Of a DNA stretch of 58,306 nt, positions 1-58,306 are shown in pieces. The position numbers and the translations under genes are program-made. The stretch covers positions 1 through 58,306 of the forward strand of contig CANMBF010000014.1 in NCBI GenBank assembly GCA_947496065.1, written 5' to 3'. This DNA comes from Bacteroidota bacterium. GTDB lineage: Bacteria; Bacteroidota; Bacteroidia; NS11-12g; UBA955. The notes beneath the pieces are model-generated. The model did not search any database. It was not told where the DNA came from and saw nothing but the letters and a program-made list of their open reading frames with translations. Numbering within the stretch: the first letter of the stretch is position 1; every line of letters starts with the position of its first letter.

Positions 1-28
1 AAGTATGTCGTTGCCAAAATTATTTACT

Positions 29-57
29 AACCCTGACCTAAACGTCAGGGTTTTTTT
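29..57 (+). terminator. Rho-independent terminator of an upstream gene
   Basis: A perfect 9-bp stem (AACCCTGAC at 29-37, GTCAGGGTT at 44-52) with a 6-base loop runs into a T stretch to 57. It should end a plus-strand transcript that enters from left of the window; that gene itself is not visible. Confidence 0.85.
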
Positions 58-88
58 ATGCCTATACTTTTTTACAAAAACTCTTAAC

Positions 89-127
89 CCATAAAAAAAA
101 CATACCAATCGGTATGTTTTTTTATGG
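89..127. terminator. Hairpin with CATACCAATCGGTATG core, repeated elsewhere
   Basis: CATACC/GGTATG around an AATC loop, extended by A/T runs and by CCAT/ATGG outside with one unpaired A. The same core with the identical loop recurs at 53238-53259, and a related CATAC...GTATG hairpin lies at 52681-52704. The A and T runs on either side would allow termination in both directions. Confidence 0.7.
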
Positions 128-158
128 TTGCAATACCAATCATACTATGTTATATTCG
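128..158 (+). promoter_or_regulatory. Bacteroidota-type promoter of the first TPR gene
   Basis: TTG at 128-130, a 20-base spacer, then TATATTCG at 151-158, a one-base variant of the TAnnTTTG box. The leader to the ATG at 182 is about 15-20 bases. Confidence 0.6.
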
Positions 159-181
159 AAACATAGATACAGAAATATAAA

Positions 182-1267
182 ATGATTGATGATATTTTAA
201 GTGTAGCAGAGATTAAAGAAATTGATAAACGTATCAATTTCCAATCTGACACGTTGAAATATTTGGAAAACCTATTGATCCAACACCCAGATTCCTTTTA
301 TTTAAAAACTTTATTGGTCTATTTTGACTCAGAAAGCTTCAGAAGTACAGAACTTTCAAGTCAACTAGAGAACATCGAAAACACATACGCTAAGTTAGGG
401 GTCTCAATTCACCATTTAGCAAAGCATCATTATGATTTGTATTTTGCATTTGTGAGGCATAGTATTGAATTAGATTTGACCAATTTAAATCGATGGTCTA
501 AACTTGAGTATTATAATTATTTATTGGATACAGATACTGATGAAGCTATTGAATATTATAAAACCTTACTTGCATTGTATCCAGATTTCTTACATCTGCA
601 ATTGGCTAAATCAGAGTCCGATCGTTTAAACGGTCAGGAAGCATTTGCTATCAATGAATTAATTCAATTTGAAAATACACATATAACAAATAATAGCAAT
701 TTATTCTTTGCAATAGGCAACTGTCACTTGTCATTGTTTCAAATTAAGGAGGCCAAATTGTATTTTGAAAAAGCATTGACAAACTTTGAAAATCCATACG
801 CATATAATGGTTTAAGTTGGGTTGAATTTTATGAATACAATTATGAAAGTGCACACATGTATTCACAAAAGGCCCTCGATATTATGCCTAATGAAGCAGA
901 TTTTTGTTGGAGACATGCGATAAATTTAAGTGTTGTGTTAGAACCAGAATTCGCCTTTATTTATTTCGAAAAGGCAATTTTAAATTCTAACGATAATACA
1001 AAAAGCGAACAGTACTTTATTAGCTATATAGACTGCCTTGTTTTAAATGGGGAATATGAAAAAGCATTTAAAAAACATGAAGAGTTTAAAGAACTTAATG
1101 ATTCGAATTTTATTAAAACTAAATATGAAATTGTATTTTGTTATTTTTTAAATGATAATTTTAACAAAGCTGTTTCAAAATTAAATGCCTTTAAGACTGA
1201 TTTTCCCGATCTGTATGATGAAATGAAACAAGTGCTATTTGAAATTGGAGTGGATTTAAGGTTGTAA
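182..1267 (+). CDS. Tetratricopeptide-repeat protein, cytoplasmic
   Basis: 361 residues with no signal peptide or membrane segment. From about residue 100 the protein is built of helical pairs of TPR type, with alternating small and aromatic residues and typical repeat ends such as YFEKALTNFENPYAYNGLSW. Such solenoids bind other proteins; no catalytic domain is attached, so the partner is unknown. It has its own promoter at 128-158 and is followed by a gap of about 130 bases, so it is probably monocistronic. The ATG is the first in frame after the promoter. The family assignment is clear but no specific function can be given. Confidence 0.8.
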   Translation: MIDDILSVAEIKEIDKRINFQSDTLKYLENLLIQHPDSFYLKTLLVYFDSESFRSTELSSQLENIENTYAKLGVSIHHLAKHHYDLYFAFVRHSIELDLTNLNRWSKLEYYNYLLDTDTDEAIEYYKTLLALYPDFLHLQLAKSESDRLNGQEAFAINELIQFENTHITNNSNLFFAIGNCHLSLFQIKEAKLYFEKALTNFENPYAYNGLSWVEFYEYNYESAHMYSQKALDIMPNEADFCWRHAINLSVVLEPEFAFIYFEKAILNSNDNTKSEQYFISYIDCLVLNGEYEKAFKKHEEFKELNDSNFIKTKYEIVFCYFLNDNFNKAVSKLNAFKTDFPDLYDEMKQVLFEIGVDLRL

Positions 1268-1389
1268 AAATTTACATTTAAAAATTTGCTATTAGCAAGA
1301 ACAAAATATTTCCTGCCGATTATGATTGCTTATAGAATCTCTAAATAACTATTATAAACAAAGCCCAAAACATTTCTCTAAAAAAACTT

Positions 1390-1397
1390 TAGATTTG
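1390..1397 (+). promoter_or_regulatory. -7 box TAGATTTG, 3 bases before the ATG
   Basis: TAnnTTTG consensus at 1390-1397 with the start codon at 1401. If the box is used, transcription begins at or next to the ATG. No TTG at the usual -33 spacing was seen. Confidence 0.45.
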
Positions 1398-1400
1398 CAC

Positions 1401-3029
1401 ATGAATTTATCAGAACTAATCAAATCAAATTCCGAAAGAAAATATTTTGCTGTTTATCCAGAAAATCCTAAAGCTTACGACGAAGCTGCACAAGCCGCCG
1501 GTCTTGCCGCTTTTCAATCTAAATTCAATACCAATTATTCTTTCATCGATGATAATGCTACCAACTTTATTGGCGAAGAAGTATCGCCTTACCTGCAAAC
1601 AGGTATCGGTGTTAAATACGCGCAATACGATGTGCCAACTTTAGTGCATAACGCCTCTGCTGCTTTCAATATTTGGAAAAAGGCCGATCTCGATCTTAGA
1701 ATTAAAGTCTTAGCCAATTCATTAGAACGCGTGAAAGAACGTTTCTTCGAAATGGCTTATGCCACCATGCATACCACAGGTCAAAGTTTCTTGATGAGCT
1801 TCCAAGCTTCTGGGCCGCATGCTTGCGACCGCGCTTTAGAGGTGTTGGCAACTGCTTATCAGCAAATGACTATGTATCCTAGCAATGTGGTGTGGACCAA
1901 AAACATGGGTAAGTTTGATTTAAGTCTTAACAAAAATTTCAAAGCCATTCCTAAAGGTGTGAGCTTGGCCATAGGTTGTTCTACTTTCCCAACTTGGAAC
2001 TCTGTGCCAGGTATTTATGCAAGTCTTGTGACAGGTAATACAGTCATTGTTAAACCGCACCCTAAAGCAGTGTATCCAATCGCCATCTTTATTGATGAGT
2101 TGAAACAAGAATTAAAAGCCAATGGTTTACCTACCACCGTTATCCAATTGGCCATCGATAGCAGCGAACAACCATTGGCCAAAGTATTAGCAGAAAACGA
2201 ACAAGTAAAAATGATTGATTATACGGGCGGTAATTTAATGGGCGATTACATTGAAACCTTAAATAAAACGTGCTTTACCGAAAAATCTGGTATCAACTCT
2301 GTAATACTCGAGAGTGTGAAAGCCATCGATCCAGTGGCCCAAAATATAGCCTTCTCTGCCTCACTTTACAGCGGTCAGATGTGCACCGCTCCGCAAAATA
2401 TTTATATACCAGCCGATGGCGTCACTACCGAAGAAGGCACACTTACATTCGATGAGGTTAAAGATAAAATCATTGCTTCTGTATCTGGTTTATTATTAAA
2501 TCCTAAAGCGGGTGCGCCGACACTTGGTGCTATCCAAAATGATGCAACCTCAAAACGCATAGAAGAGGTAAAAGATCAATACCCAAATTTAGTCCAACTG
2601 AATGATTTGAAAATCGACAACACAGAATTCGAAAATGCAAGAATCAAATCATTGAACGTATTAGTTTTAGATGCTAAGGATGAGTCCATTTACCTTAAAG
2701 AGTATTTTGGACCTTTGATTTGTATTGTTAAAACCGATAGCAAAGACCAATCCATCGCCATAGCGAAACACTCCGCCGAAAAAAATGGTGCCATTACATG
2801 TTTAGCATTTTGTATCGAACCTGTTCGCATGGCTTTAATAGAAGAGGAGATGAACAGTGCGTTTACACCCGTTTCATTTAACTTTACAGGCGCGGCATTT
2901 GTGAATCAACATGCGGCATGGAGCGACTTGCATGTAAGTGGAGGAAACCCTTCTGGGAACGCCACTTTTACTAATGCAGATTTTATAAATAAGCGGTATA
3001 TTTGGATAGGCAATAGATACATGCTGTAA
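1401..3029 (+). CDS. paaN: PaaN-like aldehyde dehydrogenase
   Basis: 542 residues of the NAD(P)-dependent aldehyde dehydrogenase superfamily. The catalytic cysteine lies in SGQMCTAPQNIYIP (about residue 328). Cofactor-binding segments are GNTVIVKPHPKAVYPI and DYTGGNLMGDYIE. Length and motifs best fit the PaaN group annotated in phenylacetate degradation, where such enzymes oxidise a CoA-linked semialdehyde. No other paa genes are in the window, so the substrate is inferred from family only. The reading frame is open back to a TTG at 1326, but I chose ATG 1401: the protein there begins MNLSELIKSNSE, matching a normal N-terminus, and the TAGATTTG box lies immediately upstream. Confidence 0.8.
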   Translation: MNLSELIKSNSERKYFAVYPENPKAYDEAAQAAGLAAFQSKFNTNYSFIDDNATNFIGEEVSPYLQTGIGVKYAQYDVPTLVHNASAAFNIWKKADLDLRIKVLANSLERVKERFFEMAYATMHTTGQSFLMSFQASGPHACDRALEVLATAYQQMTMYPSNVVWTKNMGKFDLSLNKNFKAIPKGVSLAIGCSTFPTWNSVPGIYASLVTGNTVIVKPHPKAVYPIAIFIDELKQELKANGLPTTVIQLAIDSSEQPLAKVLAENEQVKMIDYTGGNLMGDYIETLNKTCFTEKSGINSVILESVKAIDPVAQNIAFSASLYSGQMCTAPQNIYIPADGVTTEEGTLTFDEVKDKIIASVSGLLLNPKAGAPTLGAIQNDATSKRIEEVKDQYPNLVQLNDLKIDNTEFENARIKSLNVLVLDAKDESIYLKEYFGPLICIVKTDSKDQSIAIAKHSAEKNGAITCLAFCIEPVRMALIEEEMNSAFTPVSFNFTGAAFVNQHAAWSDLHVSGGNPSGNATFTNADFINKRYIWIGNRYML

Positions 3030-3042
3030 CAATTATAGTAGG

Positions 3043-3050
3043 TATTTTTG
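3043..3050 (+). promoter_or_regulatory. -7 box TATTTTTG ahead of the yceI-type gene
   Basis: TAnnTTTG match at 3043-3050, 6 bases before the ATG at 3057. The box contains the TTG at 3048 that could otherwise be read as a start codon. Confidence 0.5.
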
Positions 3051-3056
3051 CGAAAC

Positions 3057-3716
3057 ATGAAAAAAATAGTCTATCTATTCGTTAGTGCCGCAATGTTTGT
3101 GGCTTGTAACCCTCCACCTGCTGCTGAAGCAGTTGCTGAACAAATTGTTGCAATTGATTCTATAGGTACGACATATTTTATAGATACAGCTGGCTCTATT
3201 CTTAACTGGACAGGTGAGACTTTATCATACCAACATAGCGGAACCATGCGATTAAGCGAAGGAAATCTTACAGTAAAAGATGGCAATTTAACTGCTGGCA
3301 ACTTTATACTCGATATCAAGTCTATAAAAGATTTAGACCTAACCAATCCTACAAAAAATGCTTACCTAGTTGGTCATTTAAATGATACCGATTTCTTTAA
3401 TACTAAATTATACCCAACTGGCAAATTCGTGGTTACAGGTGTAACTGCTTTAATCAACGATACTACAGGTAATACCCATTTAATTGCAGGTAACTTAACC
3501 TTAAAAGGCATTACTAAAAACATAGTCATTCCTACTAAAGTTGCAATCAATGGAGATGCTGTTGAAGCAATAGGCAATGTAATAGTAAACCGTTTAGATT
3601 GGGGTGTTAAATTTGTTTCAACTACTGTCTTCCCAAATTTAAAAGCTCAATTGAAAGATAAAGCCATTAAAGATGAGTTCAAGGTGGTATTAGATATTAA
3701 AGCGAAGAAAGGATAA
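3057..3716 (+). CDS. YceI-family lipoprotein
   Basis: 219 residues. The N-terminus MKKIVYLFVSAAMFVAC is a lipoprotein signal with a lipobox ending at Cys17, so the mature protein is membrane-anchored outside the cytoplasm. From about residue 35 to the end is a YceI domain (opening TYFIDTAGSILNWTGE; central NFILDIKSIKDLDL), a lipocalin-like beta-barrel that in characterised members binds polyisoprenoid lipids. The function here is inferred from fold. ATG 3057 is preferred over the TTG at 3048 because that TTG lies in the promoter box and would extend the signal peptide by three residues. A strong terminator follows at 3736, so it is probably monocistronic. Confidence 0.85.
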   Translation: MKKIVYLFVSAAMFVACNPPPAAEAVAEQIVAIDSIGTTYFIDTAGSILNWTGETLSYQHSGTMRLSEGNLTVKDGNLTAGNFILDIKSIKDLDLTNPTKNAYLVGHLNDTDFFNTKLYPTGKFVVTGVTALINDTTGNTHLIAGNLTLKGITKNIVIPTKVAINGDAVEAIGNVIVNRLDWGVKFVSTTVFPNLKAQLKDKAIKDEFKVVLDIKAKKG

Positions 3717-3735
3717 TTATTCATTTATCAATTTT

Positions 3736-3773
3736 AAAAAAGTCCAAGCAAATTTATTTGCCAGGACTTTTTT
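3736..3773 (+). terminator. Two-tier hairpin terminator after the yceI-type gene
   Basis: Outer stem AAAAAAGTCC (3736-3745) pairs with GGACTTTTTT (3764-3773); inner stem GCAAAT (3748-3753) pairs with ATTTGC (3756-3761). It ends in a T run that merges into the next gene's promoter region. Confidence 0.85.
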
Positions 3774-3774
3774 G

Positions 3775-3782
3775 TATCTTTG
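3775..3782 (+). promoter_or_regulatory. -7 box TATCTTTG of the marC-family gene
   Basis: TAnnTTTG at 3775-3782, 13 bases before the ATG at 3796 and directly after the preceding terminator. No well-spaced -33 TTG was seen. Confidence 0.5.
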
Positions 3783-3795
3783 AAATTACTGCCTT

Positions 3796-4362
3796 ATGTT
3801 TGACTATAAAGAATCTCTGACTGTTACTTTTACACTCTTTGCCGTTATCGATATCATTGGGTCTATTCCTGTGATTATTTCTATGCGCAAGAAAATGGGC
3901 CATATCCAATCAGGCATGGCCACCTTGGTAGCAGGTTTATTAATGACCCTTTTCTTTTTAGTTGGCGAACAATTTTTGAATTTATTGGGCATCGATATTC
4001 ACTCGTTTGCCTTAGCAGGTTCGGTTGTTATATTTATTATTGGTTTGGAGATGATACTCGGTCGTGATTTTTTTAAAACCGATCCCAATGCCAAAACGGG
4101 CAGTGTAGTGCCCATCGCTTTTCCTATTATAGCAGGAAGCGGAACCCTTACCACCATTATGTCTTTAAAGGCCGATTACCATGCCATTAATATTTTTATC
4201 GGCATTTTAGCCAATTTGCTGTTCATCTATATTGTTTTAAAATCGACCAATAGAATTGAAAAAATATTGGGAGAAGGTGGTTTGTTGGTGATCCGCAAAT
4301 TCTTTGGCGTTATATTGATTGCCATTGCGGTGAAAATTTTCAAAAACAATTTCAACTTATAG
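3796..4362 (+). CDS. MarC-family integral membrane protein
   Basis: 188 residues, almost entirely hydrophobic, with about six membrane helices. The segment DIIGSIPVIISM near the N-terminus and the mid-protein stretch FPIIAGSGTLTTIMSL are characteristic of the MarC/UPF0056 family. These are inner-membrane proteins of unresolved function; the name comes from a locus once thought to be linked to multiple antibiotic resistance, which is not evidence of resistance here. The stop codon overlaps by 6 bases the stop of the convergent NlpC/P60 gene, so the two have no room for a private terminator. Confidence 0.85.
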   Translation: MFDYKESLTVTFTLFAVIDIIGSIPVIISMRKKMGHIQSGMATLVAGLLMTLFFLVGEQFLNLLGIDIHSFALAGSVVIFIIGLEMILGRDFFKTDPNAKTGSVVPIAFPIIAGSGTLTTIMSLKADYHAINIFIGILANLLFIYIVLKSTNRIEKILGEGGLLVIRKFFGVILIAIAVKIFKNNFNL

Positions 4363-4884
4363 TTTGAAACGCTTAATCATCATGAATCTTTTTTTGTAGT
4401 AATCCTCTTCGGAGTTAGAAACAATTACACCTGCTTGAACAGAGGCGTGAATGAAATAAATTTTACCCTCTTTTAATTCGGTAACTATGCCAACATGGCC
4501 AACAGTTTCTGAAGCATGGTCTCTGCCTGTAAAGAAAATTAAGTCGCCTTTGCGTGCATGTTCTTGACTCACAAATTTACCTAAGAAAGCAGTACTATGA
4601 GAAGAGTGAGGCAAGCTAACATTAAACTGACTGAAACAAAATTGCACAAAGCCACTGCAATCGAAACATTTGGGTGGTTTGCTGCCATAGCAATAAGGGC
4701 GATTCATATAGCGATTGGCAAACGCCAACAAAGAATCTATTTTCTCATGGTTCATTTCGGTATCATCGAAGGTCGCTTGAACCGAATATTTTAGAAAAGA
4801 AAAAACCTCCTGCTCTCTTTTAGTCATTGCCAATAAAGGCAATAAACAAATAAGGAACAGAAGGTTTTTAAAAAGCGAATTCAT
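4357..4884 (-). CDS. NlpC/P60-family peptidoglycan hydrolase, exported
   Basis: 175 residues. Residues 1-20 form a signal peptide (MNSLFKNLLFLICLLPLLAM). The rest is an NlpC/P60 (C40) cysteine peptidase domain with Cys76 in CFDCSGFV, His130 in GHVGIV and His146 in FIHAS, a complete catalytic triad pattern. Family members cut stem peptides of peptidoglycan, usually D-Glu/diaminopimelate bonds. It lacks SH3 or LysM binding domains, so how it reaches its substrate is not shown. It is transcribed towards and overlaps the marC-family gene by 6 bases. Confidence 0.88.
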   Translation of the reverse strand: MNSLFKNLLFLICLLPLLAMTKREQEVFSFLKYSVQATFDDTEMNHEKIDSLLAFANRYMNRPYCYGSKPPKCFDCSGFVQFCFSQFNVSLPHSSHSTAFLGKFVSQEHARKGDLIFFTGRDHASETVGHVGIVTELKEGKIYFIHASVQAGVIVSNSEEDYYKKRFMMIKRFKL

Positions 4885-4958
4885 AGAAATGAATTGTGAT
4901 TTGATTTTTAAATTAGTACTGAAGTAATCTTCTATACTGAACTTAAAACCTAATCGAT

Positions 4959-6275
4959 TTAGTATCTGTAGGTGTCTTTTTTAAATGGACCTTCAACAGC
5001 TACGCCAATATAATCAGCTTGCTCTCTGTCGAGGGTTTCTAATTTAGCACCAATGTGCGCCAAGTGCAATTTAGCCACTTTCTCATCTAAGTGTTTAGGC
5101 AATACATACACTTCGTTTTTGTAATTAGCGCTGTTCGCCCATAACTCTAATTGTGCTAAAGTTTGGTTAGAGAAGGAATTACTCATAACGAAGGAAGGGT
5201 GACCCATTGCACAACCTAAATTTACCAAGCGGCCTTCAGCTAATATAATTACTTCTTTGCCTTCTACTTCGTAAACATCTACTTGAGGTTTAATGGTGTA
5301 TTTGGTAGAACCACAAGCACTATTCAACCAGTTCATATCAATTTCATTGTCGAAGTGGCCGATGTTACAAACGATTGATTTATCGCGCATGCCTTTGAAA
5401 TGTCTTTCTTTAATGATGTTAACGTTACCAGTAGCAGTTACGAAAATATTTGCTCTGCTAACAGCCTCGTCCATAGGAACTACTTCGAATCCATCCATCG
5501 CGGCTTGTAATGCGCAGATAGGATCGATTTCGGTAACCAATACGCGGCAACCTGCACCTCTTAATGATTCTGCAGAACCTTTGCCCACATCGCCATAACC
5601 AGCAACAACAGCTACTTTACCGGCCATCATAATATCGGTAGCTCTTCTAATAGCATCTACCAAACTTTCTTTGCAACCATATTTGTTATCGAATTTAGAT
5701 TTGGTAACACTGTCGTTTACGTTGATAGCAGGCATTACCAAAGTTCCCTTTTTCATTCTTTCGTATAAACGGTGAACACCTGTTGTGGTTTCTTCGCTTA
5801 ATCCTTTAATACCAGCAGACAATTCAGGATAAACATCGAACACCATGTTGGTTAAATCACCACCATCATCTAATATCATGTTCAATGGTTTTTTATCTTC
5901 ACCAAAGAACAAGGTTTGTTCGATACACCAGTCGAATTCTTCAGCTGTCATACCTTTCCAAGCGTATACTGGAATACCAGCAGCAGCAATCGCCGCCGCC
6001 GCATGGTCTTGGGTTGAGAAAATGTTACATGACGACCAGGTAACCTCGGCACCTAGTGCAGTAAGTGTTTCGATAAGAACTGCAGTTTGAATGGTCATGT
6101 GTAAGCAACCAGCGATGCGAGCACCTGCCAGTGGTTTAGAAGCGCCATATTCGGATCTAAGGGCCATTAAGCCAGGCATTTCTGCTTCTGCCAATTTGAT
6201 TTCTTTTCTACCCCATTCTGCAAGGCTGATGTCCTTAACTTTAAAAGGAACGTAAGAGCTTGTTTCTGTTGTCAT
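4959..6275 (-). CDS. ahcY: Adenosylhomocysteinase (S-adenosylhomocysteine hydrolase)
   Basis: 438 residues, full length. It reversibly splits S-adenosylhomocysteine to adenosine and homocysteine and so clears the product inhibitor of methyltransferases. The NAD-binding motif [15 protein letters not shown], the [10 protein letters not shown] segment and the C-terminal KDTYRY are all typical of the family. It is cytoplasmic and stands alone with its own promoter at 6299-6329. Confidence 0.97.
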
Positions 6276-6298
6276 TTTGATTTTTATATAAAGTGGTG

Positions 6299-6329
6299 CA
6301 AAGGTAAGGTCTTAAGATAGTTTATGCAA
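6299..6329 (-). promoter_or_regulatory. Promoter of the ahcY gene
   Basis: On the minus strand: TTG (6327-6329), a 20-base spacer, TACCTTTG (6299-6306), a full match to the Bacteroidota promoter. The leader to the ATG (6275) is about 15-20 bases. Confidence 0.75.
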
Positions 6330-6540
6330 TAATTATTCTATTTTATAAGACATAAATTCAACTATTTAGGTACCAATAATTTACTTTGTTTAAGATTTGC
6401 ATCTGTTCATGTTCTTTTCTTAATCAAACGCGTGCATAGGTTGTCAACTGTTAAAGCATGCAGGGTAAATACTATTTCTATGGATATTCGCTTCACTTAT
6501 AAGATCTGAAAATATTACTATTTTAATCATCAAATCTGTG

Positions 6541-6578
6541 TATTTTTGAAGGTATTAAAAATGGGTAAAGGAAGGAGG
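6541..6578 (+). promoter_or_regulatory. -7 box and strong Shine-Dalgarno of the Moco operon
   Basis: TATTTTTG at 6541-6548 is followed by a leader of about 30 bases with GGAAGGAGG (6570-6578), 4 bases before the moaA ATG. Such a strong ribosome-binding site is unusual in this window. Between the ahcY promoter and this box (about 6330-6540) I see AT-rich sequence with no gene and no clear riboswitch. Confidence 0.55.
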
Positions 6579-6582
6579 ATAG

Positions 6583-7557
6583 ATGTTGAAGGATAGTTTT
6601 GGCAGGGTTCATGATTACCTCAGGATCTCTTTGACGGATGTTTGTAATTTCAGGTGTGCCTACTGTATGCCTGATGAGGCTATCAGTTTTATGCCGGCAG
6701 CTCAACTTATGCAGGCGAATGAAATTGACAAAATAGCCGAAAAATTTGTAAAAATGGGCGTCAAAAAAATACGACTAACAGGGGGCGAACCGCTTGTAAG
6801 GAAAGATGTTGCAGAGATCATACATTTGCTTTCAAAATATCCTGTTGAATTGACGCTTACGACCAATGGGTCCAGATTGGATGATTTTATAGAAGTTTTT
6901 GAAAAAGCAGGCATCAAATCTGTTAATGTTAGTTTGGATACGTTGGATAAAGAAAAGTTCAGCCTGATTACACGTCGGAATGTGTTCGACAAAGTCATCG
7001 GTAATATAAACTTACTAATCAACCGAGGTTTTCATGTAAAAGTGAATGCAGTAGTAATGCGTGGTATTAATGACAATGAAATATTGAATTTTATTGCGTG
7101 GACTAAAGAACTACCGATTCATGTTCGTTTTATAGAATTCATGCCATTTGCCGGTAATCAATGGGATAACGAAAAAGTATTTTCTTATCAGGAAATTTTG
7201 GATCTCGTGGCGGCTCAATACAGTTATGTTAGACTAAAGGATGATAAAAATGGCACAGCCAAGAAATTCAAATTGCTGAACCATGCTGGCTCATTTGCGG
7301 TGATTAGTACCATGAGTGCACCCTTCTGCAGTAACTGCAACAGGATGCGCTTAACAGCGGATGGAAAAATGAAGAATTGTCTTTTTTCTAAAGGAGAAAC
7401 AGATATTTTAAGTGCCTATAGAAACAATGAAGATATTACACCGCTGGTTGAACAATGCGTGATTGAAAAGAAGGAGGCATTGGGTGGTCAGTTTACCACC
7501 GACAAAATAGATGCAACCACTATAGAGAACCGCAGCATGATTAGTATTGGCGGATAG
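6583..7557 (+). CDS. moaA: GTP 3',8-cyclase MoaA
   Basis: 324 residues. This radical-SAM enzyme catalyses the first step of molybdenum cofactor synthesis, rearranging GTP to cyclic hydroxydihydro-GTP. The N-terminal cluster is Cys21/Cys25/Cys28 in CNFRCAYC; the C-terminal cluster is Cys249/Cys252/Cys266. The protein ends in Gly-Gly, which MoaA needs for catalysis. It opens the co-directional Moco operon and is 16 bases from moeA. The start is fixed by the AGGAGG at 6573-6578. Confidence 0.97.
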   Translation: MLKDSFGRVHDYLRISLTDVCNFRCAYCMPDEAISFMPAAQLMQANEIDKIAEKFVKMGVKKIRLTGGEPLVRKDVAEIIHLLSKYPVELTLTTNGSRLDDFIEVFEKAGIKSVNVSLDTLDKEKFSLITRRNVFDKVIGNINLLINRGFHVKVNAVVMRGINDNEILNFIAWTKELPIHVRFIEFMPFAGNQWDNEKVFSYQEILDLVAAQYSYVRLKDDKNGTAKKFKLLNHAGSFAVISTMSAPFCSNCNRMRLTADGKMKNCLFSKGETDILSAYRNNEDITPLVEQCVIEKKEALGGQFTTDKIDATTIENRSMISIGG

Positions 7558-7573
7558 TTTTTAAGGATAATTT

Positions 7574-8749
7574 ATGATAAACGTTCAAGAGGCCCATCAA
7601 TTAATACGCTCCCAATGCAATGCCCACCGCATAGTTGAAATGGATTTGCTCGAAGCCAATTTGCAGATATTGGCCGAGCCAGTAGTTGCGGCCATGGATA
7701 CACCGCCCTTCGACCAGTCTGCCATGGATGGCTATGCTTTTGCATTTGATAAAACAGGCGATCCTAATGCACTCAAATTAACAGGTGAAATTCAAGCAGG
7801 GGCTTTTTCAACTGCTTTGCTTTCGAATGGTGAAACAGTGCGTATTTATACTGGTGCCCCTTTGCCCGCAGGCACCGACACAGTAGTTGTACAGGAAAAT
7901 GTTGAACTTGTCGGTGAACATGTAAAGATAGTTGATACTCTCTTAGTAAGGGGTGGCAATGTGCGCAAGCAAGGGTCGCAGGGTAAAAAAGGCGATGTTA
8001 TTTTAGATAAAGGACAGATATTGACACCTGCAGGTATTTCATTGCTAGCGGGTAATGGCTTAACGCAGGTTAAAATTTATGGAAATCCAGTGGTGCACAT
8101 CATCAATACTGGCAAGGAACTAGTCAAACCTGGAGAAACAATAAGACCCGGAGAAATATACGAATCCAATTCGTTCGGACTGGCGGCTGCTTTAGATCAA
8201 TTGGGAATTAAAACTGGCCAAATAAGTGTGGTAGATGATGAAGAAGACATTATATTGGGTTGCATACATAAAAATTTAAAGGCCGATATTTTAATACTCA
8301 CTGGTGGCGTATCGGTTGGCGATTATGATTTGGTTGTACCCGCGTTAGAAAGGGCTGGCGTAAAAAAGATATTTCACAAGGTTAAACAAAAGCCAGGTAA
8401 ACCTTTTTATTTCGGGGTGTTCAATCAAACATTGGTGTTTGGACTGCCGGGCAATCCTGCGGCGGTGCTCACTTGCTTTTATACATACATCGTGCCGGCC
8501 ATCGAAGCTTTTACAAAGAAAACATATTTCAGAAAAATACAATTGTCTTTAGCCTCAGATTATAAAAAGAAAGCAGGCCTTACCCATTTTTTGAAAGGGA
8601 AAATTGTGGGTGATGAAGTGATAATACTCAACGGTCAGGAATCATACCTAATGAATTCCTTTGCACTGGCCGATTGCATTCTTGAACTCGAAGAACAAAA
8701 AGAAATTTTCTTAAAAGGCGAGTTAATGACTTTGAGACTGATTATTTAA
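7574..8749 (+). CDS. moeA: Molybdopterin molybdenumtransferase MoeA
   Basis: 391 residues. It inserts molybdate into adenylylated molybdopterin. Motifs: PPFDQSAMDGYAF near residue 40, LTGGVSVGDYD around 240 (the MogA-like domain) and GLPGNPAAVL around 295, in the usual order for full-length MoeA. It follows moaA by 16 bases; an AAGGA sequence sits upstream of the ATG. Confidence 0.95.
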   Translation: MINVQEAHQLIRSQCNAHRIVEMDLLEANLQILAEPVVAAMDTPPFDQSAMDGYAFAFDKTGDPNALKLTGEIQAGAFSTALLSNGETVRIYTGAPLPAGTDTVVVQENVELVGEHVKIVDTLLVRGGNVRKQGSQGKKGDVILDKGQILTPAGISLLAGNGLTQVKIYGNPVVHIINTGKELVKPGETIRPGEIYESNSFGLAAALDQLGIKTGQISVVDDEEDIILGCIHKNLKADILILTGGVSVGDYDLVVPALERAGVKKIFHKVKQKPGKPFYFGVFNQTLVFGLPGNPAAVLTCFYTYIVPAIEAFTKKTYFRKIQLSLASDYKKKAGLTHFLKGKIVGDEVIILNGQESYLMNSFALADCILELEEQKEIFLKGELMTLRLII

Positions 8750-8759
8750 GAAGGGAATA

Positions 8760-9485
8760 ATGGAAGTACTATTTTATATATTGTTAGTGGTAATTGCTTT
8801 TCTTTATGCTTCGGTCGGGCATGGCGGTGCAAGTGGTTATCTTGCGTTGATGGCTTTTTTTTCATTTACACCAGAGACCATGCGACCAGTTGGATTGCTG
8901 TTGAATATTTTTGTTTCCCTTGTGGCATTTCTACAATTTTACAGAGGTGGGTATTTCAGGTGGAACCTTTTCTGGCCATTTGCTGTGGTTTCTATTCCTG
9001 CAGCCTATTTGGGTGGTTTTATGGTGATTGATCCTGGTATTTATAAAAAAATACTGGGGGTATTGTTAATATTCTCAATAATCCGATTGATAGGCTTTGA
9101 TTATAAAAACAATACTTCACAGAAACCCTTGAATTTGACAGGCGCCCTGATGGCAGGTGCGCTAATTGGCTTATTTTCAGGGATGATAGGGATTGGTGGA
9201 GGGATTATTCTTAGCCCCATCATTTTATTATTAAACTGGGCCAATATGAAACAAACGGCGGCGGTTTCTGCCTTGTTCATTTTTGTAAATTCTTTAGCGG
9301 GACTTGGTGGATTGTTAGCGCAAGGTTTTGTTTATGAAAGCAGGATGACGACTATGCTGTTAGTCGCCTTTGCAGGAGGCTTGGCCGGCGCGTATTTTGG
9401 TGTTAAAAAGTTCGATACACTTGTTCTAAAAAGACTATTGGCTTTGGTTTTGGCAATAGCTTCCATAAAATTATTGACGACCTAA
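8760..9485 (+). CDS. TauE/SafE-family anion transporter in the Moco operon
   Basis: 241 residues with about seven or eight hydrophobic helices. It has two related halves, each with a glycine-rich loop: ASVGHGGASGYLAL near the start and SGMIGIGGGIILSP around residue 145, the hallmark of the TauE/SafE (DUF81) family. Members move sulfite, sulfoacetate or other small anions, but most are uncharacterised. It lies between moeA (10-base gap) and mobA (adjacent), so it is co-expressed with cofactor synthesis. Its substrate could be a sulfur oxyanion, formate or molybdate; the sequence cannot decide. Confidence 0.85.
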   Translation: MEVLFYILLVVIAFLYASVGHGGASGYLALMAFFSFTPETMRPVGLLLNIFVSLVAFLQFYRGGYFRWNLFWPFAVVSIPAAYLGGFMVIDPGIYKKILGVLLIFSIIRLIGFDYKNNTSQKPLNLTGALMAGALIGLFSGMIGIGGGIILSPIILLLNWANMKQTAAVSALFIFVNSLAGLGGLLAQGFVYESRMTTMLLVAFAGGLAGAYFGVKKFDTLVLKRLLALVLAIASIKLLTT

Positions 9486-10076
9486 ATGGAGAAGCAAAGT
9501 ATACAATATTACAATGGCTATATATTAGCAGGTGGTAAAAGTTCGCGCATGGGAGAGGACAAAGGCCTGATGCTGTTCAATGGAAAATCAGTGGTGCAGT
9601 ATGTTATCGATGCCCTCGCTCCTGTGGTAAATGAAGTCGTAATTGTATCCAATAATACGGCCTACGAAATCTTCGGTTTAAAAGTAATTGCAGATGAAAT
9701 AAAGGATGTTGGACCGGCAGGTGGAATTTGCGCCGCGTTGCAACACAGTTTTGTCGAAAATAATGTAATGATTGGATGCGATATGCCGTTTGTGAGTATT
9801 GCAGCGATTGAGGAATTAATTAAAAATTCAGAAGGGGCGCAAATTACTTTGCCTATTCACGATGGATTATTGGAGCCCCTTTTCGGGGTTTATAGAACAG
9901 AGTGCAAACACGAGTGGCGGCGTTTGGTGTTAGGGGGTAATGTAAAATTGAACGAACTGGTGAAGCATTTCAAATTGCAACAATTCAATGTAAATAATAG
10001 TCCTATTTTTACAGAAAAAATATTCATGAATATCAATACAAGGCAGGAGTTTGAATCGGCATTAAATCAATTATAA
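9486..10076 (+). CDS. mobA: Molybdenum cofactor guanylyltransferase MobA
   Basis: 196 residues. It links GMP from GTP to Mo-molybdopterin to make the MGD form used by DMSO-reductase-family enzymes. The nucleotide-binding start YILAGGKSSRMGEDKG (residues 12-27) and IGCDMPF around residue 98 are diagnostic. It begins directly after the tauE-family stop and ends one base before moaD. Its presence fits the MGD-dependent oxidoreductase downstream. Confidence 0.93.
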   Translation: MEKQSIQYYNGYILAGGKSSRMGEDKGLMLFNGKSVVQYVIDALAPVVNEVVIVSNNTAYEIFGLKVIADEIKDVGPAGGICAALQHSFVENNVMIGCDMPFVSIAAIEELIKNSEGAQITLPIHDGLLEPLFGVYRTECKHEWRRLVLGGNVKLNELVKHFKLQQFNVNNSPIFTEKIFMNINTRQEFESALNQL

Positions 10077-10077
10077 A

Positions 10078-10308
10078 ATGGCAATAAAATTACTGACCTT
10101 CGGGCAGATAACAGAGATCATAGGGCAGTCGGAAAGTGCTGTAAACGCTTTGGATTCAGACGCATTGAAAGCACAGTTGATTAGGCAGTTTCCGGGCTTG
10201 AAGGATCTGCATTTTGCCATTGCGGTCAATAAAAAACTGATCAGTAAAAATACAGATTTGAAGGATGGGGATACGGTGGCTTTGTTGCCACCTTTTTCCG
10301 GAGGATAG
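10078..10308 (+). CDS. moaD: Molybdopterin synthase small subunit MoaD
   Basis: 76 residues, a ubiquitin-like beta-grasp protein ending LLPPFSGG. The terminal Gly-Gly is activated by MoeB, then carries the thiocarboxylate sulfur to MoaE. Length and ending match the family. The gene starts one base after mobA. Confidence 0.92.
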   Translation: MAIKLLTFGQITEIIGQSESAVNALDSDALKAQLIRQFPGLKDLHFAIAVNKKLISKNTDLKDGDTVALLPPFSGG

Positions 10309-10309
10309 C

Positions 10310-10381
10310 ATGGACCATTATGACCCTAAATATCTCTGGCCTCTGTCAATAAATCGCCATACAAATAAAAGTATAAGATGA
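10310..10381 (+). CDS. Possible 23-codon ORF coupled to moeB
   Basis: The only long spacer inside the front half of the operon holds a short ATG ORF (MDHYDPKYLWPLSINRHTNK...) whose TGA at 10379-10381 overlaps the moeB ATG at 10378. It could be a translational-coupling leader peptide, the remnant of a lost gene, or chance. It is too short to identify. Confidence 0.25.
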   Translation: MDHYDPKYLWPLSINRHTNKSIR

Positions 10382-11499
10382 GTAAAGAAGAAAAATATAA
10401 TCGCTACCAACGGCAAGTCATACTGAATGAATTTGGTACTGTCAGTCAGGATAAACTATTCTCTGCCAAAGTACTGGTGATTGGTGCGGGTGGACTAGGT
10501 TGTCCTGCGCTGCAATACTTGGCTGCAGCCGGTGTAGGTCAGATTGGAATTGTAGATTTCGATATAATATCACTTACGAATTTACAAAGACAAGTTTTGT
10601 ATGCGACAGAAGAAGTAGGGAGAGGTAAGGCGGAAACGGCTGCGAAAAAAATACGGGCATTGAATCCTGAAATTAAAGTTGAGGTGTTCAATACAAGAAT
10701 CCAAAACAGCAATGCATTGGAACTAATTTCTCCTTATGATATTGTATTGGACGGTTCAGATAATTTTGCAACACGGTATTTGTTGAACGACGCTTGTGTT
10801 TTGCTGAATAAACCGCTGATTTATGGCGCAGTATTTCAATTTGAAGGGCAGGTAGGCGTGTTCAATCTTGAAGATAAGTTAACACAGATAAAAGCGAATT
10901 ACAGGGATTTATTTCCTTTTCCACCGCTCGAGAAATTGTCCTGCAATGAAATTGGTGTCATTGGGGTATTGCCTGGCATTATTGGCGTTATGCAGGCAGC
11001 AGAAACCATAAAGATTGTGACAGATGTTGGTATGCCATCAACCAATAAGATTATTTCTTACAATGTATTAAATAATAGGCTCTATGAAGTCGAAATTGTG
11101 CCCAATGAAAACATGGGTTCTGTTATGCCAAAGAGCAAAGCGGAATTCTTGAAATTTGATTATCAATGGTTTTGCAATGCACCACCCATCAATGAACAAA
11201 TTACACCAGAAGATTTTCATGAACTCCTAAAGAATGAAAAAATAACAGTGATTGATGTGAGGGAAAAGGATGAATTGCCTTTGATAACTTGGATTGAAAA
11301 TATTCATCTGCCTATGAGTGAATTTGGACGAGGAATTAAAAATATTTCACCTACGGGTAAAATTGTTTTAATTTGCCAATCAGGTAAGCGCAGTTTAGCA
11401 GCTTTACAGATTTTAAAGTCAAAGAATCCAGGTTGTGAAGTTTTCAGTTTAATAGGCGGACTTGATTCGTGGGAAAAGAAAAGTAAAAGTTCAGTTTAA
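10378..11499 (+). CDS. moeB: MoeB/ThiF-type adenylyltransferase fused to rhodanese
   Basis: 373 residues. Residues 8-245 are an E1-like adenylyltransferase: ATP site VIGAGGLGCPAL (about 34-45) and LDGSDNFATRYLLND (about 124-138). This part adenylates the MoaD C-terminus. Residues about 275-370 are a rhodanese domain with active-site Cys333 in CQSGKRS, which can supply the sulfur. The two zinc-binding CxxC pairs of E. coli MoeB are absent: the place of the first reads YRDLFPFPP. Only Cys189 (SCNEIG) remains of the loop cysteines. The stop overlaps the moaE start by one base. Confidence 0.9.
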   Translation: MSKEEKYNRYQRQVILNEFGTVSQDKLFSAKVLVIGAGGLGCPALQYLAAAGVGQIGIVDFDIISLTNLQRQVLYATEEVGRGKAETAAKKIRALNPEIKVEVFNTRIQNSNALELISPYDIVLDGSDNFATRYLLNDACVLLNKPLIYGAVFQFEGQVGVFNLEDKLTQIKANYRDLFPFPPLEKLSCNEIGVIGVLPGIIGVMQAAETIKIVTDVGMPSTNKIISYNVLNNRLYEVEIVPNENMGSVMPKSKAEFLKFDYQWFCNAPPINEQITPEDFHELLKNEKITVIDVREKDELPLITWIENIHLPMSEFGRGIKNISPTGKIVLICQSGKRSLAALQILKSKNPGCEVFSLIGGLDSWEKKSKSSV

Positions 11500-11960
11500 T
11501 GATGGAAGAAAAAAAAGCAAAAAAGGTATTTGTGAAAGGCCCGATATCTCCACTTTTTGTTGGGGAATCGATTGCAAAACATAGCACGAAGCAAGACATA
11601 GGGGCGCATAGCATTTTTCTTGGACAAGTGCGCAATGATATTATAGATGGCAATGCAGTTGTAGCCATTGATTATTCAGCATATAATGAAATGGCGGAAG
11701 AAAAGTTCCATGAGATACGCGAGGATGCATTTCAAAAATATTCTTTAACTTGCATGCATATTTACCACAGTTTGGGACGAGTAGAGGCAGGGGAAATAAG
11801 CCTATTTGTTTTTACCTCATCCATACACAGGAAAGACGCAATGGAAGCATGTACGTATATTGTTGAACGTATTAAGGAGCAAGCGCCTGTATGGGGCCGA
11901 GAAGTTTTTGATGATGGAAGGCATGTTTGGAAACAGAACAATTTTAATGAGACTCAATAG
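11499..11960 (+). CDS. moaE: Molybdopterin synthase large subunit MoaE
   Basis: 153 residues. With MoaD it converts cyclic pyranopterin monophosphate to molybdopterin. Signatures: [17 protein letters not shown] and [18 protein letters not shown], followed by the catalytic-region lysine and the APVWGREVF ending typical of MoaE. The ATG overlaps the moeB stop; a second ATG at 11502 is equally possible. It is followed without a gap by fdhD. Confidence 0.93.
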
Positions 11961-11965
11961 TGGAG

Positions 11966-12817
11966 ATGTTAAGCAATATTTCAAAATACGACGGCAAATT
12001 TTATCATGCGCGCAAGTTTACAAATGTCGAAGATATATTGGCCATTGAAGTGGCTTTGAGCATTGCTTTGAATAGTACGCCTTATACTATAACCATGCAG
12101 ACACCGGGTAATGAAAAGGAACTTGTACGGGGATTATTATTTTCCGAAAACGTTATAAGAAGTCCAATCGAAGATTCGCTCATGGAAATTACAGGAATGG
12201 ATGAAAAAGGTTTCATCAATTCAATCAATGTTAAGTTAGCGCCGCATTTAATATTAAGGGATTTTGCAGGGACGCGCAATGTTATCTCTGCGTCTTCATG
12301 TGGTATATGCGGTAAAACATCGCTTGATGAACTGGAAAGCACGAAGGTTGTAAATACAGATATATTGGATCCAATACTGGTTGGGCAAATGTTTGATAAG
12401 GTGGGTGCTATTCAAAAGACTTTCCAACAGTCAGGTGGTACACATGCTGCTGGAGCATTTACAATTGATGGCGAATTAATTGCCATGCAGGAAGATATCG
12501 GCAGGCATAATGCAGTTGATAAGGTAATTGGCGATCTAATTAATAACAATAGTTTGGATAAGGCAAAGTGTCTGACTGTGAGCGGTCGTATTTCTTATGA
12601 AATAGTAAGCAAGGTAAAGGCTGCGGGAATCCCCTTTTTAGCAGCCGTGTCAGCGCCTTCATCGTTAGCGGTGGATTATGCAGAAACATCGGGGATATCA
12701 TTGATGGCCTTCTGCAGAAATAATAAATTAACAGTGTATTCAAATTTTCAACAAGTATTTGATGCAACACAAGATATAAAAGAAAATAACAAGGAAATTA
12801 GCTATGTCAGAAAATAA
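11966..12817 (+). CDS. fdhD: Formate dehydrogenase accessory sulfurtransferase FdhD
   Basis: 283 residues. FdhD passes sulfur from a cysteine desulfurase onto bis-MGD before the cofactor enters formate dehydrogenase-type enzymes. The essential cysteine loop is SSCGICGK (Cys112 and Cys115), and the conserved [14 protein letters not shown] follows. ATG 11966 is used; a GTG at 11960 that overlaps the moaE stop would add two residues. It overlaps the next gene by 14 bases, which ties it to that molybdoenzyme as its likely client. Confidence 0.93.
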
Positions 12818-15104
12818 ACCGAATCCCGAAAATCCCGAAGTATTATTAGACTTGAAACTAACCAAGGTTTCGGATAAGGCTGCGGGCTTAACTGCAGTTG
12901 CTGTTGGCGTAAGCCATATGCTAAAGGAAATGGATGTCTTAAGGGGGTTAAAGGTATCTTTGGCTTTAAACCAAAAGAAGGGGTTCGATTGCCCTGGCTG
13001 TGCATGGCCCGATCCTGACGATGAGCGTTCGGGTTTTGCTGAGTATTGCGAGAATGGATTAAAAGCCATCGCAGAGGAAGCCACTACAAAAAAACTGACC
13101 ACTGAATTCTTTGTCCAAAACTCTGTTGGCGCTTTAGCTGATTTAAATGATTATGAAATAGGAAAAAAAGGAAGGATTGCCCAATCCATGTATTTGCCGC
13201 AAGGCGCAACGCATTATCAACCAATTTCATGGGATGAGGCTTTTAGTAAGATCGCAGGGCATTTAAACCAACTGGCTTCTCCCAATGAGGCTGTTTTTTA
13301 CACTTCTGGCAGGACAAGTAACGAAGCTGCCTTTTTATACCAATTGTTCGTTCGCGAATACGGTACGAATAACTTACCCGACTGTTCCAATATGTGCCAT
13401 GAATCAAGTGGAGTTGCGTTAACTGAATCGTTAGGCATAGGAAAAGGTTCTGTTAAATTGGAAGACTTTTATGAAGCCGAAGTGATTATAATACTTGGCC
13501 AAAATCCGGGCACCAATCATCCACGTATGTTGTCTGCATTGCAAAAAGCAAAGGATAATGGCGCTACCATCATTTCAGTCAATCCATTAATGGAAGCAGG
13601 GCTAGTAGGCTTCAATAATCCACAAAAAGTGCGCGGGGTATTGGGCCTTAAATCCAAATTGACAGACATTTATTTACAGGTAAAGATCAATGGGGATATG
13701 GCGTTGTTGAAAGCGATAGAATTGCTGTTGCTGGAAGAGGATGAAAAGAATCCGGGCTCTGTTTTCGACCATGATTTTATTGCTAGACATACTGAAAATT
13801 ATACGCCTTTCGTTGAGTGTTTAAAACAAAATAAATTGGAAGATTTTTCAGAAGCTTGTGGTATTCCAATTGAAAAAATAAAAGAAACTGCAGAGGTGCT
13901 CAAACATAAAAAGAAAATTATTGCATGTTGGGCAATGGGCTTGACCCAGCACAAAAATGCAGTTGATTCCATAAAGGAAGTAGTTAATTTGCTGTTGTTG
14001 AAAGGTAGTATTGGTAAACCAGGCGCTGGTACTTGCCCTGTGCGCGGACATAGTAATGTACAAGGTGATCGCACCATGGGTATTTACGAAAAACCTTCAA
14101 AATTGTTTTTGGATAATATTGAGAAGGTATTTGATTTTACCCCTCCACAAGCCCATGGTTATGACACAGTGGAAGCCATTCATGCCATGCATAAGGGCGA
14201 TGCGAAGGTCTTCATTGCCATGGGTGGTAATTTTCTTTCTGCCACTCCTGATACCAATTATACGGCCGAAGCGTTGAGGAATTGTGACCTAACAGTGCAC
14301 GTTTCAACAAAGTTAAATCGAAGCCATCTTGTGCATGGAAAAGAAGCATTGATATTGCCGTGTTTAGGTCGGAGCGACAAAGATGAAATGAACGGGGAAC
14401 TCCAATTTGTAACCTGCGAAAATTCAATGGGTGTTGTGCAGATGTCTAAAGGGATGTTGAAACCGGTGTCTAACCATTTAGTCAGCGAATCTGCCATTGT
14501 TTGCGGAATAGCAAAGGCAACGTTAGGCAGCAATGCCAAGGCTAATTGGAGCCAGTATGAAAAGCACAATGATTTCATCAGGAATGATATTGAAAAAGTA
14601 ATTAGGGGTTTTGATAATTACAATGAAAAGGTCAGGAAGCCGGGTGGTTTCTACTTGCCGAACGCCAACCGCGAAGGGTGGTTCAGTACAATGAACGGCA
14701 AGGCGAAATTCAATATTTCAATTATAACCAGCCAGGTATTGGCCGGTGATGAATTAATGATGATGACCATCAGGAGTCACGACCAATTCAATACAACAAT
14801 TTATGGTAACGATGACCGCTACAGGGGGATTGAAAATGAAAGGCGTGTTATTTTAATGAATGATAAGGATATTGAGAAATTGGGTATGAAAGCTTCAGAT
14901 ATAGTTGATATCTTCAATTATTCGGATGGCGTTGAACGTGTTGCAAGGAGATTTATTATTGTAAGCTATAATATCCCTGAGCAATGCGCCGCCACTTATT
15001 TCCCCGAAACCAATGTTTTGGTGCCTATCAACAGCACTGCGGACAAGAGCAATACACCAACATCGAAAATGGTGATCATAAAGTTAAAGAAACACGGGGG
15101 CTAA
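12804..15104 (+). CDS. FdhF/YdeP-family molybdopterin oxidoreductase
   Basis: 766 residues, soluble, no Tat signal. It is a bis-MGD oxidoreductase of the YdeP branch. The N-terminus has Cys63 and Cys66 in CPGCAWPDP plus Cys82, the YdeP-type replacement for the usual Fe-S motif. The conserved [11 protein letters not shown] (Cys194, Cys198) lies where formate dehydrogenases place the metal-binding residue. Cofactor segments include [13 protein letters not shown] and [15 protein letters not shown]. The physiological substrate of this branch is uncertain; E. coli YdeP is tied to acid resistance. Formate oxidation is suggested by fdhD next door but not proven. It is the operon's only visible molybdoenzyme. 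Confidence 0.9.
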
Positions 15105-15155
15105 TTTTGATGATTTGACAATGTATTAATTTGATGAGGGTTGATTAATCTAAGC

Positions 15156-16067
15156 ATGATAAACATAACAAACAAAATAAAAACAAACCGCACTGCAATT
15201 GCACAAGCTATTGTAAGAGTTAGCAAACAGGAAACGATAGATGCGGTTCAGAATAAAAATGTACCTAAAGGTGATGTGATGGAAGCAGGCCGTGTCGCAG
15301 GTTTGTTTGGCATAAAAAGGACCAGTGACATGATACCCGATTGCCACCCAATGCCTATTGAATATTCAGCAATAAGTTATCGGATAGAAGGTTTGGATAT
15401 TATTATAGAAACAGAAGTAAAAACCATTTATAAAACCGGGGTTGAAGTGGAGGCCATGCATGGTGCATCTGTGGTGGCTTTAACGATCTATGATATGCTA
15501 AAACCTATTGATAAAGGCATAGAGATTTTGAATATTAAACTGCTAAAGAAAAGTGGAGGCAAGTCGCAGTATAATGATATTTTAAAACGCAGCATTCGCA
15601 GTGCAGTCATTGTTTGTTCTGATAGCATTTCAGCAGGAAAGAAACAGGACCTAGCAGGGAAAGCCATTATTGCAAAGCTCGAAAAATTCAATGTGACCAT
15701 TGAAGATTATAGCATTGTTCCCGATGAGGTAAAGGATATTCAGGAAAAGGTGCAAACCTTATACGACAGCAAAATAGAATTGATTATCTTGACAGGCGGT
15801 ACAGGTCTTTCAAAAAGGGATGTAACCCCTGAAGCCATTAGGCCAATGCTCGACCGTGAAATTCCCGGCATTGCTGAAGCTGCCCGCACTTATGGGCAGG
15901 AGCATATGCCTTATGCCATGCTATCCAGAAGTTTGGCAGGATTAAAAGGCAACACATTGATTCTTGCATTGCCAGGCTCAGTCCGTGGCGCGCAAGAAAG
16001 TATGGATGCATTGTTCCCTTATTTGTTGCATATTTTTAAAGTGGCAGAGGGTGCGGGGCATGAGTGA
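15156..16067 (+). CDS. moaCB: MoaC-MoaB/MogA fusion (bifunctional Moco enzyme)
   Basis: 303 residues from ATG 15156 (the TTG at 15141 is less likely, since [16 protein letters not shown] matches a normal MoaC start). Residues 1-145 are MoaC, cyclic pyranopterin monophosphate synthase: KGDV with Lys39, [18 protein letters not shown], and [12 protein letters not shown] with Lys120. Residues 148-300 are a MogA/MoaB domain that adenylates molybdopterin: [15 protein letters not shown] and [16 protein letters not shown]. One gene thus covers two steps missing elsewhere in the operon. It is the last gene, 51 bases after the molybdoenzyme gene, and faces a convergent gene. Confidence 0.92.
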
Positions 16068-16109
16068 TATCCTGCCATTGTTGGAGGCTTCTCCAAAAAT
16101 TTACCTGGT

Positions 16110-17507
16110 TTACCCCTCCATACCTTGCTTCTCCAACATATACACCACTTTTTGGTGCTTGCCCATATTGGTGCAAAGGATTTGTTGGATGTCGCGGTTA
16201 TGCGGATATTTTTTTACGGCTTCGCGCATGGTGTTTACATCAGGTTCGGCAACCGATAAATCAACAAAGCCAAAGCCTTTGTACTGACCGCGTTCGATGC
16301 ACACCACCGATTTTTCCTCGTGATGACGGCCCTTTCCAACGAGCAAGAAACTCTCGCTTTGAAAACTGTATTTACGGATGGCTTCGTAGGCTCTTTGGTT
16401 GTAAGCATCTGCATCTTCTTTGCTAATGCAAGCGCCTTTGCATTTGTGCAATTGATAGTCGAAACAAGGGCCACCCAATTGATGCAAATCACATTTGGTT
16501 AAACATAAATTATAGCGCTCTATCATTCTATACAACTGCTCCCGAGCCGATGCTAGATTATCGGCCGTGCTAATAGGCTCCGATCCTTCTTTTAATTTTT
16601 CGATGTTTAAAGTCACATACCCATAAGCATCGTACTGCGAAAAAATGCCGTAATAAGGAATGGCCCTGCTGCGTTTTTGCATTATATTGTACAAAGGTTT
16701 GATGCGTTTAATTTCATCCGATTCTAATAGCAAAGCCACCAACTCACTACCAGTTGATTCGTAACTAATGTCGGCAATTTCGCTTTTCAATTGTATGGAA
16801 CTTCTGCTACCTTTAGCCGTAAGCGCAAAATGTTGTAAGATTCTTTTTTTGATATCGATGGCTTTGCCAACATAAATGACATTACCCAATTGGTCGTGAA
16901 AATAATAAACCCCTGTGATGCCTTCAGAAATATTGTTAAGTGTTGCTTCAGGTAACAGCGGAGGGATGCTGGTTTTCTTGGTTTCTTTCTGCATCCAATC
17001 GGTCTCATCGACTTGTTTGTGTTCGAATATTTTGCCCAATAAAATAGCAGTGGCTTCGGCATCGCCCATGGCACGGTGGCGGTTGTTGAGTTGTATGCCC
17101 AAACTATCGCACAAACGGCCCAAACTATAAGAAGGCAAGCCTTTAAAAGTATCACGACTTAATCTTACGGTGCACAGTGTTTTTCTTTGATAGTTATAGC
17201 CAAGGTCGGCAAAGGCCGCTTTGATAAAGCCGTAATCGAAACGCACATTGTGTGCAACGAACACAGCATCTTGTGTGAGTTCAATAATCTCTTTGGCCAC
17301 TTCGTAAAAGTAAGGGGCATCGCGCACCATGTCGTCCGAAATGCCGGTGAGTTGTGTAATCTGAGAGGGGATTTTGCAACGCGGATTAATGAGTTTACAA
17401 TAGCGTTGAACTACCCTTTCGCCATCGTGCAAAAGAATGGCAATCTCTGTGATTTTATCGCGCTCGGGGCGCCCACCAGTGGTTTCTATATCGATAACTG
17501 CAAACAC
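16110..17507 (-). CDS. DEDDh exonuclease fused to UvrC-type GIY-YIG nuclease
   Basis: 465 residues. Residues 1-165 are a DnaQ-like 3'-5' exonuclease: DIETTGG (Asp6, Glu8), VAHNVRFDYGF and HRAMGDAEAT. Residues about 195-275 are a GIY-YIG nuclease like the N-terminus of UvrC (GVYYFHDQLGNVIYVGKA). A cysteine-rich segment (CLTKCDLHQLGGPC, then CKGAC) matches the UvrC cluster region. The UvrB-binding UVR motif, RNase H-like domain and HhH of UvrC are absent. This architecture recurs in bacteria and resembles Cho in its nuclease half, so a role in DNA repair is likely but unproven. It stands alone and converges on the Moco operon. Confidence 0.88.
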   Translation of the reverse strand: MFAVIDIETTGGRPERDKITEIAILLHDGERVVQRYCKLINPRCKIPSQITQLTGISDDMVRDAPYFYEVAKEIIELTQDAVFVAHNVRFDYGFIKAAFADLGYNYQRKTLCTVRLSRDTFKGLPSYSLGRLCDSLGIQLNNRHRAMGDAEATAILLGKIFEHKQVDETDWMQKETKKTSIPPLLPEATLNNISEGITGVYYFHDQLGNVIYVGKAIDIKKRILQHFALTAKGSRSSIQLKSEIADISYESTGSELVALLLESDEIKRIKPLYNIMQKRSRAIPYYGIFSQYDAYGYVTLNIEKLKEGSEPISTADNLASAREQLYRMIERYNLCLTKCDLHQLGGPCFDYQLHKCKGACISKEDADAYNQRAYEAIRKYSFQSESFLLVGKGRHHEEKSVVCIERGQYKGFGFVDLSVAEPDVNTMREAVKKYPHNRDIQQILCTNMGKHQKVVYMLEKQGMEG

Positions 17508-17904
17508 GAATTTGAAAGCCGAAATTTAAGACAATAAAATCGAATTTCGGCAACTATTTTCTCGCCAAGCATCAAATATTAGACGTTTTAAAATTGTCGT
17601 TTTTATGTAATAATTATGTCAACAGATGGTCCTTCTTTAACGATGCTATTTTAAATAAATAATTCTAAGTTAATTATGATTACTTGGTTGTTTTGAAATA
17701 TTTTATTTAATTAAAAAATCCTTTCATTTGTTTATCAACTTAAAAGTATTAGCAGTCCTATACACGCAATTTAAACTTCAACCTACGGATTGGAGTTTTA
17801 CGTTTAATATGTATAATCTGTTCTTGTTGATGAATTTTAAAACGACTTAAGTAATTTTATTGTAGTTATTTATTCCGTCATTGTTATGTCATAAAAAATT
17901 AAGG
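17508..17904. other. AT-rich gene-free gap
   Basis: About 400 bases between divergent genes. I see no ORF with coding character, no RNA gene and no clear repeat; only the promoter at its right end is recognisable. Confidence 0.5.
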
Positions 17905-17937
17905 TTGTTGAAATAATTTCCAATACGCTTATTTTTG
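17905..17937 (+). promoter_or_regulatory. Promoter of the T9SS cargo gene
   Basis: Overlapping TTG candidates at 17905-17910 and TATTTTTG at 17930-17937 (19-base spacing from the nearer TTG). The start codon is at 17960. Confidence 0.6.
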
Positions 17938-17959
17938 GCCCACTATAATTTAATATGAT

Positions 17960-18559
17960 ATGAATAAATACTACACATTTTTAAAAATCATTTGCTTTGT
18001 TGCTTTTACTTTTGGTATAGGCACAATTGCTAAATCTCAAACAGATACCATTCCGCCAAAAATATTTGGATGTGGTGATACCATTAAAATTAAGACAGGT
18101 TCAGTCTTTGTGTTAAAATTGCCGAAGGTTACCGATAACATGACCGATAGTGCCAATTTAATGGTGAGTTCTAAATGGGGTTCTAGTGGTGCAGTGAATA
18201 CATTAGTTAATGGTTTGTATACACTCATCATTACTGCCTTCGATACCAGTGGAAATGTTGTCAGATGTAACCGTTATTACTTAGTTGGCAATTTTCCATC
18301 ATCCATTCATTCCTATACTCCCCAATTTAAATTCAATGCCTATCCTAATCCAGCCAATTCAGAATTAAACATTCAAATAAATGATGCCACCAATGGTGCT
18401 GCATTCAGTTTGTTTTCTGCCAATGGTCAGTTGGTGTATGAAACCATTTTAAATCAAAATATATTAATTGATACCCGCGCTTTTGAGAACGGTATTTACA
18501 ATTTGTTGCTCAGAAAAAATGGGGAAGTGTTTAATCAGTCCCTCATTATTCAACACTAA
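17960..18559 (+). CDS. Small secreted protein with type IX sorting domain
   Basis: 199 residues. An N-terminal signal peptide (to about residue 27, ...IGTIAKSQ) is followed by one immunoglobulin-like/HYR-type domain (about 30-105; DTIPPKIFGCGDTIKI ... ITAFDTSGNVVRCNRYY) with a likely Cys pair. The last ~75 residues form a type A Por-secretion C-terminal domain: FNAYPNPANSELNIQI, LFSANGQLVYE, GIYNLLLR. Type IX secretion would export it and cleave or anchor it at this tail. The passenger is tiny and has no enzyme domain. The stop lies 6 bases from the stop of the convergent cyclotransferase gene. Confidence 0.85.
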   Translation: MNKYYTFLKIICFVAFTFGIGTIAKSQTDTIPPKIFGCGDTIKIKTGSVFVLKLPKVTDNMTDSANLMVSSKWGSSGAVNTLVNGLYTLIITAFDTSGNVVRCNRYYLVGNFPSSIHSYTPQFKFNAYPNPANSELNIQINDATNGAAFSLFSANGQLVYETILNQNILIDTRAFENGIYNLLLRKNGEVFNQSLIIQH

Positions 18560-18565
18560 AAAAAA

Positions 18566-19663
18566 TTAAGGAATTTGAACAGGAGCATTGGTGATTTTAC
18601 TAAGCTCCTTTTTCAATTTCAGCTCGTAAAAATTTTGCCAATATTTGCCAGTAACCAATAAGGTTCTTTTGCTTTTATTCCAAGCAATACCATTCAGCAC
18701 ATCGATATACTCTGTTTGTTTTTTCTCTCTGTCAACTAGTATTCCCAAATCCAATTTACTCACTACATCGCCTGTTTGAGGATCGATAATATAAATAAAA
18801 TTGGTTTGCCAAATATTCGCATACATGTAACCTTCAATCCATTCCAATTCGTTGATGTATTGAACGGGTCCATTTTCATCTTGTACGTTTATCGTGCGCG
18901 CTATTTTCGCAAAATTACCACTAAGGTCTAATACATTAATTTGGCTGGTGCCATTGCTTGCATATAAATTGGCGCCATTGGTGCATAAGCCCCATCCTTC
19001 GCTTTCGTAACCCATGTTGCGAATGAATTGGTGATTGCTGGTATTGTATATTTTAAGGTATTTATTTTTCCATAACAATTGAATGAGTTGGTTGTTAAAA
19101 ATACTGACACCTTCTCCAAATTCGTTACTAGAATTAAGGATTGAATCTTTTACTTTATAGCCCGCAGCGTAGTTGCTGTAAAATAATATTTTTGAATTAT
19201 TGTCTAAGCCAGTCGATTCAATGAGGTTGCCTTCATTGTCGAAAAATAAGCCTTCTGTAAAGTAAGTAGGGTTGTGAGAAAATTCATTGGTCACTACAAA
19301 GTCGATATTCACTAAATTGAAATACGATTTTTTAATTGAGTCGGTTTTATTCTCTTTGGAATATATAAACACGAACTCATTTTTACCTAATAATAAAGTA
19401 CCATTTTTGATTAGTAATAAATCATCATTGCCCAATTGGTATTTTACTGATTTATGGTTGAGGAAAATGGCTTCCACTTTAAGGTCGTTGATGCGGCCAT
19501 TGTAAAATTGTAAATTAATAACCGAGTCGTTATTTGAAATAGTATAATCTATTTCGCTGTTTTCGACAGTTTCTGAATTTGAATTTTTATTTAAAAAATT
19601 GCAATTAGAAAACAAGCATAAAGCAAATAGTAAAAAGGTGTAGATTTGATTTCTGTTTTTCAT
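18566..19663 (-). CDS. Glutamine cyclotransferase family protein, exported
   Basis: 365 residues. The N-terminus is a signal sequence with a possible, non-classical lipobox (LFSNC, Cys21). The C-terminal ~250 residues are a beta-propeller of the plant-type glutaminyl-peptide cyclotransferase family: HNPTYFTEGLFFDNEGNLIE, EFGEGVSIFNNQLIQLLW, YINELEWIEGYMYANIWQT, LNGIAWNKSKRTLLVTGKYW. These enzymes turn N-terminal Gln into pyroglutamate. Residues about 40-115 form a separate N-terminal domain. It has no obvious operon partner. Confidence 0.85.
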   Translation of the reverse strand: MKNRNQIYTFLLFALCLFSNCNFLNKNSNSETVENSEIDYTISNNDSVINLQFYNGRINDLKVEAIFLNHKSVKYQLGNDDLLLIKNGTLLLGKNEFVFIYSKENKTDSIKKSYFNLVNIDFVVTNEFSHNPTYFTEGLFFDNEGNLIESTGLDNNSKILFYSNYAAGYKVKDSILNSSNEFGEGVSIFNNQLIQLLWKNKYLKIYNTSNHQFIRNMGYESEGWGLCTNGANLYASNGTSQINVLDLSGNFAKIARTINVQDENGPVQYINELEWIEGYMYANIWQTNFIYIIDPQTGDVVSKLDLGILVDREKKQTEYIDVLNGIAWNKSKRTLLVTGKYWQNFYELKLKKELSKITNAPVQIP

Positions 19664-19819
19664 TGATGGAGTGAGCGCGCTAAAATCAGTTGCAAAAGTA
19701 AAGCAAAATTACCTTTGAGAAATCACGTTTGTCAAAATAATCGCAACCCCATCGAATGTTCATAAAAGAAATTTGAATTCCAATTCCACACAATCCTCAC
19801 TATTCTGAAAACAATTCTT

Positions 19820-19827
19820 TAACTTCG
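19820..19827 (+). promoter_or_regulatory. Possible -7 box TAACTTCG of uvrA
   Basis: One-base variant of TAnnTTTG, 19 bases before the GTG start. The same TTCG variant is seen before dnaB, the citrate synthase gene and the first TPR gene. No TTG at the expected spacing. Confidence 0.35.
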
Positions 19828-19846
19828 CCCGTTAGTTTAAAATACA

Positions 19847-22669
19847 GTGGCAAAGCAAAGAAATATAGTAATAAAGGGCGCAAGGGTTCATAATCTTAAA
19901 AATATAAATGTTGAAATTCCACAGGGTAGTTTTACCGTTGTAACAGGCGTTTCGGGCAGTGGAAAAAGTAGTTTGGTTTTCGACACACTGTTTGCCGAAG
20001 GGCAGCGAAGATATGTAGAAAGTTTGAGCAGTTATGCCCGACAGTTTTTGGGTAGAATGAATAAGCCCGAAGTTGATTTTATTGAAGGTTTAGCGCCAGC
20101 GATTGCCATCGAACAAAAAGTCAACACGCGCAATCCGAGAAGTACGGTTAGTACAAGTACCGAAATTTACGATTATTTAAAATTATTGTTTTCGAGAATT
20201 GGCACGACTATTTCGCCTATTAGTGGCAAAGAAGTGAAACGCCATACAGTTGGGGATGTAGTAAAGACAGTGCAATCCACAGAAAATGATAAACCTGTTT
20301 TAGTTTTAGCGCTTTTAAAATTCACCAAGGGCAAAGAGAAGGAAACGCTAGAAAAATATATTCAACAAGGTTTCGCTCGCGTGATGCTAGAACACGAGGT
20401 AAAAAAAATAAGTGAGGTCGATATTAAACTTGATTTAAAAGGCAAGAAAGTTTATTTGGTAGTCGATCGTTTGGTAACCGATAGCAATGATGAAGAGTTA
20501 TTAAGTCGTGCGGCCGACTCTATAGAGAGTGCATTTTGGGAAGGCGAAGGTACGTGTTATTTAAAGATAGGCGATGAGATGAGCAACTATTCGAATAAGT
20601 TCGAATTAGATGGCATAACATTCGAAATTCCGACCCAAGATTTTTTAAGTTTTAACAATCCAATTGGTGCCTGTAAAACATGTGAAGGTTATGGGATGGT
20701 AGTTGGAATAGACGAAGATTTAGTGATTCCTGATAAGAGTTTATCGGTATTCGAAGGGTGCGTTCAACCTTGGAAAGGCGAGGCCATGAGCGAATGGAAA
20801 GATGCCTTTGTAAAACAAGCCATTCATTTTGATTTTCCAGTCCATCGGTCGTATTACGATTTAAATGAAGCAGAAAAAGATTTGATTTGGCAAGGTAATG
20901 CAAAGTTGCAAGGCCTCAATGATTTTTTCAAATACATAGAAACCCAGTCGTACAAAATTCAATACCGTGTAATGTTGAGTCGCTACAGAGGACGAACTGT
21001 TTGTCCAGATTGTAAAGGTACCAAATTAAGAAAAGATGCATCGTATGTTAAATTGATTTCAGACAATAAAGTGGCGGGCATTCCCGAAATGATAGCATTG
21101 CAAGAAGTGATTTTGATGAGTGTTGAACAAGCCAATTATTATTTTAGCAATGTGCAATTGAGCACTGCGAATACAAAAGTAGCGGGTCGTATTTTTACAG
21201 AAATTAAAAACCGCCTAAACTTTTTGCAAAATGTAGGTTTGGGTTATTTAGGTCTTAACCGTTTGAGCAATTCATTGAGTGGGGGCGAGTCGCAACGAAT
21301 TAACTTGGCCACCTCATTGGGCAGTAGTTTAACAGGAAGTATGTATATTTTGGATGAACCAAGCATTGGTTTGCATCCACGCGACACCCAAAAATTGGTT
21401 GAAGTTTTAAAAACATTGCAAGCCATTGGTAATACGGTAATCGTCGTAGAACACGAAGATGAAATGATGAAGGCAGCCAATCAATTAATTGATATTGGTC
21501 CGGGTGCTGGAACCAATGGTGGTCATTTAGTTTTCAGTGGCACTTATAAAGAGATATTAAAAGACAATGAAAGCATTACAGGCTTTTATCTAAGTGGCAA
21601 AGAATCTATAGCTGTGCCAAGCAATCGCAGGGCTTGGAAGAATAGCATTGAGGTAACAGGCGCACGAGAAAATAATTTGAAGAATTTTCAAGTTAAGTTT
21701 CCATTGCAAGTAATGACTTGTATCACAGGGGTGAGCGGCAGTGGTAAAACCACCTTGGTTAAAAATATTTTCTATCCAGCTTTACAAAAAGTAATAGGCA
21801 GTTATACCGGCTCAAAAACGGGCAAGCACGAAAAGATTACAGGCGATTTGCATTTGGTGAAGCAAGTAGAAATGGTGGATCAAAATCCAATTGGTAAGTC
21901 GAGCCGAAGCAATCCGATTACCTATTTAAAAGCGTATGATAGCATCCGCGATTTGTATTCTGAGTTGCCGGCTTCTAAAGTCAAGAAATTAAAACCATCG
22001 CATTTTTCCTTTAACGTAGATGGTGGCAGATGCGAACATTGTAAAGGCGAAGGCGAAGTAACCATCGAAATGCAGTTCATGGCCGATTTAATATTGCCAT
22101 GCGAATTTTGTAAAGGCAAACGTTTTAAAGAAGAGATTTTAGAGATTACTTATAAAGATAAAAGCATTTCTGATATATTAGATTTAACGGTAGATGAGGC
22201 CATGGAATTTTTTGCAGATAATGCTACCATTGCCAATAAGATTGAGCCATTGCAAAAAGTGGGTTTAGGTTATGTGGCCTTGGGGCAAAGTAGCAATACT
22301 TTAAGTGGAGGAGAAGCACAAAGGATTAAGTTGGCCACCTTCCTTGGTAAAGGCAATAGCAAAGAAACCCATACAGTATTTATCTTTGATGAACCGACGA
22401 CAGGCTTGCATTTTCAGGACATTAAAAAATTGTTGTATTGCTTCAATGCTTTAATTGAAAAAGGGCATACCGTTATTATTATAGAGCACAACATGGATGT
22501 GATAAAATGTGCAGACTGGGTGATTGATTTGGGTGCCGAGGGTGGCGACAAAGGCGGTCACTTGGTATTCGAAGGCACACCAGAAGGCTTGTCCAAATGC
22601 AAGGAAAGTTATACAGGGCAATTTTTGATAGAGAAACTCTCACAAGGTGCAGCGAAAGCAAGCAAATAA
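19847..22669 (+). CDS. uvrA: Excinuclease ABC subunit UvrA
   Basis: 940 residues, full length. This is the damage-recognition ATPase of nucleotide excision repair, acting as a dimer with UvrB. It has two ABC ATPase modules: Walker A GVSGSGKSSL and GVSGSGKTTL, signatures LSGGESQRI and LSGGEAQRI, and zinc-binding CxxC pairs (CKTCEGYG, CPDCKG, CEHCKGEG, CEFCKGKRF). The start is a GTG; no ATG lies in a better position, and MAKQRNIVIKGARVHNLKNI is a normal UvrA N-terminus. A hairpin terminator follows. Confidence 0.97.
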   Translation: MAKQRNIVIKGARVHNLKNINVEIPQGSFTVVTGVSGSGKSSLVFDTLFAEGQRRYVESLSSYARQFLGRMNKPEVDFIEGLAPAIAIEQKVNTRNPRSTVSTSTEIYDYLKLLFSRIGTTISPISGKEVKRHTVGDVVKTVQSTENDKPVLVLALLKFTKGKEKETLEKYIQQGFARVMLEHEVKKISEVDIKLDLKGKKVYLVVDRLVTDSNDEELLSRAADSIESAFWEGEGTCYLKIGDEMSNYSNKFELDGITFEIPTQDFLSFNNPIGACKTCEGYGMVVGIDEDLVIPDKSLSVFEGCVQPWKGEAMSEWKDAFVKQAIHFDFPVHRSYYDLNEAEKDLIWQGNAKLQGLNDFFKYIETQSYKIQYRVMLSRYRGRTVCPDCKGTKLRKDASYVKLISDNKVAGIPEMIALQEVILMSVEQANYYFSNVQLSTANTKVAGRIFTEIKNRLNFLQNVGLGYLGLNRLSNSLSGGESQRINLATSLGSSLTGSMYILDEPSIGLHPRDTQKLVEVLKTLQAIGNTVIVVEHEDEMMKAANQLIDIGPGAGTNGGHLVFSGTYKEILKDNESITGFYLSGKESIAVPSNRRAWKNSIEVTGARENNLKNFQVKFPLQVMTCITGVSGSGKTTLVKNIFYPALQKVIGSYTGSKTGKHEKITGDLHLVKQVEMVDQNPIGKSSRSNPITYLKAYDSIRDLYSELPASKVKKLKPSHFSFNVDGGRCEHCKGEGEVTIEMQFMADLILPCEFCKGKRFKEEILEITYKDKSISDILDLTVDEAMEFFADNATIANKIEPLQKVGLGYVALGQSSNTLSGGEAQRIKLATFLGKGNSKETHTVFIFDEPTTGLHFQDIKKLLYCFNALIEKGHTVIIIEHNMDVIKCADWVIDLGAEGGDKGGHLVFEGTPEGLSKCKESYTGQFLIEKLSQGAAKASK

Positions 22670-22670
22670 T

Positions 22671-22695
22671 AGTCAACTGTGTTGACTGACTTTTT
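22671..22695 (+). terminator. Hairpin terminator after uvrA
   Basis: AGTCAAC (22671-22677) and GTTGACT (22681-22687) form a perfect 7-bp stem with a TGT loop, followed after GAC by TTTTT. Confidence 0.65.
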
Positions 22696-22713
22696 AAATT
22701 GCTAACTACTTAT

Positions 22714-23949
22714 TTATTCGTAACGCAAGGCTTCTATAGGGTCGAGTTTTGCAGCTTTTGAAGCAGGGTAATACCCCGCTAAAATGCCCACCACAAAGCA
22801 TACAATGACGGCAATGCTAATCCAAAACCAAGGAATAATAAAACCAGATTGCATGACCAATGAAACTAAGTTGCCAAGTAAGATTCCAAGGATTATACCA
22901 CCCAGTCCACCAATTTGACAGATAACGGCCGACTCGGTTAAGAATTGCTGTTTAATAAGGGCCGGGGTTGCCCCAAGCGCTTTTCTTGTACCTATTTCTT
23001 TGGTCCGTTCGGTAACACTTACCAACATTATATTCATTAAGCCAATGGCGGCACCTAATAAGGTAATGGCCGCAATAAAGATGGCTGCAAATTTTAATGA
23101 ACTTAAATTTTCCTTTAATTTTTCGGTAACCGATTCACTTTTGGTAACCGAGAAATTATTGTCGGCTCCTGCCTTTAACCTGCGAATATTGCGCATGGTG
23201 CCTTCGGCCTCACTAACGGCCATTTCTAGTTGTTTTACATCGTTCACAGCAACAGAAATATTAAAGGAATTATCGGAAGTCAGAAAACGGCCTTTGGCTT
23301 CGGTGGTGGTAATGTATACGATGCGATCTTCGCCTCCCATGCCCATGCTACTGCCTTTGCTTTTCAGCACACCGATAACAGTGTATTGTGCATTGGCAAT
23401 GTTAATGGTTTTATCGATGACATTTTCTTTGTTGAACAATTGGGTGGCAATGTCTTTGCCGATGACGGCCTGCTTGCTGCCACTTGCCGCTTCGCTTGGC
23501 GAAAAATTCCGACCATAGGCCAATTCTGTGCCGCTTACTGTAAAATAGTTTTCGTCTATGGCCAATATGCGGCAGTTGGGATTTGTTTTTTTGCTGCCAC
23601 TTTTAATGGTGGCATTAAAACTTATAGAGGTACTGAAAGAAACCGTTGAGGGTACTTTGAAATTTTGTTTAAACTGTTTGGCTTGAAAATAATCGATAGG
23701 GGTATAGTCTATTCTTTTTTGTGGGCCACCTGAAAAACGGATATTGCCGTCTCGGTTGCGAATGTTAAAAGTATTGCTACCCATTTTCTGAAATGTTTTA
23801 GAAAGTCCAGTTTCAATGCCATCGACAGCTGTTAACATGCCTACCAAAGCCGAAATGCCAATGGTTATAATCAGGCAAGTTATAAAAGTTCGCAGTTTAT
23901 TGCCGCGAATTGAGCTGAGCGCAATTTTTATGTTTTGGGTGGTATTCAA
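22714..23949 (-). CDS. MacB-type ABC transporter permease
   Basis: 411 residues. One N-terminal membrane helix ([19 protein letters not shown]), a large extracytoplasmic MacB-like periplasmic core domain (about 45-265), then three C-terminal helices forming an FtsX domain with the conserved [15 protein letters not shown]. Proteins of this type pair with a LolD/MacB ATPase to drive export or mechanotransmission rather than classical transport. No ATPase gene is adjacent, so the partner is encoded elsewhere. It ends [17 protein letters not shown], the typical family ending. Confidence 0.9.
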
Positions 23950-24079
23950 AATTGATTATAACAAATCAATTGATAAAACAATCAACTGCCAATTCTGTTC
24001 TATGAACAAATGGTATTTGGAGATGAATGATGTCTTTTAATAATATTTACACATTTTATTCTTTTATTGAGGAAAATAA

Positions 24080-24110
24080 TTGTACAATGGATAATTAATT
24101 TATACATTCG
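24080..24110 (+). promoter_or_regulatory. Promoter of the citrate synthase gene
   Basis: TTG at 24080-24082, a 20-base spacer and TACATTCG at 24103-24110, then a ~33-base leader with no Shine-Dalgarno before the ATG at 24144. Confidence 0.6.
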
Positions 24111-24143
24111 CAACAATATTTAAAACGAACGAAAAATATTTTT

Positions 24144-25463
24144 ATGTCAGACATCAAATTGCCAGAATCACAAACTCAAAACTGCACCATTTCCCTTGAG
24201 GGAAAAACTTATGAATTCCCTGTAATAATAGGTTCTGAAGGCGAAAAAGCCATTGATATTTCCAAGTTAAGAGACACCACTGGTTATGTGACCCTCGATG
24301 TGGGTTATAAAAACACGGGTGCTACCAAATCCAGTATTACTTTTTTAGATGGTGAGTTGGGTATACTTAGACACCGTGGTTACAATATTGAGGATTTAGC
24401 TGAAAAAGCGAATTTCTTAGAAGTGGCTTATTTGCTTTTAAAAGGCGAATTGCCCAACAAAGAGGAGTTCGAAGATTTTGACGATTCTATTCGTCACCAT
24501 ACTTTGGTAAACGAAGACTTACAAAACATTTTCAAAACTTTCCCTACAGGTTCACACCCAATGGGCCAGTTGATCGCAATGTTGTCTTCATTGTCTGCTT
24601 ACTATCCGAAGACATTGGATCCTAACCGCAGTCAGGAGTCTAAGAACAGAACTATTTTGCGCTTAATGGCTAAAATGCCAACCATTTGCGCGATGATTTA
24701 TAAAAAGAGTTTAGGTCATCCAATTGTATATCCAAACAATAACTTGGATTATGTGAGTAATTTCTTAAACATGAATTTCAGACACGTCAGTGATAGTGAC
24801 TACCAATTAGATCCAGTAATTGTAGATGCGATGAATAAATTATTAATCTTACATGCCGACCATGAGCAAAACTGTTCAGCAAGTACTGTTAGATTAGTTG
24901 GTTCATCTCAGTCCAACTTATATGCTACTATTGCTGCAGGTATAGCAGCCCTTTGGGGTCCATTGCATGGTGGCGCCAACCAAGAAGTTTTACAAATGTT
25001 AGAAGCCATTCGCAACGATGGTGGTAATGTTCAAAAATGGGTTGACAAAGCCAAAGATAAAAATGATAATTTCAGATTGATGGGCTTCGGTCACCGTGTA
25101 TACAAAAACTTTGATCCACGTGCGAAAATTATTAAAAAGACTTGCGATGATGTTTTGAATAAATTAGGCATCAATGATCCTGTGTTAGAGATTGCTAAAA
25201 AATTAGAAGAAGCAGCATTGACTGATTCTTATTTCATCGAAAGAAAATTATATCCAAATGTAGATTTCTATTCTGGTATCATGTACAGAGCAATGGGTTT
25301 CCCAACAGAAATGTTTACCGTAATGTTTGCCTTAGGTCGCTTACCAGGTTGGATTTCACAATGGCAAGAGATGACCCAGGAGAACCAGCCAATTGGTCGG
25401 CCTCGTCAGATCTATACTGGCCATGCAACAAGAGCATTTGTTCCTAGAGGAGAAAGACAATAA
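24144..25463 (+). CDS. gltA: Citrate synthase
   Basis: 439 residues. It condenses acetyl-CoA with oxaloacetate at the entry of the TCA cycle. The catalytic residues are recognisable: His in LHADHEQNCSAST, His in GPLHGGANQEV and Asp in NVDFYSGIMYRAMG. The N-terminal ~60 residues, opening with the small beta domain (CTISLEGKTYEFPVI), are characteristic of the NADH-sensitive, hexameric bacterial type. It is monocistronic, with its own promoter and terminator. Confidence 0.96.
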   Translation: MSDIKLPESQTQNCTISLEGKTYEFPVIIGSEGEKAIDISKLRDTTGYVTLDVGYKNTGATKSSITFLDGELGILRHRGYNIEDLAEKANFLEVAYLLLKGELPNKEEFEDFDDSIRHHTLVNEDLQNIFKTFPTGSHPMGQLIAMLSSLSAYYPKTLDPNRSQESKNRTILRLMAKMPTICAMIYKKSLGHPIVYPNNNLDYVSNFLNMNFRHVSDSDYQLDPVIVDAMNKLLILHADHEQNCSASTVRLVGSSQSNLYATIAAGIAALWGPLHGGANQEVLQMLEAIRNDGGNVQKWVDKAKDKNDNFRLMGFGHRVYKNFDPRAKIIKKTCDDVLNKLGINDPVLEIAKKLEEAALTDSYFIERKLYPNVDFYSGIMYRAMGFPTEMFTVMFALGRLPGWISQWQEMTQENQPIGRPRQIYTGHATRAFVPRGERQ

Positions 25464-25481
25464 TTAATAAGAAACTTTTAT

Positions 25482-25509
25482 ATAAAGCCCTGAATCATCG
25501 GGGCTTTAT
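25482..25509. terminator. Terminator after citrate synthase
   Basis: ATAAAGCCC (25482-25490) pairs with GGGCTTTAT (25501-25509) across a 10-base loop. The following T run is short. Confidence 0.75.
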
Positions 25510-25563
25510 TATTGGCCATAGTTTTCTTAACAATAAAGATTAGCCTACGCCAATAGAAAGCAC

Positions 25564-25571
25564 TATTTTTG
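25564..25571 (+). promoter_or_regulatory. -7 box TATTTTTG of the ABC-F gene
   Basis: TAnnTTTG at 25564-25571, 9 bases before the ATG at 25581. It contains the TTG at 25569 that would otherwise be an alternative start. Confidence 0.5.
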
Positions 25572-25580
25572 CGGCACAGT

Positions 25581-27464
25581 ATGAATATTCTTTCGGTCGA
25601 TCAGTTATCCAAGGCTTTCACTGAGCGTTGGTTGTTTAAAAGTATCAGTTTTGGAGTGAGTAAAGGTGATAAATTGGCCTTGGTTGGCAGCAATGGAACA
25701 GGGAAATCTACCCTTTTAAAAATATTAGCAGATTTAGTAAGTGCAGATAGTGGTGAAAAAACATTTGCTACTGGCACTACCTTTGGTTATTTGCCGCAAG
25801 AGCCAGAATTAAATTCGGCCCATACCATCCGTCAAACTATTTTTTCTGATGATAACCCTGTTGTAAAATTGGTAAAATCATATGAGGCAGCTATACTCGA
25901 TGAAAATTTTTCGGCCGATAAAATGCAAACCATACTCGAAGCCATGGAAGATAAAAATGCATGGGACTTTGAAAAAAAAGCAGAACAAATCTTAGCTAAA
26001 TTGGGCATCGAAAATTTAGATGTTTCGAATAGTACTTTAAGCGGTGGTCAACGCAAAAGAGTAGCCTTGGCACAATTGCTTTTAAAGCAACCCGATTTGT
26101 TAATCATGGATGAGCCTACGAATCACTTGGATTTAGAAGCCATCGAGTGGTTAGAGAATTTATTGACTGCGCACAATACCTCTTTAATAATGGTGACGCA
26201 CGATCGGTATTTCTTAGATGGGGTGGCGACACAAATTTTAGAATTAGAGCGAGGTGTATTGTATACACACCATGGCAACTATGCGTATTTCTTAGAGAAA
26301 AAAGCACAACGCGAAACTATACAACATGCCGAAATAAGTAAGGCGCGTAATTTAATGGCCAAAGAATTGGAGTGGATGCGCAGAATGCCTAAAGCGCGTG
26401 GGACAAAATCGAAAAGTAGAATCGAAGCTTTTTATGATTTAAAAGAAAAGGCTACCCAGAATTTAGATAAAAATGAATTAGAAATTTCGGTCCAAACAAC
26501 ACGTCTAGGTAATAAAATTATTGAGGCTGATAATGTATCGTTACAATATGGCGACCGTGTTTTAATCAAAGACTTTACTTACATATTTAAGAAGAAAGAT
26601 AGAATAGGCGTGGTTGGGAAAAATGGTATTGGCAAGTCGACCTTGCTCGATATTTTAACCCAAACCATAACCCCTACGCAAGGAACCATTGTTTTAGGGC
26701 CTACTTTAAAAATCGGCTATTATACCCAACATACCAATAATCTCAACAACGATAATCGCATTATCGATGAGGTTAAACAAATTGCAGAGTATGTCACTTT
26801 AGGAACGGGTGAGCAAGTTTCTGTTTCGAAATTATTGGACATGTTTTTATTTCCGCCAGCTGTTCAATATACCCCAGTTCAAAAATTAAGTGGTGGTGAG
26901 CGCAGAAGACTGCAACTTTTAAAAGTATTGGTAAGCAATCCTAATTTTTTAATTTTGGATGAGCCTACCAACGATTTGGATATTGATACCTTAAATGTAT
27001 TGGAAGATTTTTTAAGTGAGTTTAATGGTTGTTTATTATTGGTGTCGCACGACAGGTATTTTATGGACCATTTGGTAGACCATTTATTTGTATTCGAAGG
27101 CGAAGGCAGTGTGCGCGATTTCCATGGCAACTATACCGATTACAAAGAATTTGCTGAGCAAATGGAGAAGCAACCCTTAGCGGCAAAAGCTGCCCCAGTG
27201 AATACTGCGAATACATTAGCCGTAACTGAAAGCAGCACCAATAAAAAAAGAAAGTTGAGTTTTAAAGAGCAAACCGAATTCGATGGCTTAGAAAAAGAGA
27301 TTGCGGTTTTAGAAACTAAAAAAACAGAATTGGAAGCAAAATTAAGTTCTGGAAGTAACAGTCATACTGAATTAACGGAATGGGCTGCGGAGCTCGAAAA
27401 AATAAATGCAGCGATCGATGAGAAAACTTTAAAATGGTTGGCATACTCTGAATTAGTGAATTAA
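25581..27464 (+). CDS. ABC-F family ATPase
   Basis: 627 residues, no membrane segments. It has two ABC domains: Walker A GSNGTGKST and GKNGIGKST, signatures LSGGQRKRVALAQ and LSGGERRRLQLL, and Walker B LLIMDEPTNHLDLEA and LILDEPTNDLDIDT. Between them is the charged ABC-F linker, and a coiled coil ends the protein (about 550-625). ABC-F proteins bind the ribosomal E site and adjust translation, rescue stalled ribosomes or protect from antibiotics. The layout resembles the Uup type with its C-terminal coiled coil; the exact subgroup is uncertain. truA follows after 18 bases and may be co-transcribed. Confidence 0.92.
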   Translation: MNILSVDQLSKAFTERWLFKSISFGVSKGDKLALVGSNGTGKSTLLKILADLVSADSGEKTFATGTTFGYLPQEPELNSAHTIRQTIFSDDNPVVKLVKSYEAAILDENFSADKMQTILEAMEDKNAWDFEKKAEQILAKLGIENLDVSNSTLSGGQRKRVALAQLLLKQPDLLIMDEPTNHLDLEAIEWLENLLTAHNTSLIMVTHDRYFLDGVATQILELERGVLYTHHGNYAYFLEKKAQRETIQHAEISKARNLMAKELEWMRRMPKARGTKSKSRIEAFYDLKEKATQNLDKNELEISVQTTRLGNKIIEADNVSLQYGDRVLIKDFTYIFKKKDRIGVVGKNGIGKSTLLDILTQTITPTQGTIVLGPTLKIGYYTQHTNNLNNDNRIIDEVKQIAEYVTLGTGEQVSVSKLLDMFLFPPAVQYTPVQKLSGGERRRLQLLKVLVSNPNFLILDEPTNDLDIDTLNVLEDFLSEFNGCLLLVSHDRYFMDHLVDHLFVFEGEGSVRDFHGNYTDYKEFAEQMEKQPLAAKAAPVNTANTLAVTESSTNKKRKLSFKEQTEFDGLEKEIAVLETKKTELEAKLSSGSNSHTELTEWAAELEKINAAIDEKTLKWLAYSELVN

Positions 27465-27482
27465 AAAAACAAACATATAACC

Positions 27483-28205
27483 ATGCGATTCCTATTAGAA
27501 CTTTCGTATAATGGTACCAATTATCAAGGCTGGCAAGTTCAGCCCAATGGACAGACGGTGCAGGGTGTGTTGAACAATGCACTCAGTGTTTTGATGCGTC
27601 AAGGTATAGAAACTTTGGGTTGTGGTAGAACCGATGCGGGGGTGCATGCCCGTCAGTATTTTGCGCAGTTCGATACCGATTACGATTTACCAGAAACATT
27701 TCTAAGAAGTTTGAATGGCATATTGCCATATGATATAGCCGTCCATGCGGTGCGTTTGGTGGCTCCTGATTTTAATGTGCGTTTTTCTGCCATTGCACGT
27801 ACATATGAATATTGCATTACATTCGAAAAGAATCCATTTTATCAAAACTTTGCGACCCGTTGGTATATACCTTTAGATATTGGTGCAATGAATGAAGCAT
27901 GTGCATTGATGTTGGGCGATCGCGACTTTAGTTGCTTTAGTAAAGTAAGTGCAGAGGTGGCACATTTTAGATGCAACTTAATGTCTGCTAGGTGGTATTA
28001 TAGAAACGATTTATTGATATTTGAAGTAACGGCCAATCGGTTTTTGCGCAGTATGGTAAGAGCCATGGTAGGCACCCTTACTTTGGTTGGTGAGGGTAAA
28101 ATTGACCTTGCGAAATTTACAGAGATTTTAGAGAGCAACGATCGCAAATTAGCGGGCACTTCGGTACCAGCGGCAGGCCTTTATTTAGTAGGCATAGAAT
28201 ATTAA
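27483..28205 (+). CDS. truA: tRNA pseudouridine synthase A (TruA)
   Basis: 240 residues. It isomerises uridines 38-40 in the tRNA anticodon stem. The catalytic Asp lies in GCGRTDAGVHARQYFAQF (about residue 49), and the C-terminal half has FLRSMVRAMVGTL. The N-terminus FLLELSYNGTNYQGWQVQPN is a classic TruA opening. It is 18 bases after the ABC-F gene. Confidence 0.96.
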   Translation: MRFLLELSYNGTNYQGWQVQPNGQTVQGVLNNALSVLMRQGIETLGCGRTDAGVHARQYFAQFDTDYDLPETFLRSLNGILPYDIAVHAVRLVAPDFNVRFSAIARTYEYCITFEKNPFYQNFATRWYIPLDIGAMNEACALMLGDRDFSCFSKVSAEVAHFRCNLMSARWYYRNDLLIFEVTANRFLRSMVRAMVGTLTLVGEGKIDLAKFTEILESNDRKLAGTSVPAAGLYLVGIEY

Positions 28206-28303
28206 CAATTCAACGCATAGAGATGCGGACATTACGAGTTGCCGAAATGCCCGATTACTATTAAATTACCATTGAAAACAAGGTAGAAGTAAAAAATAAA
28301 TAT

Positions 28304-28311
28304 TACTTTTG
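28304..28311 (+). promoter_or_regulatory. -7 box TACTTTTG of purQ
   Basis: TAnnTTTG at 28304-28311, only 5 bases from the ATG at 28317, implying a leaderless or nearly leaderless transcript. Confidence 0.5.
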
Positions 28312-28316
28312 CCGCA

Positions 28317-29000
28317 ATGAAATTTGGCGTAGTAATATTCCCGGGCAGTAATTGCGATAGAGATTTAATAGAAACCATCAGTGCTGTTTCAAGCGGACAG
28401 GTAGAAGAATTGTGGCACAAGGACACCGATTTAAAGGGTGTTGATTTCGTGTTTTTACCAGGTGGGTTTAGTTATGGTGATTATTTGCGCAGCGGTGCCA
28501 TTGCTAAATTAAGTCCGGTGATGCAAAGCATAGGCGAGCATGCAAAGGCAGGAGGCTACGTTATGGGGATCTGCAATGGTTTTCAAATTTTATGCGAAAG
28601 TGGATTGTTGCCAGGCGCATTATTAAGAAATACGAACAGACAATTTATATGCAAGAATGTATTTTTAAAGCCTGAGAATACACAATTAAAAATCACGAAT
28701 TTATTGTCGGCCGGGCGTGCTTATAAAATTCCAATTGCCCATGGCGAAGGAAGATATTATGCCGATGAAAATACCTTAAAAGAGATGGAAGCCAATCAAC
28801 AAATTATTTTTAGATATGTAGATGAAAATGGTTTGGTTAATGAAGTTGGTAATCCAAACGGATCTTTGAATAATATTGCAGGTATTTGCAATGCAGGTAA
28901 AAATGTTTTTGGCATGATGCCACATCCTGAAAGGAGCGCAAATGATTTACTTTTGAATACAGATGGCCGAGCCATTTTTGAAAGTATTTTAGTGTCTTAG
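28317..29000 (+). CDS. purQ: Phosphoribosylformylglycinamidine synthase subunit PurQ
   Basis: 227 residues. This is the glutamine amidotransferase subunit that supplies ammonia for FGAM synthesis in purine biosynthesis. The nucleophile is Cys86 in GICNGFQIL, and the His/Glu pair lies in MMPHPERS. The small-subunit form implies separate purL and purS genes elsewhere. No other purine genes are adjacent. Confidence 0.95.
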   Translation: MKFGVVIFPGSNCDRDLIETISAVSSGQVEELWHKDTDLKGVDFVFLPGGFSYGDYLRSGAIAKLSPVMQSIGEHAKAGGYVMGICNGFQILCESGLLPGALLRNTNRQFICKNVFLKPENTQLKITNLLSAGRAYKIPIAHGEGRYYADENTLKEMEANQQIIFRYVDENGLVNEVGNPNGSLNNIAGICNAGKNVFGMMPHPERSANDLLLNTDGRAIFESILVS

Positions 29001-29215
29001 TTTTCTTTTTTCTTTGTTAAATTTTATGAAGGGTTACTCCTTTTTTTGCGTTGAATAATGTGTAAAAAAACATATTAAATTGACATAAAAACAATCATCG
29101 CAAAATAAAAAATAATAATATTTTTTCCTGATTTTTATTTTTATTGTTTATAATCTGATTGAATTTCAAGCATTGAGTTGAATTAAACTATAAAAAAAGT
29201 TTCGTCAATCAAAAA

Positions 29216-29243
29216 ATATAGTAAACTAAGTTTACTATATTTG
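29216..29243 (+). promoter_or_regulatory. 25-bp palindrome overlapping a -7 box upstream of the SET gene
   Basis: ATATAGTAAAC (29216-29226) and GTTTACTATAT (29230-29240) are perfect inverted repeats around TAA. TATATTTG, a TAnnTTTG box, occupies 29236-29243 and so shares the right arm. The arrangement fits an operator for a dimeric repressor. No well-spaced -33 TTG was seen. The rest of the gap from 29001 is AT-rich with nothing else recognisable. Confidence 0.5.
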
Positions 29244-29282
29244 AAATCAATTTTTTGATAAGTTGTTAATACATATTTAACA

Positions 29283-29318
29283 ATAGAGATAATAGTTTCA
29301 AGCTATTCTCTATTTTTG
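29283..29318 (+). promoter_or_regulatory. Second inverted repeat plus T run / -7 box before the SET gene
   Basis: ATAGAGATAATAG (29283-29295) pairs with CTATTCTCTAT (29303-29313) with one bulged T. The sequence then runs TTTTTG, so in RNA this is a terminator-like hairpin in the path of any transcript from 29243. The same bases also spell TATTTTTG (29311-29318), a second -7 box. Confidence 0.45.
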
Positions 29319-29720
29319 AATCGGATTAATAAAATAGAATTGAAAATAGATAAGATTGTTAACGGAGATATTTTTGTAGCGAATGCTGGACATAAAGGAA
29401 GGGGGGTGTTTACATCTAAAGTTTTAAATAAAGGAGATGTTATTGAAATTTGTCCTGTTATCGAAATAAATTATAAAGAACATCAGATGCTAAGCGGACA
29501 TATTTTGGAGAATTATACTTTTGTATGGAACACCAGAAAAAGAAGTGCAGGTATATTACTTGGCTTTGGTTCTTTGTATAATCATGCAAAAAAACCGAAT
29601 GCAGATTATGTAAAAAATATGAAGGAAGGTGTGATGGAATTTAAGGCAATAAAAAAAATAATGGCCGGTGAAGAAATTACCATAGACTATGGTGATATGC
29701 ATTCCGATCTCAACAACTAG
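29316..29720 (+). CDS. SET-domain protein (putative lysine methyltransferase)
   Basis: 134 residues: a minimal SET domain with no pre-SET part. The start of the fold is VANAGHKGRGVFTSKVLNKG. The SAM-binding core motif is LYNHAKKPNADY (Asn89-His90), matching the eukaryotic NHS.xPN pattern. The end is GEEITIDYGD with the conserved Tyr125. SET enzymes transfer methyl from SAM to protein lysines. There is no in-frame ATG near the front: the open frame starts at TTG 29316, which lies in a promoter box, and TTG 29340 is an alternative that keeps the whole domain. The gene ends 25 bases before the lysine-rich H1-like gene, its most obvious candidate substrate. Confidence 0.8.
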   Translation: MNRINKIELKIDKIVNGDIFVANAGHKGRGVFTSKVLNKGDVIEICPVIEINYKEHQMLSGHILENYTFVWNTRKRSAGILLGFGSLYNHAKKPNADYVKNMKEGVMEFKAIKKIMAGEEITIDYGDMHSDLNN

Positions 29721-29745
29721 ACCCAATTTTAAATTTTAAATAAAT

Positions 29746-30126
29746 ATGGCAACAACAAAAAAACCAGCTGCAACTAAAGCAAAAGCTACAAAGGCAGCAC
29801 CAAAAGCAAAAGCGAAAGCAAAAGCAGCTCCAAAAGCAAAAGCGAAAGCAGCACCAAAAGCAAAAGCAGCTCCGAAAGCGAAAGCAAAAGCGGCTCCTAA
29901 AGCTAAGGCAGCCCCTAAAGCAAAAGCGAAAGCAAAAGCAGCTCCTAAAGCAAAAGCAAAGGCAGCTCCTAAAGCTAAAGCGGCTCCAAAAGCGAAAGCA
30001 AAAGCAGCTCCTAAAGCAAAAGCTAAAGCAGCTCCAAAAGCTAAAGCAAAAGCAAAAAAATCTGCCAAAGCTCCAGCTAAAAAAGCGCCTGCTAAAAAAG
30101 CAGTTGCAAAAAAAGGTAAAAAATAA
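29746..30126 (+). CDS. Histone H1-like Lys/Ala/Pro repeat protein
   Basis: 126 residues made only of Ala, Lys, Pro, Thr, Ser, Val and Gly plus the initiator Met. The core repeats APKAKA and APKAKAKA; the tail is AKKAPAKKAVAKKGKK. This matches the C-terminal tail of eukaryotic H1 and bacterial H1-like proteins such as chlamydial Hc1/Hc2 and AlgP, which bind and compact DNA without a fold. It is extremely basic and probably nucleoid-associated. The DNA repeats are imperfect, with mixed Ala and Lys codons, so length may vary between strains. It is 25 bases after the SET gene and has its own strong terminator. Confidence 0.85.
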   Translation: MATTKKPAATKAKATKAAPKAKAKAKAAPKAKAKAAPKAKAAPKAKAKAAPKAKAAPKAKAKAKAAPKAKAKAAPKAKAAPKAKAKAAPKAKAKAAPKAKAKAKKSAKAPAKKAPAKKAVAKKGKK

Positions 30127-30150
30127 TTTTACGCTTAACCTCTATGACTC

Positions 30151-30182
30151 AACCCGTATCTTACCTGATGCGGGTTTTGTTT
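30151..30182 (+). terminator. Strong terminator after the H1-like gene
   Basis: AACCCGTATC (30151-30160) pairs with GATGCGGGTT (30167-30176), a 10-bp stem with one G-T pair and a 6-base loop, followed by TTGTTTTTT. It probably closes the SET/H1 unit. Confidence 0.85.
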
Positions 30183-30305
30183 TTTATAAGGGGTTGTGAA
30201 TTTCATTAGCAAGTCTTAGGGTCACTGCCTACCTACATCAATTGCAGTTGTGTGCACACCATACATGGTCTGCTGCAAAGGGAAAGAAGCATTCAGTAAC
30301 AACCA

Positions 30306-33173
30306 TCACATTCTGAAATCATCAATCATTTTTGTAGGCTCCCATTGGTTGATGTTAAGCTTGAATCCAATGGAATTCATAAATGAACGATTAAATTGGT
30401 TCCATAAAAAAGTTTTTGAAAATTGGGTCGACTGATAAAGCGGCACAAAAATTTCGAGGGTTTCTTTGAAGCAAGACAATGATAATCCTAAGGTCGTAAA
30501 TATAGAGGGTTTAGGTACTGTCTGCTTGCCATAAGTATAAGGGTAAATACCCATGTCTATATAAAATTTAAACGGTATCGCCCCAGGTAGATTGATGTCA
30601 TTGGCAGAGGCTAGCATCCAATTGTCAGATCCAGTTATTAAAGGCAATACATTTCGCATATTCCCGTTTTCGCTGATGAGTTGATGTCCTAATAATCCAT
30701 TATTAAAGATATATTCTTTTCGACCTAATAGTGCTTCGTTGTATAAATAATCGTTGTTGCCTGAATTGCCGCTTAAGAAAAATTTACGTGAACCAATGGC
30801 ACCTTTACTATTTAAAAATACACCGGCGAAAAAATACGATTTAAAAAATTTACCCTTCGCATATTGGTATTTATATTCGGCATTTACCCATGCTTTCAAA
30901 TATCGATTGCTCATAGGATTAAATTTATAATTGTAGCCATATTCTGAATTGACAATTACTTTTATTCTGTTGATTGGATTTTTATCCGAAAATAAATAAG
31001 ATGCTTTGATATAATTGCTGAAATACGCATTGGAATAATTGGCTACAATGGTGTCCTTGTTTCTAATGTAAGGATCGGTTAAACCCGTATGGTATAAATT
31101 AATTAAGAGTTGTTTTGAATAGCGGTTGTCCGCATTGTTTTTATGCCTAAAAAATACTTTTAAATAAGGGTTGACTCTGTAGTATTGATTGGCGTAGGAT
31201 TGTAATGAATTCTGACCAAATGATTGTCCTTGCACCCCTGTTTCTATTCTGTAAATCGAAGGAGAATGCGGTAAAATGACACCATTAATTTTGCCGTAGC
31301 CCACCATTTTTTTACTGCCAAAGGCATACGCTGGCATTAAAATATATTCTAATTTTTTTCTGAAAATAGAACGGTTGAAAATCGCAGCACCAGCATATAA
31401 TTGGTCGTAATAATTATACCCTAGGATTGGACTTAAATTAATTGGTAGTATTGTATTTTGTGTAGGTAAATGAAAAGGAATATTGATAGCTATAAATTTT
31501 TTCTTTTGTCCATTGTTTAAGTAATTGGTTTCGGGCAAAAAGCCATAAGGATTCGCATTTAAATACTGTTTCGTTTTTAAAATCGAATCGAGCGCAGCTG
31601 AACCAATTAATGCTTTGTGGTGTTTTTTATTGATAAAGTCGATGCTGTTGTTTTCATTTAATAAATCATTGAAAAACCAATTTAAATGCATGCCAGTGGT
31701 TTGTTCAAAACTCGCTTGCATATCGGCTGGCAATGGGTGTTTGTATCGCCAAGTTTTAAAATAATTTTTAAAGCATCGTTCAAATAAACTATCGCCCAAT
31801 TGTTGTTCTAAATAGGCAAACAATAAAGGGCCTTTTGCATAGACGATGGCGCCGTAATTTAAATCGGTGAAGTCTTCGGAAGGTAAATTTAAAGGCTGGC
31901 TGATGCCTTGATGTGCAGAGAATAAATAGGCCAGCATGGTCTCATAGTTTTTACTCCATTCTTTGCCCGAAAATTGTTTAAAAAAATCAGTATTGCCTTG
32001 CAATTTTCCGCTGAATTTCTGTTCGAAAAAAGTATTGATACTTTCATCCATCCATGGATACTTTCGTTCGTTGTTGCCTAACATGCCATAAAACCAGTTG
32101 TGCCCAACTTCGTGCATGGTGATTTCTTCTTCGCTACTTTCGCATACGGTAATAGTTGGGTATTCCATGCCGCCACCGGCATAAATATTGCCCACCACCA
32201 AGGTACAGTTTTTGTAGGGGTAATTGCCAATCTTATCGCTGTAAGCTTTCACCGCTTTGCTTACAGGGGTAGCAGTTACATTGTTTTTAGCTGGCCATGT
32301 GATTGTTTTTTTACTAGCGAATGCCCAAGTCGTTACCAAGTCGCCATTGCCTAATTTTACACTGTCTTTGTTGATGCGAAAAGTAGTATCGGCAAACCAT
32401 GCAAAATCGTGGATATGGTCTTCGTGGTATTGTAAGGTTTTTAATTTATTGGAGTGGTTGTTGCTAAGCCCTTCTTGGTTTTGGATGATTTGGTTATGGG
32501 CATCCAATTCCGTTTGGGTTAATAAATTGCCTGTTGCTGCTACCAAGTATTTTTCTGGCAGTGTAATACTCACATCAAAGGAGCCGTAGTCGCTATAAAA
32601 TTCACACTGCTCTAAATAGGGCATGGTGTTCCATCCATTCACATCATAAACTGCAGGCTTTGGATACCATTGGGTGATGGCGAAAAAGCTATTGTTCACG
32701 CCACCACGCGAAAATAATTTTGGAAGTTTTTCTACAAAAGGGGTCGAGATGGTAATGTTTTGTTTTGGTAGCAGTGGAGCGTTTAATTGAACTTCTAAAA
32801 TATCTATATGTTCACTGTCATATAACCAATTCAATGGCGTGCCATTGCCAGTAAATGCAAAGCTATCAATCCAACCTTTGTCTTTTGGGTCCGAAAATTG
32901 AAAGTCAACTTTGTTGTTTGCTAGCTGTTGGAGCGCATAAGCTGTTTGTGTATTTTTATAGGCGTTGGGCCAAATATGAAGCCATATTTTTTGTAAAGTA
33001 TCGGGTGAGTTGTTGGTGTAGTTAATGCTAATAAATCCTCTTAAAAGCTGCTCTTGGGGGTAAAGGGTAACCTTGATTGTATAGTCGTTTTGTTGTTGCC
33101 ATTTTGCCTGTGTTTGTGCAACAGCATTGATGCAAAAACATAGATTAATAAAGAAGATTGCAAAGTATTTCAC
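30306..33173 (-). CDS. M1-family zinc metallopeptidase, exported
   Basis: 955 residues from GTG 33173. A signal peptide follows directly (KYFAIFFINLCFCINAVAQ). The N-terminal beta domain (about 20-240) and the thermolysin-like catalytic domain have GGMEYPTI and the zinc site HEVGHNW with the third ligand Glu in MDESINTFFE, spaced as HExxH-x18-E. The last ~400 residues are a beta-rich region of membrane-protein character unlike classical aminopeptidase N. Its specificity is unknown. The frame is open to ATG 33203, but TATTTTTG at 33178-33185 lies between, and starting at the GTG gives a cleaner signal peptide. Confidence 0.87.
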   Translation of the reverse strand: MKYFAIFFINLCFCINAVAQTQAKWQQQNDYTIKVTLYPQEQLLRGFISINYTNNSPDTLQKIWLHIWPNAYKNTQTAYALQQLANNKVDFQFSDPKDKGWIDSFAFTGNGTPLNWLYDSEHIDILEVQLNAPLLPKQNITISTPFVEKLPKLFSRGGVNNSFFAITQWYPKPAVYDVNGWNTMPYLEQCEFYSDYGSFDVSITLPEKYLVAATGNLLTQTELDAHNQIIQNQEGLSNNHSNKLKTLQYHEDHIHDFAWFADTTFRINKDSVKLGNGDLVTTWAFASKKTITWPAKNNVTATPVSKAVKAYSDKIGNYPYKNCTLVVGNIYAGGGMEYPTITVCESSEEEITMHEVGHNWFYGMLGNNERKYPWMDESINTFFEQKFSGKLQGNTDFFKQFSGKEWSKNYETMLAYLFSAHQGISQPLNLPSEDFTDLNYGAIVYAKGPLLFAYLEQQLGDSLFERCFKNYFKTWRYKHPLPADMQASFEQTTGMHLNWFFNDLLNENNSIDFINKKHHKALIGSAALDSILKTKQYLNANPYGFLPETNYLNNGQKKKFIAINIPFHLPTQNTILPINLSPILGYNYYDQLYAGAAIFNRSIFRKKLEYILMPAYAFGSKKMVGYGKINGVILPHSPSIYRIETGVQGQSFGQNSLQSYANQYYRVNPYLKVFFRHKNNADNRYSKQLLINLYHTGLTDPYIRNKDTIVANYSNAYFSNYIKASYLFSDKNPINRIKVIVNSEYGYNYKFNPMSNRYLKAWVNAEYKYQYAKGKFFKSYFFAGVFLNSKGAIGSRKFFLSGNSGNNDYLYNEALLGRKEYIFNNGLLGHQLISENGNMRNVLPLITGSDNWMLASANDINLPGAIPFKFYIDMGIYPYTYGKQTVPKPSIFTTLGLSLSCFKETLEIFVPLYQSTQFSKTFLWNQFNRSFMNSIGFKLNINQWEPTKMIDDFRM

Positions 33174-33177
33174 TATA

Positions 33178-33207
33178 CAAAAATAAGGAGATTCAATTTG
33201 CATGCAA
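33178..33207 (-). promoter_or_regulatory. Promoter of the M1 peptidase gene
   Basis: Minus strand: TTG (33205-33207), a 19-base spacer, TATTTTTG (33178-33185), 4 bases before the GTG start at 33173. It predicts a leaderless mRNA. Confidence 0.6.
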
Positions 33208-33314
33208 TGGACTGCATTGTTTTAGTTTGATAGCAGCTGTTTTTGATTGTTGATAGATGTAAAAATTGTTGGTAAGCCAAGCATTTAAGCCTATATTTGT
33301 AGGTGTATAATTTA

Positions 33315-33347
33315 TTGATAAAGTTGGCTATTGGTTTAGTACGTTTG
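33315..33347 (+). promoter_or_regulatory. Promoter of the TPR-comA pair
   Basis: TTG at 33315-33317, a 22-base spacer, TACGTTTG at 33340-33347; the ATG is at 33374. It is divergent from the M1 peptidase promoter. Confidence 0.6.
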
Positions 33348-33373
33348 CCTATCAATAACATAACATACACTAT

Positions 33374-34840
33374 ATGCTGGATAATTTCGGAAATGAAGAC
33401 AATGAGGAGTTCGATGATTTTTTCGATGCTGAAGAAATAGAATCGGCCCTCGAAAAATACCAGCAATGGAAAGAAACGGGTTCTTATTATTTTAAGGAGG
33501 AAGAGATAGAGGCTTTATCGTATCACTTTTTCATTGAGGGCAAACGTGCAGAGCAACTCGAAATCCTTCAACACGGATTATTGCTTTATCCAACCAACAT
33601 CGAAATCATGATAGAGATGGCCAATTACCACTCTATGAAAAACGAGAATGAACAAGCCCTCGATATTTTATTAAATGCAAAAAATATTGCACCTTATGAT
33701 GCTTCAATTGCTAATTTAGAAGGGGTAGTGCTAACCGAACTTAAGCAATACGACGAAGCCGAATACGCATTTGATAGGGCCTTGGAAAACATGGAAGATG
33801 AAGATGATGATTTAGAAATTGAAGTCTACATTAACTATGCACAATCCTTATCAATGGCCGGGCACCGCACCAAAGCCGTTCGCATAATAGAACAAGGGAT
33901 AAAAAAATATCCTGAAAGCGAGATGCTTTATAATCAACTGGGACTTAATTTTATTGAAGGCAACGATTTTACAAATGCCATTAATTATTTTAAACGCAAG
34001 GTAGACGATGAACCTTTTAATGATAACTATTGGCACCAATTGGGCAAATACCACGAAATTTCTGGTCATGATTCAGATGCTTTAACGGCCTATGATTATG
34101 CAGGCCTCATCAACGATAAAGCCGACAATGCTTTTTTTAGCAAAGCGGGTATTTTAGAAAGTCGATTAGAGCACACCAAAGCAATAGAGAGTTACAAAGC
34201 TTGTATTCGCAGCGATGGCGATGTCTATCCGTATATTTGTATTGCGCGTTGTTACTTGGCACTTAACGATGCTAAATTGGCGCGTTTTTATTTAAAGAAG
34301 GCCCAATTCTATGGTGATTTTATTCCTGAGTACCAATACCTTTTGGGGTATTCTTATCTTATAGAAAGAGAACCACTGATTGCCTTGCCTTATTTTAAAC
34401 GCTTAATAAGATCAGATGATAAGGACTTTGCCTCCTATAAAGCACTCATGGCCTGCTACGCCGAACTTGATAAGAAAAAGGATTTAGAGGCAGTCGTAAA
34501 AAAATTGAAGAAAAGTCAGCGCGACTTGTACTATGAAAATTGGAGGGGGATTGCGAGTATTTTTTACCTTTCAGAATTTGTAGATTTATTTGCTGAAATT
34601 TTAGGTGAAGTAAGGGCCTTGAAAATTTATGACCAAGAGTTGGAAATTGTGATGAAGGTGATTCGTTACGATCAGCAACCAAGCAACCAAAACAAAGAAG
34701 CCATCATGAAATACATGATTGATCATTTTGATGATACCGTAGAAAGCATCAGAACATTTTGTCCTGAACTTTTTATTAACGATGAAGATTTTAAATTAAA
34801 TTACAACCTATATAAAAGCGATAACAACGATGAACAGTGA
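33374..34840 (+). CDS. Tetratricopeptide-repeat protein
   Basis: 488 residues, cytoplasmic, with an acidic N-terminus (MLDNFGNEDNEEFDDFFD). TPR helices run through most of the protein, for example EYAFDRALENMEDEDDDLEI, NYFKRKVDDEPFNDNYWHQL and ARFYLKKAQFYGDFIPEYQY. No enzymatic domain is present, so it is a binding scaffold with unknown partners. Its end overlaps the next gene (comA-like) by 11 bases, so the two are translated together. Confidence 0.85.
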   Translation: MLDNFGNEDNEEFDDFFDAEEIESALEKYQQWKETGSYYFKEEEIEALSYHFFIEGKRAEQLEILQHGLLLYPTNIEIMIEMANYHSMKNENEQALDILLNAKNIAPYDASIANLEGVVLTELKQYDEAEYAFDRALENMEDEDDDLEIEVYINYAQSLSMAGHRTKAVRIIEQGIKKYPESEMLYNQLGLNFIEGNDFTNAINYFKRKVDDEPFNDNYWHQLGKYHEISGHDSDALTAYDYAGLINDKADNAFFSKAGILESRLEHTKAIESYKACIRSDGDVYPYICIARCYLALNDAKLARFYLKKAQFYGDFIPEYQYLLGYSYLIEREPLIALPYFKRLIRSDDKDFASYKALMACYAELDKKKDLEAVVKKLKKSQRDLYYENWRGIASIFYLSEFVDLFAEILGEVRALKIYDQELEIVMKVIRYDQQPSNQNKEAIMKYMIDHFDDTVESIRTFCPELFINDEDFKLNYNLYKSDNNDEQ

Positions 34841-35615
34841 AATTTTTAAATTGACACAATTACCTGAACGCCCAACTCAACCTAGAGAAAGCGGATTGAC
34901 AATGGTAATGGATAAAGGATTGAGTATACGTGAAGCATTAGATTTCATTGAGCATGGCAGTCATTTAACAGATTTATTGAAACTTGGTTTCGGTACAAGT
35001 TACGTCACCCCTAAATTGAAAGAGAAAATTGGCCATTATAAAAAGGCCGGCTTCAAAGTTTATTTTGGTGGCACCTTATTCGAAGCTTATGCCATACGCA
35101 ATCAGTTTGATGATTACAGAAGAGTGATGGACTATTATGGAATTGAGCATGTTGAAGTGAGCGATGGTTCAATGGATATTCCACATGATGTGAAGTGTGA
35201 ATACATTCGCACATTGGCCAAAGATTATACCGTAATTTCTGAAGTCGGTTCGAAAGATGCAGAGAAAATTATTCCGCCATACGAGTGGATAGATATGATG
35301 GAAAAAGAATTAGAGGCTGGTGTTTGGAAAGTGATTGCTGAGGCGCGCGAGAGTGGCACCGTAGGTGTTTTTAGAGGCGATGGCGAAGTGCGCTCTGGTT
35401 TGGTTGCCGAAATAGTGCGCAAAATACCAATCGAAAAAGTGATATGGGAAGCCCCACAAAAAGCACAACAGGTGTGGTTCATTAAATTATACGGCGCTAA
35501 TATTAATCTTGGCAACATTGCTCCTAATGAAATTATCCCACTCGAAACTTTGCGCTTAGGCCTTAGAGGTGATAGCTTCGATTTTTTCTTGAACAAAGAT
35601 TTAACATCTAAATAA
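34830..35615 (+). CDS. Phosphosulfolactate synthase (ComA-like)
   Basis: 261 residues, a TIM-barrel of the ComA family. It should add sulfite to phosphoenolpyruvate to give (2R)-phospho-3-sulfolactate, the first step of archaeal coenzyme M synthesis. Motifs: LLKLGFGTSYVTPKLKEKI, YFGGTLFEAYAIRN, VEVSDGSMDIPH, VISEVGSKD. Bacterial homologues exist, where the product may feed sulfolactate, cysteate or related sulfonates; comB/comC are not nearby. It overlaps the TPR gene by 11 bases. Confidence 0.85.
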   Translation: MNSEIFKLTQLPERPTQPRESGLTMVMDKGLSIREALDFIEHGSHLTDLLKLGFGTSYVTPKLKEKIGHYKKAGFKVYFGGTLFEAYAIRNQFDDYRRVMDYYGIEHVEVSDGSMDIPHDVKCEYIRTLAKDYTVISEVGSKDAEKIIPPYEWIDMMEKELEAGVWKVIAEARESGTVGVFRGDGEVRSGLVAEIVRKIPIEKVIWEAPQKAQQVWFIKLYGANINLGNIAPNEIIPLETLRLGLRGDSFDFFLNKDLTSK

Positions 35616-35616
35616 A

Positions 35617-35760
35617 ATGAACAAGCCACTGAATGCAATTTATGGCTTTACTTTTTCCTTTGCTCCTGCCTGCTCCCACAATGCTACACCTAAATTGAGA
35701 ATAACCTTTATTGATTCAACTGTTGGCGATAAATTGATTGTTAAGGATAAATTGTCATGA
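35617..35760 (+). CDS. Possible 47-residue ORF after the comA-like gene
   Basis: ATG at 35617 directly after the comA-like stop, ending at TGA 35758-35760. It begins MNKPLNAIYGFTFSFAPACS. No family is recognised. It may be a gene remnant, a small protein or chance; the rest of the gap to 35865 is AT-rich and empty. Confidence 0.2.
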   Translation: MNKPLNAIYGFTFSFAPACSHNATPKLRITFIDSTVGDKLIVKDKLS

Positions 35761-35865
35761 TTCAAATTCATAAGGTAAAAAAAACAATCTTGTATAATAT
35801 ATGTATAACATCAATCTAGCCAAGGATCGTAAAATCATCAAATCATTAAAATCATCAAATTAAAC

Positions 35866-36315
35866 ATGTCATTCGTTAATCAAATTAACCAAGACCTTAT
35901 CGCAGCCATGAAAGCAAAAGATGAGGCCAAATTAAGAGCTATTCGCGCTATAAAATCTGCTTTTTTATTGGCAGGTACTGAAACCGGATCAAAAGATATA
36001 TCAGATGAAATTGCAATGAAAGCCATGATGAAAATGGCCAAGCAAAGAAAAGATAGCATAGAGATATTTAAAAAAGAAAACAGAAATGATCTTGTTCAAA
36101 AGGAGGAAGAGGAGTTGGTAGTCATTTCTACTTACTTGCCAACTGCCATGACCGTCGAAGAATTGACTTCAGAGTTGAAGAAAATAATTTCAGAAACAGG
36201 TGCCACTAGTATGAAGGAAGTTGGTAAGGTAATGCCCATAGCTATGAAAACTTTAGCAGGCAAAACCGATGGTAAGGCCATTCAGGAAGTGTTGAAGACA
36301 CTTTTAAATAACTGA
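35866..36315 (+). CDS. GatB/YqeY domain protein
   Basis: 149 residues, a stand-alone YqeY protein resembling the C-terminal tRNA-binding tail of GatB/GatE. Typical features are an early basic helix (LIAAMKAKDEAKLRAIRAIK), the central RKDSIEIFKKENRNDLVQKEEEEL, and the end KVMPIAMKTLAGKTDGKAIQEVLK. Role: presumed help in tRNA-dependent amidation or other tRNA binding; not proven. Confidence 0.92.
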   Translation: MSFVNQINQDLIAAMKAKDEAKLRAIRAIKSAFLLAGTETGSKDISDEIAMKAMMKMAKQRKDSIEIFKKENRNDLVQKEEEELVVISTYLPTAMTVEELTSELKKIISETGATSMKEVGKVMPIAMKTLAGKTDGKAIQEVLKTLLNN

Positions 36316-36393
36316 TGATGAATATCATGCGTTTTTTTTGGGGTATACCCAAACTTTTATACTTATTTTTGTTTTGCAAAATAGAATAATTAA

Positions 36394-36930
36394 ATGAAAA
36401 CGAAAATCACAAGCCTGGCAATTGCCGTCTTTTCATCTGTTCTCTTTATGGGCGGATGTTTAGAAAAAATTACTGCAGTAGATTTTAACTACACCACTAC
36501 TGTTCAATTAAAATCTGATTCTTTAAAAACAGTTGGTTATCAATCCATCGATACAGTGGTATTGAAATCTGATTTAGAAAGTGAATTGAAAAAGAATGGT
36601 ACAACACTGGATTTACTGGATGAACTTACCTTAAAGTCAGCTTCTGTCAGCTATACCACTCCGGTGGCTGGCGAAAACTTCGACAAAGTAGATGCTGTTG
36701 AACTTTGGGTATTTACAGCAACTTTGCCGCCATTGAAATTAGCTTCTAAATTACCTATCGGAAAAGGTTCAACCAAAGTTGATTTAGATGTCGCAAGTTC
36801 TGCTAATCTTGAAGAATATTTGAAGTCTGAATCTTATACCATAGAGTCCAAAGGTACTAACAATTCGCCATTAGGTCCAATGGATTTAACCGTGAGTGCT
36901 ACATGGAATATCAAAGCAAGCGCTAAGTAA
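36394..36930 (+). CDS. Uncharacterised lipoprotein
   Basis: 178 residues. The signal MKTKITSLAIAVFSSVLFMGGC has a clear lipobox with Cys22. The mature part is beta-rich (alternating polar/hydrophobic strands such as SASVSYTTPVAGENFDKVDA) with no recognised motif. It may be an envelope adhesin or barrel accessory protein, but I do not recognise the family. A perfect-stem terminator follows. Confidence 0.7.
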   Translation: MKTKITSLAIAVFSSVLFMGGCLEKITAVDFNYTTTVQLKSDSLKTVGYQSIDTVVLKSDLESELKKNGTTLDLLDELTLKSASVSYTTPVAGENFDKVDAVELWVFTATLPPLKLASKLPIGKGSTKVDLDVASSANLEEYLKSESYTIESKGTNNSPLGPMDLTVSATWNIKASAK

Positions 36931-36950
36931 TTCCATTAAAAAATATTCAG

Positions 36951-36984
36951 AAAGTCTCACCCAAATAAGTGAGACTTTTTTTTA
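36951..36984 (+). terminator. Terminator after the lipoprotein gene
   Basis: AAAGTCTCAC (36951-36960) and GTGAGACTTT (36969-36978) form a perfect 10-bp stem with an 8-base loop and a T run. Confidence 0.9.
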
Positions 36985-37038
36985 TGCTTTAAATTCACAC
37001 ATTCATAATACCTTTACAGCTTATATTATAGTAATAGA

Positions 37039-37548
37039 ATGGAAGACATAGACAATGGAAAATTTTTTAGAATGAAGAAGGGCTTTTGCCACCTGATGTC
37101 CGATCGCATCGTATTTAGTACCAGAGGGAACATTGAAGGTGTCACAAACGAAAATGCCAGCGCCAATCGTTCAACGACGAGACTATTTTTACTCTTGGTA
37201 AGTGCCTTGTATTTTTATATGTGTTATTCTAGTTTCAGAGATGGAAAATATTATTTCACTGCTTTTTTCACCGTCTTTTTTGTTTTGAATCTTATTAGCA
37301 TCATTCAAAGTTTTAAATACACTTTAATCAATATTATCGCCAAATCAAGTATTAAAGGAATAAAATTCACCAAAGGTATTCAGTATTTAACCCGTTCGCG
37401 GTTTGATATTACCTACACCGATGAACAAGGACAAGAAAAGCATCGCCTGATATTGTTGCCCGGTTCACTCACTGGCGGTCCCCAAGCCACAGACAAGGCC
37501 CTCGAATTGATGATAGAAGAGGGGCTGATAGAAGCGAAACAATATTGA
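37039..37548 (+). CDS. Small membrane protein of unknown function
   Basis: 169 residues. Two adjacent membrane helices (about 50-66 and 72-92) sit between an N-terminal ~48-residue and a C-terminal ~75-residue soluble part, each rich in beta-strand patterns, a PH-like layout (FCHLMSDRIVFSTRG... then SSIKGIKFTKGIQYLTRSRF). I do not recognise a named family. It lies alone between two terminators. Confidence 0.65.
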   Translation: MEDIDNGKFFRMKKGFCHLMSDRIVFSTRGNIEGVTNENASANRSTTRLFLLLVSALYFYMCYSSFRDGKYYFTAFFTVFFVLNLISIIQSFKYTLINIIAKSSIKGIKFTKGIQYLTRSRFDITYTDEQGQEKHRLILLPGSLTGGPQATDKALELMIEEGLIEAKQY

Positions 37549-37563
37549 TTGATAGAAAGTCTT

Positions 37564-37606
37564 AAATACAAAAAATCCCGAATTTATTTCGGGATTTTTT
37601 GTATTT
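37564..37606. terminator. Long bidirectional terminator
   Basis: A perfect 19-bp inverted repeat, arms 37564-37582 and 37588-37606, with loop TTTAT. The core is ATCCCGAA/TTCGGGAT with A runs on one side and T runs on the other, serving transcripts from both directions between convergent genes. Confidence 0.92.
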
Positions 37607-37648
37607 AATTTTTTACACTGTAGCGTAAAACCCTCCTAAATTATAACA

Positions 37649-37677
37649 AAAAACCCTGAAGTTTATTCAGGGTTTTT
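37649..37677 (-). terminator. Terminator of clpC
   Basis: AAAAACCCTGAA (37649-37660) pairs with TTCAGGGTTTTT (37666-37677), loop GTTTA. On the minus strand it lies just past the clpC stop. It can also act on the plus strand. Confidence 0.9.
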
Positions 37678-37688
37678 CTGCTTAAAGG

Positions 37689-40238
37689 CTATTCATCAGA
37701 CTTTACTTTCTTCGTTTTCTTAGGTGCGCCACTACTACCACCATAGCTCACTTTTAAAACACCGTTCTCTTTGTCGAGTTCAACACTTACCTCGCTGCCC
37801 TCTGGCATATCGCCTTTTAATATTTCTTCTGCTAGTGGGTCTTCCAAGTATTTCTGTATCGCACGTTGTAATGGTCTTGCGCCAAAATTACTATCGAAAC
37901 CTTTATCGGCTAAGAATTCTTTAGCCTCATCGCTTAGTTTAATGTTATAGCCCAATTCCTTGATGCGTTTTAACATGATATCAATTTGTATGTCTAATAT
38001 TTTTACAATTTCTGGTTTTTCAAGACTGTTGAATACAATCACATCGTCAATACGGTTTAAGAATTCAGGAGAGAAATATTTTTTCAATGCACTTTCAATT
38101 ACCTGTTTGCTTTCCGATTCTTGGTTCGAAATTTTGTTTGCTGTGCCAAAGCCCATGCCTGTTCCAAATTCTTTTAACTGACGGGATCCAATATTAGAAG
38201 TCATAATGATGACAGTATTTCTAAAATCCACTTTTCTTCCTAAGCTATCGGTGATATGTCCCTCATCTAAAATTTGTAACATGATATTGAAGACATCGGG
38301 GTGTGCTTTTTCAACCTCATCGAACAAAATCACCGCATAAGGTTTTCTTCTTACTTTCTCGGTTAAGATACCACCTTCTTCGTAACCAACATAGCCTGGA
38401 GGCGCGCCTACCAAGCGACTTACAGCAAATTTCTCCATGTACTCACTCATGTCAATTCTAATTAAAGACTCGTTGTTGTCGAACATGTATTCACTTAATG
38501 CTTTCGCTAATTCTGTTTTACCTACACCTGTTGGTCCTAAGAAAATAAACGAACCGATGGGTTTGTTTGGATCTTTTAAACCAGCACGTGTTCTTTGAAT
38601 AGCACGCGATAATTTGGCAATTGCTTTTTCTTGACCAATCACGCGTTTCTTCAAGTCATCTTCCATGGTCAATAATTTTTTGCCTTCACTCTGACCTATG
38701 CGTTTTACTGGTATGCCAGTCATCATAGCAATGACTTCTGCTACATTTTCTTCGGTGACTACAAAACGGTTCTTACCGGTTTCCTCTTCCCATTTCAATT
38801 TAGCTGCATCCAATTGGTTGATAAGATTTTTTTCATTGTCTCTTAGCTTAGCAGCCTCTTCGTATTTCTGACTTTTCACTACCGCGATTTTTTCTGATTT
38901 AATGGCTTCAATTTGGGCCTCTAACTCTACGATTTCTTGTGGTACATTGATGTTGGTGATGTGAACTCTTGCACCTACCTCGTCCATTACATCGATGGCC
39001 TTATCTGGCAAGTTTCTATCGGTGATATAGCGTGTGCTCATGCGAACACATGCCTCAATCGCTTCAGGCGTGTAGGTTACATTGTGGTGGTCTTCGTATT
39101 TGTCTTTGATGTTATGCAAAATTTCGATCGACTCTTCAGGCGATGCAGGTTCAATCATCACCATTTGGAAACGTCTTTCTAAGGCACCATCTTTTTCGAT
39201 GTATTGTCTGTATTCATCTAGCGTTGTAGCACCAATACACTGCACTTCGCCGCGGGCCAAAGCGGGCTTAAACATATTGCTAGCATCTAGGCTGCCACTC
39301 GCGCCACCTGCTCCAACAATGGTATGTATTTCATCAATAAATAAAATGACATCATCTGCTTTTTCAAGTTCGGTCATAATAGCTTTCATACGCTCTTCGA
39401 ACTGACCGCGGTATTTGGTACCTGCAACTAAAGAAGCAAGATCTAAGGTAACTACGCGTTTATTAAACAATACACGCGATACTTTTCTTTGAATAATTCT
39501 AAGGGCCAAACCTTCGGCAATAGCTGTTTTACCTACACCTGGTTCGCCTATTAAAATAGGATTGTTCTTTTTTCTTCTTGAAAGAATTTGTGACACCCTT
39601 TCGATTTCTTTTTCGCGACCAACGATAGGATCCAATTTGCCTTCATCGCCAAGCTTGGTTAAATCTCTTCCGAAATTATCCAATACGGGCGTGTTAGATT
39701 TTGGATTCTTCTTTTTCATCTCTTCAATTTTACGGTCTTCAGATGGTTCTGCATTCTCGTCATCTAAAGCGTTTGAAGGATTGTTCTTGGTTCTGAAGCC
39801 ACTGCTACCTCCATCTAAAAGGGTTTGTTTGAAGAAGTCGTAGGTTATACCGTATTGGGCTAAAATTTGAGAAGCAATATTGTCTTCATCTCTTAAAATG
39901 GAGAGCAATAAATGTTCGGTACCGATGGTTTCGGTTTTAAATATTTTAGCTTCGAGGTAAGTAATTTTAAGTGCTTTTTCAGCTTGTTTGGTCAATGGAA
40001 TATTGCCAAGATTGCTGATGGTAGTTGCCGTCCCTTTAATAGTATCTTCTATAGATTTTTTTAGTCGAATGACATCGATGTCTAAACTCTTAAGGTTAGA
40101 TAGCGCAGTACCTTCGCCTTCGCGAATAATACCTAATAATAAATGTTCGGTGCCAATATAATCATGTCCAAGGCGAATGGCCTCTTCTCGACTGAATTGG
40201 ATAACCTCTTTTACGCGTGGTGAAAATTTAGCTTCCAT
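37689..40238 (-). CDS. clpC: ATP-dependent Clp protease ATP-binding subunit ClpC
   Basis: 849 residues. An AAA+ unfoldase that feeds proteins to ClpP. Two Clp-N repeats (residues about 1-145) come first, then AAA-1 with Walker [14 protein letters not shown], then a UVR motif ([20 protein letters not shown]) that separates ClpC from ClpA/ClpB, then AAA-2 with [14 protein letters not shown]. The C-terminus is lysine-rich ([12 protein letters not shown]). It is monocistronic; its terminator and promoter are both visible. Confidence 0.96.
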
Positions 40239-40246
40239 TGTTCTAA

Positions 40247-40278
40247 CAAATTTACAAAATTGATTTTATTTTTTTCAA
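40247..40278 (-). promoter_or_regulatory. Promoter of clpC
   Basis: Minus strand: TTG (40276-40278), a 21-base spacer, TAAATTTG (40247-40254), 8 bases before the ATG. No CIRCE-type inverted repeat was seen. The remaining gap (40279-40620) is AT-rich without a recognised feature. Confidence 0.6.
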
Positions 40279-40620
40279 ACTTAATAATAATATACCCCTA
40301 ACAGATGCAGGCTTCAAAATGATTCAGAATTCATAGCTGCTATAAGGTTAATAAGTATACCTATTTGCTAAGTTTGTGCCAATTGTTAAAAGCTTGAGAA
40401 TGTTAAATAAAAAGGGTGTCTTCGTGTCAGATTGGCAATAATCAAGTACTTGAATACGGCAACGTGAAATTCTTCAATGACAAAGTGACTATGCACAAAT
40501 ACTTAACACCTCAAAAAATTTTGTTGATAAGTCATTTGCTACTTTTGAAAGAAATTTTATCCGATGTGATAGCAATATACCAAACGCGCTTTTACAGTAG
40601 ATAATATTAAAAGATAATGG

Positions 40621-40651
40621 TTGTGTTTTGCGCGAAATGGTAATAGATTCG
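40621..40651 (+). promoter_or_regulatory. Promoter of dnaB
   Basis: TTG at 40621-40623, a 20-base spacer, TAGATTCG at 40644-40651 (TTCG variant). The ATG at 40656 follows after 4 bases, predicting a leaderless mRNA. Confidence 0.55.
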
Positions 40652-40655
40652 CAGT

Positions 40656-42275
40656 ATGATAGAAAGACCAAGTGTGCGCAAAACCAAACGACTCGATTAT
40701 ACCGCACTTGATGCAGGAGGAAAATTGCCACCACAGGCGCCAGAATTTGAAGAGGCTATTCTAGGGGCCATCATGTTAGAAAAAGAGGCATTGAAAGATG
40801 CCATGGAAACATTACAAGCCAAGCATTTTTATGTCGATGCACATCAATATGTATTCGAATGCATGATTGATATTTACAATGACAACCATCCCGTAGATAT
40901 TTTAACGGTTACTGAAAAACTAAAATCCAAAGGCCATTTAGAAATTGTTGGTGGTCCTTATTTTATAGCTAAGTTAACCAGTCGTGTTTCATCGGCTGCC
41001 AATTTGCAATACCATGCCCACATTGTTATTCAAAAATTTATTCAACGCGAATTGATTCGTATTTCAGGTCAAACATTAACCGATGCGTTCGATGATACAG
41101 CCGATGCATTTAAATTATTGGATGCAACTGAAAAAGATTTGTATGAAGTAAAAAATGATGGCATGAAACGCTCTTACCAAGAGATTTCTGACGTTATGGA
41201 AATTGCCATCAAACAAATTGAAGCCAACGTTGAAAAGAAAGATGGTTTAACAGGCGTGCCGAGTGGCTTAAAAACCCTCGACCATATTACAGCAGGTTGG
41301 CAAAAATCAGATTTAATTATTTTGGCTGCACGTCCGGGTATGGGTAAAACAGCTTTAGCACTTTCGATGTTGAGAAACGCAGCGGTAGATTTTCACAAAG
41401 CAGTTGCTATCTTTTCATTAGAGATGAGTGCACCGCAATTGGTAACACGTTTGATTGCATCTGAGAGTGGCTTGTCATCAGAGAAGTTAAAAAAGGGACA
41501 GTTAGAAGACCACGAGTGGGCGCAGTTGCACAGCAAGATTCAACGCCTATCGAAAGCGAAGATTTTTATCGATGATACGCCTTCATTACCTGTATTTGAA
41601 TTGAAAGCCAAGTGCAGAAGATTGCATAGTAAACATAATATTGAACTCGTAGTAATTGACTACTTGCAATTGATGCGCGGTGAAGACAGTGGCAATAAAA
41701 ATGGTAACCGTGAGCAGGAGATTTCATACATCTCGCGTTCATTAAAAGCATTGGCCAAAGAATTGAATATTCCGATTATTGCCTTAGCGCAGTTGAGCAG
41801 GGATGTTGAGAAAAGGGGTGGCGATAAAAAACCACAACTAAGCGATTTGAGGGAATCAGGTAGTATCGAGCAGGATGCCGATATGGTTGGCTTTATTTGG
41901 CGCCCAGATTATTATAAATTCTCTGATAGCGGTTACGAAGCTGATCCATACATGGCAGAAATTATCATTGCTAAACATAGAAATGGTCCGACAGATACCG
42001 CCAAAGTGAAATACATAAATACCTTGGCAAGGTTTGATAATTACGATGAGAACGAAGCGTACAATAACATTGATGATGATGGTCCGAAGACCGTAACCTT
42101 TAGTTCGAAAGTAAACACCGATGGCGATGATGGCGTTTCGAAAACCGATATGTATGCCTTTGGTAAATCGAAGTTAAACGAAAGCAGTGAGCCAAGTGCA
42201 CCACCACTGCCACCAGATGAGGATTGGAACACAGATACTGGTGCCAACATCACAGAGGATAATCCATGGGAGTAG
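40656..42275 (+). CDS. dnaB: Replicative DNA helicase DnaB
   Basis: 539 residues. The N-terminal DnaB domain (about 20-130, PQAPEFEEAILGAIMLEKEA) is followed by a linker and a RecA-like ATPase domain: Walker A ARPGMGKTALAL, Walker B VVIDYLQLM, then LKALAKELNIPIIALAQLSR. The ~90-residue C-terminal tail is acidic and disordered. It is the hexameric helicase of chromosome replication. No intein is visible. The stop is followed 14 bases later by one copy of a repeat that flanks the hipBA locus. Confidence 0.96.
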   Translation: MIERPSVRKTKRLDYTALDAGGKLPPQAPEFEEAILGAIMLEKEALKDAMETLQAKHFYVDAHQYVFECMIDIYNDNHPVDILTVTEKLKSKGHLEIVGGPYFIAKLTSRVSSAANLQYHAHIVIQKFIQRELIRISGQTLTDAFDDTADAFKLLDATEKDLYEVKNDGMKRSYQEISDVMEIAIKQIEANVEKKDGLTGVPSGLKTLDHITAGWQKSDLIILAARPGMGKTALALSMLRNAAVDFHKAVAIFSLEMSAPQLVTRLIASESGLSSEKLKKGQLEDHEWAQLHSKIQRLSKAKIFIDDTPSLPVFELKAKCRRLHSKHNIELVVIDYLQLMRGEDSGNKNGNREQEISYISRSLKALAKELNIPIIALAQLSRDVEKRGGDKKPQLSDLRESGSIEQDADMVGFIWRPDYYKFSDSGYEADPYMAEIIIAKHRNGPTDTAKVKYINTLARFDNYDENEAYNNIDDDGPKTVTFSSKVNTDGDDGVSKTDMYAFGKSKLNESSEPSAPPLPPDEDWNTDTGANITEDNPWE

Positions 42276-42289
42276 GCTGACGGTTGTGC

Positions 42290-42369
42290 TTTTTTTACCA
42301 CACAGCGTAGCTGCTTTGATGCCATTGAAAAACATTTATAAAATCAAAATAAGTGTGATAAGTTTTTTA
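42290..42369 (+). repeat. Left copy of the hipBA-flanking inverted repeat
   Basis: About 80 bases beginning with a T7 run. Shared blocks with the reverse complement of 44423-44503 include TTTGATGCC and a 19-base block from TTATAAAATC to AAATAAGT. I count roughly 14 mismatches by eye. It starts 14 bases after the dnaB stop, in the same sense as dnaB. Confidence 0.75.
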
Positions 42370-42510
42370 TTAACTTATTTGTTCCTTTAATATTTGTTTT
42401 ATTTTTAAGGTTGTTGGTTTCTCCGATGCTTTTTTAAGTACAGATAAGTTATTTATTGCTATGCAATAAATGGGTGTGTCGACACTTGGTGGACTGCGGG
42501 CAAGGGTGTT

Positions 42511-43761
42511 TTAAAATCTAAAAGCAGGTGCCATGATGTTTCTTTCTGACCTTGGGATGCCAATTTCTATGGCTATTTTTTCCCAATGTTTGACACTGTT
42601 TTTTACTTCTTTTAGAATGTTGTTCATCTCGTGTGATTGAAGTTTAAAGTATTCACCCACCTGTAGGGCCAATTCAAAATCGAGTGCATTATTATCCATT
42701 GTAATATTAAGTGCCAATCCATTTTTGTCAATCGATGGGTTGAGATCATAAGCAGGAGAAAGTTGCCAGCCTGCCTTGATTAATGTAAAGCCATGGTTGC
42801 GCAAATGGTCATCGGTGTTTGAGATGGCAATATTAAAAACAATGCGCCTCCATAATTGATGAAGATCTGCAGTAATTTGTGAGCCTGAATATTGTATGAA
42901 TTCAGCAATTTCTAAATAAGATACACCTTCGTCTTTGATTGTTTCTTCATTATAGCCAGTCATGGTCATGGCCGAAGCAAAATGAATTCTTTTATTGTAG
43001 TCTCTATCAAATCTTTTAGTGAAAAAAGTGTGGTATTTACCACTTACTTTTTCAATTTTACACGCTGCCATATTTATCTTGGCTTTAATTGCAAGTTGAT
43101 AAGCTAAATATTCCCATGCTGCTTTGTCAATCGTGTCATTTTTTGAGGGAAACTTTGCAATCCATAATTGCCCGTTTTGGTCAAGTATATTGGCTTTTGG
43201 TCGGGCGCCTCCTAATGAAGAGCCGGGGGCAATGAGCATTGCCAACCACTTTCTTACTTTTGCATTGTCTTTGTCTGACTCTAATAATTCAGCACTATAT
43301 TGCAATTCTCTTATGCTCGTCCATGGTGGTGTTGGCATGGTTTGGTCGCTGTCAAGAAAGGCCCCATCTGCTTGCAATTTAAATCGAAGTGCCCCCATTC
43401 GTGTTTCATCATTGACACCTAATAGAAAATCGACCTCGCTTAAGGTTTGTGGTTTTGCAATACCTTCTTTTGAACGCTGAGCAGCCCGTCTGCGCATGAG
43501 TGTTCGCCCCCAAGTGTCAGGCATAGAATCGGCAAAGATGCCAAAATTATTTTTTGAATTGGGGTATTGAATCCCTGGGAACCATTGGATATCTGGGTCT
43601 AATAACATGGCTTTTCCCGAATTGAGCCAATGAGGGTCATAAGTGAATCCAAAACTTGTTTTGCCTTTCATTGCTTGAGCTGTAAGCGTTCCTATCAAAA
43701 TGGGTGCATCCATTTCTAGCCAATGGGCATATACTAATATATTAAGTTTGTTGACGGCCAT
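42511..43761 (-). CDS. hipA: HipA-type Ser/Thr kinase toxin
   Basis: 416 residues, complete. A HipA kinase with the glycine-rich ATP loop GSSLGGARPKA (180-190), the lysine in WIAKFPS (Lys203), catalytic loop ISNTDDHLRNHGF (Asp317/318, Asn322) and metal-binding AYDLNPS (Asp339). E. coli HipA phosphorylates glutamyl-tRNA synthetase and causes growth arrest and persistence; relatives hit other aminoacyl-tRNA synthetases, so the target here is open. The gene starts 2 bases after the HTH gene, a classic antitoxin-toxin order. All active-site motifs are intact. Confidence 0.92.
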   Translation of the reverse strand: MAVNKLNILVYAHWLEMDAPILIGTLTAQAMKGKTSFGFTYDPHWLNSGKAMLLDPDIQWFPGIQYPNSKNNFGIFADSMPDTWGRTLMRRRAAQRSKEGIAKPQTLSEVDFLLGVNDETRMGALRFKLQADGAFLDSDQTMPTPPWTSIRELQYSAELLESDKDNAKVRKWLAMLIAPGSSLGGARPKANILDQNGQLWIAKFPSKNDTIDKAAWEYLAYQLAIKAKINMAACKIEKVSGKYHTFFTKRFDRDYNKRIHFASAMTMTGYNEETIKDEGVSYLEIAEFIQYSGSQITADLHQLWRRIVFNIAISNTDDHLRNHGFTLIKAGWQLSPAYDLNPSIDKNGLALNITMDNNALDFELALQVGEYFKLQSHEMNNILKEVKNSVKHWEKIAIEIGIPRSERNIMAPAFRF

Positions 43762-43763
43762 TA

Positions 43764-44054
43764 TTAATTCAATAATTCTAGATCCTGTAAGCGTCTTCCA
43801 AATTCATCATCGGCCGCGAGTTTAAGGAAATCGTCTTGTAGATTCAGAACCCTCAATACATTAAAATAAGCCCCCATTGAAACGCTTCCTGTACCCTTTT
43901 CTATTTGGTATAAGGTCGACCTATCAATACTGGCTCTTTCGGCCACTTGAATAGTGGTTAATTTTCTTCTTTTGCGGGCCAATTTAATTTGAGTACCCAC
44001 TATTTCCATAATTTTTTGATGTTTAGGGAATAGGATATGCTTCTTAGATTTCAT
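43764..44054 (-). CDS. hipB: HipB-like HTH antitoxin
   Basis: 96 residues with one XRE-type helix-turn-helix (about 17-70): LARKRRKLTTIQVAERASID then STLYQIEKGTGSV. It should bind HipA and repress the operon. The frame is open upstream to 44132, but that extra N-terminus is hydrophobic and comes from AT-rich promoter DNA; the ATG at 44054 follows the promoter and direct-repeat operator. The C-terminus (FGRRLQDLELLN) is typical of HipB-like partners. Confidence 0.88.
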   Translation of the reverse strand: MKSKKHILFPKHQKIMEIVGTQIKLARKRRKLTTIQVAERASIDRSTLYQIEKGTGSVSMGAYFNVLRVLNLQDDFLKLAADDEFGRRLQDLELLN

Positions 44055-44058
44055 ATAA

Positions 44059-44112
44059 ATGATGGATAATATCAACAAAAATATAGTAAATGATGATAAT
44101 ATACAACAAAAA
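44059..44112 (-). promoter_or_regulatory. hipBA promoter with two direct repeats (operator)
   Basis: Minus strand: TTG (44104-44106), a 20-base spacer, TATTTTTG (44076-44083). Two near-identical direct repeats of about 22 bases lie at 44059-44081 and 44090-44112 (ATGATGGATAATATC and ATGATGATAATATAC at their starts, each followed by AACAAAA). One covers the -7 region and one the -33 region, fitting autoregulation by HipB. Confidence 0.6.
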
Positions 44113-44246
44113 AGTATTTTTTTAAGAGTCACATTGTTTTAAATAACCACCAAACGTCCCGATATGCCTTCTGTACTGATAGTACTCGCAATAAATTAAA
44201 ACAATACAGATAGTAATTATTCGCAGCTAAAAAAAGTAGATTGCTT

Positions 44247-44282
44247 ACACTTCGTCCAATAGCTATCGGACAAGCTCAGTGT
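44247..44282. repeat. REP-like palindromic repeat (copy 1)
   Basis: CACTTCGTCC, then GTCCAATAGCTATCGGAC (imperfect palindrome, 44254-44271), then AAGCTCAGTGTGAC. The same pieces recur at 52616-52633, 53263-53309 and near 53380-53410. The rest of 44113-44422 is AT-rich with nothing recognised. Confidence 0.55.
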
Positions 44283-44422
44283 GACGATTGAAAAATTAAC
44301 CTAACGCATCCGTAAGCCCTTTTTTTTACATGGTAAAAAAAAACTTATGTGAACTTAAAAAAAACTGTAGTTAGAAACTCAAAGTATTTCTCTCAAAGCC
44401 TAGTATTCATCTTCGCTCAAAC

Positions 44423-44503
44423 AAAAAAAACTTCTGTGACTTATTTTGATTTTATAATTGTTTTTTATAGGCATCAAATCTGCTTCGCGGTGTGTTAAAA
44501 AAA
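44423..44503 (-). repeat. Right copy of the hipBA-flanking inverted repeat
   Basis: Reverse-complement partner of 42290-42369. It begins 14 bases after the stop of the minus-strand nuclease gene, in the sense of that gene, exactly mirroring the left copy after dnaB. Confidence 0.75.
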
Positions 44504-44517
44504 ACGTGTGGTTTCCC

Positions 44518-45600
44518 TCAGTATTGGATTGTAGTCTCCACCATTTTGTGGTCGCTTTGCAACTCGTGCGATTTGTAAGCAACGCCCTCAAAGTTTTTAG
44601 GATATAAGATATAATCTATCCTGAAATTGGGCATAGCACCAATATATGTTTTACCAAAGCCCGAGCCACGTTCAACAAAGGCATCTTTTAAATTTTTTGA
44701 CAATGCTTGATAAGCATAAGAAACAGGTGGGTCGTTAAAATCACCAATCACAAAATACGGTATTTGCAATGCATCGAATTGTTCTTTTAGGTCATGCACC
44801 TGTTCAGCCCTTTTTGTGTAAGCCCTTTTCATACGCAAAATAATATTTTTCGATTGGGACAATTTTTCATTGTTGTCTTCTGGTAATTTTTCGGCAAACT
44901 GAAAATCTTTTTTCTTAAAACGAAACGATTGTAGATGCAGATTATAAATGCGATAAGTTGTTGAATTGATGGCGATATCAGCATAAATACACATGTTGCC
45001 AGTGCTGTGGTTAAACTTAACAATACCTTTGTTTTTTAATTCATAATTCGATAAGATAGCAATGCCATAGCGGCCTTTTTTTCTGCCGTCATTTAAATTT
45101 TCGAAGTAGGCGTATTTAAATGCACAAGCTTGTTTAATAGAATCGAGTGTGGTGTTACCCCGATCTCCCAAATTTAAAAATTCCTGCACACAAAAAATAT
45201 CTGGTTTTAATTCATTGATTTCTTCTACCATTTCGGATACATACCATTTGGATTGGTAATAGCCAAAAAGCGCAGTATTGTATGACACTATTTTTAATTG
45301 TTGGTCCTTGTTTTCTTCACTGCTTCTTTCTAAATTAAATTGTACGGTGTGTTGTATATAGGAATACCCAATCAATAATGCTATCCCGCTGTACAAGGCT
45401 CTTCGATTGAACCTTAATCCCCATACAATCACGAAGACTAAATTAATAAGGATTAGAAATGGAAAGGCGAGACCTAAAAAAACAATGGGCCAAAAATCTT
45501 TGGGACTTATAACTGTAGAGGCATACGAACCCAATAGCAAAACAATGGCTATTACATTAAAAGAGAATACAATTTTTTTTAAAAATTTAATCACAATCAT
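44518..45600 (-). CDS. Membrane-anchored endonuclease/exonuclease/phosphatase protein
   Basis: 360 residues. Three N-terminal membrane helices (about 8-28, 36-60, 68-85), then an EEP-fold catalytic domain (about 100-360) with all active-site elements: IVSYNTALF, DIFCVQEFLN, VIGDFNDPPVSYAY, IDYILYP and SDHKMVETTI. The domain probably faces the periplasm or cytoplasm next to the membrane. Substrate could be DNA, phospholipid or a phosphoester. Its start directly abuts the rhomboid gene stop, so the two form an operon. Confidence 0.88.
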   Translation of the reverse strand: MIVIKFLKKIVFSFNVIAIVLLLGSYASTVISPKDFWPIVFLGLAFPFLILINLVFVIVWGLRFNRRALYSGIALLIGYSYIQHTVQFNLERSSEENKDQQLKIVSYNTALFGYYQSKWYVSEMVEEINELKPDIFCVQEFLNLGDRGNTTLDSIKQACAFKYAYFENLNDGRKKGRYGIAILSNYELKNKGIVKFNHSTGNMCIYADIAINSTTYRIYNLHLQSFRFKKKDFQFAEKLPEDNNEKLSQSKNIILRMKRAYTKRAEQVHDLKEQFDALQIPYFVIGDFNDPPVSYAYQALSKNLKDAFVERGSGFGKTYIGAMPNFRIDYILYPKNFEGVAYKSHELQSDHKMVETTIQY

Positions 45601-46470
45601 TTATTCCTCACTAGCCTTGAAAAGGATTTCTTTTTCTTGTTTACTTAATTTGTCGTAACCATTCTTAGAGATTTTATCGAGTATGGTATCAATATCTTCT
45701 TGTGATGGTTTATAATTTGCACTTTTTTTATTTGCACTCCTAATCTCTTGTTGGTGATAGGCTTTTACCTTCACTTTAAAGCGTGTCTCGTCGGGTGTTT
45801 TGTTATTGCCTAATTCTGGAAGATTGATTTTTAGTCGGCCTTGGCGATACCTTGCGAACAAGAAACCAAACAAAGCCCCGCCTATATGGGCAATATGACC
45901 ACCCGCATTACCATTCGAAATGGAGATTAAATCCAATACTAGAAATAGCGCAGCCAACCACATCAGTTTAATTTGAATAACACCAAATAAGGCCATTCTG
46001 AGGTTGGGGGCATAGGTTGCCGAGGCAAATAATACGGCCATAATGCAACCACTTGCGCCAACCAAAGTTGATTCGATACCGCTGAAAACAGGGAATAAAA
46101 GATTACTGATTAAAAAAAGCACCCCGCCAATTAATCCGCCAAAAATATAGACATACCATGCATCTGTTTTCTTGAAAAAATCCATGAAAATATTGCCTGT
46201 AAAATACAACATCAACATGTTAAATAGCAGATGGAAAGGTCCACCGTGAATAAATTGGTAGGTGATTAAGGTCCATGGGGCATGCAACAAATGTTGTGGA
46301 CTCGAATTGAGTGCTAGGTAAACACTTGTAAAATCGGATTTAATTTTGAATAAAAACAAAACCAACTCATAGAGTCCGATGGTTACAAAGGCAATAACAT
46401 TCACAACGATAATCTTTATAAAAGGACTACCGTATTTAAATTGGAACTTAACTTCTTCAATTAGATTCAT
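45601..46470 (-). CDS. Rhomboid-family intramembrane serine protease
   Basis: 289 residues, with about six membrane helices. The catalytic dyad is Ser140 in VGASG and His195 in HIAHIGG. His80 and Asn84 in HLLFNM complete the oxyanion region. The last ~45 residues form the tail SQEDIDTILDKISKNGYDKL, a small C-terminal domain seen with rhomboids of this phylum. It cleaves membrane proteins in or near their transmembrane helix. It is upstream of, and contiguous with, the EEP nuclease gene. Confidence 0.92.
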   Translation of the reverse strand: MNLIEEVKFQFKYGSPFIKIIVVNVIAFVTIGLYELVLFLFKIKSDFTSVYLALNSSPQHLLHAPWTLITYQFIHGGPFHLLFNMLMLYFTGNIFMDFFKKTDAWYVYIFGGLIGGVLFLISNLLFPVFSGIESTLVGASGCIMAVLFASATYAPNLRMALFGVIQIKLMWLAALFLVLDLISISNGNAGGHIAHIGGALFGFLFARYRQGRLKINLPELGNNKTPDETRFKVKVKAYHQQEIRSANKKSANYKPSQEDIDTILDKISKNGYDKLSKQEKEILFKASEE

Positions 46471-46530
46471 GATTAGTTTGTCTCTAATATAACACTTCTA
46501 GAAGCCTATTTGTTGTATGAGCAGCTAAAT

Positions 46531-47994
46531 TTATTCAAATTTTACAAGTATAAGCTCAAATGATTTGAGCGCCATTCTTACTATCAATGGATTATTTTTA
46601 TCATTTAAATACCATATGGTCTCCTTGCCATCGCTTATCTTGAGACAATCGACCAATAAAGGGAGATTTTTTTTATCAAAAATCTCTACTTGTTCATGTC
46701 CTGCATAACCAAATCGGCTGCTTGTAAAACCATCTGTAGCAATATAGGTCACAGAGTCTTTGGCCATTTCCGTAAATTGTTTTTTACTTAGCCATATGGT
46801 CGACTTAGAATTCAATACATCATAACCTTTGTTGTCAAAATAATTTTGTTGTGCGAAAGTAGAATCAAGCGCTGCTTTTGTTAATACGACCTTGCCTGAA
46901 TCCATGACAGCAGGATTAATGCCGCGGTACCATGTGAATCTAATTTCATTGTTATAGTCGAACTGAGTTGGCGCCACAATAAATGTATTGCCTTTAATAT
47001 CGTAGGTTAATTTTGAACCAGCACCCACTGGAATATTCTTCGTTAAATCAGAACAATATTCAGAAATGTCAAACGCAAAATCTTCTGAATTAAAACGAAT
47101 TTCTTTGGCGACATCGCACAATGATTCTGTTTGACCAATGCCCTTCAAATATTTAATTTTTAATTTCTTAATACCAATATCCCCAGGGTAAATACTGGTC
47201 AATGAATCGATGTCGTCTTTCACATCATTCTGCCCCATTTCCATTTTGTAAGTAGCGCGCATATACATACAAGTGTAGCGGTCTTCGCCTTTCAATTGCC
47301 CCATTAAACCGCTAATGGTGTTAATGGCTTCTTGCTTTTGACCGAGCTCATATTGGCAACGGGCATAAGGCAGCTTCAAAATGGTACGCGAAGTGGTATC
47401 TTTCCAATATTTATTAAAGCCAATTTCGAAATAGTGAATGGCTTCATCATAATTGCCACCAACAGCAGCAACCAATCCTAATGATGCATAGCCTTCGCCA
47501 GCTCTGCTCGCCAGTAAAATAGATTTGCGACACAACACCCTTTTTAAGCTATCGCTAAAGAACATATAGGTGAGGTGGTTGACTGCAAACTGAGAATATA
47601 TTTCTGGTTCTTTCGGATTGTATTTGTAAATTAAATCTAAGTTTTTCCAAATTTCTAAAGTGTTATCGGCAAACATGGCCATGTTGGCTCTTAGCATAAA
47701 AGCATCTTTGTTTTTTGGATCGAGTACTAATATTTTTTTGACAGTGGCTTCACATTCTTTGTCTTTGTTACCCTTGTATTGTTCGTAGGCTTGATCAACC
47801 AATTTAATAACCGCAGGGTTTGCTTTTTTTACTACAGGCGCTCCCAGTTTTGGTTTAGCGACAGGTGCAGTGGTTTTAGGCTTAGCTGCCGGTGCTTTTG
47901 GCTTGGGTGCCTGCGAAAATACTAAAGCAGGTAATAACAGAAGGCACAGTAAAGCGTTTTTGAATGGAAAACAAATCGTTTGCGTTAAGTTCAT
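46531..47994 (-). CDS. Exported TPR-repeat protein
   Basis: 487 residues. A signal peptide (to about residue 28, LLLLPALVFSQ) is followed by an Ala/Pro/Lys-rich low-complexity stretch (30-58: KPKAPAAKPKTTAPVAKPK) and then TPR repeats (about 65-280). The C-terminal ~180 residues are beta-rich without a recognised domain. It is probably periplasmic, perhaps outer-membrane associated. The specific role is unknown. Confidence 0.8.
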   Translation of the reverse strand: MNLTQTICFPFKNALLCLLLLPALVFSQAPKPKAPAAKPKTTAPVAKPKLGAPVVKKANPAVIKLVDQAYEQYKGNKDKECEATVKKILVLDPKNKDAFMLRANMAMFADNTLEIWKNLDLIYKYNPKEPEIYSQFAVNHLTYMFFSDSLKRVLCRKSILLASRAGEGYASLGLVAAVGGNYDEAIHYFEIGFNKYWKDTTSRTILKLPYARCQYELGQKQEAINTISGLMGQLKGEDRYTCMYMRATYKMEMGQNDVKDDIDSLTSIYPGDIGIKKLKIKYLKGIGQTESLCDVAKEIRFNSEDFAFDISEYCSDLTKNIPVGAGSKLTYDIKGNTFIVAPTQFDYNNEIRFTWYRGINPAVMDSGKVVLTKAALDSTFAQQNYFDNKGYDVLNSKSTIWLSKKQFTEMAKDSVTYIATDGFTSSRFGYAGHEQVEIFDKKNLPLLVDCLKISDGKETIWYLNDKNNPLIVRMALKSFELILVKFE

Positions 47995-48152
47995 TTTAAA
48001 TTATTGGATTGGATACTTGTTTAGGGTTTTGTACAATATTCTTTATTCAAACCTACAAATTTTTTTTACCAAAAAATAGGAAGTATTCGAAATATTTTAT
48101 GAAATACTATAATTATTCGAGTAAAATTAAAAGCGTTAAAGGCTTGCTGTAA

Positions 48153-49421
48153 TTAGGAAATAATGGTTTGCTCTCTGTCTGGTCCAACAGAAATAATATT
48201 GATAGGCATATCCAAAGCAGTTTCGATATAGGTAATATAGTCGTGGAAGTTCTTCGGCAATTCGCTCTTGGTGCGGCAAATGGTAAGGTCTTCGGTCCAG
48301 CCTTTGAACGATTCATAAATAGGCTCTACCGTTTCGTTGCACAAATCGAAAGGCACTTGCGTGGTAACTTCGCCATTCACTTTATAGCCTGTGCAAACTT
48401 TTACTTCTTCAAAGCCACTCAATACATCGCTCTTCATCATGATTAAATAATTCACACCGCTTAACATGATGGCGTATTTTAAAGCCACTAAATCTATCCA
48501 ACCACAACGTCTTGGGCGACCCGTGGTAGCGCCAAATTCATTGCCTTTTTTTCTTAGGTTTTCGCCCACTTCGTCTTCCAATTCGGTAGGAAAAGGACCA
48601 CTGCCTACACGGGTGCAATAAGCTTTGAAAATGCCATACACTTGACCGATTTTTTGAGGTGCAAAACCCAAGCCATTCGGAGCGCCACCACTAATGGTAT
48701 TGCTAGAAGTAACATAGGGATAGCTACCAAAATCAATATCTAACATACTGCCTTGTGCACCTTCTGCTAATATTTTTTTGCTTGTTACCCAATCATTGAT
48801 TAAGTATTCGGTATCAGCCATTTGAAATGTTTTAAGATACTCGCAAGCTTCAAAAAATTCGGCTTCTAAAACAGCTAAATCAAAATCGGCATAACCTAAA
48901 AATCCAATCAGACTTAAATGTTCTGTTTTGATTTTTTCGTATTTGGTTTTAAAATCTTTGGTGGTGATGTCCCCAATTCTCAAACCATTTCTACCAATCT
49001 TATCGCGGTAGGTAGGACCAATACCTCTAAGGGTTGAGCCAATTTTGCTATCGCCTTTTGAATGTTCGCTAGCGGCATCTAAGAGGCGGTGGGTTGGTAA
49101 AATCAAGTGGGCTTTTTTCGAGAAAATTAAATTCGCTCTCACATCGGCACCGGCCAATTCAACGCGTTCTATCTCTGCTTTAATTCTTACAGGATCTACC
49201 ACAACGCCATTGCCAATTATATTTTTACATGCACTGTGAAAAATACCAGAGGGGATGGTATTCAATACATGGGTTTGACCATTAAATTTCAAGGAGTGGC
49301 CAGCGTTTGGTCCCCCTTGAAAGCGGGCTACAATATCGTATTGCGGGGTCAGAAAATCTGCAATCTTACCTTTCCCTTCGTCGCCCCATTGCAGTCCCAG
49401 CACTATATCTATTTTATTCAT
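48153..49421 (-). CDS. purA: Adenylosuccinate synthetase PurA
   Basis: 422 residues. It makes adenylosuccinate from IMP, aspartate and GTP. The N-terminus IVLGLQWGDEGKGKIADFL holds the GTP P-loop and catalytic Asp; later GPNAGH and the invariant RGIGPTYRDKIGRNGLR follow. The start overlaps the end of the upstream fur-family gene by 8 bases, so the two are co-translated. Confidence 0.96.
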   Translation of the reverse strand: MNKIDIVLGLQWGDEGKGKIADFLTPQYDIVARFQGGPNAGHSLKFNGQTHVLNTIPSGIFHSACKNIIGNGVVVDPVRIKAEIERVELAGADVRANLIFSKKAHLILPTHRLLDAASEHSKGDSKIGSTLRGIGPTYRDKIGRNGLRIGDITTKDFKTKYEKIKTEHLSLIGFLGYADFDLAVLEAEFFEACEYLKTFQMADTEYLINDWVTSKKILAEGAQGSMLDIDFGSYPYVTSSNTISGGAPNGLGFAPQKIGQVYGIFKAYCTRVGSGPFPTELEDEVGENLRKKGNEFGATTGRPRRCGWIDLVALKYAIMLSGVNYLIMMKSDVLSGFEEVKVCTGYKVNGEVTTQVPFDLCNETVEPIYESFKGWTEDLTICRTKSELPKNFHDYITYIETALDMPINIISVGPDREQTIIS

Positions 49422-49914
49422 CTTTATGGATAACTTCTAAATTACAACTTTTACAAATATTATTTTCATCTACCATGGGATTGCCGTATAGGTGTAAAGA
49501 GTGATGCGAAACATTAAATCCAAGCAAGCCACCCATGGTATTGTTAATTTGCTGAATGCGTGGATCGCAAAATTCTAGTACTTTGTTACAGCTTAAACAT
49601 ATGAGGTGGTCGTGTTGACGGAATCCAAAACTTTGCTCATACATGGCAATGTTCTGGCCGAATTGATGGCGCTTTACCAGGTTACAATCCAAGAGTAAAT
49701 CGAGGGTGTTGTAAACGGTAGCGCGACTCACATGATAGTTTCTATTTTTCATTTGGATGAAGAGGGTATCAACATCGAAATGGTTTTTATGGGTATAAAT
49801 TTCATCGAGTATGGCGTAGCGTTCAGGGGTTTTACGTTGCTTTTTCTTTTCAAGATAAGCCGTAAATATTTTCCTGACTTCCATTTTAGTTTCCGATAAT
49901 TTATCCTCTTTCAT
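49414..49914 (-). CDS. Fur-family metal/peroxide-responsive regulator
   Basis: 166 residues from ATG 49914 (the TTG at 49926 would add four). A winged helix with HTH VSRATVYNTLDLLLD, followed by metal-binding residues: HDHLICLSC and a second pair ICKSC near the C-terminus (structural zinc), plus His residues in HHSLHLYG. The sequence cannot separate Fur, PerR and Zur, but a di-haem peroxidase gene lies just upstream in the same direction (about 100-base gap), which is suggestive of PerR-like control. It overlaps purA by 8 bases. Confidence 0.88.
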   Translation of the reverse strand: MKEDKLSETKMEVRKIFTAYLEKKKQRKTPERYAILDEIYTHKNHFDVDTLFIQMKNRNYHVSRATVYNTLDLLLDCNLVKRHQFGQNIAMYEQSFGFRQHDHLICLSCNKVLEFCDPRIQQINNTMGGLLGFNVSHHSLHLYGNPMVDENNICKSCNLEVIHKDE

Positions 49915-50021
49915 TACTTGTGGCAATAAATAAAGGGCAAATTTCGCTAAAAGAAAACGAATATACTAATGCGTTGGAAAGATTGTATTAACAAGTTAAC
50001 AGATTATTTTTTATGTGCAAA

Positions 50022-51212
50022 TTAATGCGCCACAAAAGGATCCGAAAACTTAGGGTTGGTGGTGAGGTTATAATCAGTTAATGTATTCAAGAAACTAATC
50101 AAGGCCATCTTTTCACCTTCGCTCATGTTCAATGGTTTGGCAACCCCATTGGCTTTGAATTTATCATCTAAGCTTGGGTGGTTTTTAATGCCATGGCTAT
50201 AGTGGTTCAAAACATCATTCAAAGTTTTAAAACGACCATCGTGCATGTAAGGGCCAGTTAAAGCAATGTTTCTTAAACTTGGTATTTTGAATTTACCTTC
50301 GCCTCTGCCATTGTCTTTGTAAACAAAGTCGAGACCAATATTGGCAGTACCTCTTGGGTTACTAGGATCGTTGTTATTACCAAATCCACTACCACCATAG
50401 CCGCCACCCACAAAATCGGGGGCCGAAAAGTTGTCACCAGCATGGCATTCAGAACATTTAAAAGATTCGCTAAAAAATAATTTTTTACCTTCTAACTCAA
50501 GTGGAGAAAAATTGCTAGGGGTTTGATCTGCAGGATTGCCCAAAGTAAATGTCATGCCTTCATCGAATTTAGATTGTTTAGAGAACAAGCAATTTACGAA
50601 GTGGGTCATGGCCAAGGCGATTTTATTTTTGGTAATTTGTTTTGAACCAAACGCTTTTTCGAATAATTCAGGATAATATGTTGTAGCTGCTAATTTAGAC
50701 TCTAACATCTGATCGGTCTCCATGCCCATTTCTAAGTGGTTAAATACGGGCATCATGGATAATTCCATAGGCGATTGCGCACGTGAATCCCAGAACATGT
50801 TGTTGTTGTGCACTGCATTTTGAATCGCCATCGAATTGCGTGGTGTCACCCTATCGCTAAAGCCTATACTCGCTGCTACATTATCGGCAAAGCCCAAAGC
50901 TTGCTTGTGGCAAGAGCCGCAAGAAATGGTATTGTTAATGCTGAGTTTGGTATCGTAAAAAAGCACACGGCCTAAAGTTACGCTTTCATTACTTACCATG
51001 GTGTTTGACTCATCGTGAATCAGGTTGGTAATGTCCATGGTGCGTCCACCTTCTTCAACGGCAAGATACTCATATGGAGTAGAAGGGAGGATAGGGGTTT
51101 CGGAGCGAGAAGTAGCAGTGGGTTGCGACTTTTTACAAGCAGAAAAAATCATCACGGCTGTAGCACAGAGGATGAATAATACTTTGACTGATAGGATGGT
51201 TGAATTTTTCAT
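50022..51212 (-). CDS. Di-haem cytochrome c peroxidase, lipoprotein
   Basis: 396 residues. The lipobox is at Cys26 (IFSAC), so it is membrane-anchored in the envelope. Two haem c sites: Cys98-x-x-Cys101-His102 (CGSCH) and Cys253-x-x-Cys256-His257 (CSECH). It is of the CcpA/MauG family; with a typical peroxidase layout it should reduce H2O2 to water using periplasmic electrons. MauG-like oxidation of another protein remains possible. It precedes the fur-family gene. Confidence 0.92.
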   Translation of the reverse strand: MKNSTILSVKVLFILCATAVMIFSACKKSQPTATSRSETPILPSTPYEYLAVEEGGRTMDITNLIHDESNTMVSNESVTLGRVLFYDTKLSINNTISCGSCHKQALGFADNVAASIGFSDRVTPRNSMAIQNAVHNNNMFWDSRAQSPMELSMMPVFNHLEMGMETDQMLESKLAATTYYPELFEKAFGSKQITKNKIALAMTHFVNCLFSKQSKFDEGMTFTLGNPADQTPSNFSPLELEGKKLFFSESFKCSECHAGDNFSAPDFVGGGYGGSGFGNNNDPSNPRGTANIGLDFVYKDNGRGEGKFKIPSLRNIALTGPYMHDGRFKTLNDVLNHYSHGIKNHPSLDDKFKANGVAKPLNMSEGEKMALISFLNTLTDYNLTTNPKFSDPFVAH

Positions 51213-51238
51213 ATTCAGGTTGCTTATTTCAAATATAG

Positions 51239-51823
51239 TTAATTTTTATTGGAAAGATTAAAATGGGCCATAATATTAATGGGCGGGTCAATTTTAAAGA
51301 TAACTTCATCACTTCTTACATCTAAACCAAGGCGAAGACTCGATTCTATGGATAAAGAAAAAGTTGTATTGACGGCATATTCAACGCCATAGTGCCAGCC
51401 AAAGCCAAAGAAATATTCATCTTGAAAAGAGGCCGAGCGAAAGCGTTGAAACCCTGGGGATGAAATATTTATTTGCGCGCCAAAGCCTTGAAAATAGAGC
51501 CATTTATTGGAGATGGATTTTCTTCTGTCAGTTTCTATTGAAAGAAACAAGACTTGTTCGCTATTGCCACCACCGAGCGATAATCCAAAGCCTGCCCGGA
51601 AGCCACGGTTCTGCGGGTTGTACCAACGCGACAGAATGGAGGCATTGGTGGCAGTTATTTTATTTTGATTGAAGGGCACAAATTGCGATAATAACAAGTT
51701 GCTGTTAAAGCCTACATACCGCTTTTTTGTATTGTTGTTGCTGTGCAAACTGTCGTTGAGCGCATACATGGTGTTACCCATTGTTAAACCGATTGTAAGC
51801 AATAAAAAATAAAGTTGGCGCAT
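51239..51823 (-). CDS. Putative outer-membrane beta-barrel protein (first of pair)
   Basis: 194 residues with a signal peptide (MRQLYFLLLTIGLTMGNTMYA). The rest alternates polar and hydrophobic residues, with Gly/Tyr/Trp/Phe-rich strands (GFGLSLGGGNSEQVLFLSIE; FFGFGWHYGVEYAVNTTFS) and ends in a strand, as expected for an 8-stranded barrel. The 2-base spacing from the next gene shows they are one unit. The specific function is unknown. Confidence 0.65.
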   Translation of the reverse strand: MRQLYFLLLTIGLTMGNTMYALNDSLHSNNNTKKRYVGFNSNLLLSQFVPFNQNKITATNASILSRWYNPQNRGFRAGFGLSLGGGNSEQVLFLSIETDRRKSISNKWLYFQGFGAQINISSPGFQRFRSASFQDEYFFGFGWHYGVEYAVNTTFSLSIESSLRLGLDVRSDEVIFKIDPPINIMAHFNLSNKN

Positions 51824-51825
51824 AC

Positions 51826-52512
51826 TTACAAGCGGATTAATAAAAAGATGGAAGATGGAGCAGTAGGACTAATGCTCGTTAAATTTCGGTTTTCGAAATA
51901 GGTGTAGTTTTCACCACCGTCATTAGAAAATTTACGTTGGATATTAATGAAGTTGACATAAAAATTGGCTTCAGTTAATAAGCTAATTCTGGACGAAAAA
52001 TTATAGACAAATCCGCAAAAAGGACCAACGCCCCAACCTTTTTGGGTGTTGTTGAAAATAGTAGAAATATTTAGACTAGAAAAAAAGTTAGTCGTATTGG
52101 TTTCATTGATGTCGTAATAATAGCGGGCGTCTACACCGCCATAGAATTCAAATTTAGGACTCAGTTTTCTGCGCCATTCATAACCCACCAATGGTGCCCA
52201 AGAATTAAGGGTACTTATTTTAGATGTGCCATTTAAATCTTCGGTCGAGCGGTTCACATTAAAATTCACCCCGAGGCGAATGGCATGGGTTTTATTTTTA
52301 TTGCTGAGTTTAAGACCAAATAGAAAAGGGTCTTCGAAAATGGTTTGGTTAATGCCATTGCCTGTAAAGCGACTGATGCTATTGGTAACATTCATGAGCA
52401 CTTCTAAGCGGTTGTAAATAATCGAAGTGCTGTCGGCTTGTGCCTTCGGGATAAAAAAACAAAGCGTTAATAAGAGGATTAAACAAGGTTTGTATTTGGT
52501 GAGTAGGCTCAT
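51826..52512 (-). CDS. Putative outer-membrane beta-barrel protein (second of pair)
   Basis: 228 residues. A signal peptide to about residue 26 (ending KAQA) is followed by beta-strand patterns of an outer-membrane barrel (WAPLVGYEWRRKLSPKFEFYGGVDARYYY; last strand SSIFLLIRL with the terminal hydrophobic residue pattern). It is transcribed first in the pair with the 194-residue barrel, 2 bases apart. Their layouts are similar and they may be a duplication, but I did not align them in full. Confidence 0.65.
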   Translation of the reverse strand: MSLLTKYKPCLILLLTLCFFIPKAQADSTSIIYNRLEVLMNVTNSISRFTGNGINQTIFEDPFLFGLKLSNKNKTHAIRLGVNFNVNRSTEDLNGTSKISTLNSWAPLVGYEWRRKLSPKFEFYGGVDARYYYDINETNTTNFFSSLNISTIFNNTQKGWGVGPFCGFVYNFSSRISLLTEANFYVNFINIQRKFSNDGGENYTYFENRNLTSISPTAPSSIFLLIRL

Positions 52513-52615
52513 CGCGAAAAATTAATAAACTCAAAAATAGTTTTTTTATTGTTGAATAGAAAATTAATTTTTTGTTAAGGGGTGTGCTTGGTTGGAGCTT
52601 TGTATTTTGCCACAA

Positions 52616-52633
52616 TCCCGATAGCTATCGGGA
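52616..52633. repeat. Perfect 18-bp palindrome, REP-like (copy 2)
   Basis: TCCCGATAGCTATCGGGA is fully self-complementary and shares the GATAGCTATC core with the 44254-44271 copy. It lies in a gene-free stretch from 52513 to 52817. Confidence 0.6.
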
Positions 52634-52680
52634 CAGATGAGACCAATGTATAATCCACAGATGATTTAAGTAAGATTGGT

Positions 52681-52711
52681 AAAACATACTGGGTGGTATG
52701 TTTTTTTATTG
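52681..52711 (+). terminator. CATAC/GTATG hairpin with T run
   Basis: AAAACATAC and GTATGTTTT surround TGGGTG, followed by further T's to 52707. It is related to the hairpins at 89-127 and 53238-53259 but has a different loop. No plus-strand gene is immediately upstream, so as a terminator it would act alone or on antisense transcription. Confidence 0.5.
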
Positions 52712-52806
52712 AATGAAATTTGAGGCGTAGGGTGTTAAATTTTTGGTGAGCTTATCTTTGACTAAACGCAAACACTAACAATAACACAGAAATGCACAAA
52801 TTAGTT

Positions 52807-52814
52807 TATGTTTG
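52807..52814 (+). promoter_or_regulatory. -7 box TATGTTTG of the small lipoprotein gene
   Basis: TAnnTTTG at 52807-52814, 3 bases before the ATG at 52818. It includes the TTG at 52812, which is therefore rejected as start. Confidence 0.45.
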
Positions 52815-52817
52815 CTT

Positions 52818-53108
52818 ATGCGAAAAAAGTTGAGGTCCATCTTCAAAGCAACGAATCAAAAAAGCAATCGTTGTGCCTTGGTTTATTTCTGCGTAATATG
52901 TTTTTTAACAGCCTGTCATAATAGTAGTGATAATGGAGATGCTAAAAAGGCAGTATTCGTTAAAGCAAGTATTGATAGCAGAGGGCGGTTTCGCAAAGCA
53001 CATGTCCGTATGCCTGTTAGTACGAAGAAAAATGCCATCAAGAATCAGAACCGCTCGCGATATTATTATCAAACAAAAGGCAAATACAAGCGCAAGAAGA
53101 AAGGGTGA
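52818..53108 (+). CDS. Small lipoprotein with strongly basic tail
   Basis: 96 residues. A long charged N-terminus, then a signal core (ALVYFCVICFLTAC) with the lipobox cysteine at 33. After a short acidic/Ser stretch the last ~55 residues are very rich in Lys/Arg (RGRFRKAHVRM; YYYQTKGKYKRKKKG). I do not recognise a named family; the basic, aromatic tail may bind polysaccharide, nucleic acid or lipid head groups. It sits alone amid repeats, between minus-strand genes. Confidence 0.6.
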   Translation: MRKKLRSIFKATNQKSNRCALVYFCVICFLTACHNSSDNGDAKKAVFVKASIDSRGRFRKAHVRMPVSTKKNAIKNQNRSRYYYQTKGKYKRKKKG

Positions 53109-53191
53109 AAGGAAGGAAGCGAAGCGTGAAGGGGTATCCCAAATCGATGATGCAAATCCAAAACGGAAAGACGTTTGTACGCAAACCACTT

Positions 53192-53214
53192 GTTGAACCC
53201 CGCCACAGGCGGGT
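53192..53214. terminator. GC-rich hairpin after the small lipoprotein gene
   Basis: CCCGCC and GGCGGG around an ACA loop, extended by AAC/GTT with one extra C. It is followed by an A run rather than T's on the plus strand. It stands out against the AT-rich surroundings. Confidence 0.4.
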
Positions 53215-53237
53215 TGAAAAACGTTTGTTATAATTCT

Positions 53238-53259
53238 AAACATACCAATCGGTATGTTT
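53238..53259. repeat. Second copy of the CATACCAATCGGTATG hairpin
   Basis: Identical core and loop to 101-116, about 53 kb away in this window, again with A's before and T's after. Confidence 0.7.
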
Positions 53260-53262
53260 TCT

Positions 53263-53309
53263 ATACACTTTGTCCTACTGAGCTTGTCGAATGTATGGAC
53301 GAAGTGTAT
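53263..53309. repeat. REP-like imperfect palindrome (copy 3)
   Basis: Arms 53263-53275 (ATACACTTTGTCC) and 53297-53309 (GGACGAAGTGTAT) pair with one G-T; between them is CTGAGCTTGTCGAA, the reverse complement of the ACAAGCTCAG piece in copy 1. Confidence 0.6.
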
Positions 53310-53375
53310 CGAAGCCGATATTTAGTATTAAACCTAAAGCCTTCCTTGCAGTGATCTCTAATATGCTAGTGCTTC

Positions 53376-53415
53376 GACTCCCGATAATTATCGAGACAGC
53401 ATGACTAAAAAGGGA
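53376..53415. repeat. REP-like element (copy 4)
   Basis: GCTTCGACTCCCGATAATTATCGAGACAG...: CGATAATTATCG palindrome with a TTCGAC flank. Related words recur at 53476-53490 (GTGTATCGAAGC) and 53536-53550 (GAGCCTGTCGAAG), so 53263-53555 is essentially a repeat cluster without a gene. Confidence 0.5.
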
Positions 53416-53558
53416 ATTTTTTTTAAAGTTAACTTCGATATATTGTTCAAATAGTTATTGGAAGTCGAAAGTGTCAACAAAGTGTATCGAAGCAACAAAG
53501 AATTGCGCCACCCTAAACTCTACTGCAAACTAGTCCCCTGAGCCTGTCGAAGAGCCGC

Positions 53559-54689
53559 CTATAGGTTTCTCAGACCGAGGCTTATCTTCTCCCAACTAAA
53601 ATGCTTTTTAAACTCTGAAGCGTTTTTAGAAAAGGTTTCTTCTTTTTGATTGGTGTAAAAATCTACTAGTGCATCTGCAATTGCTTTTTCGTCTTTCTCT
53701 GTGACATAGCCCACCTCGCCATGTGGAACGGTTTCTGCTAAGCCTCCAACATTGGTAACTAGCATAGGTTTGTTAAAGTGATAAGCTATTTGTGTGACTC
53801 CACTTTGGGTAGCGCTATGATAGGTTTGCACCACCATGTCGCTGGCCGAAAAATAAGCCGATACCATGGGGTTGGGAATAAAATCGTTGTGCTCTACCAC
53901 CCAATCTTCTAGCTTTAATTCTTTGATGAGTTGTTTGTAAGGTGCACTGTCTTCGTAATATTCACCTGCTATTAATAGCTTTACATTCAATTGGCGCAAG
54001 CGTGAATCGGCAAAGGCTTTTAATAATAAATCTAAGCCTTTGTAATGTCTGATAAAACCGAAGAACAATAAATAGTTGTACTGAGGGTCTAAGCCAATTT
54101 GTTTTTTAGCAGCTTGCTTTTCAATACTCGCACCGAAATTATCGTACATCGGATGCGGAATATACTGCGATGGTTTTTGTGGTGCTAGCTTTTTTAAATC
54201 GGCCAATACCGCTTGACTCATGGTGATAAAACCATGCATGGCTTTTACAAAATAATTGGTGCAAATGTTGTCGTAAAAATGTTTTTCATGCGGATAAATA
54301 TTGTCGGCTATAGCCACCACTTTTGTTTTTTTATTGCTGCTAGCAATGCGCGCAATAGTGCCTAAACAAGGGGCCATAAAGGGCATCCAATAACGGAACA
54401 CCATAATATCGGGCACCATTTTTTTATACTTCAGTCCCACGCGAATCCAATTGAATGGATTGATGGAATTCATTGCAGTATCGATGGTGATATGATCTGG
54501 TTCAGGATCGGAACTCAACTGCGTTTTACCTGGAAATAAAATAGAAGGGTACTGTAATTTAAAACTTAAAATAGAGGCTGCATGGCCTTCGTTTTGAAAT
54601 TGTAAACACAAACGTTCGTTATAGGTGCTCAGTCCACCACGCAGGGGCCAAGCTGGACCAACAATCACAATTTTTAATGGAGCCGACAT
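53559..54689 (-). CDS. Glycosyltransferase family 4 protein
   Basis: 376 residues, GT-B fold. The N-terminus IVIVGPAWPLRGGLSTYNER holds the acceptor-side glycine motif; the C-terminal half has LLFFGFIRHYKGLDLLLKAF and the donor-binding SATQSGVTQIAYHFNKPMLV. It moves a sugar from a nucleotide donor to a glycan or lipid; donor and acceptor are unknown. The gap to the upstream GT2 gene is 4 bases, so the two act in one pathway, probably envelope polysaccharide or glycolipid. Confidence 0.9.
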   Translation of the reverse strand: MSAPLKIVIVGPAWPLRGGLSTYNERLCLQFQNEGHAASILSFKLQYPSILFPGKTQLSSDPEPDHITIDTAMNSINPFNWIRVGLKYKKMVPDIMVFRYWMPFMAPCLGTIARIASSNKKTKVVAIADNIYPHEKHFYDNICTNYFVKAMHGFITMSQAVLADLKKLAPQKPSQYIPHPMYDNFGASIEKQAAKKQIGLDPQYNYLLFFGFIRHYKGLDLLLKAFADSRLRQLNVKLLIAGEYYEDSAPYKQLIKELKLEDWVVEHNDFIPNPMVSAYFSASDMVVQTYHSATQSGVTQIAYHFNKPMLVTNVGGLAETVPHGEVGYVTEKDEKAIADALVDFYTNQKEETFSKNASEFKKHFSWEKISLGLRNL

Positions 54690-54693
54690 GCGC

Positions 54694-55653
54694 TTATTCC
54701 ATGTTTAATTTTTCGGAAACGGCATAGCTGTTGCGGTCGCCACTGTTGCGACTTACCATCTCGCCTATAAACCCTGCTAAGAACAATTGGGTGCCAATGA
54801 TCATACTCACTAAGCCTAAATAAAACAATGGTGAGTCGGCCACCAAAGGCGCCTTTACATGTTTGGCCAAGTGTATCATCTTGTCAATTAATAAATACAT
54901 GGCAATAAAGAATCCTAATAGGAAACTCAATAAACCATACAATCCAAAAAAGTGCATTGGTTTTTTGCCAAATTTACCCATGAAAAAGATGGTCATTAAA
55001 TCGAGCAAGCCATTCACAAAACGGTTCAAACCAAATTTGGTCGTACCATATTTACGGGCGCGGTGTTCTACTACTTGTTCGCCTATTTTGGCGAAGCCAG
55101 CCGATTTGGCAATCACCGGAATATAGCGGTGCATCTCACCGTATACTTCTATATTTTTAACAACTTCAGAACTATAAGCTTTCAAGCCGCAATTAAAATC
55201 GTGCAAATAAATACCACTCATTTTGCGGGTCGCCAAATTGAATAATTTGGTAGGCAAAGTTTTGCTAAACGGATCGTAGCGTTTCTTTTTCCAACCAGAA
55301 ATAATATGATAATTTTCTTCCCTAATTCTGCGATACAAATCTGGTATTTCTTCAGGACTGTCTTGCAAGTCGGCATCCATGGTGATGATGACATCGCCTT
55401 TCGCTTCGGCAAAGCCGATGTTAAGCGCTGCTGATTTGCCGTAGTTTCTTCTGAACTTAATGCCTTTGATGTTGGCATTGTTTTTAACAAGGGTTTGTAT
55501 CACCGACCAACTTTTATCAGTACTCCCATCGTCAATGAAAAGTACTTCATACGTATAGTTGTTGGCCTGCATTACTTTTGCAATCCACTGTTCCAATTCA
55601 GGCAGCGATTCGTCTTCGTTGTATAATGGTATTACTAAGGATAGGTTAAGCAT
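54694..55653 (-). CDS. Glycosyltransferase family 2, membrane-anchored
   Basis: 319 residues. An N-terminal GT-A domain starts LSLVIPLYNEDESLPELEQW, with DDGSTD (41-46) and metal-binding DADLQD (93-98). Two C-terminal membrane helices (about 232-255 and 270-297) make it like dolichol-phosphate mannosyltransferase or ArnC types that load a sugar onto polyprenyl phosphate. It is upstream of the GT4 gene by 4 bases. Confidence 0.92.
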   Translation of the reverse strand: MLNLSLVIPLYNEDESLPELEQWIAKVMQANNYTYEVLFIDDGSTDKSWSVIQTLVKNNANIKGIKFRRNYGKSAALNIGFAEAKGDVIITMDADLQDSPEEIPDLYRRIREENYHIISGWKKKRYDPFSKTLPTKLFNLATRKMSGIYLHDFNCGLKAYSSEVVKNIEVYGEMHRYIPVIAKSAGFAKIGEQVVEHRARKYGTTKFGLNRFVNGLLDLMTIFFMGKFGKKPMHFFGLYGLLSFLLGFFIAMYLLIDKMIHLAKHVKAPLVADSPLFYLGLVSMIIGTQLFLAGFIGEMVSRNSGDRNSYAVSEKLNME

Positions 55654-55723
55654 TGTGGTTCTTTTTTGTGAATGTGTTAAAGTGGTTTCTCAAAAAAATA
55701 TAAAATTAAATTGAACTGTAAAT

Positions 55724-57007
55724 TTATTGGTTGAAATGGTAAAACGGTCCGTTAAAAGTAGCCTCAACAGCATACGGTAATGGCTTGTCTAAATAGTAAG
55801 TATTGCTTGACAAAGAACGGTTGTTAAAGCGCGACAAGATGGTTTGTTTGTGCGGATTTACAATGGTGATATGCGCTTGGTTGCCAATGGCAATTGAACT
55901 AATCGTTTGTCCTAAAATAGCAGCAGGATTGAAATTAAATTTTTCGAACAAAGTCGCATCGTCCATACTAGGGTGAAACCTGTTGCGCCCTTCAATGGCA
56001 AGGCTCAGAGCTATTTGAATACTGATAGCACCAAAGCTAGCATAATCAAATTCAACGGCTTTGTTTTCTATTTCTTGTGGATGGTGGTCGGAGCAAATGG
56101 CATCAATGGTGCCATCGGCAAGGCCTTCCCATAAAGCTTTTACATCGTTGGCCTGACGCAAAGGGGGCATTAATTTTAAATTGGTGTCGAAGTCCATTAA
56201 AGTTTCGTCGGTCAATACCAAATTCATAACAGCTATATCAGATGTAATAGCGGTACCTGCAGCTTTTGCTTGGCGAATTAATTCAACTGATTTTTCGGTG
56301 CTCACTTTGCTTATGTGAATGCGGGTTTGGTGGTAGTCGGCCAATTCAATTTCGCGTTGTACCATCAAGTATTCGGCCATGGGTGGTATGCCTTTTAAAC
56401 CCAGGCTAACAGCAATAGGTCCTTCGGCCATTTGACCTTTACCCGTTAATGATTCATCGTTACAAAAACTATAAATAAGACCGTTAAAACTTTTGACATA
56501 TTGCATGGCCCTGCTTTGTGTGCCTGAATTTTGTATGGCGTAGTTGGCGTTGGCATAGCCTATGGCACCACTGAGTTTCATGTCATACATTTCGGCCATG
56601 TCATTCTCTTTAAGATTATTTGTAATTGCGCCCAGTGGTAAGAATTCAATTGGGTTATCGGAATTCTGACGCATTACAAATTCAATGTCTGATTTGGTTT
56701 GTCGCACGGGATTTGAATTCGGCAACAACGCAATTTTATGGTAACCACCGGCAATGGCGGCTTGTGCTAATGAGTGAAAAGTTTCGCGGTGTTCAAGACC
56801 TGGGTCGCTACTGTTGCAGCGGGTATCGATAAAACATGGGGTTGCCAAACATTCGTTATAAGCCAATACTTTGCACCCTTCTGAAGGCTCAATAGTTGTC
56901 GCAATGGCTGTGATAAGGCCGTTCTCTACAGCAATGTCAACTGTCTGTCCGTTGTATGGTGAATGGCTATCGGAAACGACAACCTGTTTAAGCAGATAAT
57001 TTTGCAT
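55724..57007 (-). CDS. Dihydroorotase-like protein without metal-binding histidines
   Basis: 427 residues, amidohydrolase fold. The order of elements matches PyrC: CFIDTRCNSSDPG (61-70), then later RIHISKVST and CSDHHPQE near residue 305. The canonical D-x-H-x-H-x-R-x-P-G reads D61-T-R63-C-N65-S-S67-D-P-G, so both zinc-binding histidines and the substrate arginine are replaced. It is likely a catalytically dead homologue, like the PyrC' partners of aspartate transcarbamoylase in some bacteria; an active pyrC should lie elsewhere. It overlaps the upstream gene by 20 bases. Confidence 0.85.
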   Translation of the reverse strand: MQNYLLKQVVVSDSHSPYNGQTVDIAVENGLITAIATTIEPSEGCKVLAYNECLATPCFIDTRCNSSDPGLEHRETFHSLAQAAIAGGYHKIALLPNSNPVRQTKSDIEFVMRQNSDNPIEFLPLGAITNNLKENDMAEMYDMKLSGAIGYANANYAIQNSGTQSRAMQYVKSFNGLIYSFCNDESLTGKGQMAEGPIAVSLGLKGIPPMAEYLMVQREIELADYHQTRIHISKVSTEKSVELIRQAKAAGTAITSDIAVMNLVLTDETLMDFDTNLKLMPPLRQANDVKALWEGLADGTIDAICSDHHPQEIENKAVEFDYASFGAISIQIALSLAIEGRNRFHPSMDDATLFEKFNFNPAAILGQTISSIAIGNQAHITIVNPHKQTILSRFNNRSLSSNTYYLDKPLPYAVEATFNGPFYHFNQ

Positions 57008-58306
57008 GGGGCTTTAAAAATCTTATCAAAAGTATTTCAATCAGTAAAAAAAACAAAACAAAAATAATGCACCATTTCCAAAGCGGGGTGCCTTTGAGCG
57101 AGGCAGCATATTCGGCAGATAATTTTTCGGCACTGCCCGAAAATAATTGCGCGCCATTTTGTGTGGCCATATTTTCTAATTCCGATTCGCTGAAGGTTCG
57201 GGTATCACTCTCTTTGCGGTTCATGTTGAAAGAAAGGCCGAGCAAAGTTGAATCACTATTGTTAAGCATTGCTTGGTAGTCTCCTGCTTGTCCAATCTCA
57301 CCATTGGTGTTTAAAAATAGTTCACCATCTATGTTTATAACTTCGGTCATGAAGCGGCTGTTGCCCAGTTGTAAAGTGATGCCCCGTTCTGAAATATAGG
57401 GTAATCCTGTGGCAATGCTTTCAATTTGTGCGCATTGGAAATACAAAGGCGCATCGTATTGCATCAACATAGCAGCCTTCAATAGAATAGGCACAAAGAA
57501 TGCGTGGTTTTGAAAATTGCTATACTCGGCATTCAAAGGGCTGCTGCAAACATATACTTGACCTTTGCCCATTTTAAAATTCGAAAGGAAATGAGCGCCA
57601 TTGTTTAACTTCATTATACCGATGTTCGATGGGGTAGTGGTGTTATAATAACGACTTACCAATGGCAAATCTGGCTGCTTAGGAACTTTCTCAAATAAGT
57701 TTTTAAAAATGGCATGTTCTAAATCAAAACTGCTCACTTTGCCATTTAATGTGATAGGATTCTCATCAATGCTGAAGCCCATAGCACTCGCCAAATTTTG
57801 CAAACCGCCATAAGGTAAATTGGCTTGCGGAAAAATAAATAAGTTGCCGCCATTGTTGCAATATTTTTTGAGTTCACCTGCCATGCCATTGCTTAAGTTA
57901 TTGCTCCCTTCGATACAAATTAGTGAGGCTTTGTTAAACGCATTGAATTGCACAGCACCCGAGGCAAAACCTTGGTATTCGAAGCCTTGGGTTTGATCAA
58001 ACACAGCATTGATATACTGTTCTTTTTTATCGAAAATATTAATGACTTGAAAATCGGTTTTTAAATTTAAAGAGAAAAACAATTGATCGTCGAAGGCCAT
58101 GTTATCGCCTGTATGTTTCAAAACACAAGCGTGACTGCCACCAGCATCCAATACAAAATTAAAGACCTGTGTCGTTTTGGCATAGGGATTTATGTCGAAT
58201 GATGCAACGCCTTTGGGTTTATTGTCGATTAGTAAATCAACTGTTAAATCTTGTATTTCGTTGGGAGAATAATTTGAAACTTCAACAGCTAGGTTGTTGG
58301 TTTCTG
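56988..58306 (-). CDS. BatA-like membrane protein, 5' end outside the window
   Basis: The frame is open to the right edge (my translation of the last ~155 bases has no stop), so the N-terminus is missing; at least 438 residues are present. A Rossmann-like extracytoplasmic region (ASLICIEGSNNL; NGGNLFIFPQANLPYGG) precedes one C-terminal helix (WKWCIIFVLFFLLIEILLIRF). This resembles the C-terminal part of the BatA/aerotolerance-type membrane proteins of this phylum, whose N-terminus usually has two more helices. The stop overlaps the dihydroorotase-like start by 20 bases. Confidence 0.65.
   Translation of the reverse strand, partial: ETNNLAVEVSNYSPNEIQDLTVDLLIDNKPKGVASFDINPYAKTTQVFNFVLDAGGSHACVLKHTGDNMAFDDQLFFSLNLKTDFQVINIFDKKEQYINAVFDQTQGFEYQGFASGAVQFNAFNKASLICIEGSNNLSNGMAGELKKYCNNGGNLFIFPQANLPYGGLQNLASAMGFSIDENPITLNGKVSSFDLEHAIFKNLFEKVPKQPDLPLVSRYYNTTTPSNIGIMKLNNGAHFLSNFKMGKGQVYVCSSPLNAEYSNFQNHAFFVPILLKAAMLMQYDAPLYFQCAQIESIATGLPYISERGITLQLGNSRFMTEVINIDGELFLNTNGEIGQAGDYQAMLNNSDSTLLGLSFNMNRKESDTRTFSESELENMATQNGAQLFSGSAEKLSAEYAASLKGTPLWKWCIIFVLFFLLIEILLIRFLKPHAKLSA

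Follow-up and report, generated by a model that had tools for sequence, protein, structure and literature searches.

The palindrome that lies upstream of the SET-domain gene in the window (the whole 58,306-nt stretch of DNA analysed here) was found, as its core TAGTMAACTNAGTTKACTA, in all 14 readable SET orthologs of the genus at a constant distance from a TAnnTTTG promoter box, and the same core occurs with at most two mismatches at 44 places in the source genome (G000, a draft of 79 contigs), compared with 2 places for the reversed pattern. On balance, we consider it somewhat probable that the palindrome is the binding site of a putative homodimeric protein, which would control the SET gene and the adjacent gene for an H1-like protein throughout the genus and would have a chromosome-scale role in one clade. 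Neither the chromosome-wide repetition of the palindrome nor its conservation is visible from the window alone. The features discussed are listed in Table 1.

Table 1. Positions of the palindromes, promoter elements and genes in the window
Feature	Position	Strand	Remarks
Palindrome AAATATAGTAAACT-A-AGTTTACTATATTT	29214..29242	.	Core TAGTMAACTNAGTTKACTA (29219-29237); presumably bound by a dimeric protein
Second copy of the palindrome in the window, TAGTCAACTGTGTTGACTG	22670..22688	.	2 mismatches; lies between two convergent ORFs, immediately past a stop codon
Second conserved motif, TTTGATAAGTTGTTAATAC	29254..29272	+	25-26 bp from the palindrome centre; 14/14 orthologs
Promoter box TATTTTTG, TAnnTTTG (-7 type)	29311..29318	+	Conserved in 14/14 orthologs, +82 to +84 from the palindrome centre
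SET-domain protein, 126 aa	29340..29720	+	PF00856, 3.8e-15, cut-off passed; orthologs in 14/17 genus genomes; start most likely TTG 29340
H1-like protein, 126 aa, Lys/Ala/Pro repeats	29746..30126	+	Second gene of the presumed operon

Palindrome and promoter of the SET gene

The palindrome consists of two perfect 14-bp arms around a single base (A). The first-pass annotation was right that a perfect palindrome is present, and its arms, given there as 11 bp (29216-29240), were extended here. No other perfect palindrome with arms of at least 10 bp and a spacer of 0-1 occurs in the window, and 60 windows simulated under an order-1 Markov model contained a mean of 0.05 palindromes with arms of at least 11 bp and none with arms of at least 14 bp. 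In each of the 14 orthologs, the palindrome core, the second motif, the TAnnTTTG box, the start codon, the SET gene and the H1-like gene follow one another in the same fixed order, and 82-84 bp separate the palindrome centre from the box. These comparisons support the palindrome as a probable conserved control element. The stretch folded as RNA with a z-score of -6.5; an RNA structure is disfavoured because the arms vary independently at position 5, and no known RNA family reached its gathering threshold anywhere in the window.

The second motif, searched as TTTGATAAnnTGTnnATA with at most two mismatches, was located 25-26 bp from the palindrome core in 14/14 orthologs and is private to this promoter, as all 12 exact copies in the 17 genus genomes lie at the SET promoter. 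It resembles what we take to be a DnaA box. A replication origin at the locus is unsupported, because lineages differ in the gene next upstream and no clear skew switch was seen near 29 kb in the window.

Two promoter boxes had been proposed for this region. The first, TATATTTG at 29236-29243, overlaps the right arm of the palindrome and has an equivalent in only 2 of the 14 orthologs, which argues against its use as a promoter, whereas the box at 29311 has one in all 14 and is very probably the promoter. In promoters of this type, a TTTG is expected 19-21 bp upstream of the -7 box. No conserved TTTG was seen at the -33 distance in an alignment read by eye, and the two upstream motifs are located further out. 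The box at 29311 does match the -7 element of the Bacteroidota promoter consensus (-33 TTTG and -7 TAnnTTTG, as given in PMC6847099) in 14/14 orthologs, and the same holds for the TAnnTTTG -7 box of a sigma-ABfr promoter. Repression of the promoter from the palindrome, which had also been suggested, is a misfit to the spacing, since the palindrome centre lies more than 80 bp upstream of the conserved box in every ortholog.

The hairpin described just upstream of this box (29283-29313) is real in this sequence, the segment 29275-29321 folding at -13 kcal/mol with a z-score of -4.8 against dinucleotide shuffles, but the strong fold is private to this genome. Against mononucleotide shuffles, the hairpin segment scored -4.2 here, and the 13 other orthologs scored between -1.4 and +0.9; covariation in the four closest sequences did not exceed that of shuffles, and no terminator-like site was detected in 29000-29400. 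The hairpin is therefore a poor candidate for a terminator, and an intrinsic terminator between two promoters was rejected, as a conserved stem followed by a T tract was not found. The comparison with relatives proposed by the first-pass annotation thus bore out the palindrome and refuted the hairpin.

The SET reading frame has no ATG, as had been noted, and the two in-frame TTG codons named as start candidates, 29316 and 29340, are both present. A codon matching TTG 29316 is in frame in 3/14 orthologs, in contrast to a start of the 29340 type, which was found 104-112 bp from the palindrome centre in 14/14 (ATG in 2, GTG in 7, TTG in 5); the SET gene most likely starts at TTG 29340.

The SET and H1-like genes

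Among the 53 other genomes of the family, a weak match to the SET protein was found in one; the three genus genomes without the protein are 82-85% complete, and the relatives that it matched are mostly metagenome-assembled Bacteroidota. Residues N81, H82 and Y117, which presumably belong to the NH and Y motifs of SET domains, are invariant in the 14 orthologs, and the nearest solved chains are 5h6z and 1n3j, the latter being the PBCV-1 H3 methyltransferase. The H1-like gene follows the SET gene by 24-48 bp at 14/14 loci (the copy in G004 is cut by a contig end), and its product, although evidently rich in Lys, Ala and Pro, had no family match in Pfam or NCBIfam. The gene upstream of SET is purQ at 4 of the 14 loci, a GNAT gene at 7 and another gene at 3. 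At seven of the 13 named loci (L121-L127), the upstream genes cluster into a single family, whose tested member (L122) is a GNAT acetyltransferase, and an M1-peptidase gene lies downstream at 11 of the 13.

More distant SET loci were also inspected, namely 67 of the 80 retained out of 156 found, some of them with short flanks. A Lys/Ala/Pro-rich ORF was found near 0/67 and the palindrome in the upstream 400 bp of none; since no such ORF accompanies these distant loci, the SET-H1 pairing seems to be special to this genus in the present sample. The SET enzyme may methylate the H1-like protein, judging from the adjacency of their genes. Chlamydiae likewise have both a SET methyltransferase and a bacterial protein of H1-like type, Hc1, and in the account of one review (PMC3980110) cpnSET is reported to methylate Hc1 and NUE is not. 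The present genes differ from the chlamydial ones in being adjacent, in having one predicted shared promoter and in coming, to judge from record titles, from a non-pathogen, and methylation is here something that we infer.

Number and setting of the dispersed copies

The 44 copies are distributed over 31 of the 79 contigs. High numbers were also counted in five relatives (61 in G006, 46 in G009, 41 in G017, 38 in G013 and 21 in G008), the other 11 genus genomes contain 2-10 copies each, and the 53 genomes outside the genus contain 0-1. The reversed pattern gave 0-6 matches across all 70 genomes and 0-2 in the five relatives. With a looser pattern, in which the outer positions were fixed and one mismatch was allowed, the excess shrank to 50 versus 13 for the control in G000, and some genomes fell below their control (4 versus 28 in G011).

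According to mechanical ORF calls, 33 of the 44 sites lie inside ORFs; of the 11 that do not, 9 abut stop codons and 2 precede a gene, these two intergenic sites away from stop codons being the SET site and one in L049. Site centres were near a stop codon in 11/44 cases in G000 and, among the matches listed, in 12/28 in G006 and 6/9 in G009, compared with 4.4%, 5.6% and 4.7% of random places in the respective genomes. Position 5 (A or C) was unmatched between the arms in 21/44, 14/28 and 4/9 copies, respectively, which would be expected if a dimer read each half-site separately, and would not be expected of an RNA stem. The spread over contigs is compatible with a uniform one (P 0.07 for the draft genome, with contig sizes partly interpolated; P 0.26 for the 23 contigs of at least 40 kb), and the largest contig, whose size was interpolated, has 0 sites versus 3.0 expected (P 0.048).

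Conservation of the dispersed positions

The term clade is used here for G000, G006, G009, G013 and G017, which have 38-61 copies each and a common site in metG. For G006, the first 29 of its 61 sites were compared with G000, minus L103 at a contig end. Twelve of these 28 coincide with sites in G000, in matches at 66-84% DNA identity; 12 have no match in the G000 stretches compared, and 4 are matched at a different place. Among the matches listed, 4/10 sites of G009 coincide with G000 sites, as does 1/5 of G008, namely the SET site. G008 seems to stand apart from the clade, since 0/4 of its checked non-SET sites coincide, and site turnover may be high, since only 12/28 sites are shared with G006.

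The most informative shared positions are at gene ends. In miaA and lpxB, the palindrome is found where the gene ends: it begins within an interval from 8 bp upstream to 6 bp downstream of the first base of the stop codon in 4/4 recovered clade members (G000, G017, G006 and G009), with flanks that cannot be aligned, and the TAG of the palindrome is itself the stop codon in G006 miaA and G009 lpxB. Both sites are absent from the other genomes examined (12/12 for miaA and 10/10 for lpxB, the partial sequences L270-L272 having been left out of the lpxB comparison).

Shared positions within coding genes are weaker evidence than those at gene ends, because a 19-mer can stay within two mismatches for a while even when unselected, and coding constraint favours this. 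The metG site is present in 5/5 clade members, with one base different in G009, and in 0/9 other genomes readable there (L213 and the weak paralogs L215-L217 were left out). It replaced other codons with no insertion or deletion, and in the protein SQPSLLF took the place of forms such as GEPVHLF. Synonymous codons within the site agree in 6/7 cases in G006 and 5/6 in G009, which are small numbers from one gene, compared with 355/603 and 344/613 over the rest of the gene.

Interpretation

A dimeric DNA-binding protein is the simplest reading of a motif that has a fixed sequence, is kept amid changing surroundings, was made by substitution within coding sequence and tolerates unequal half-sites. 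In the mechanism that we favour, a putative homodimeric, sequence-specific protein would bind the palindrome. At the SET-H1 operon, its site would lie about 94 bp upstream of the transcription start that we infer, together with the private second motif and one TAnnTTTG promoter, and would most likely act at a distance, as an activator site or a looping anchor. In the clade, the same site would have become fixed at about 40-60 other places, within genes and next to stop codons. There, the protein would most likely have an additional role on the scale of the chromosome in the manner of SlmA or MatP, by marking or shaping the nucleoid. The same protein would set the levels of both products of the operon, the H1-like nucleoid protein and the SET enzyme, by which the former may be methylated. 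That one protein binds both the SET promoter and the dispersed sites is suggested by the identity of the motif sequence. A search for an autoregulated binder gene compared the surroundings of the few sites in nine low-copy genomes by tblastx (18 loci, covering part of the sites); apart from the SET locus itself, it yielded no gene family common to them.

As a more tentative extension, which we regard as possible and would not press, the SET-H1 promoter may be the ancestral target of an undescribed chromosome-scale system of Bacteroidota, in which the number or occupancy of the 40-60 sites would be used to adjust how much histone-like protein is supplied and methylated according to the state of the chromosome. 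If true, this would be a bacterial counterpart of the coupling of histone supply to DNA content.

The main alternative to a SlmA/MatP-like role is titration, in which the SET-H1 regulator is soaked up by the dispersed copies, which act as sinks and need no local function; replication would double the sinks, free regulator would drop, and the supply of H1-like protein would follow DNA content. The sites do lie at places of little significance for transcription (33/44 in ORFs and, of the remaining 11, 9 next to stop codons), their spread over contigs is compatible with uniform, and the sole site conserved throughout the genus is that of the operon to be controlled. Decoys, however, require number and not position, so that conservation at fixed places is not required of them, and relatives with the same operon manage with 2-10 sites; we judge titration rather unlikely. 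A conventional transcription factor that governs a large regulon, for which the SET site is one operator among many, agrees with the conserved, promoter-linked site at fixed spacing and is slightly less likely again, as only 2/44 sites (SET and L049) lie upstream of a gene and the rest lie in ORFs or at 3' ends; the dispersed sites are thus mostly not promoter operators.

Mobile palindromic repeats of the REP type, moved by a Y1/RAYT transposase, or structural RNAs at transcript ends would also give dispersed palindromes, many of them at 3' ends, and Y1 transposases were found in all five clade genomes. They were also found in 7/12 other genus genomes (one below the cut-off), the metG copy, the one site examined in this way, arose by substitution with no insertion, and sites shared at 66-84% identity are old and not freshly moved; an RNA is opposed by the mismatched stem at position 5 in half of the copies. 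Both are improbable origins for these sites. The model of the first-pass annotation, in which a terminator hairpin separates two promoters and a repressor occupies the first of these, has all its elements in this one sequence but is scarcely credible, failing because the first box is present in 2/14 orthologs and the hairpin is unusual only in this genome, where a terminator-like site is also lacking.

Relation to known systems

Tens of copies above chance, mostly at places that are not operators and partly kept in relatives (12/28 and 4/10 sites), are features of SlmA-, MatP- and Noc-type systems that were also found here. Noc binds palindromic sites over the chromosome and is a ParB paralog, whereas no second ParB over the cut-off was detected here. 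ParB_N gave one match over the cut-off in 14/16 genus genomes and none in G013 and G007 (G012 was not among the 16), and G000 has one such match and one weak match below the cut-off. A Noc-type ParB paralog was rejected as the binder on these grounds.

SlmA is a TetR-family protein. Its palindromic sites number 50 in E. coli and fall mainly in coding regions (PMC3116907), and in V. cholerae it has in addition been found to activate a promoter (PMC5519180). The likeness lies in a single palindrome that recurs in tens of copies, mostly within coding sequence, and in the ability of one protein also to activate a promoter; the present palindrome differs in sequence and phylum, in having one copy fixed at a SET-histone-like operon, and in that its binder is putative. 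The scattered palindromic matS sites were likewise recognised from sequence ahead of their binder, MatP (PMC3116907), but matS is confined to the terminus, in contrast to the spread over 31/79 contigs, compatible with uniform, observed here. A literature search, judged at the level of search results, found no dispersed-site system of the SlmA/MatP type in Bacteroidota. In enteric bacteria, SlmA and MatP came to light through dispersed palindromes that a dedicated protein reads, and the motif described here is a ready bait for the putative binder. If the binder is found, chromosome organisation in Bacteroidota would become testable and would be linked to a paired SET enzyme and histone-like protein.

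Variants and local copies of the palindrome

In G011 and G015, the only palindrome match apart from the SET-promoter copy lies about 1.8 kb to its downstream side (G011:C15:120416-120434 and G015:C3:201432-201450), and could be either a looping partner or a chance match in coding sequence. Three other low-copy genomes (G010, G016 and G018) have weak sites in common, of near-identical sequence (TAGTCCACTCGGTTGACTA type and TAGTAAACTTAATTGACAA) and possibly in the same genes. In G005, a variant palindrome built from TAGTCAAT half-sites is in excess (23 versus 10 for the control), so that the dispersed motif may drift between lineages. L040 and L062 are short contigs whose genes are related and have the palindrome in the same position, which indicates that some copies spread with gene duplication.
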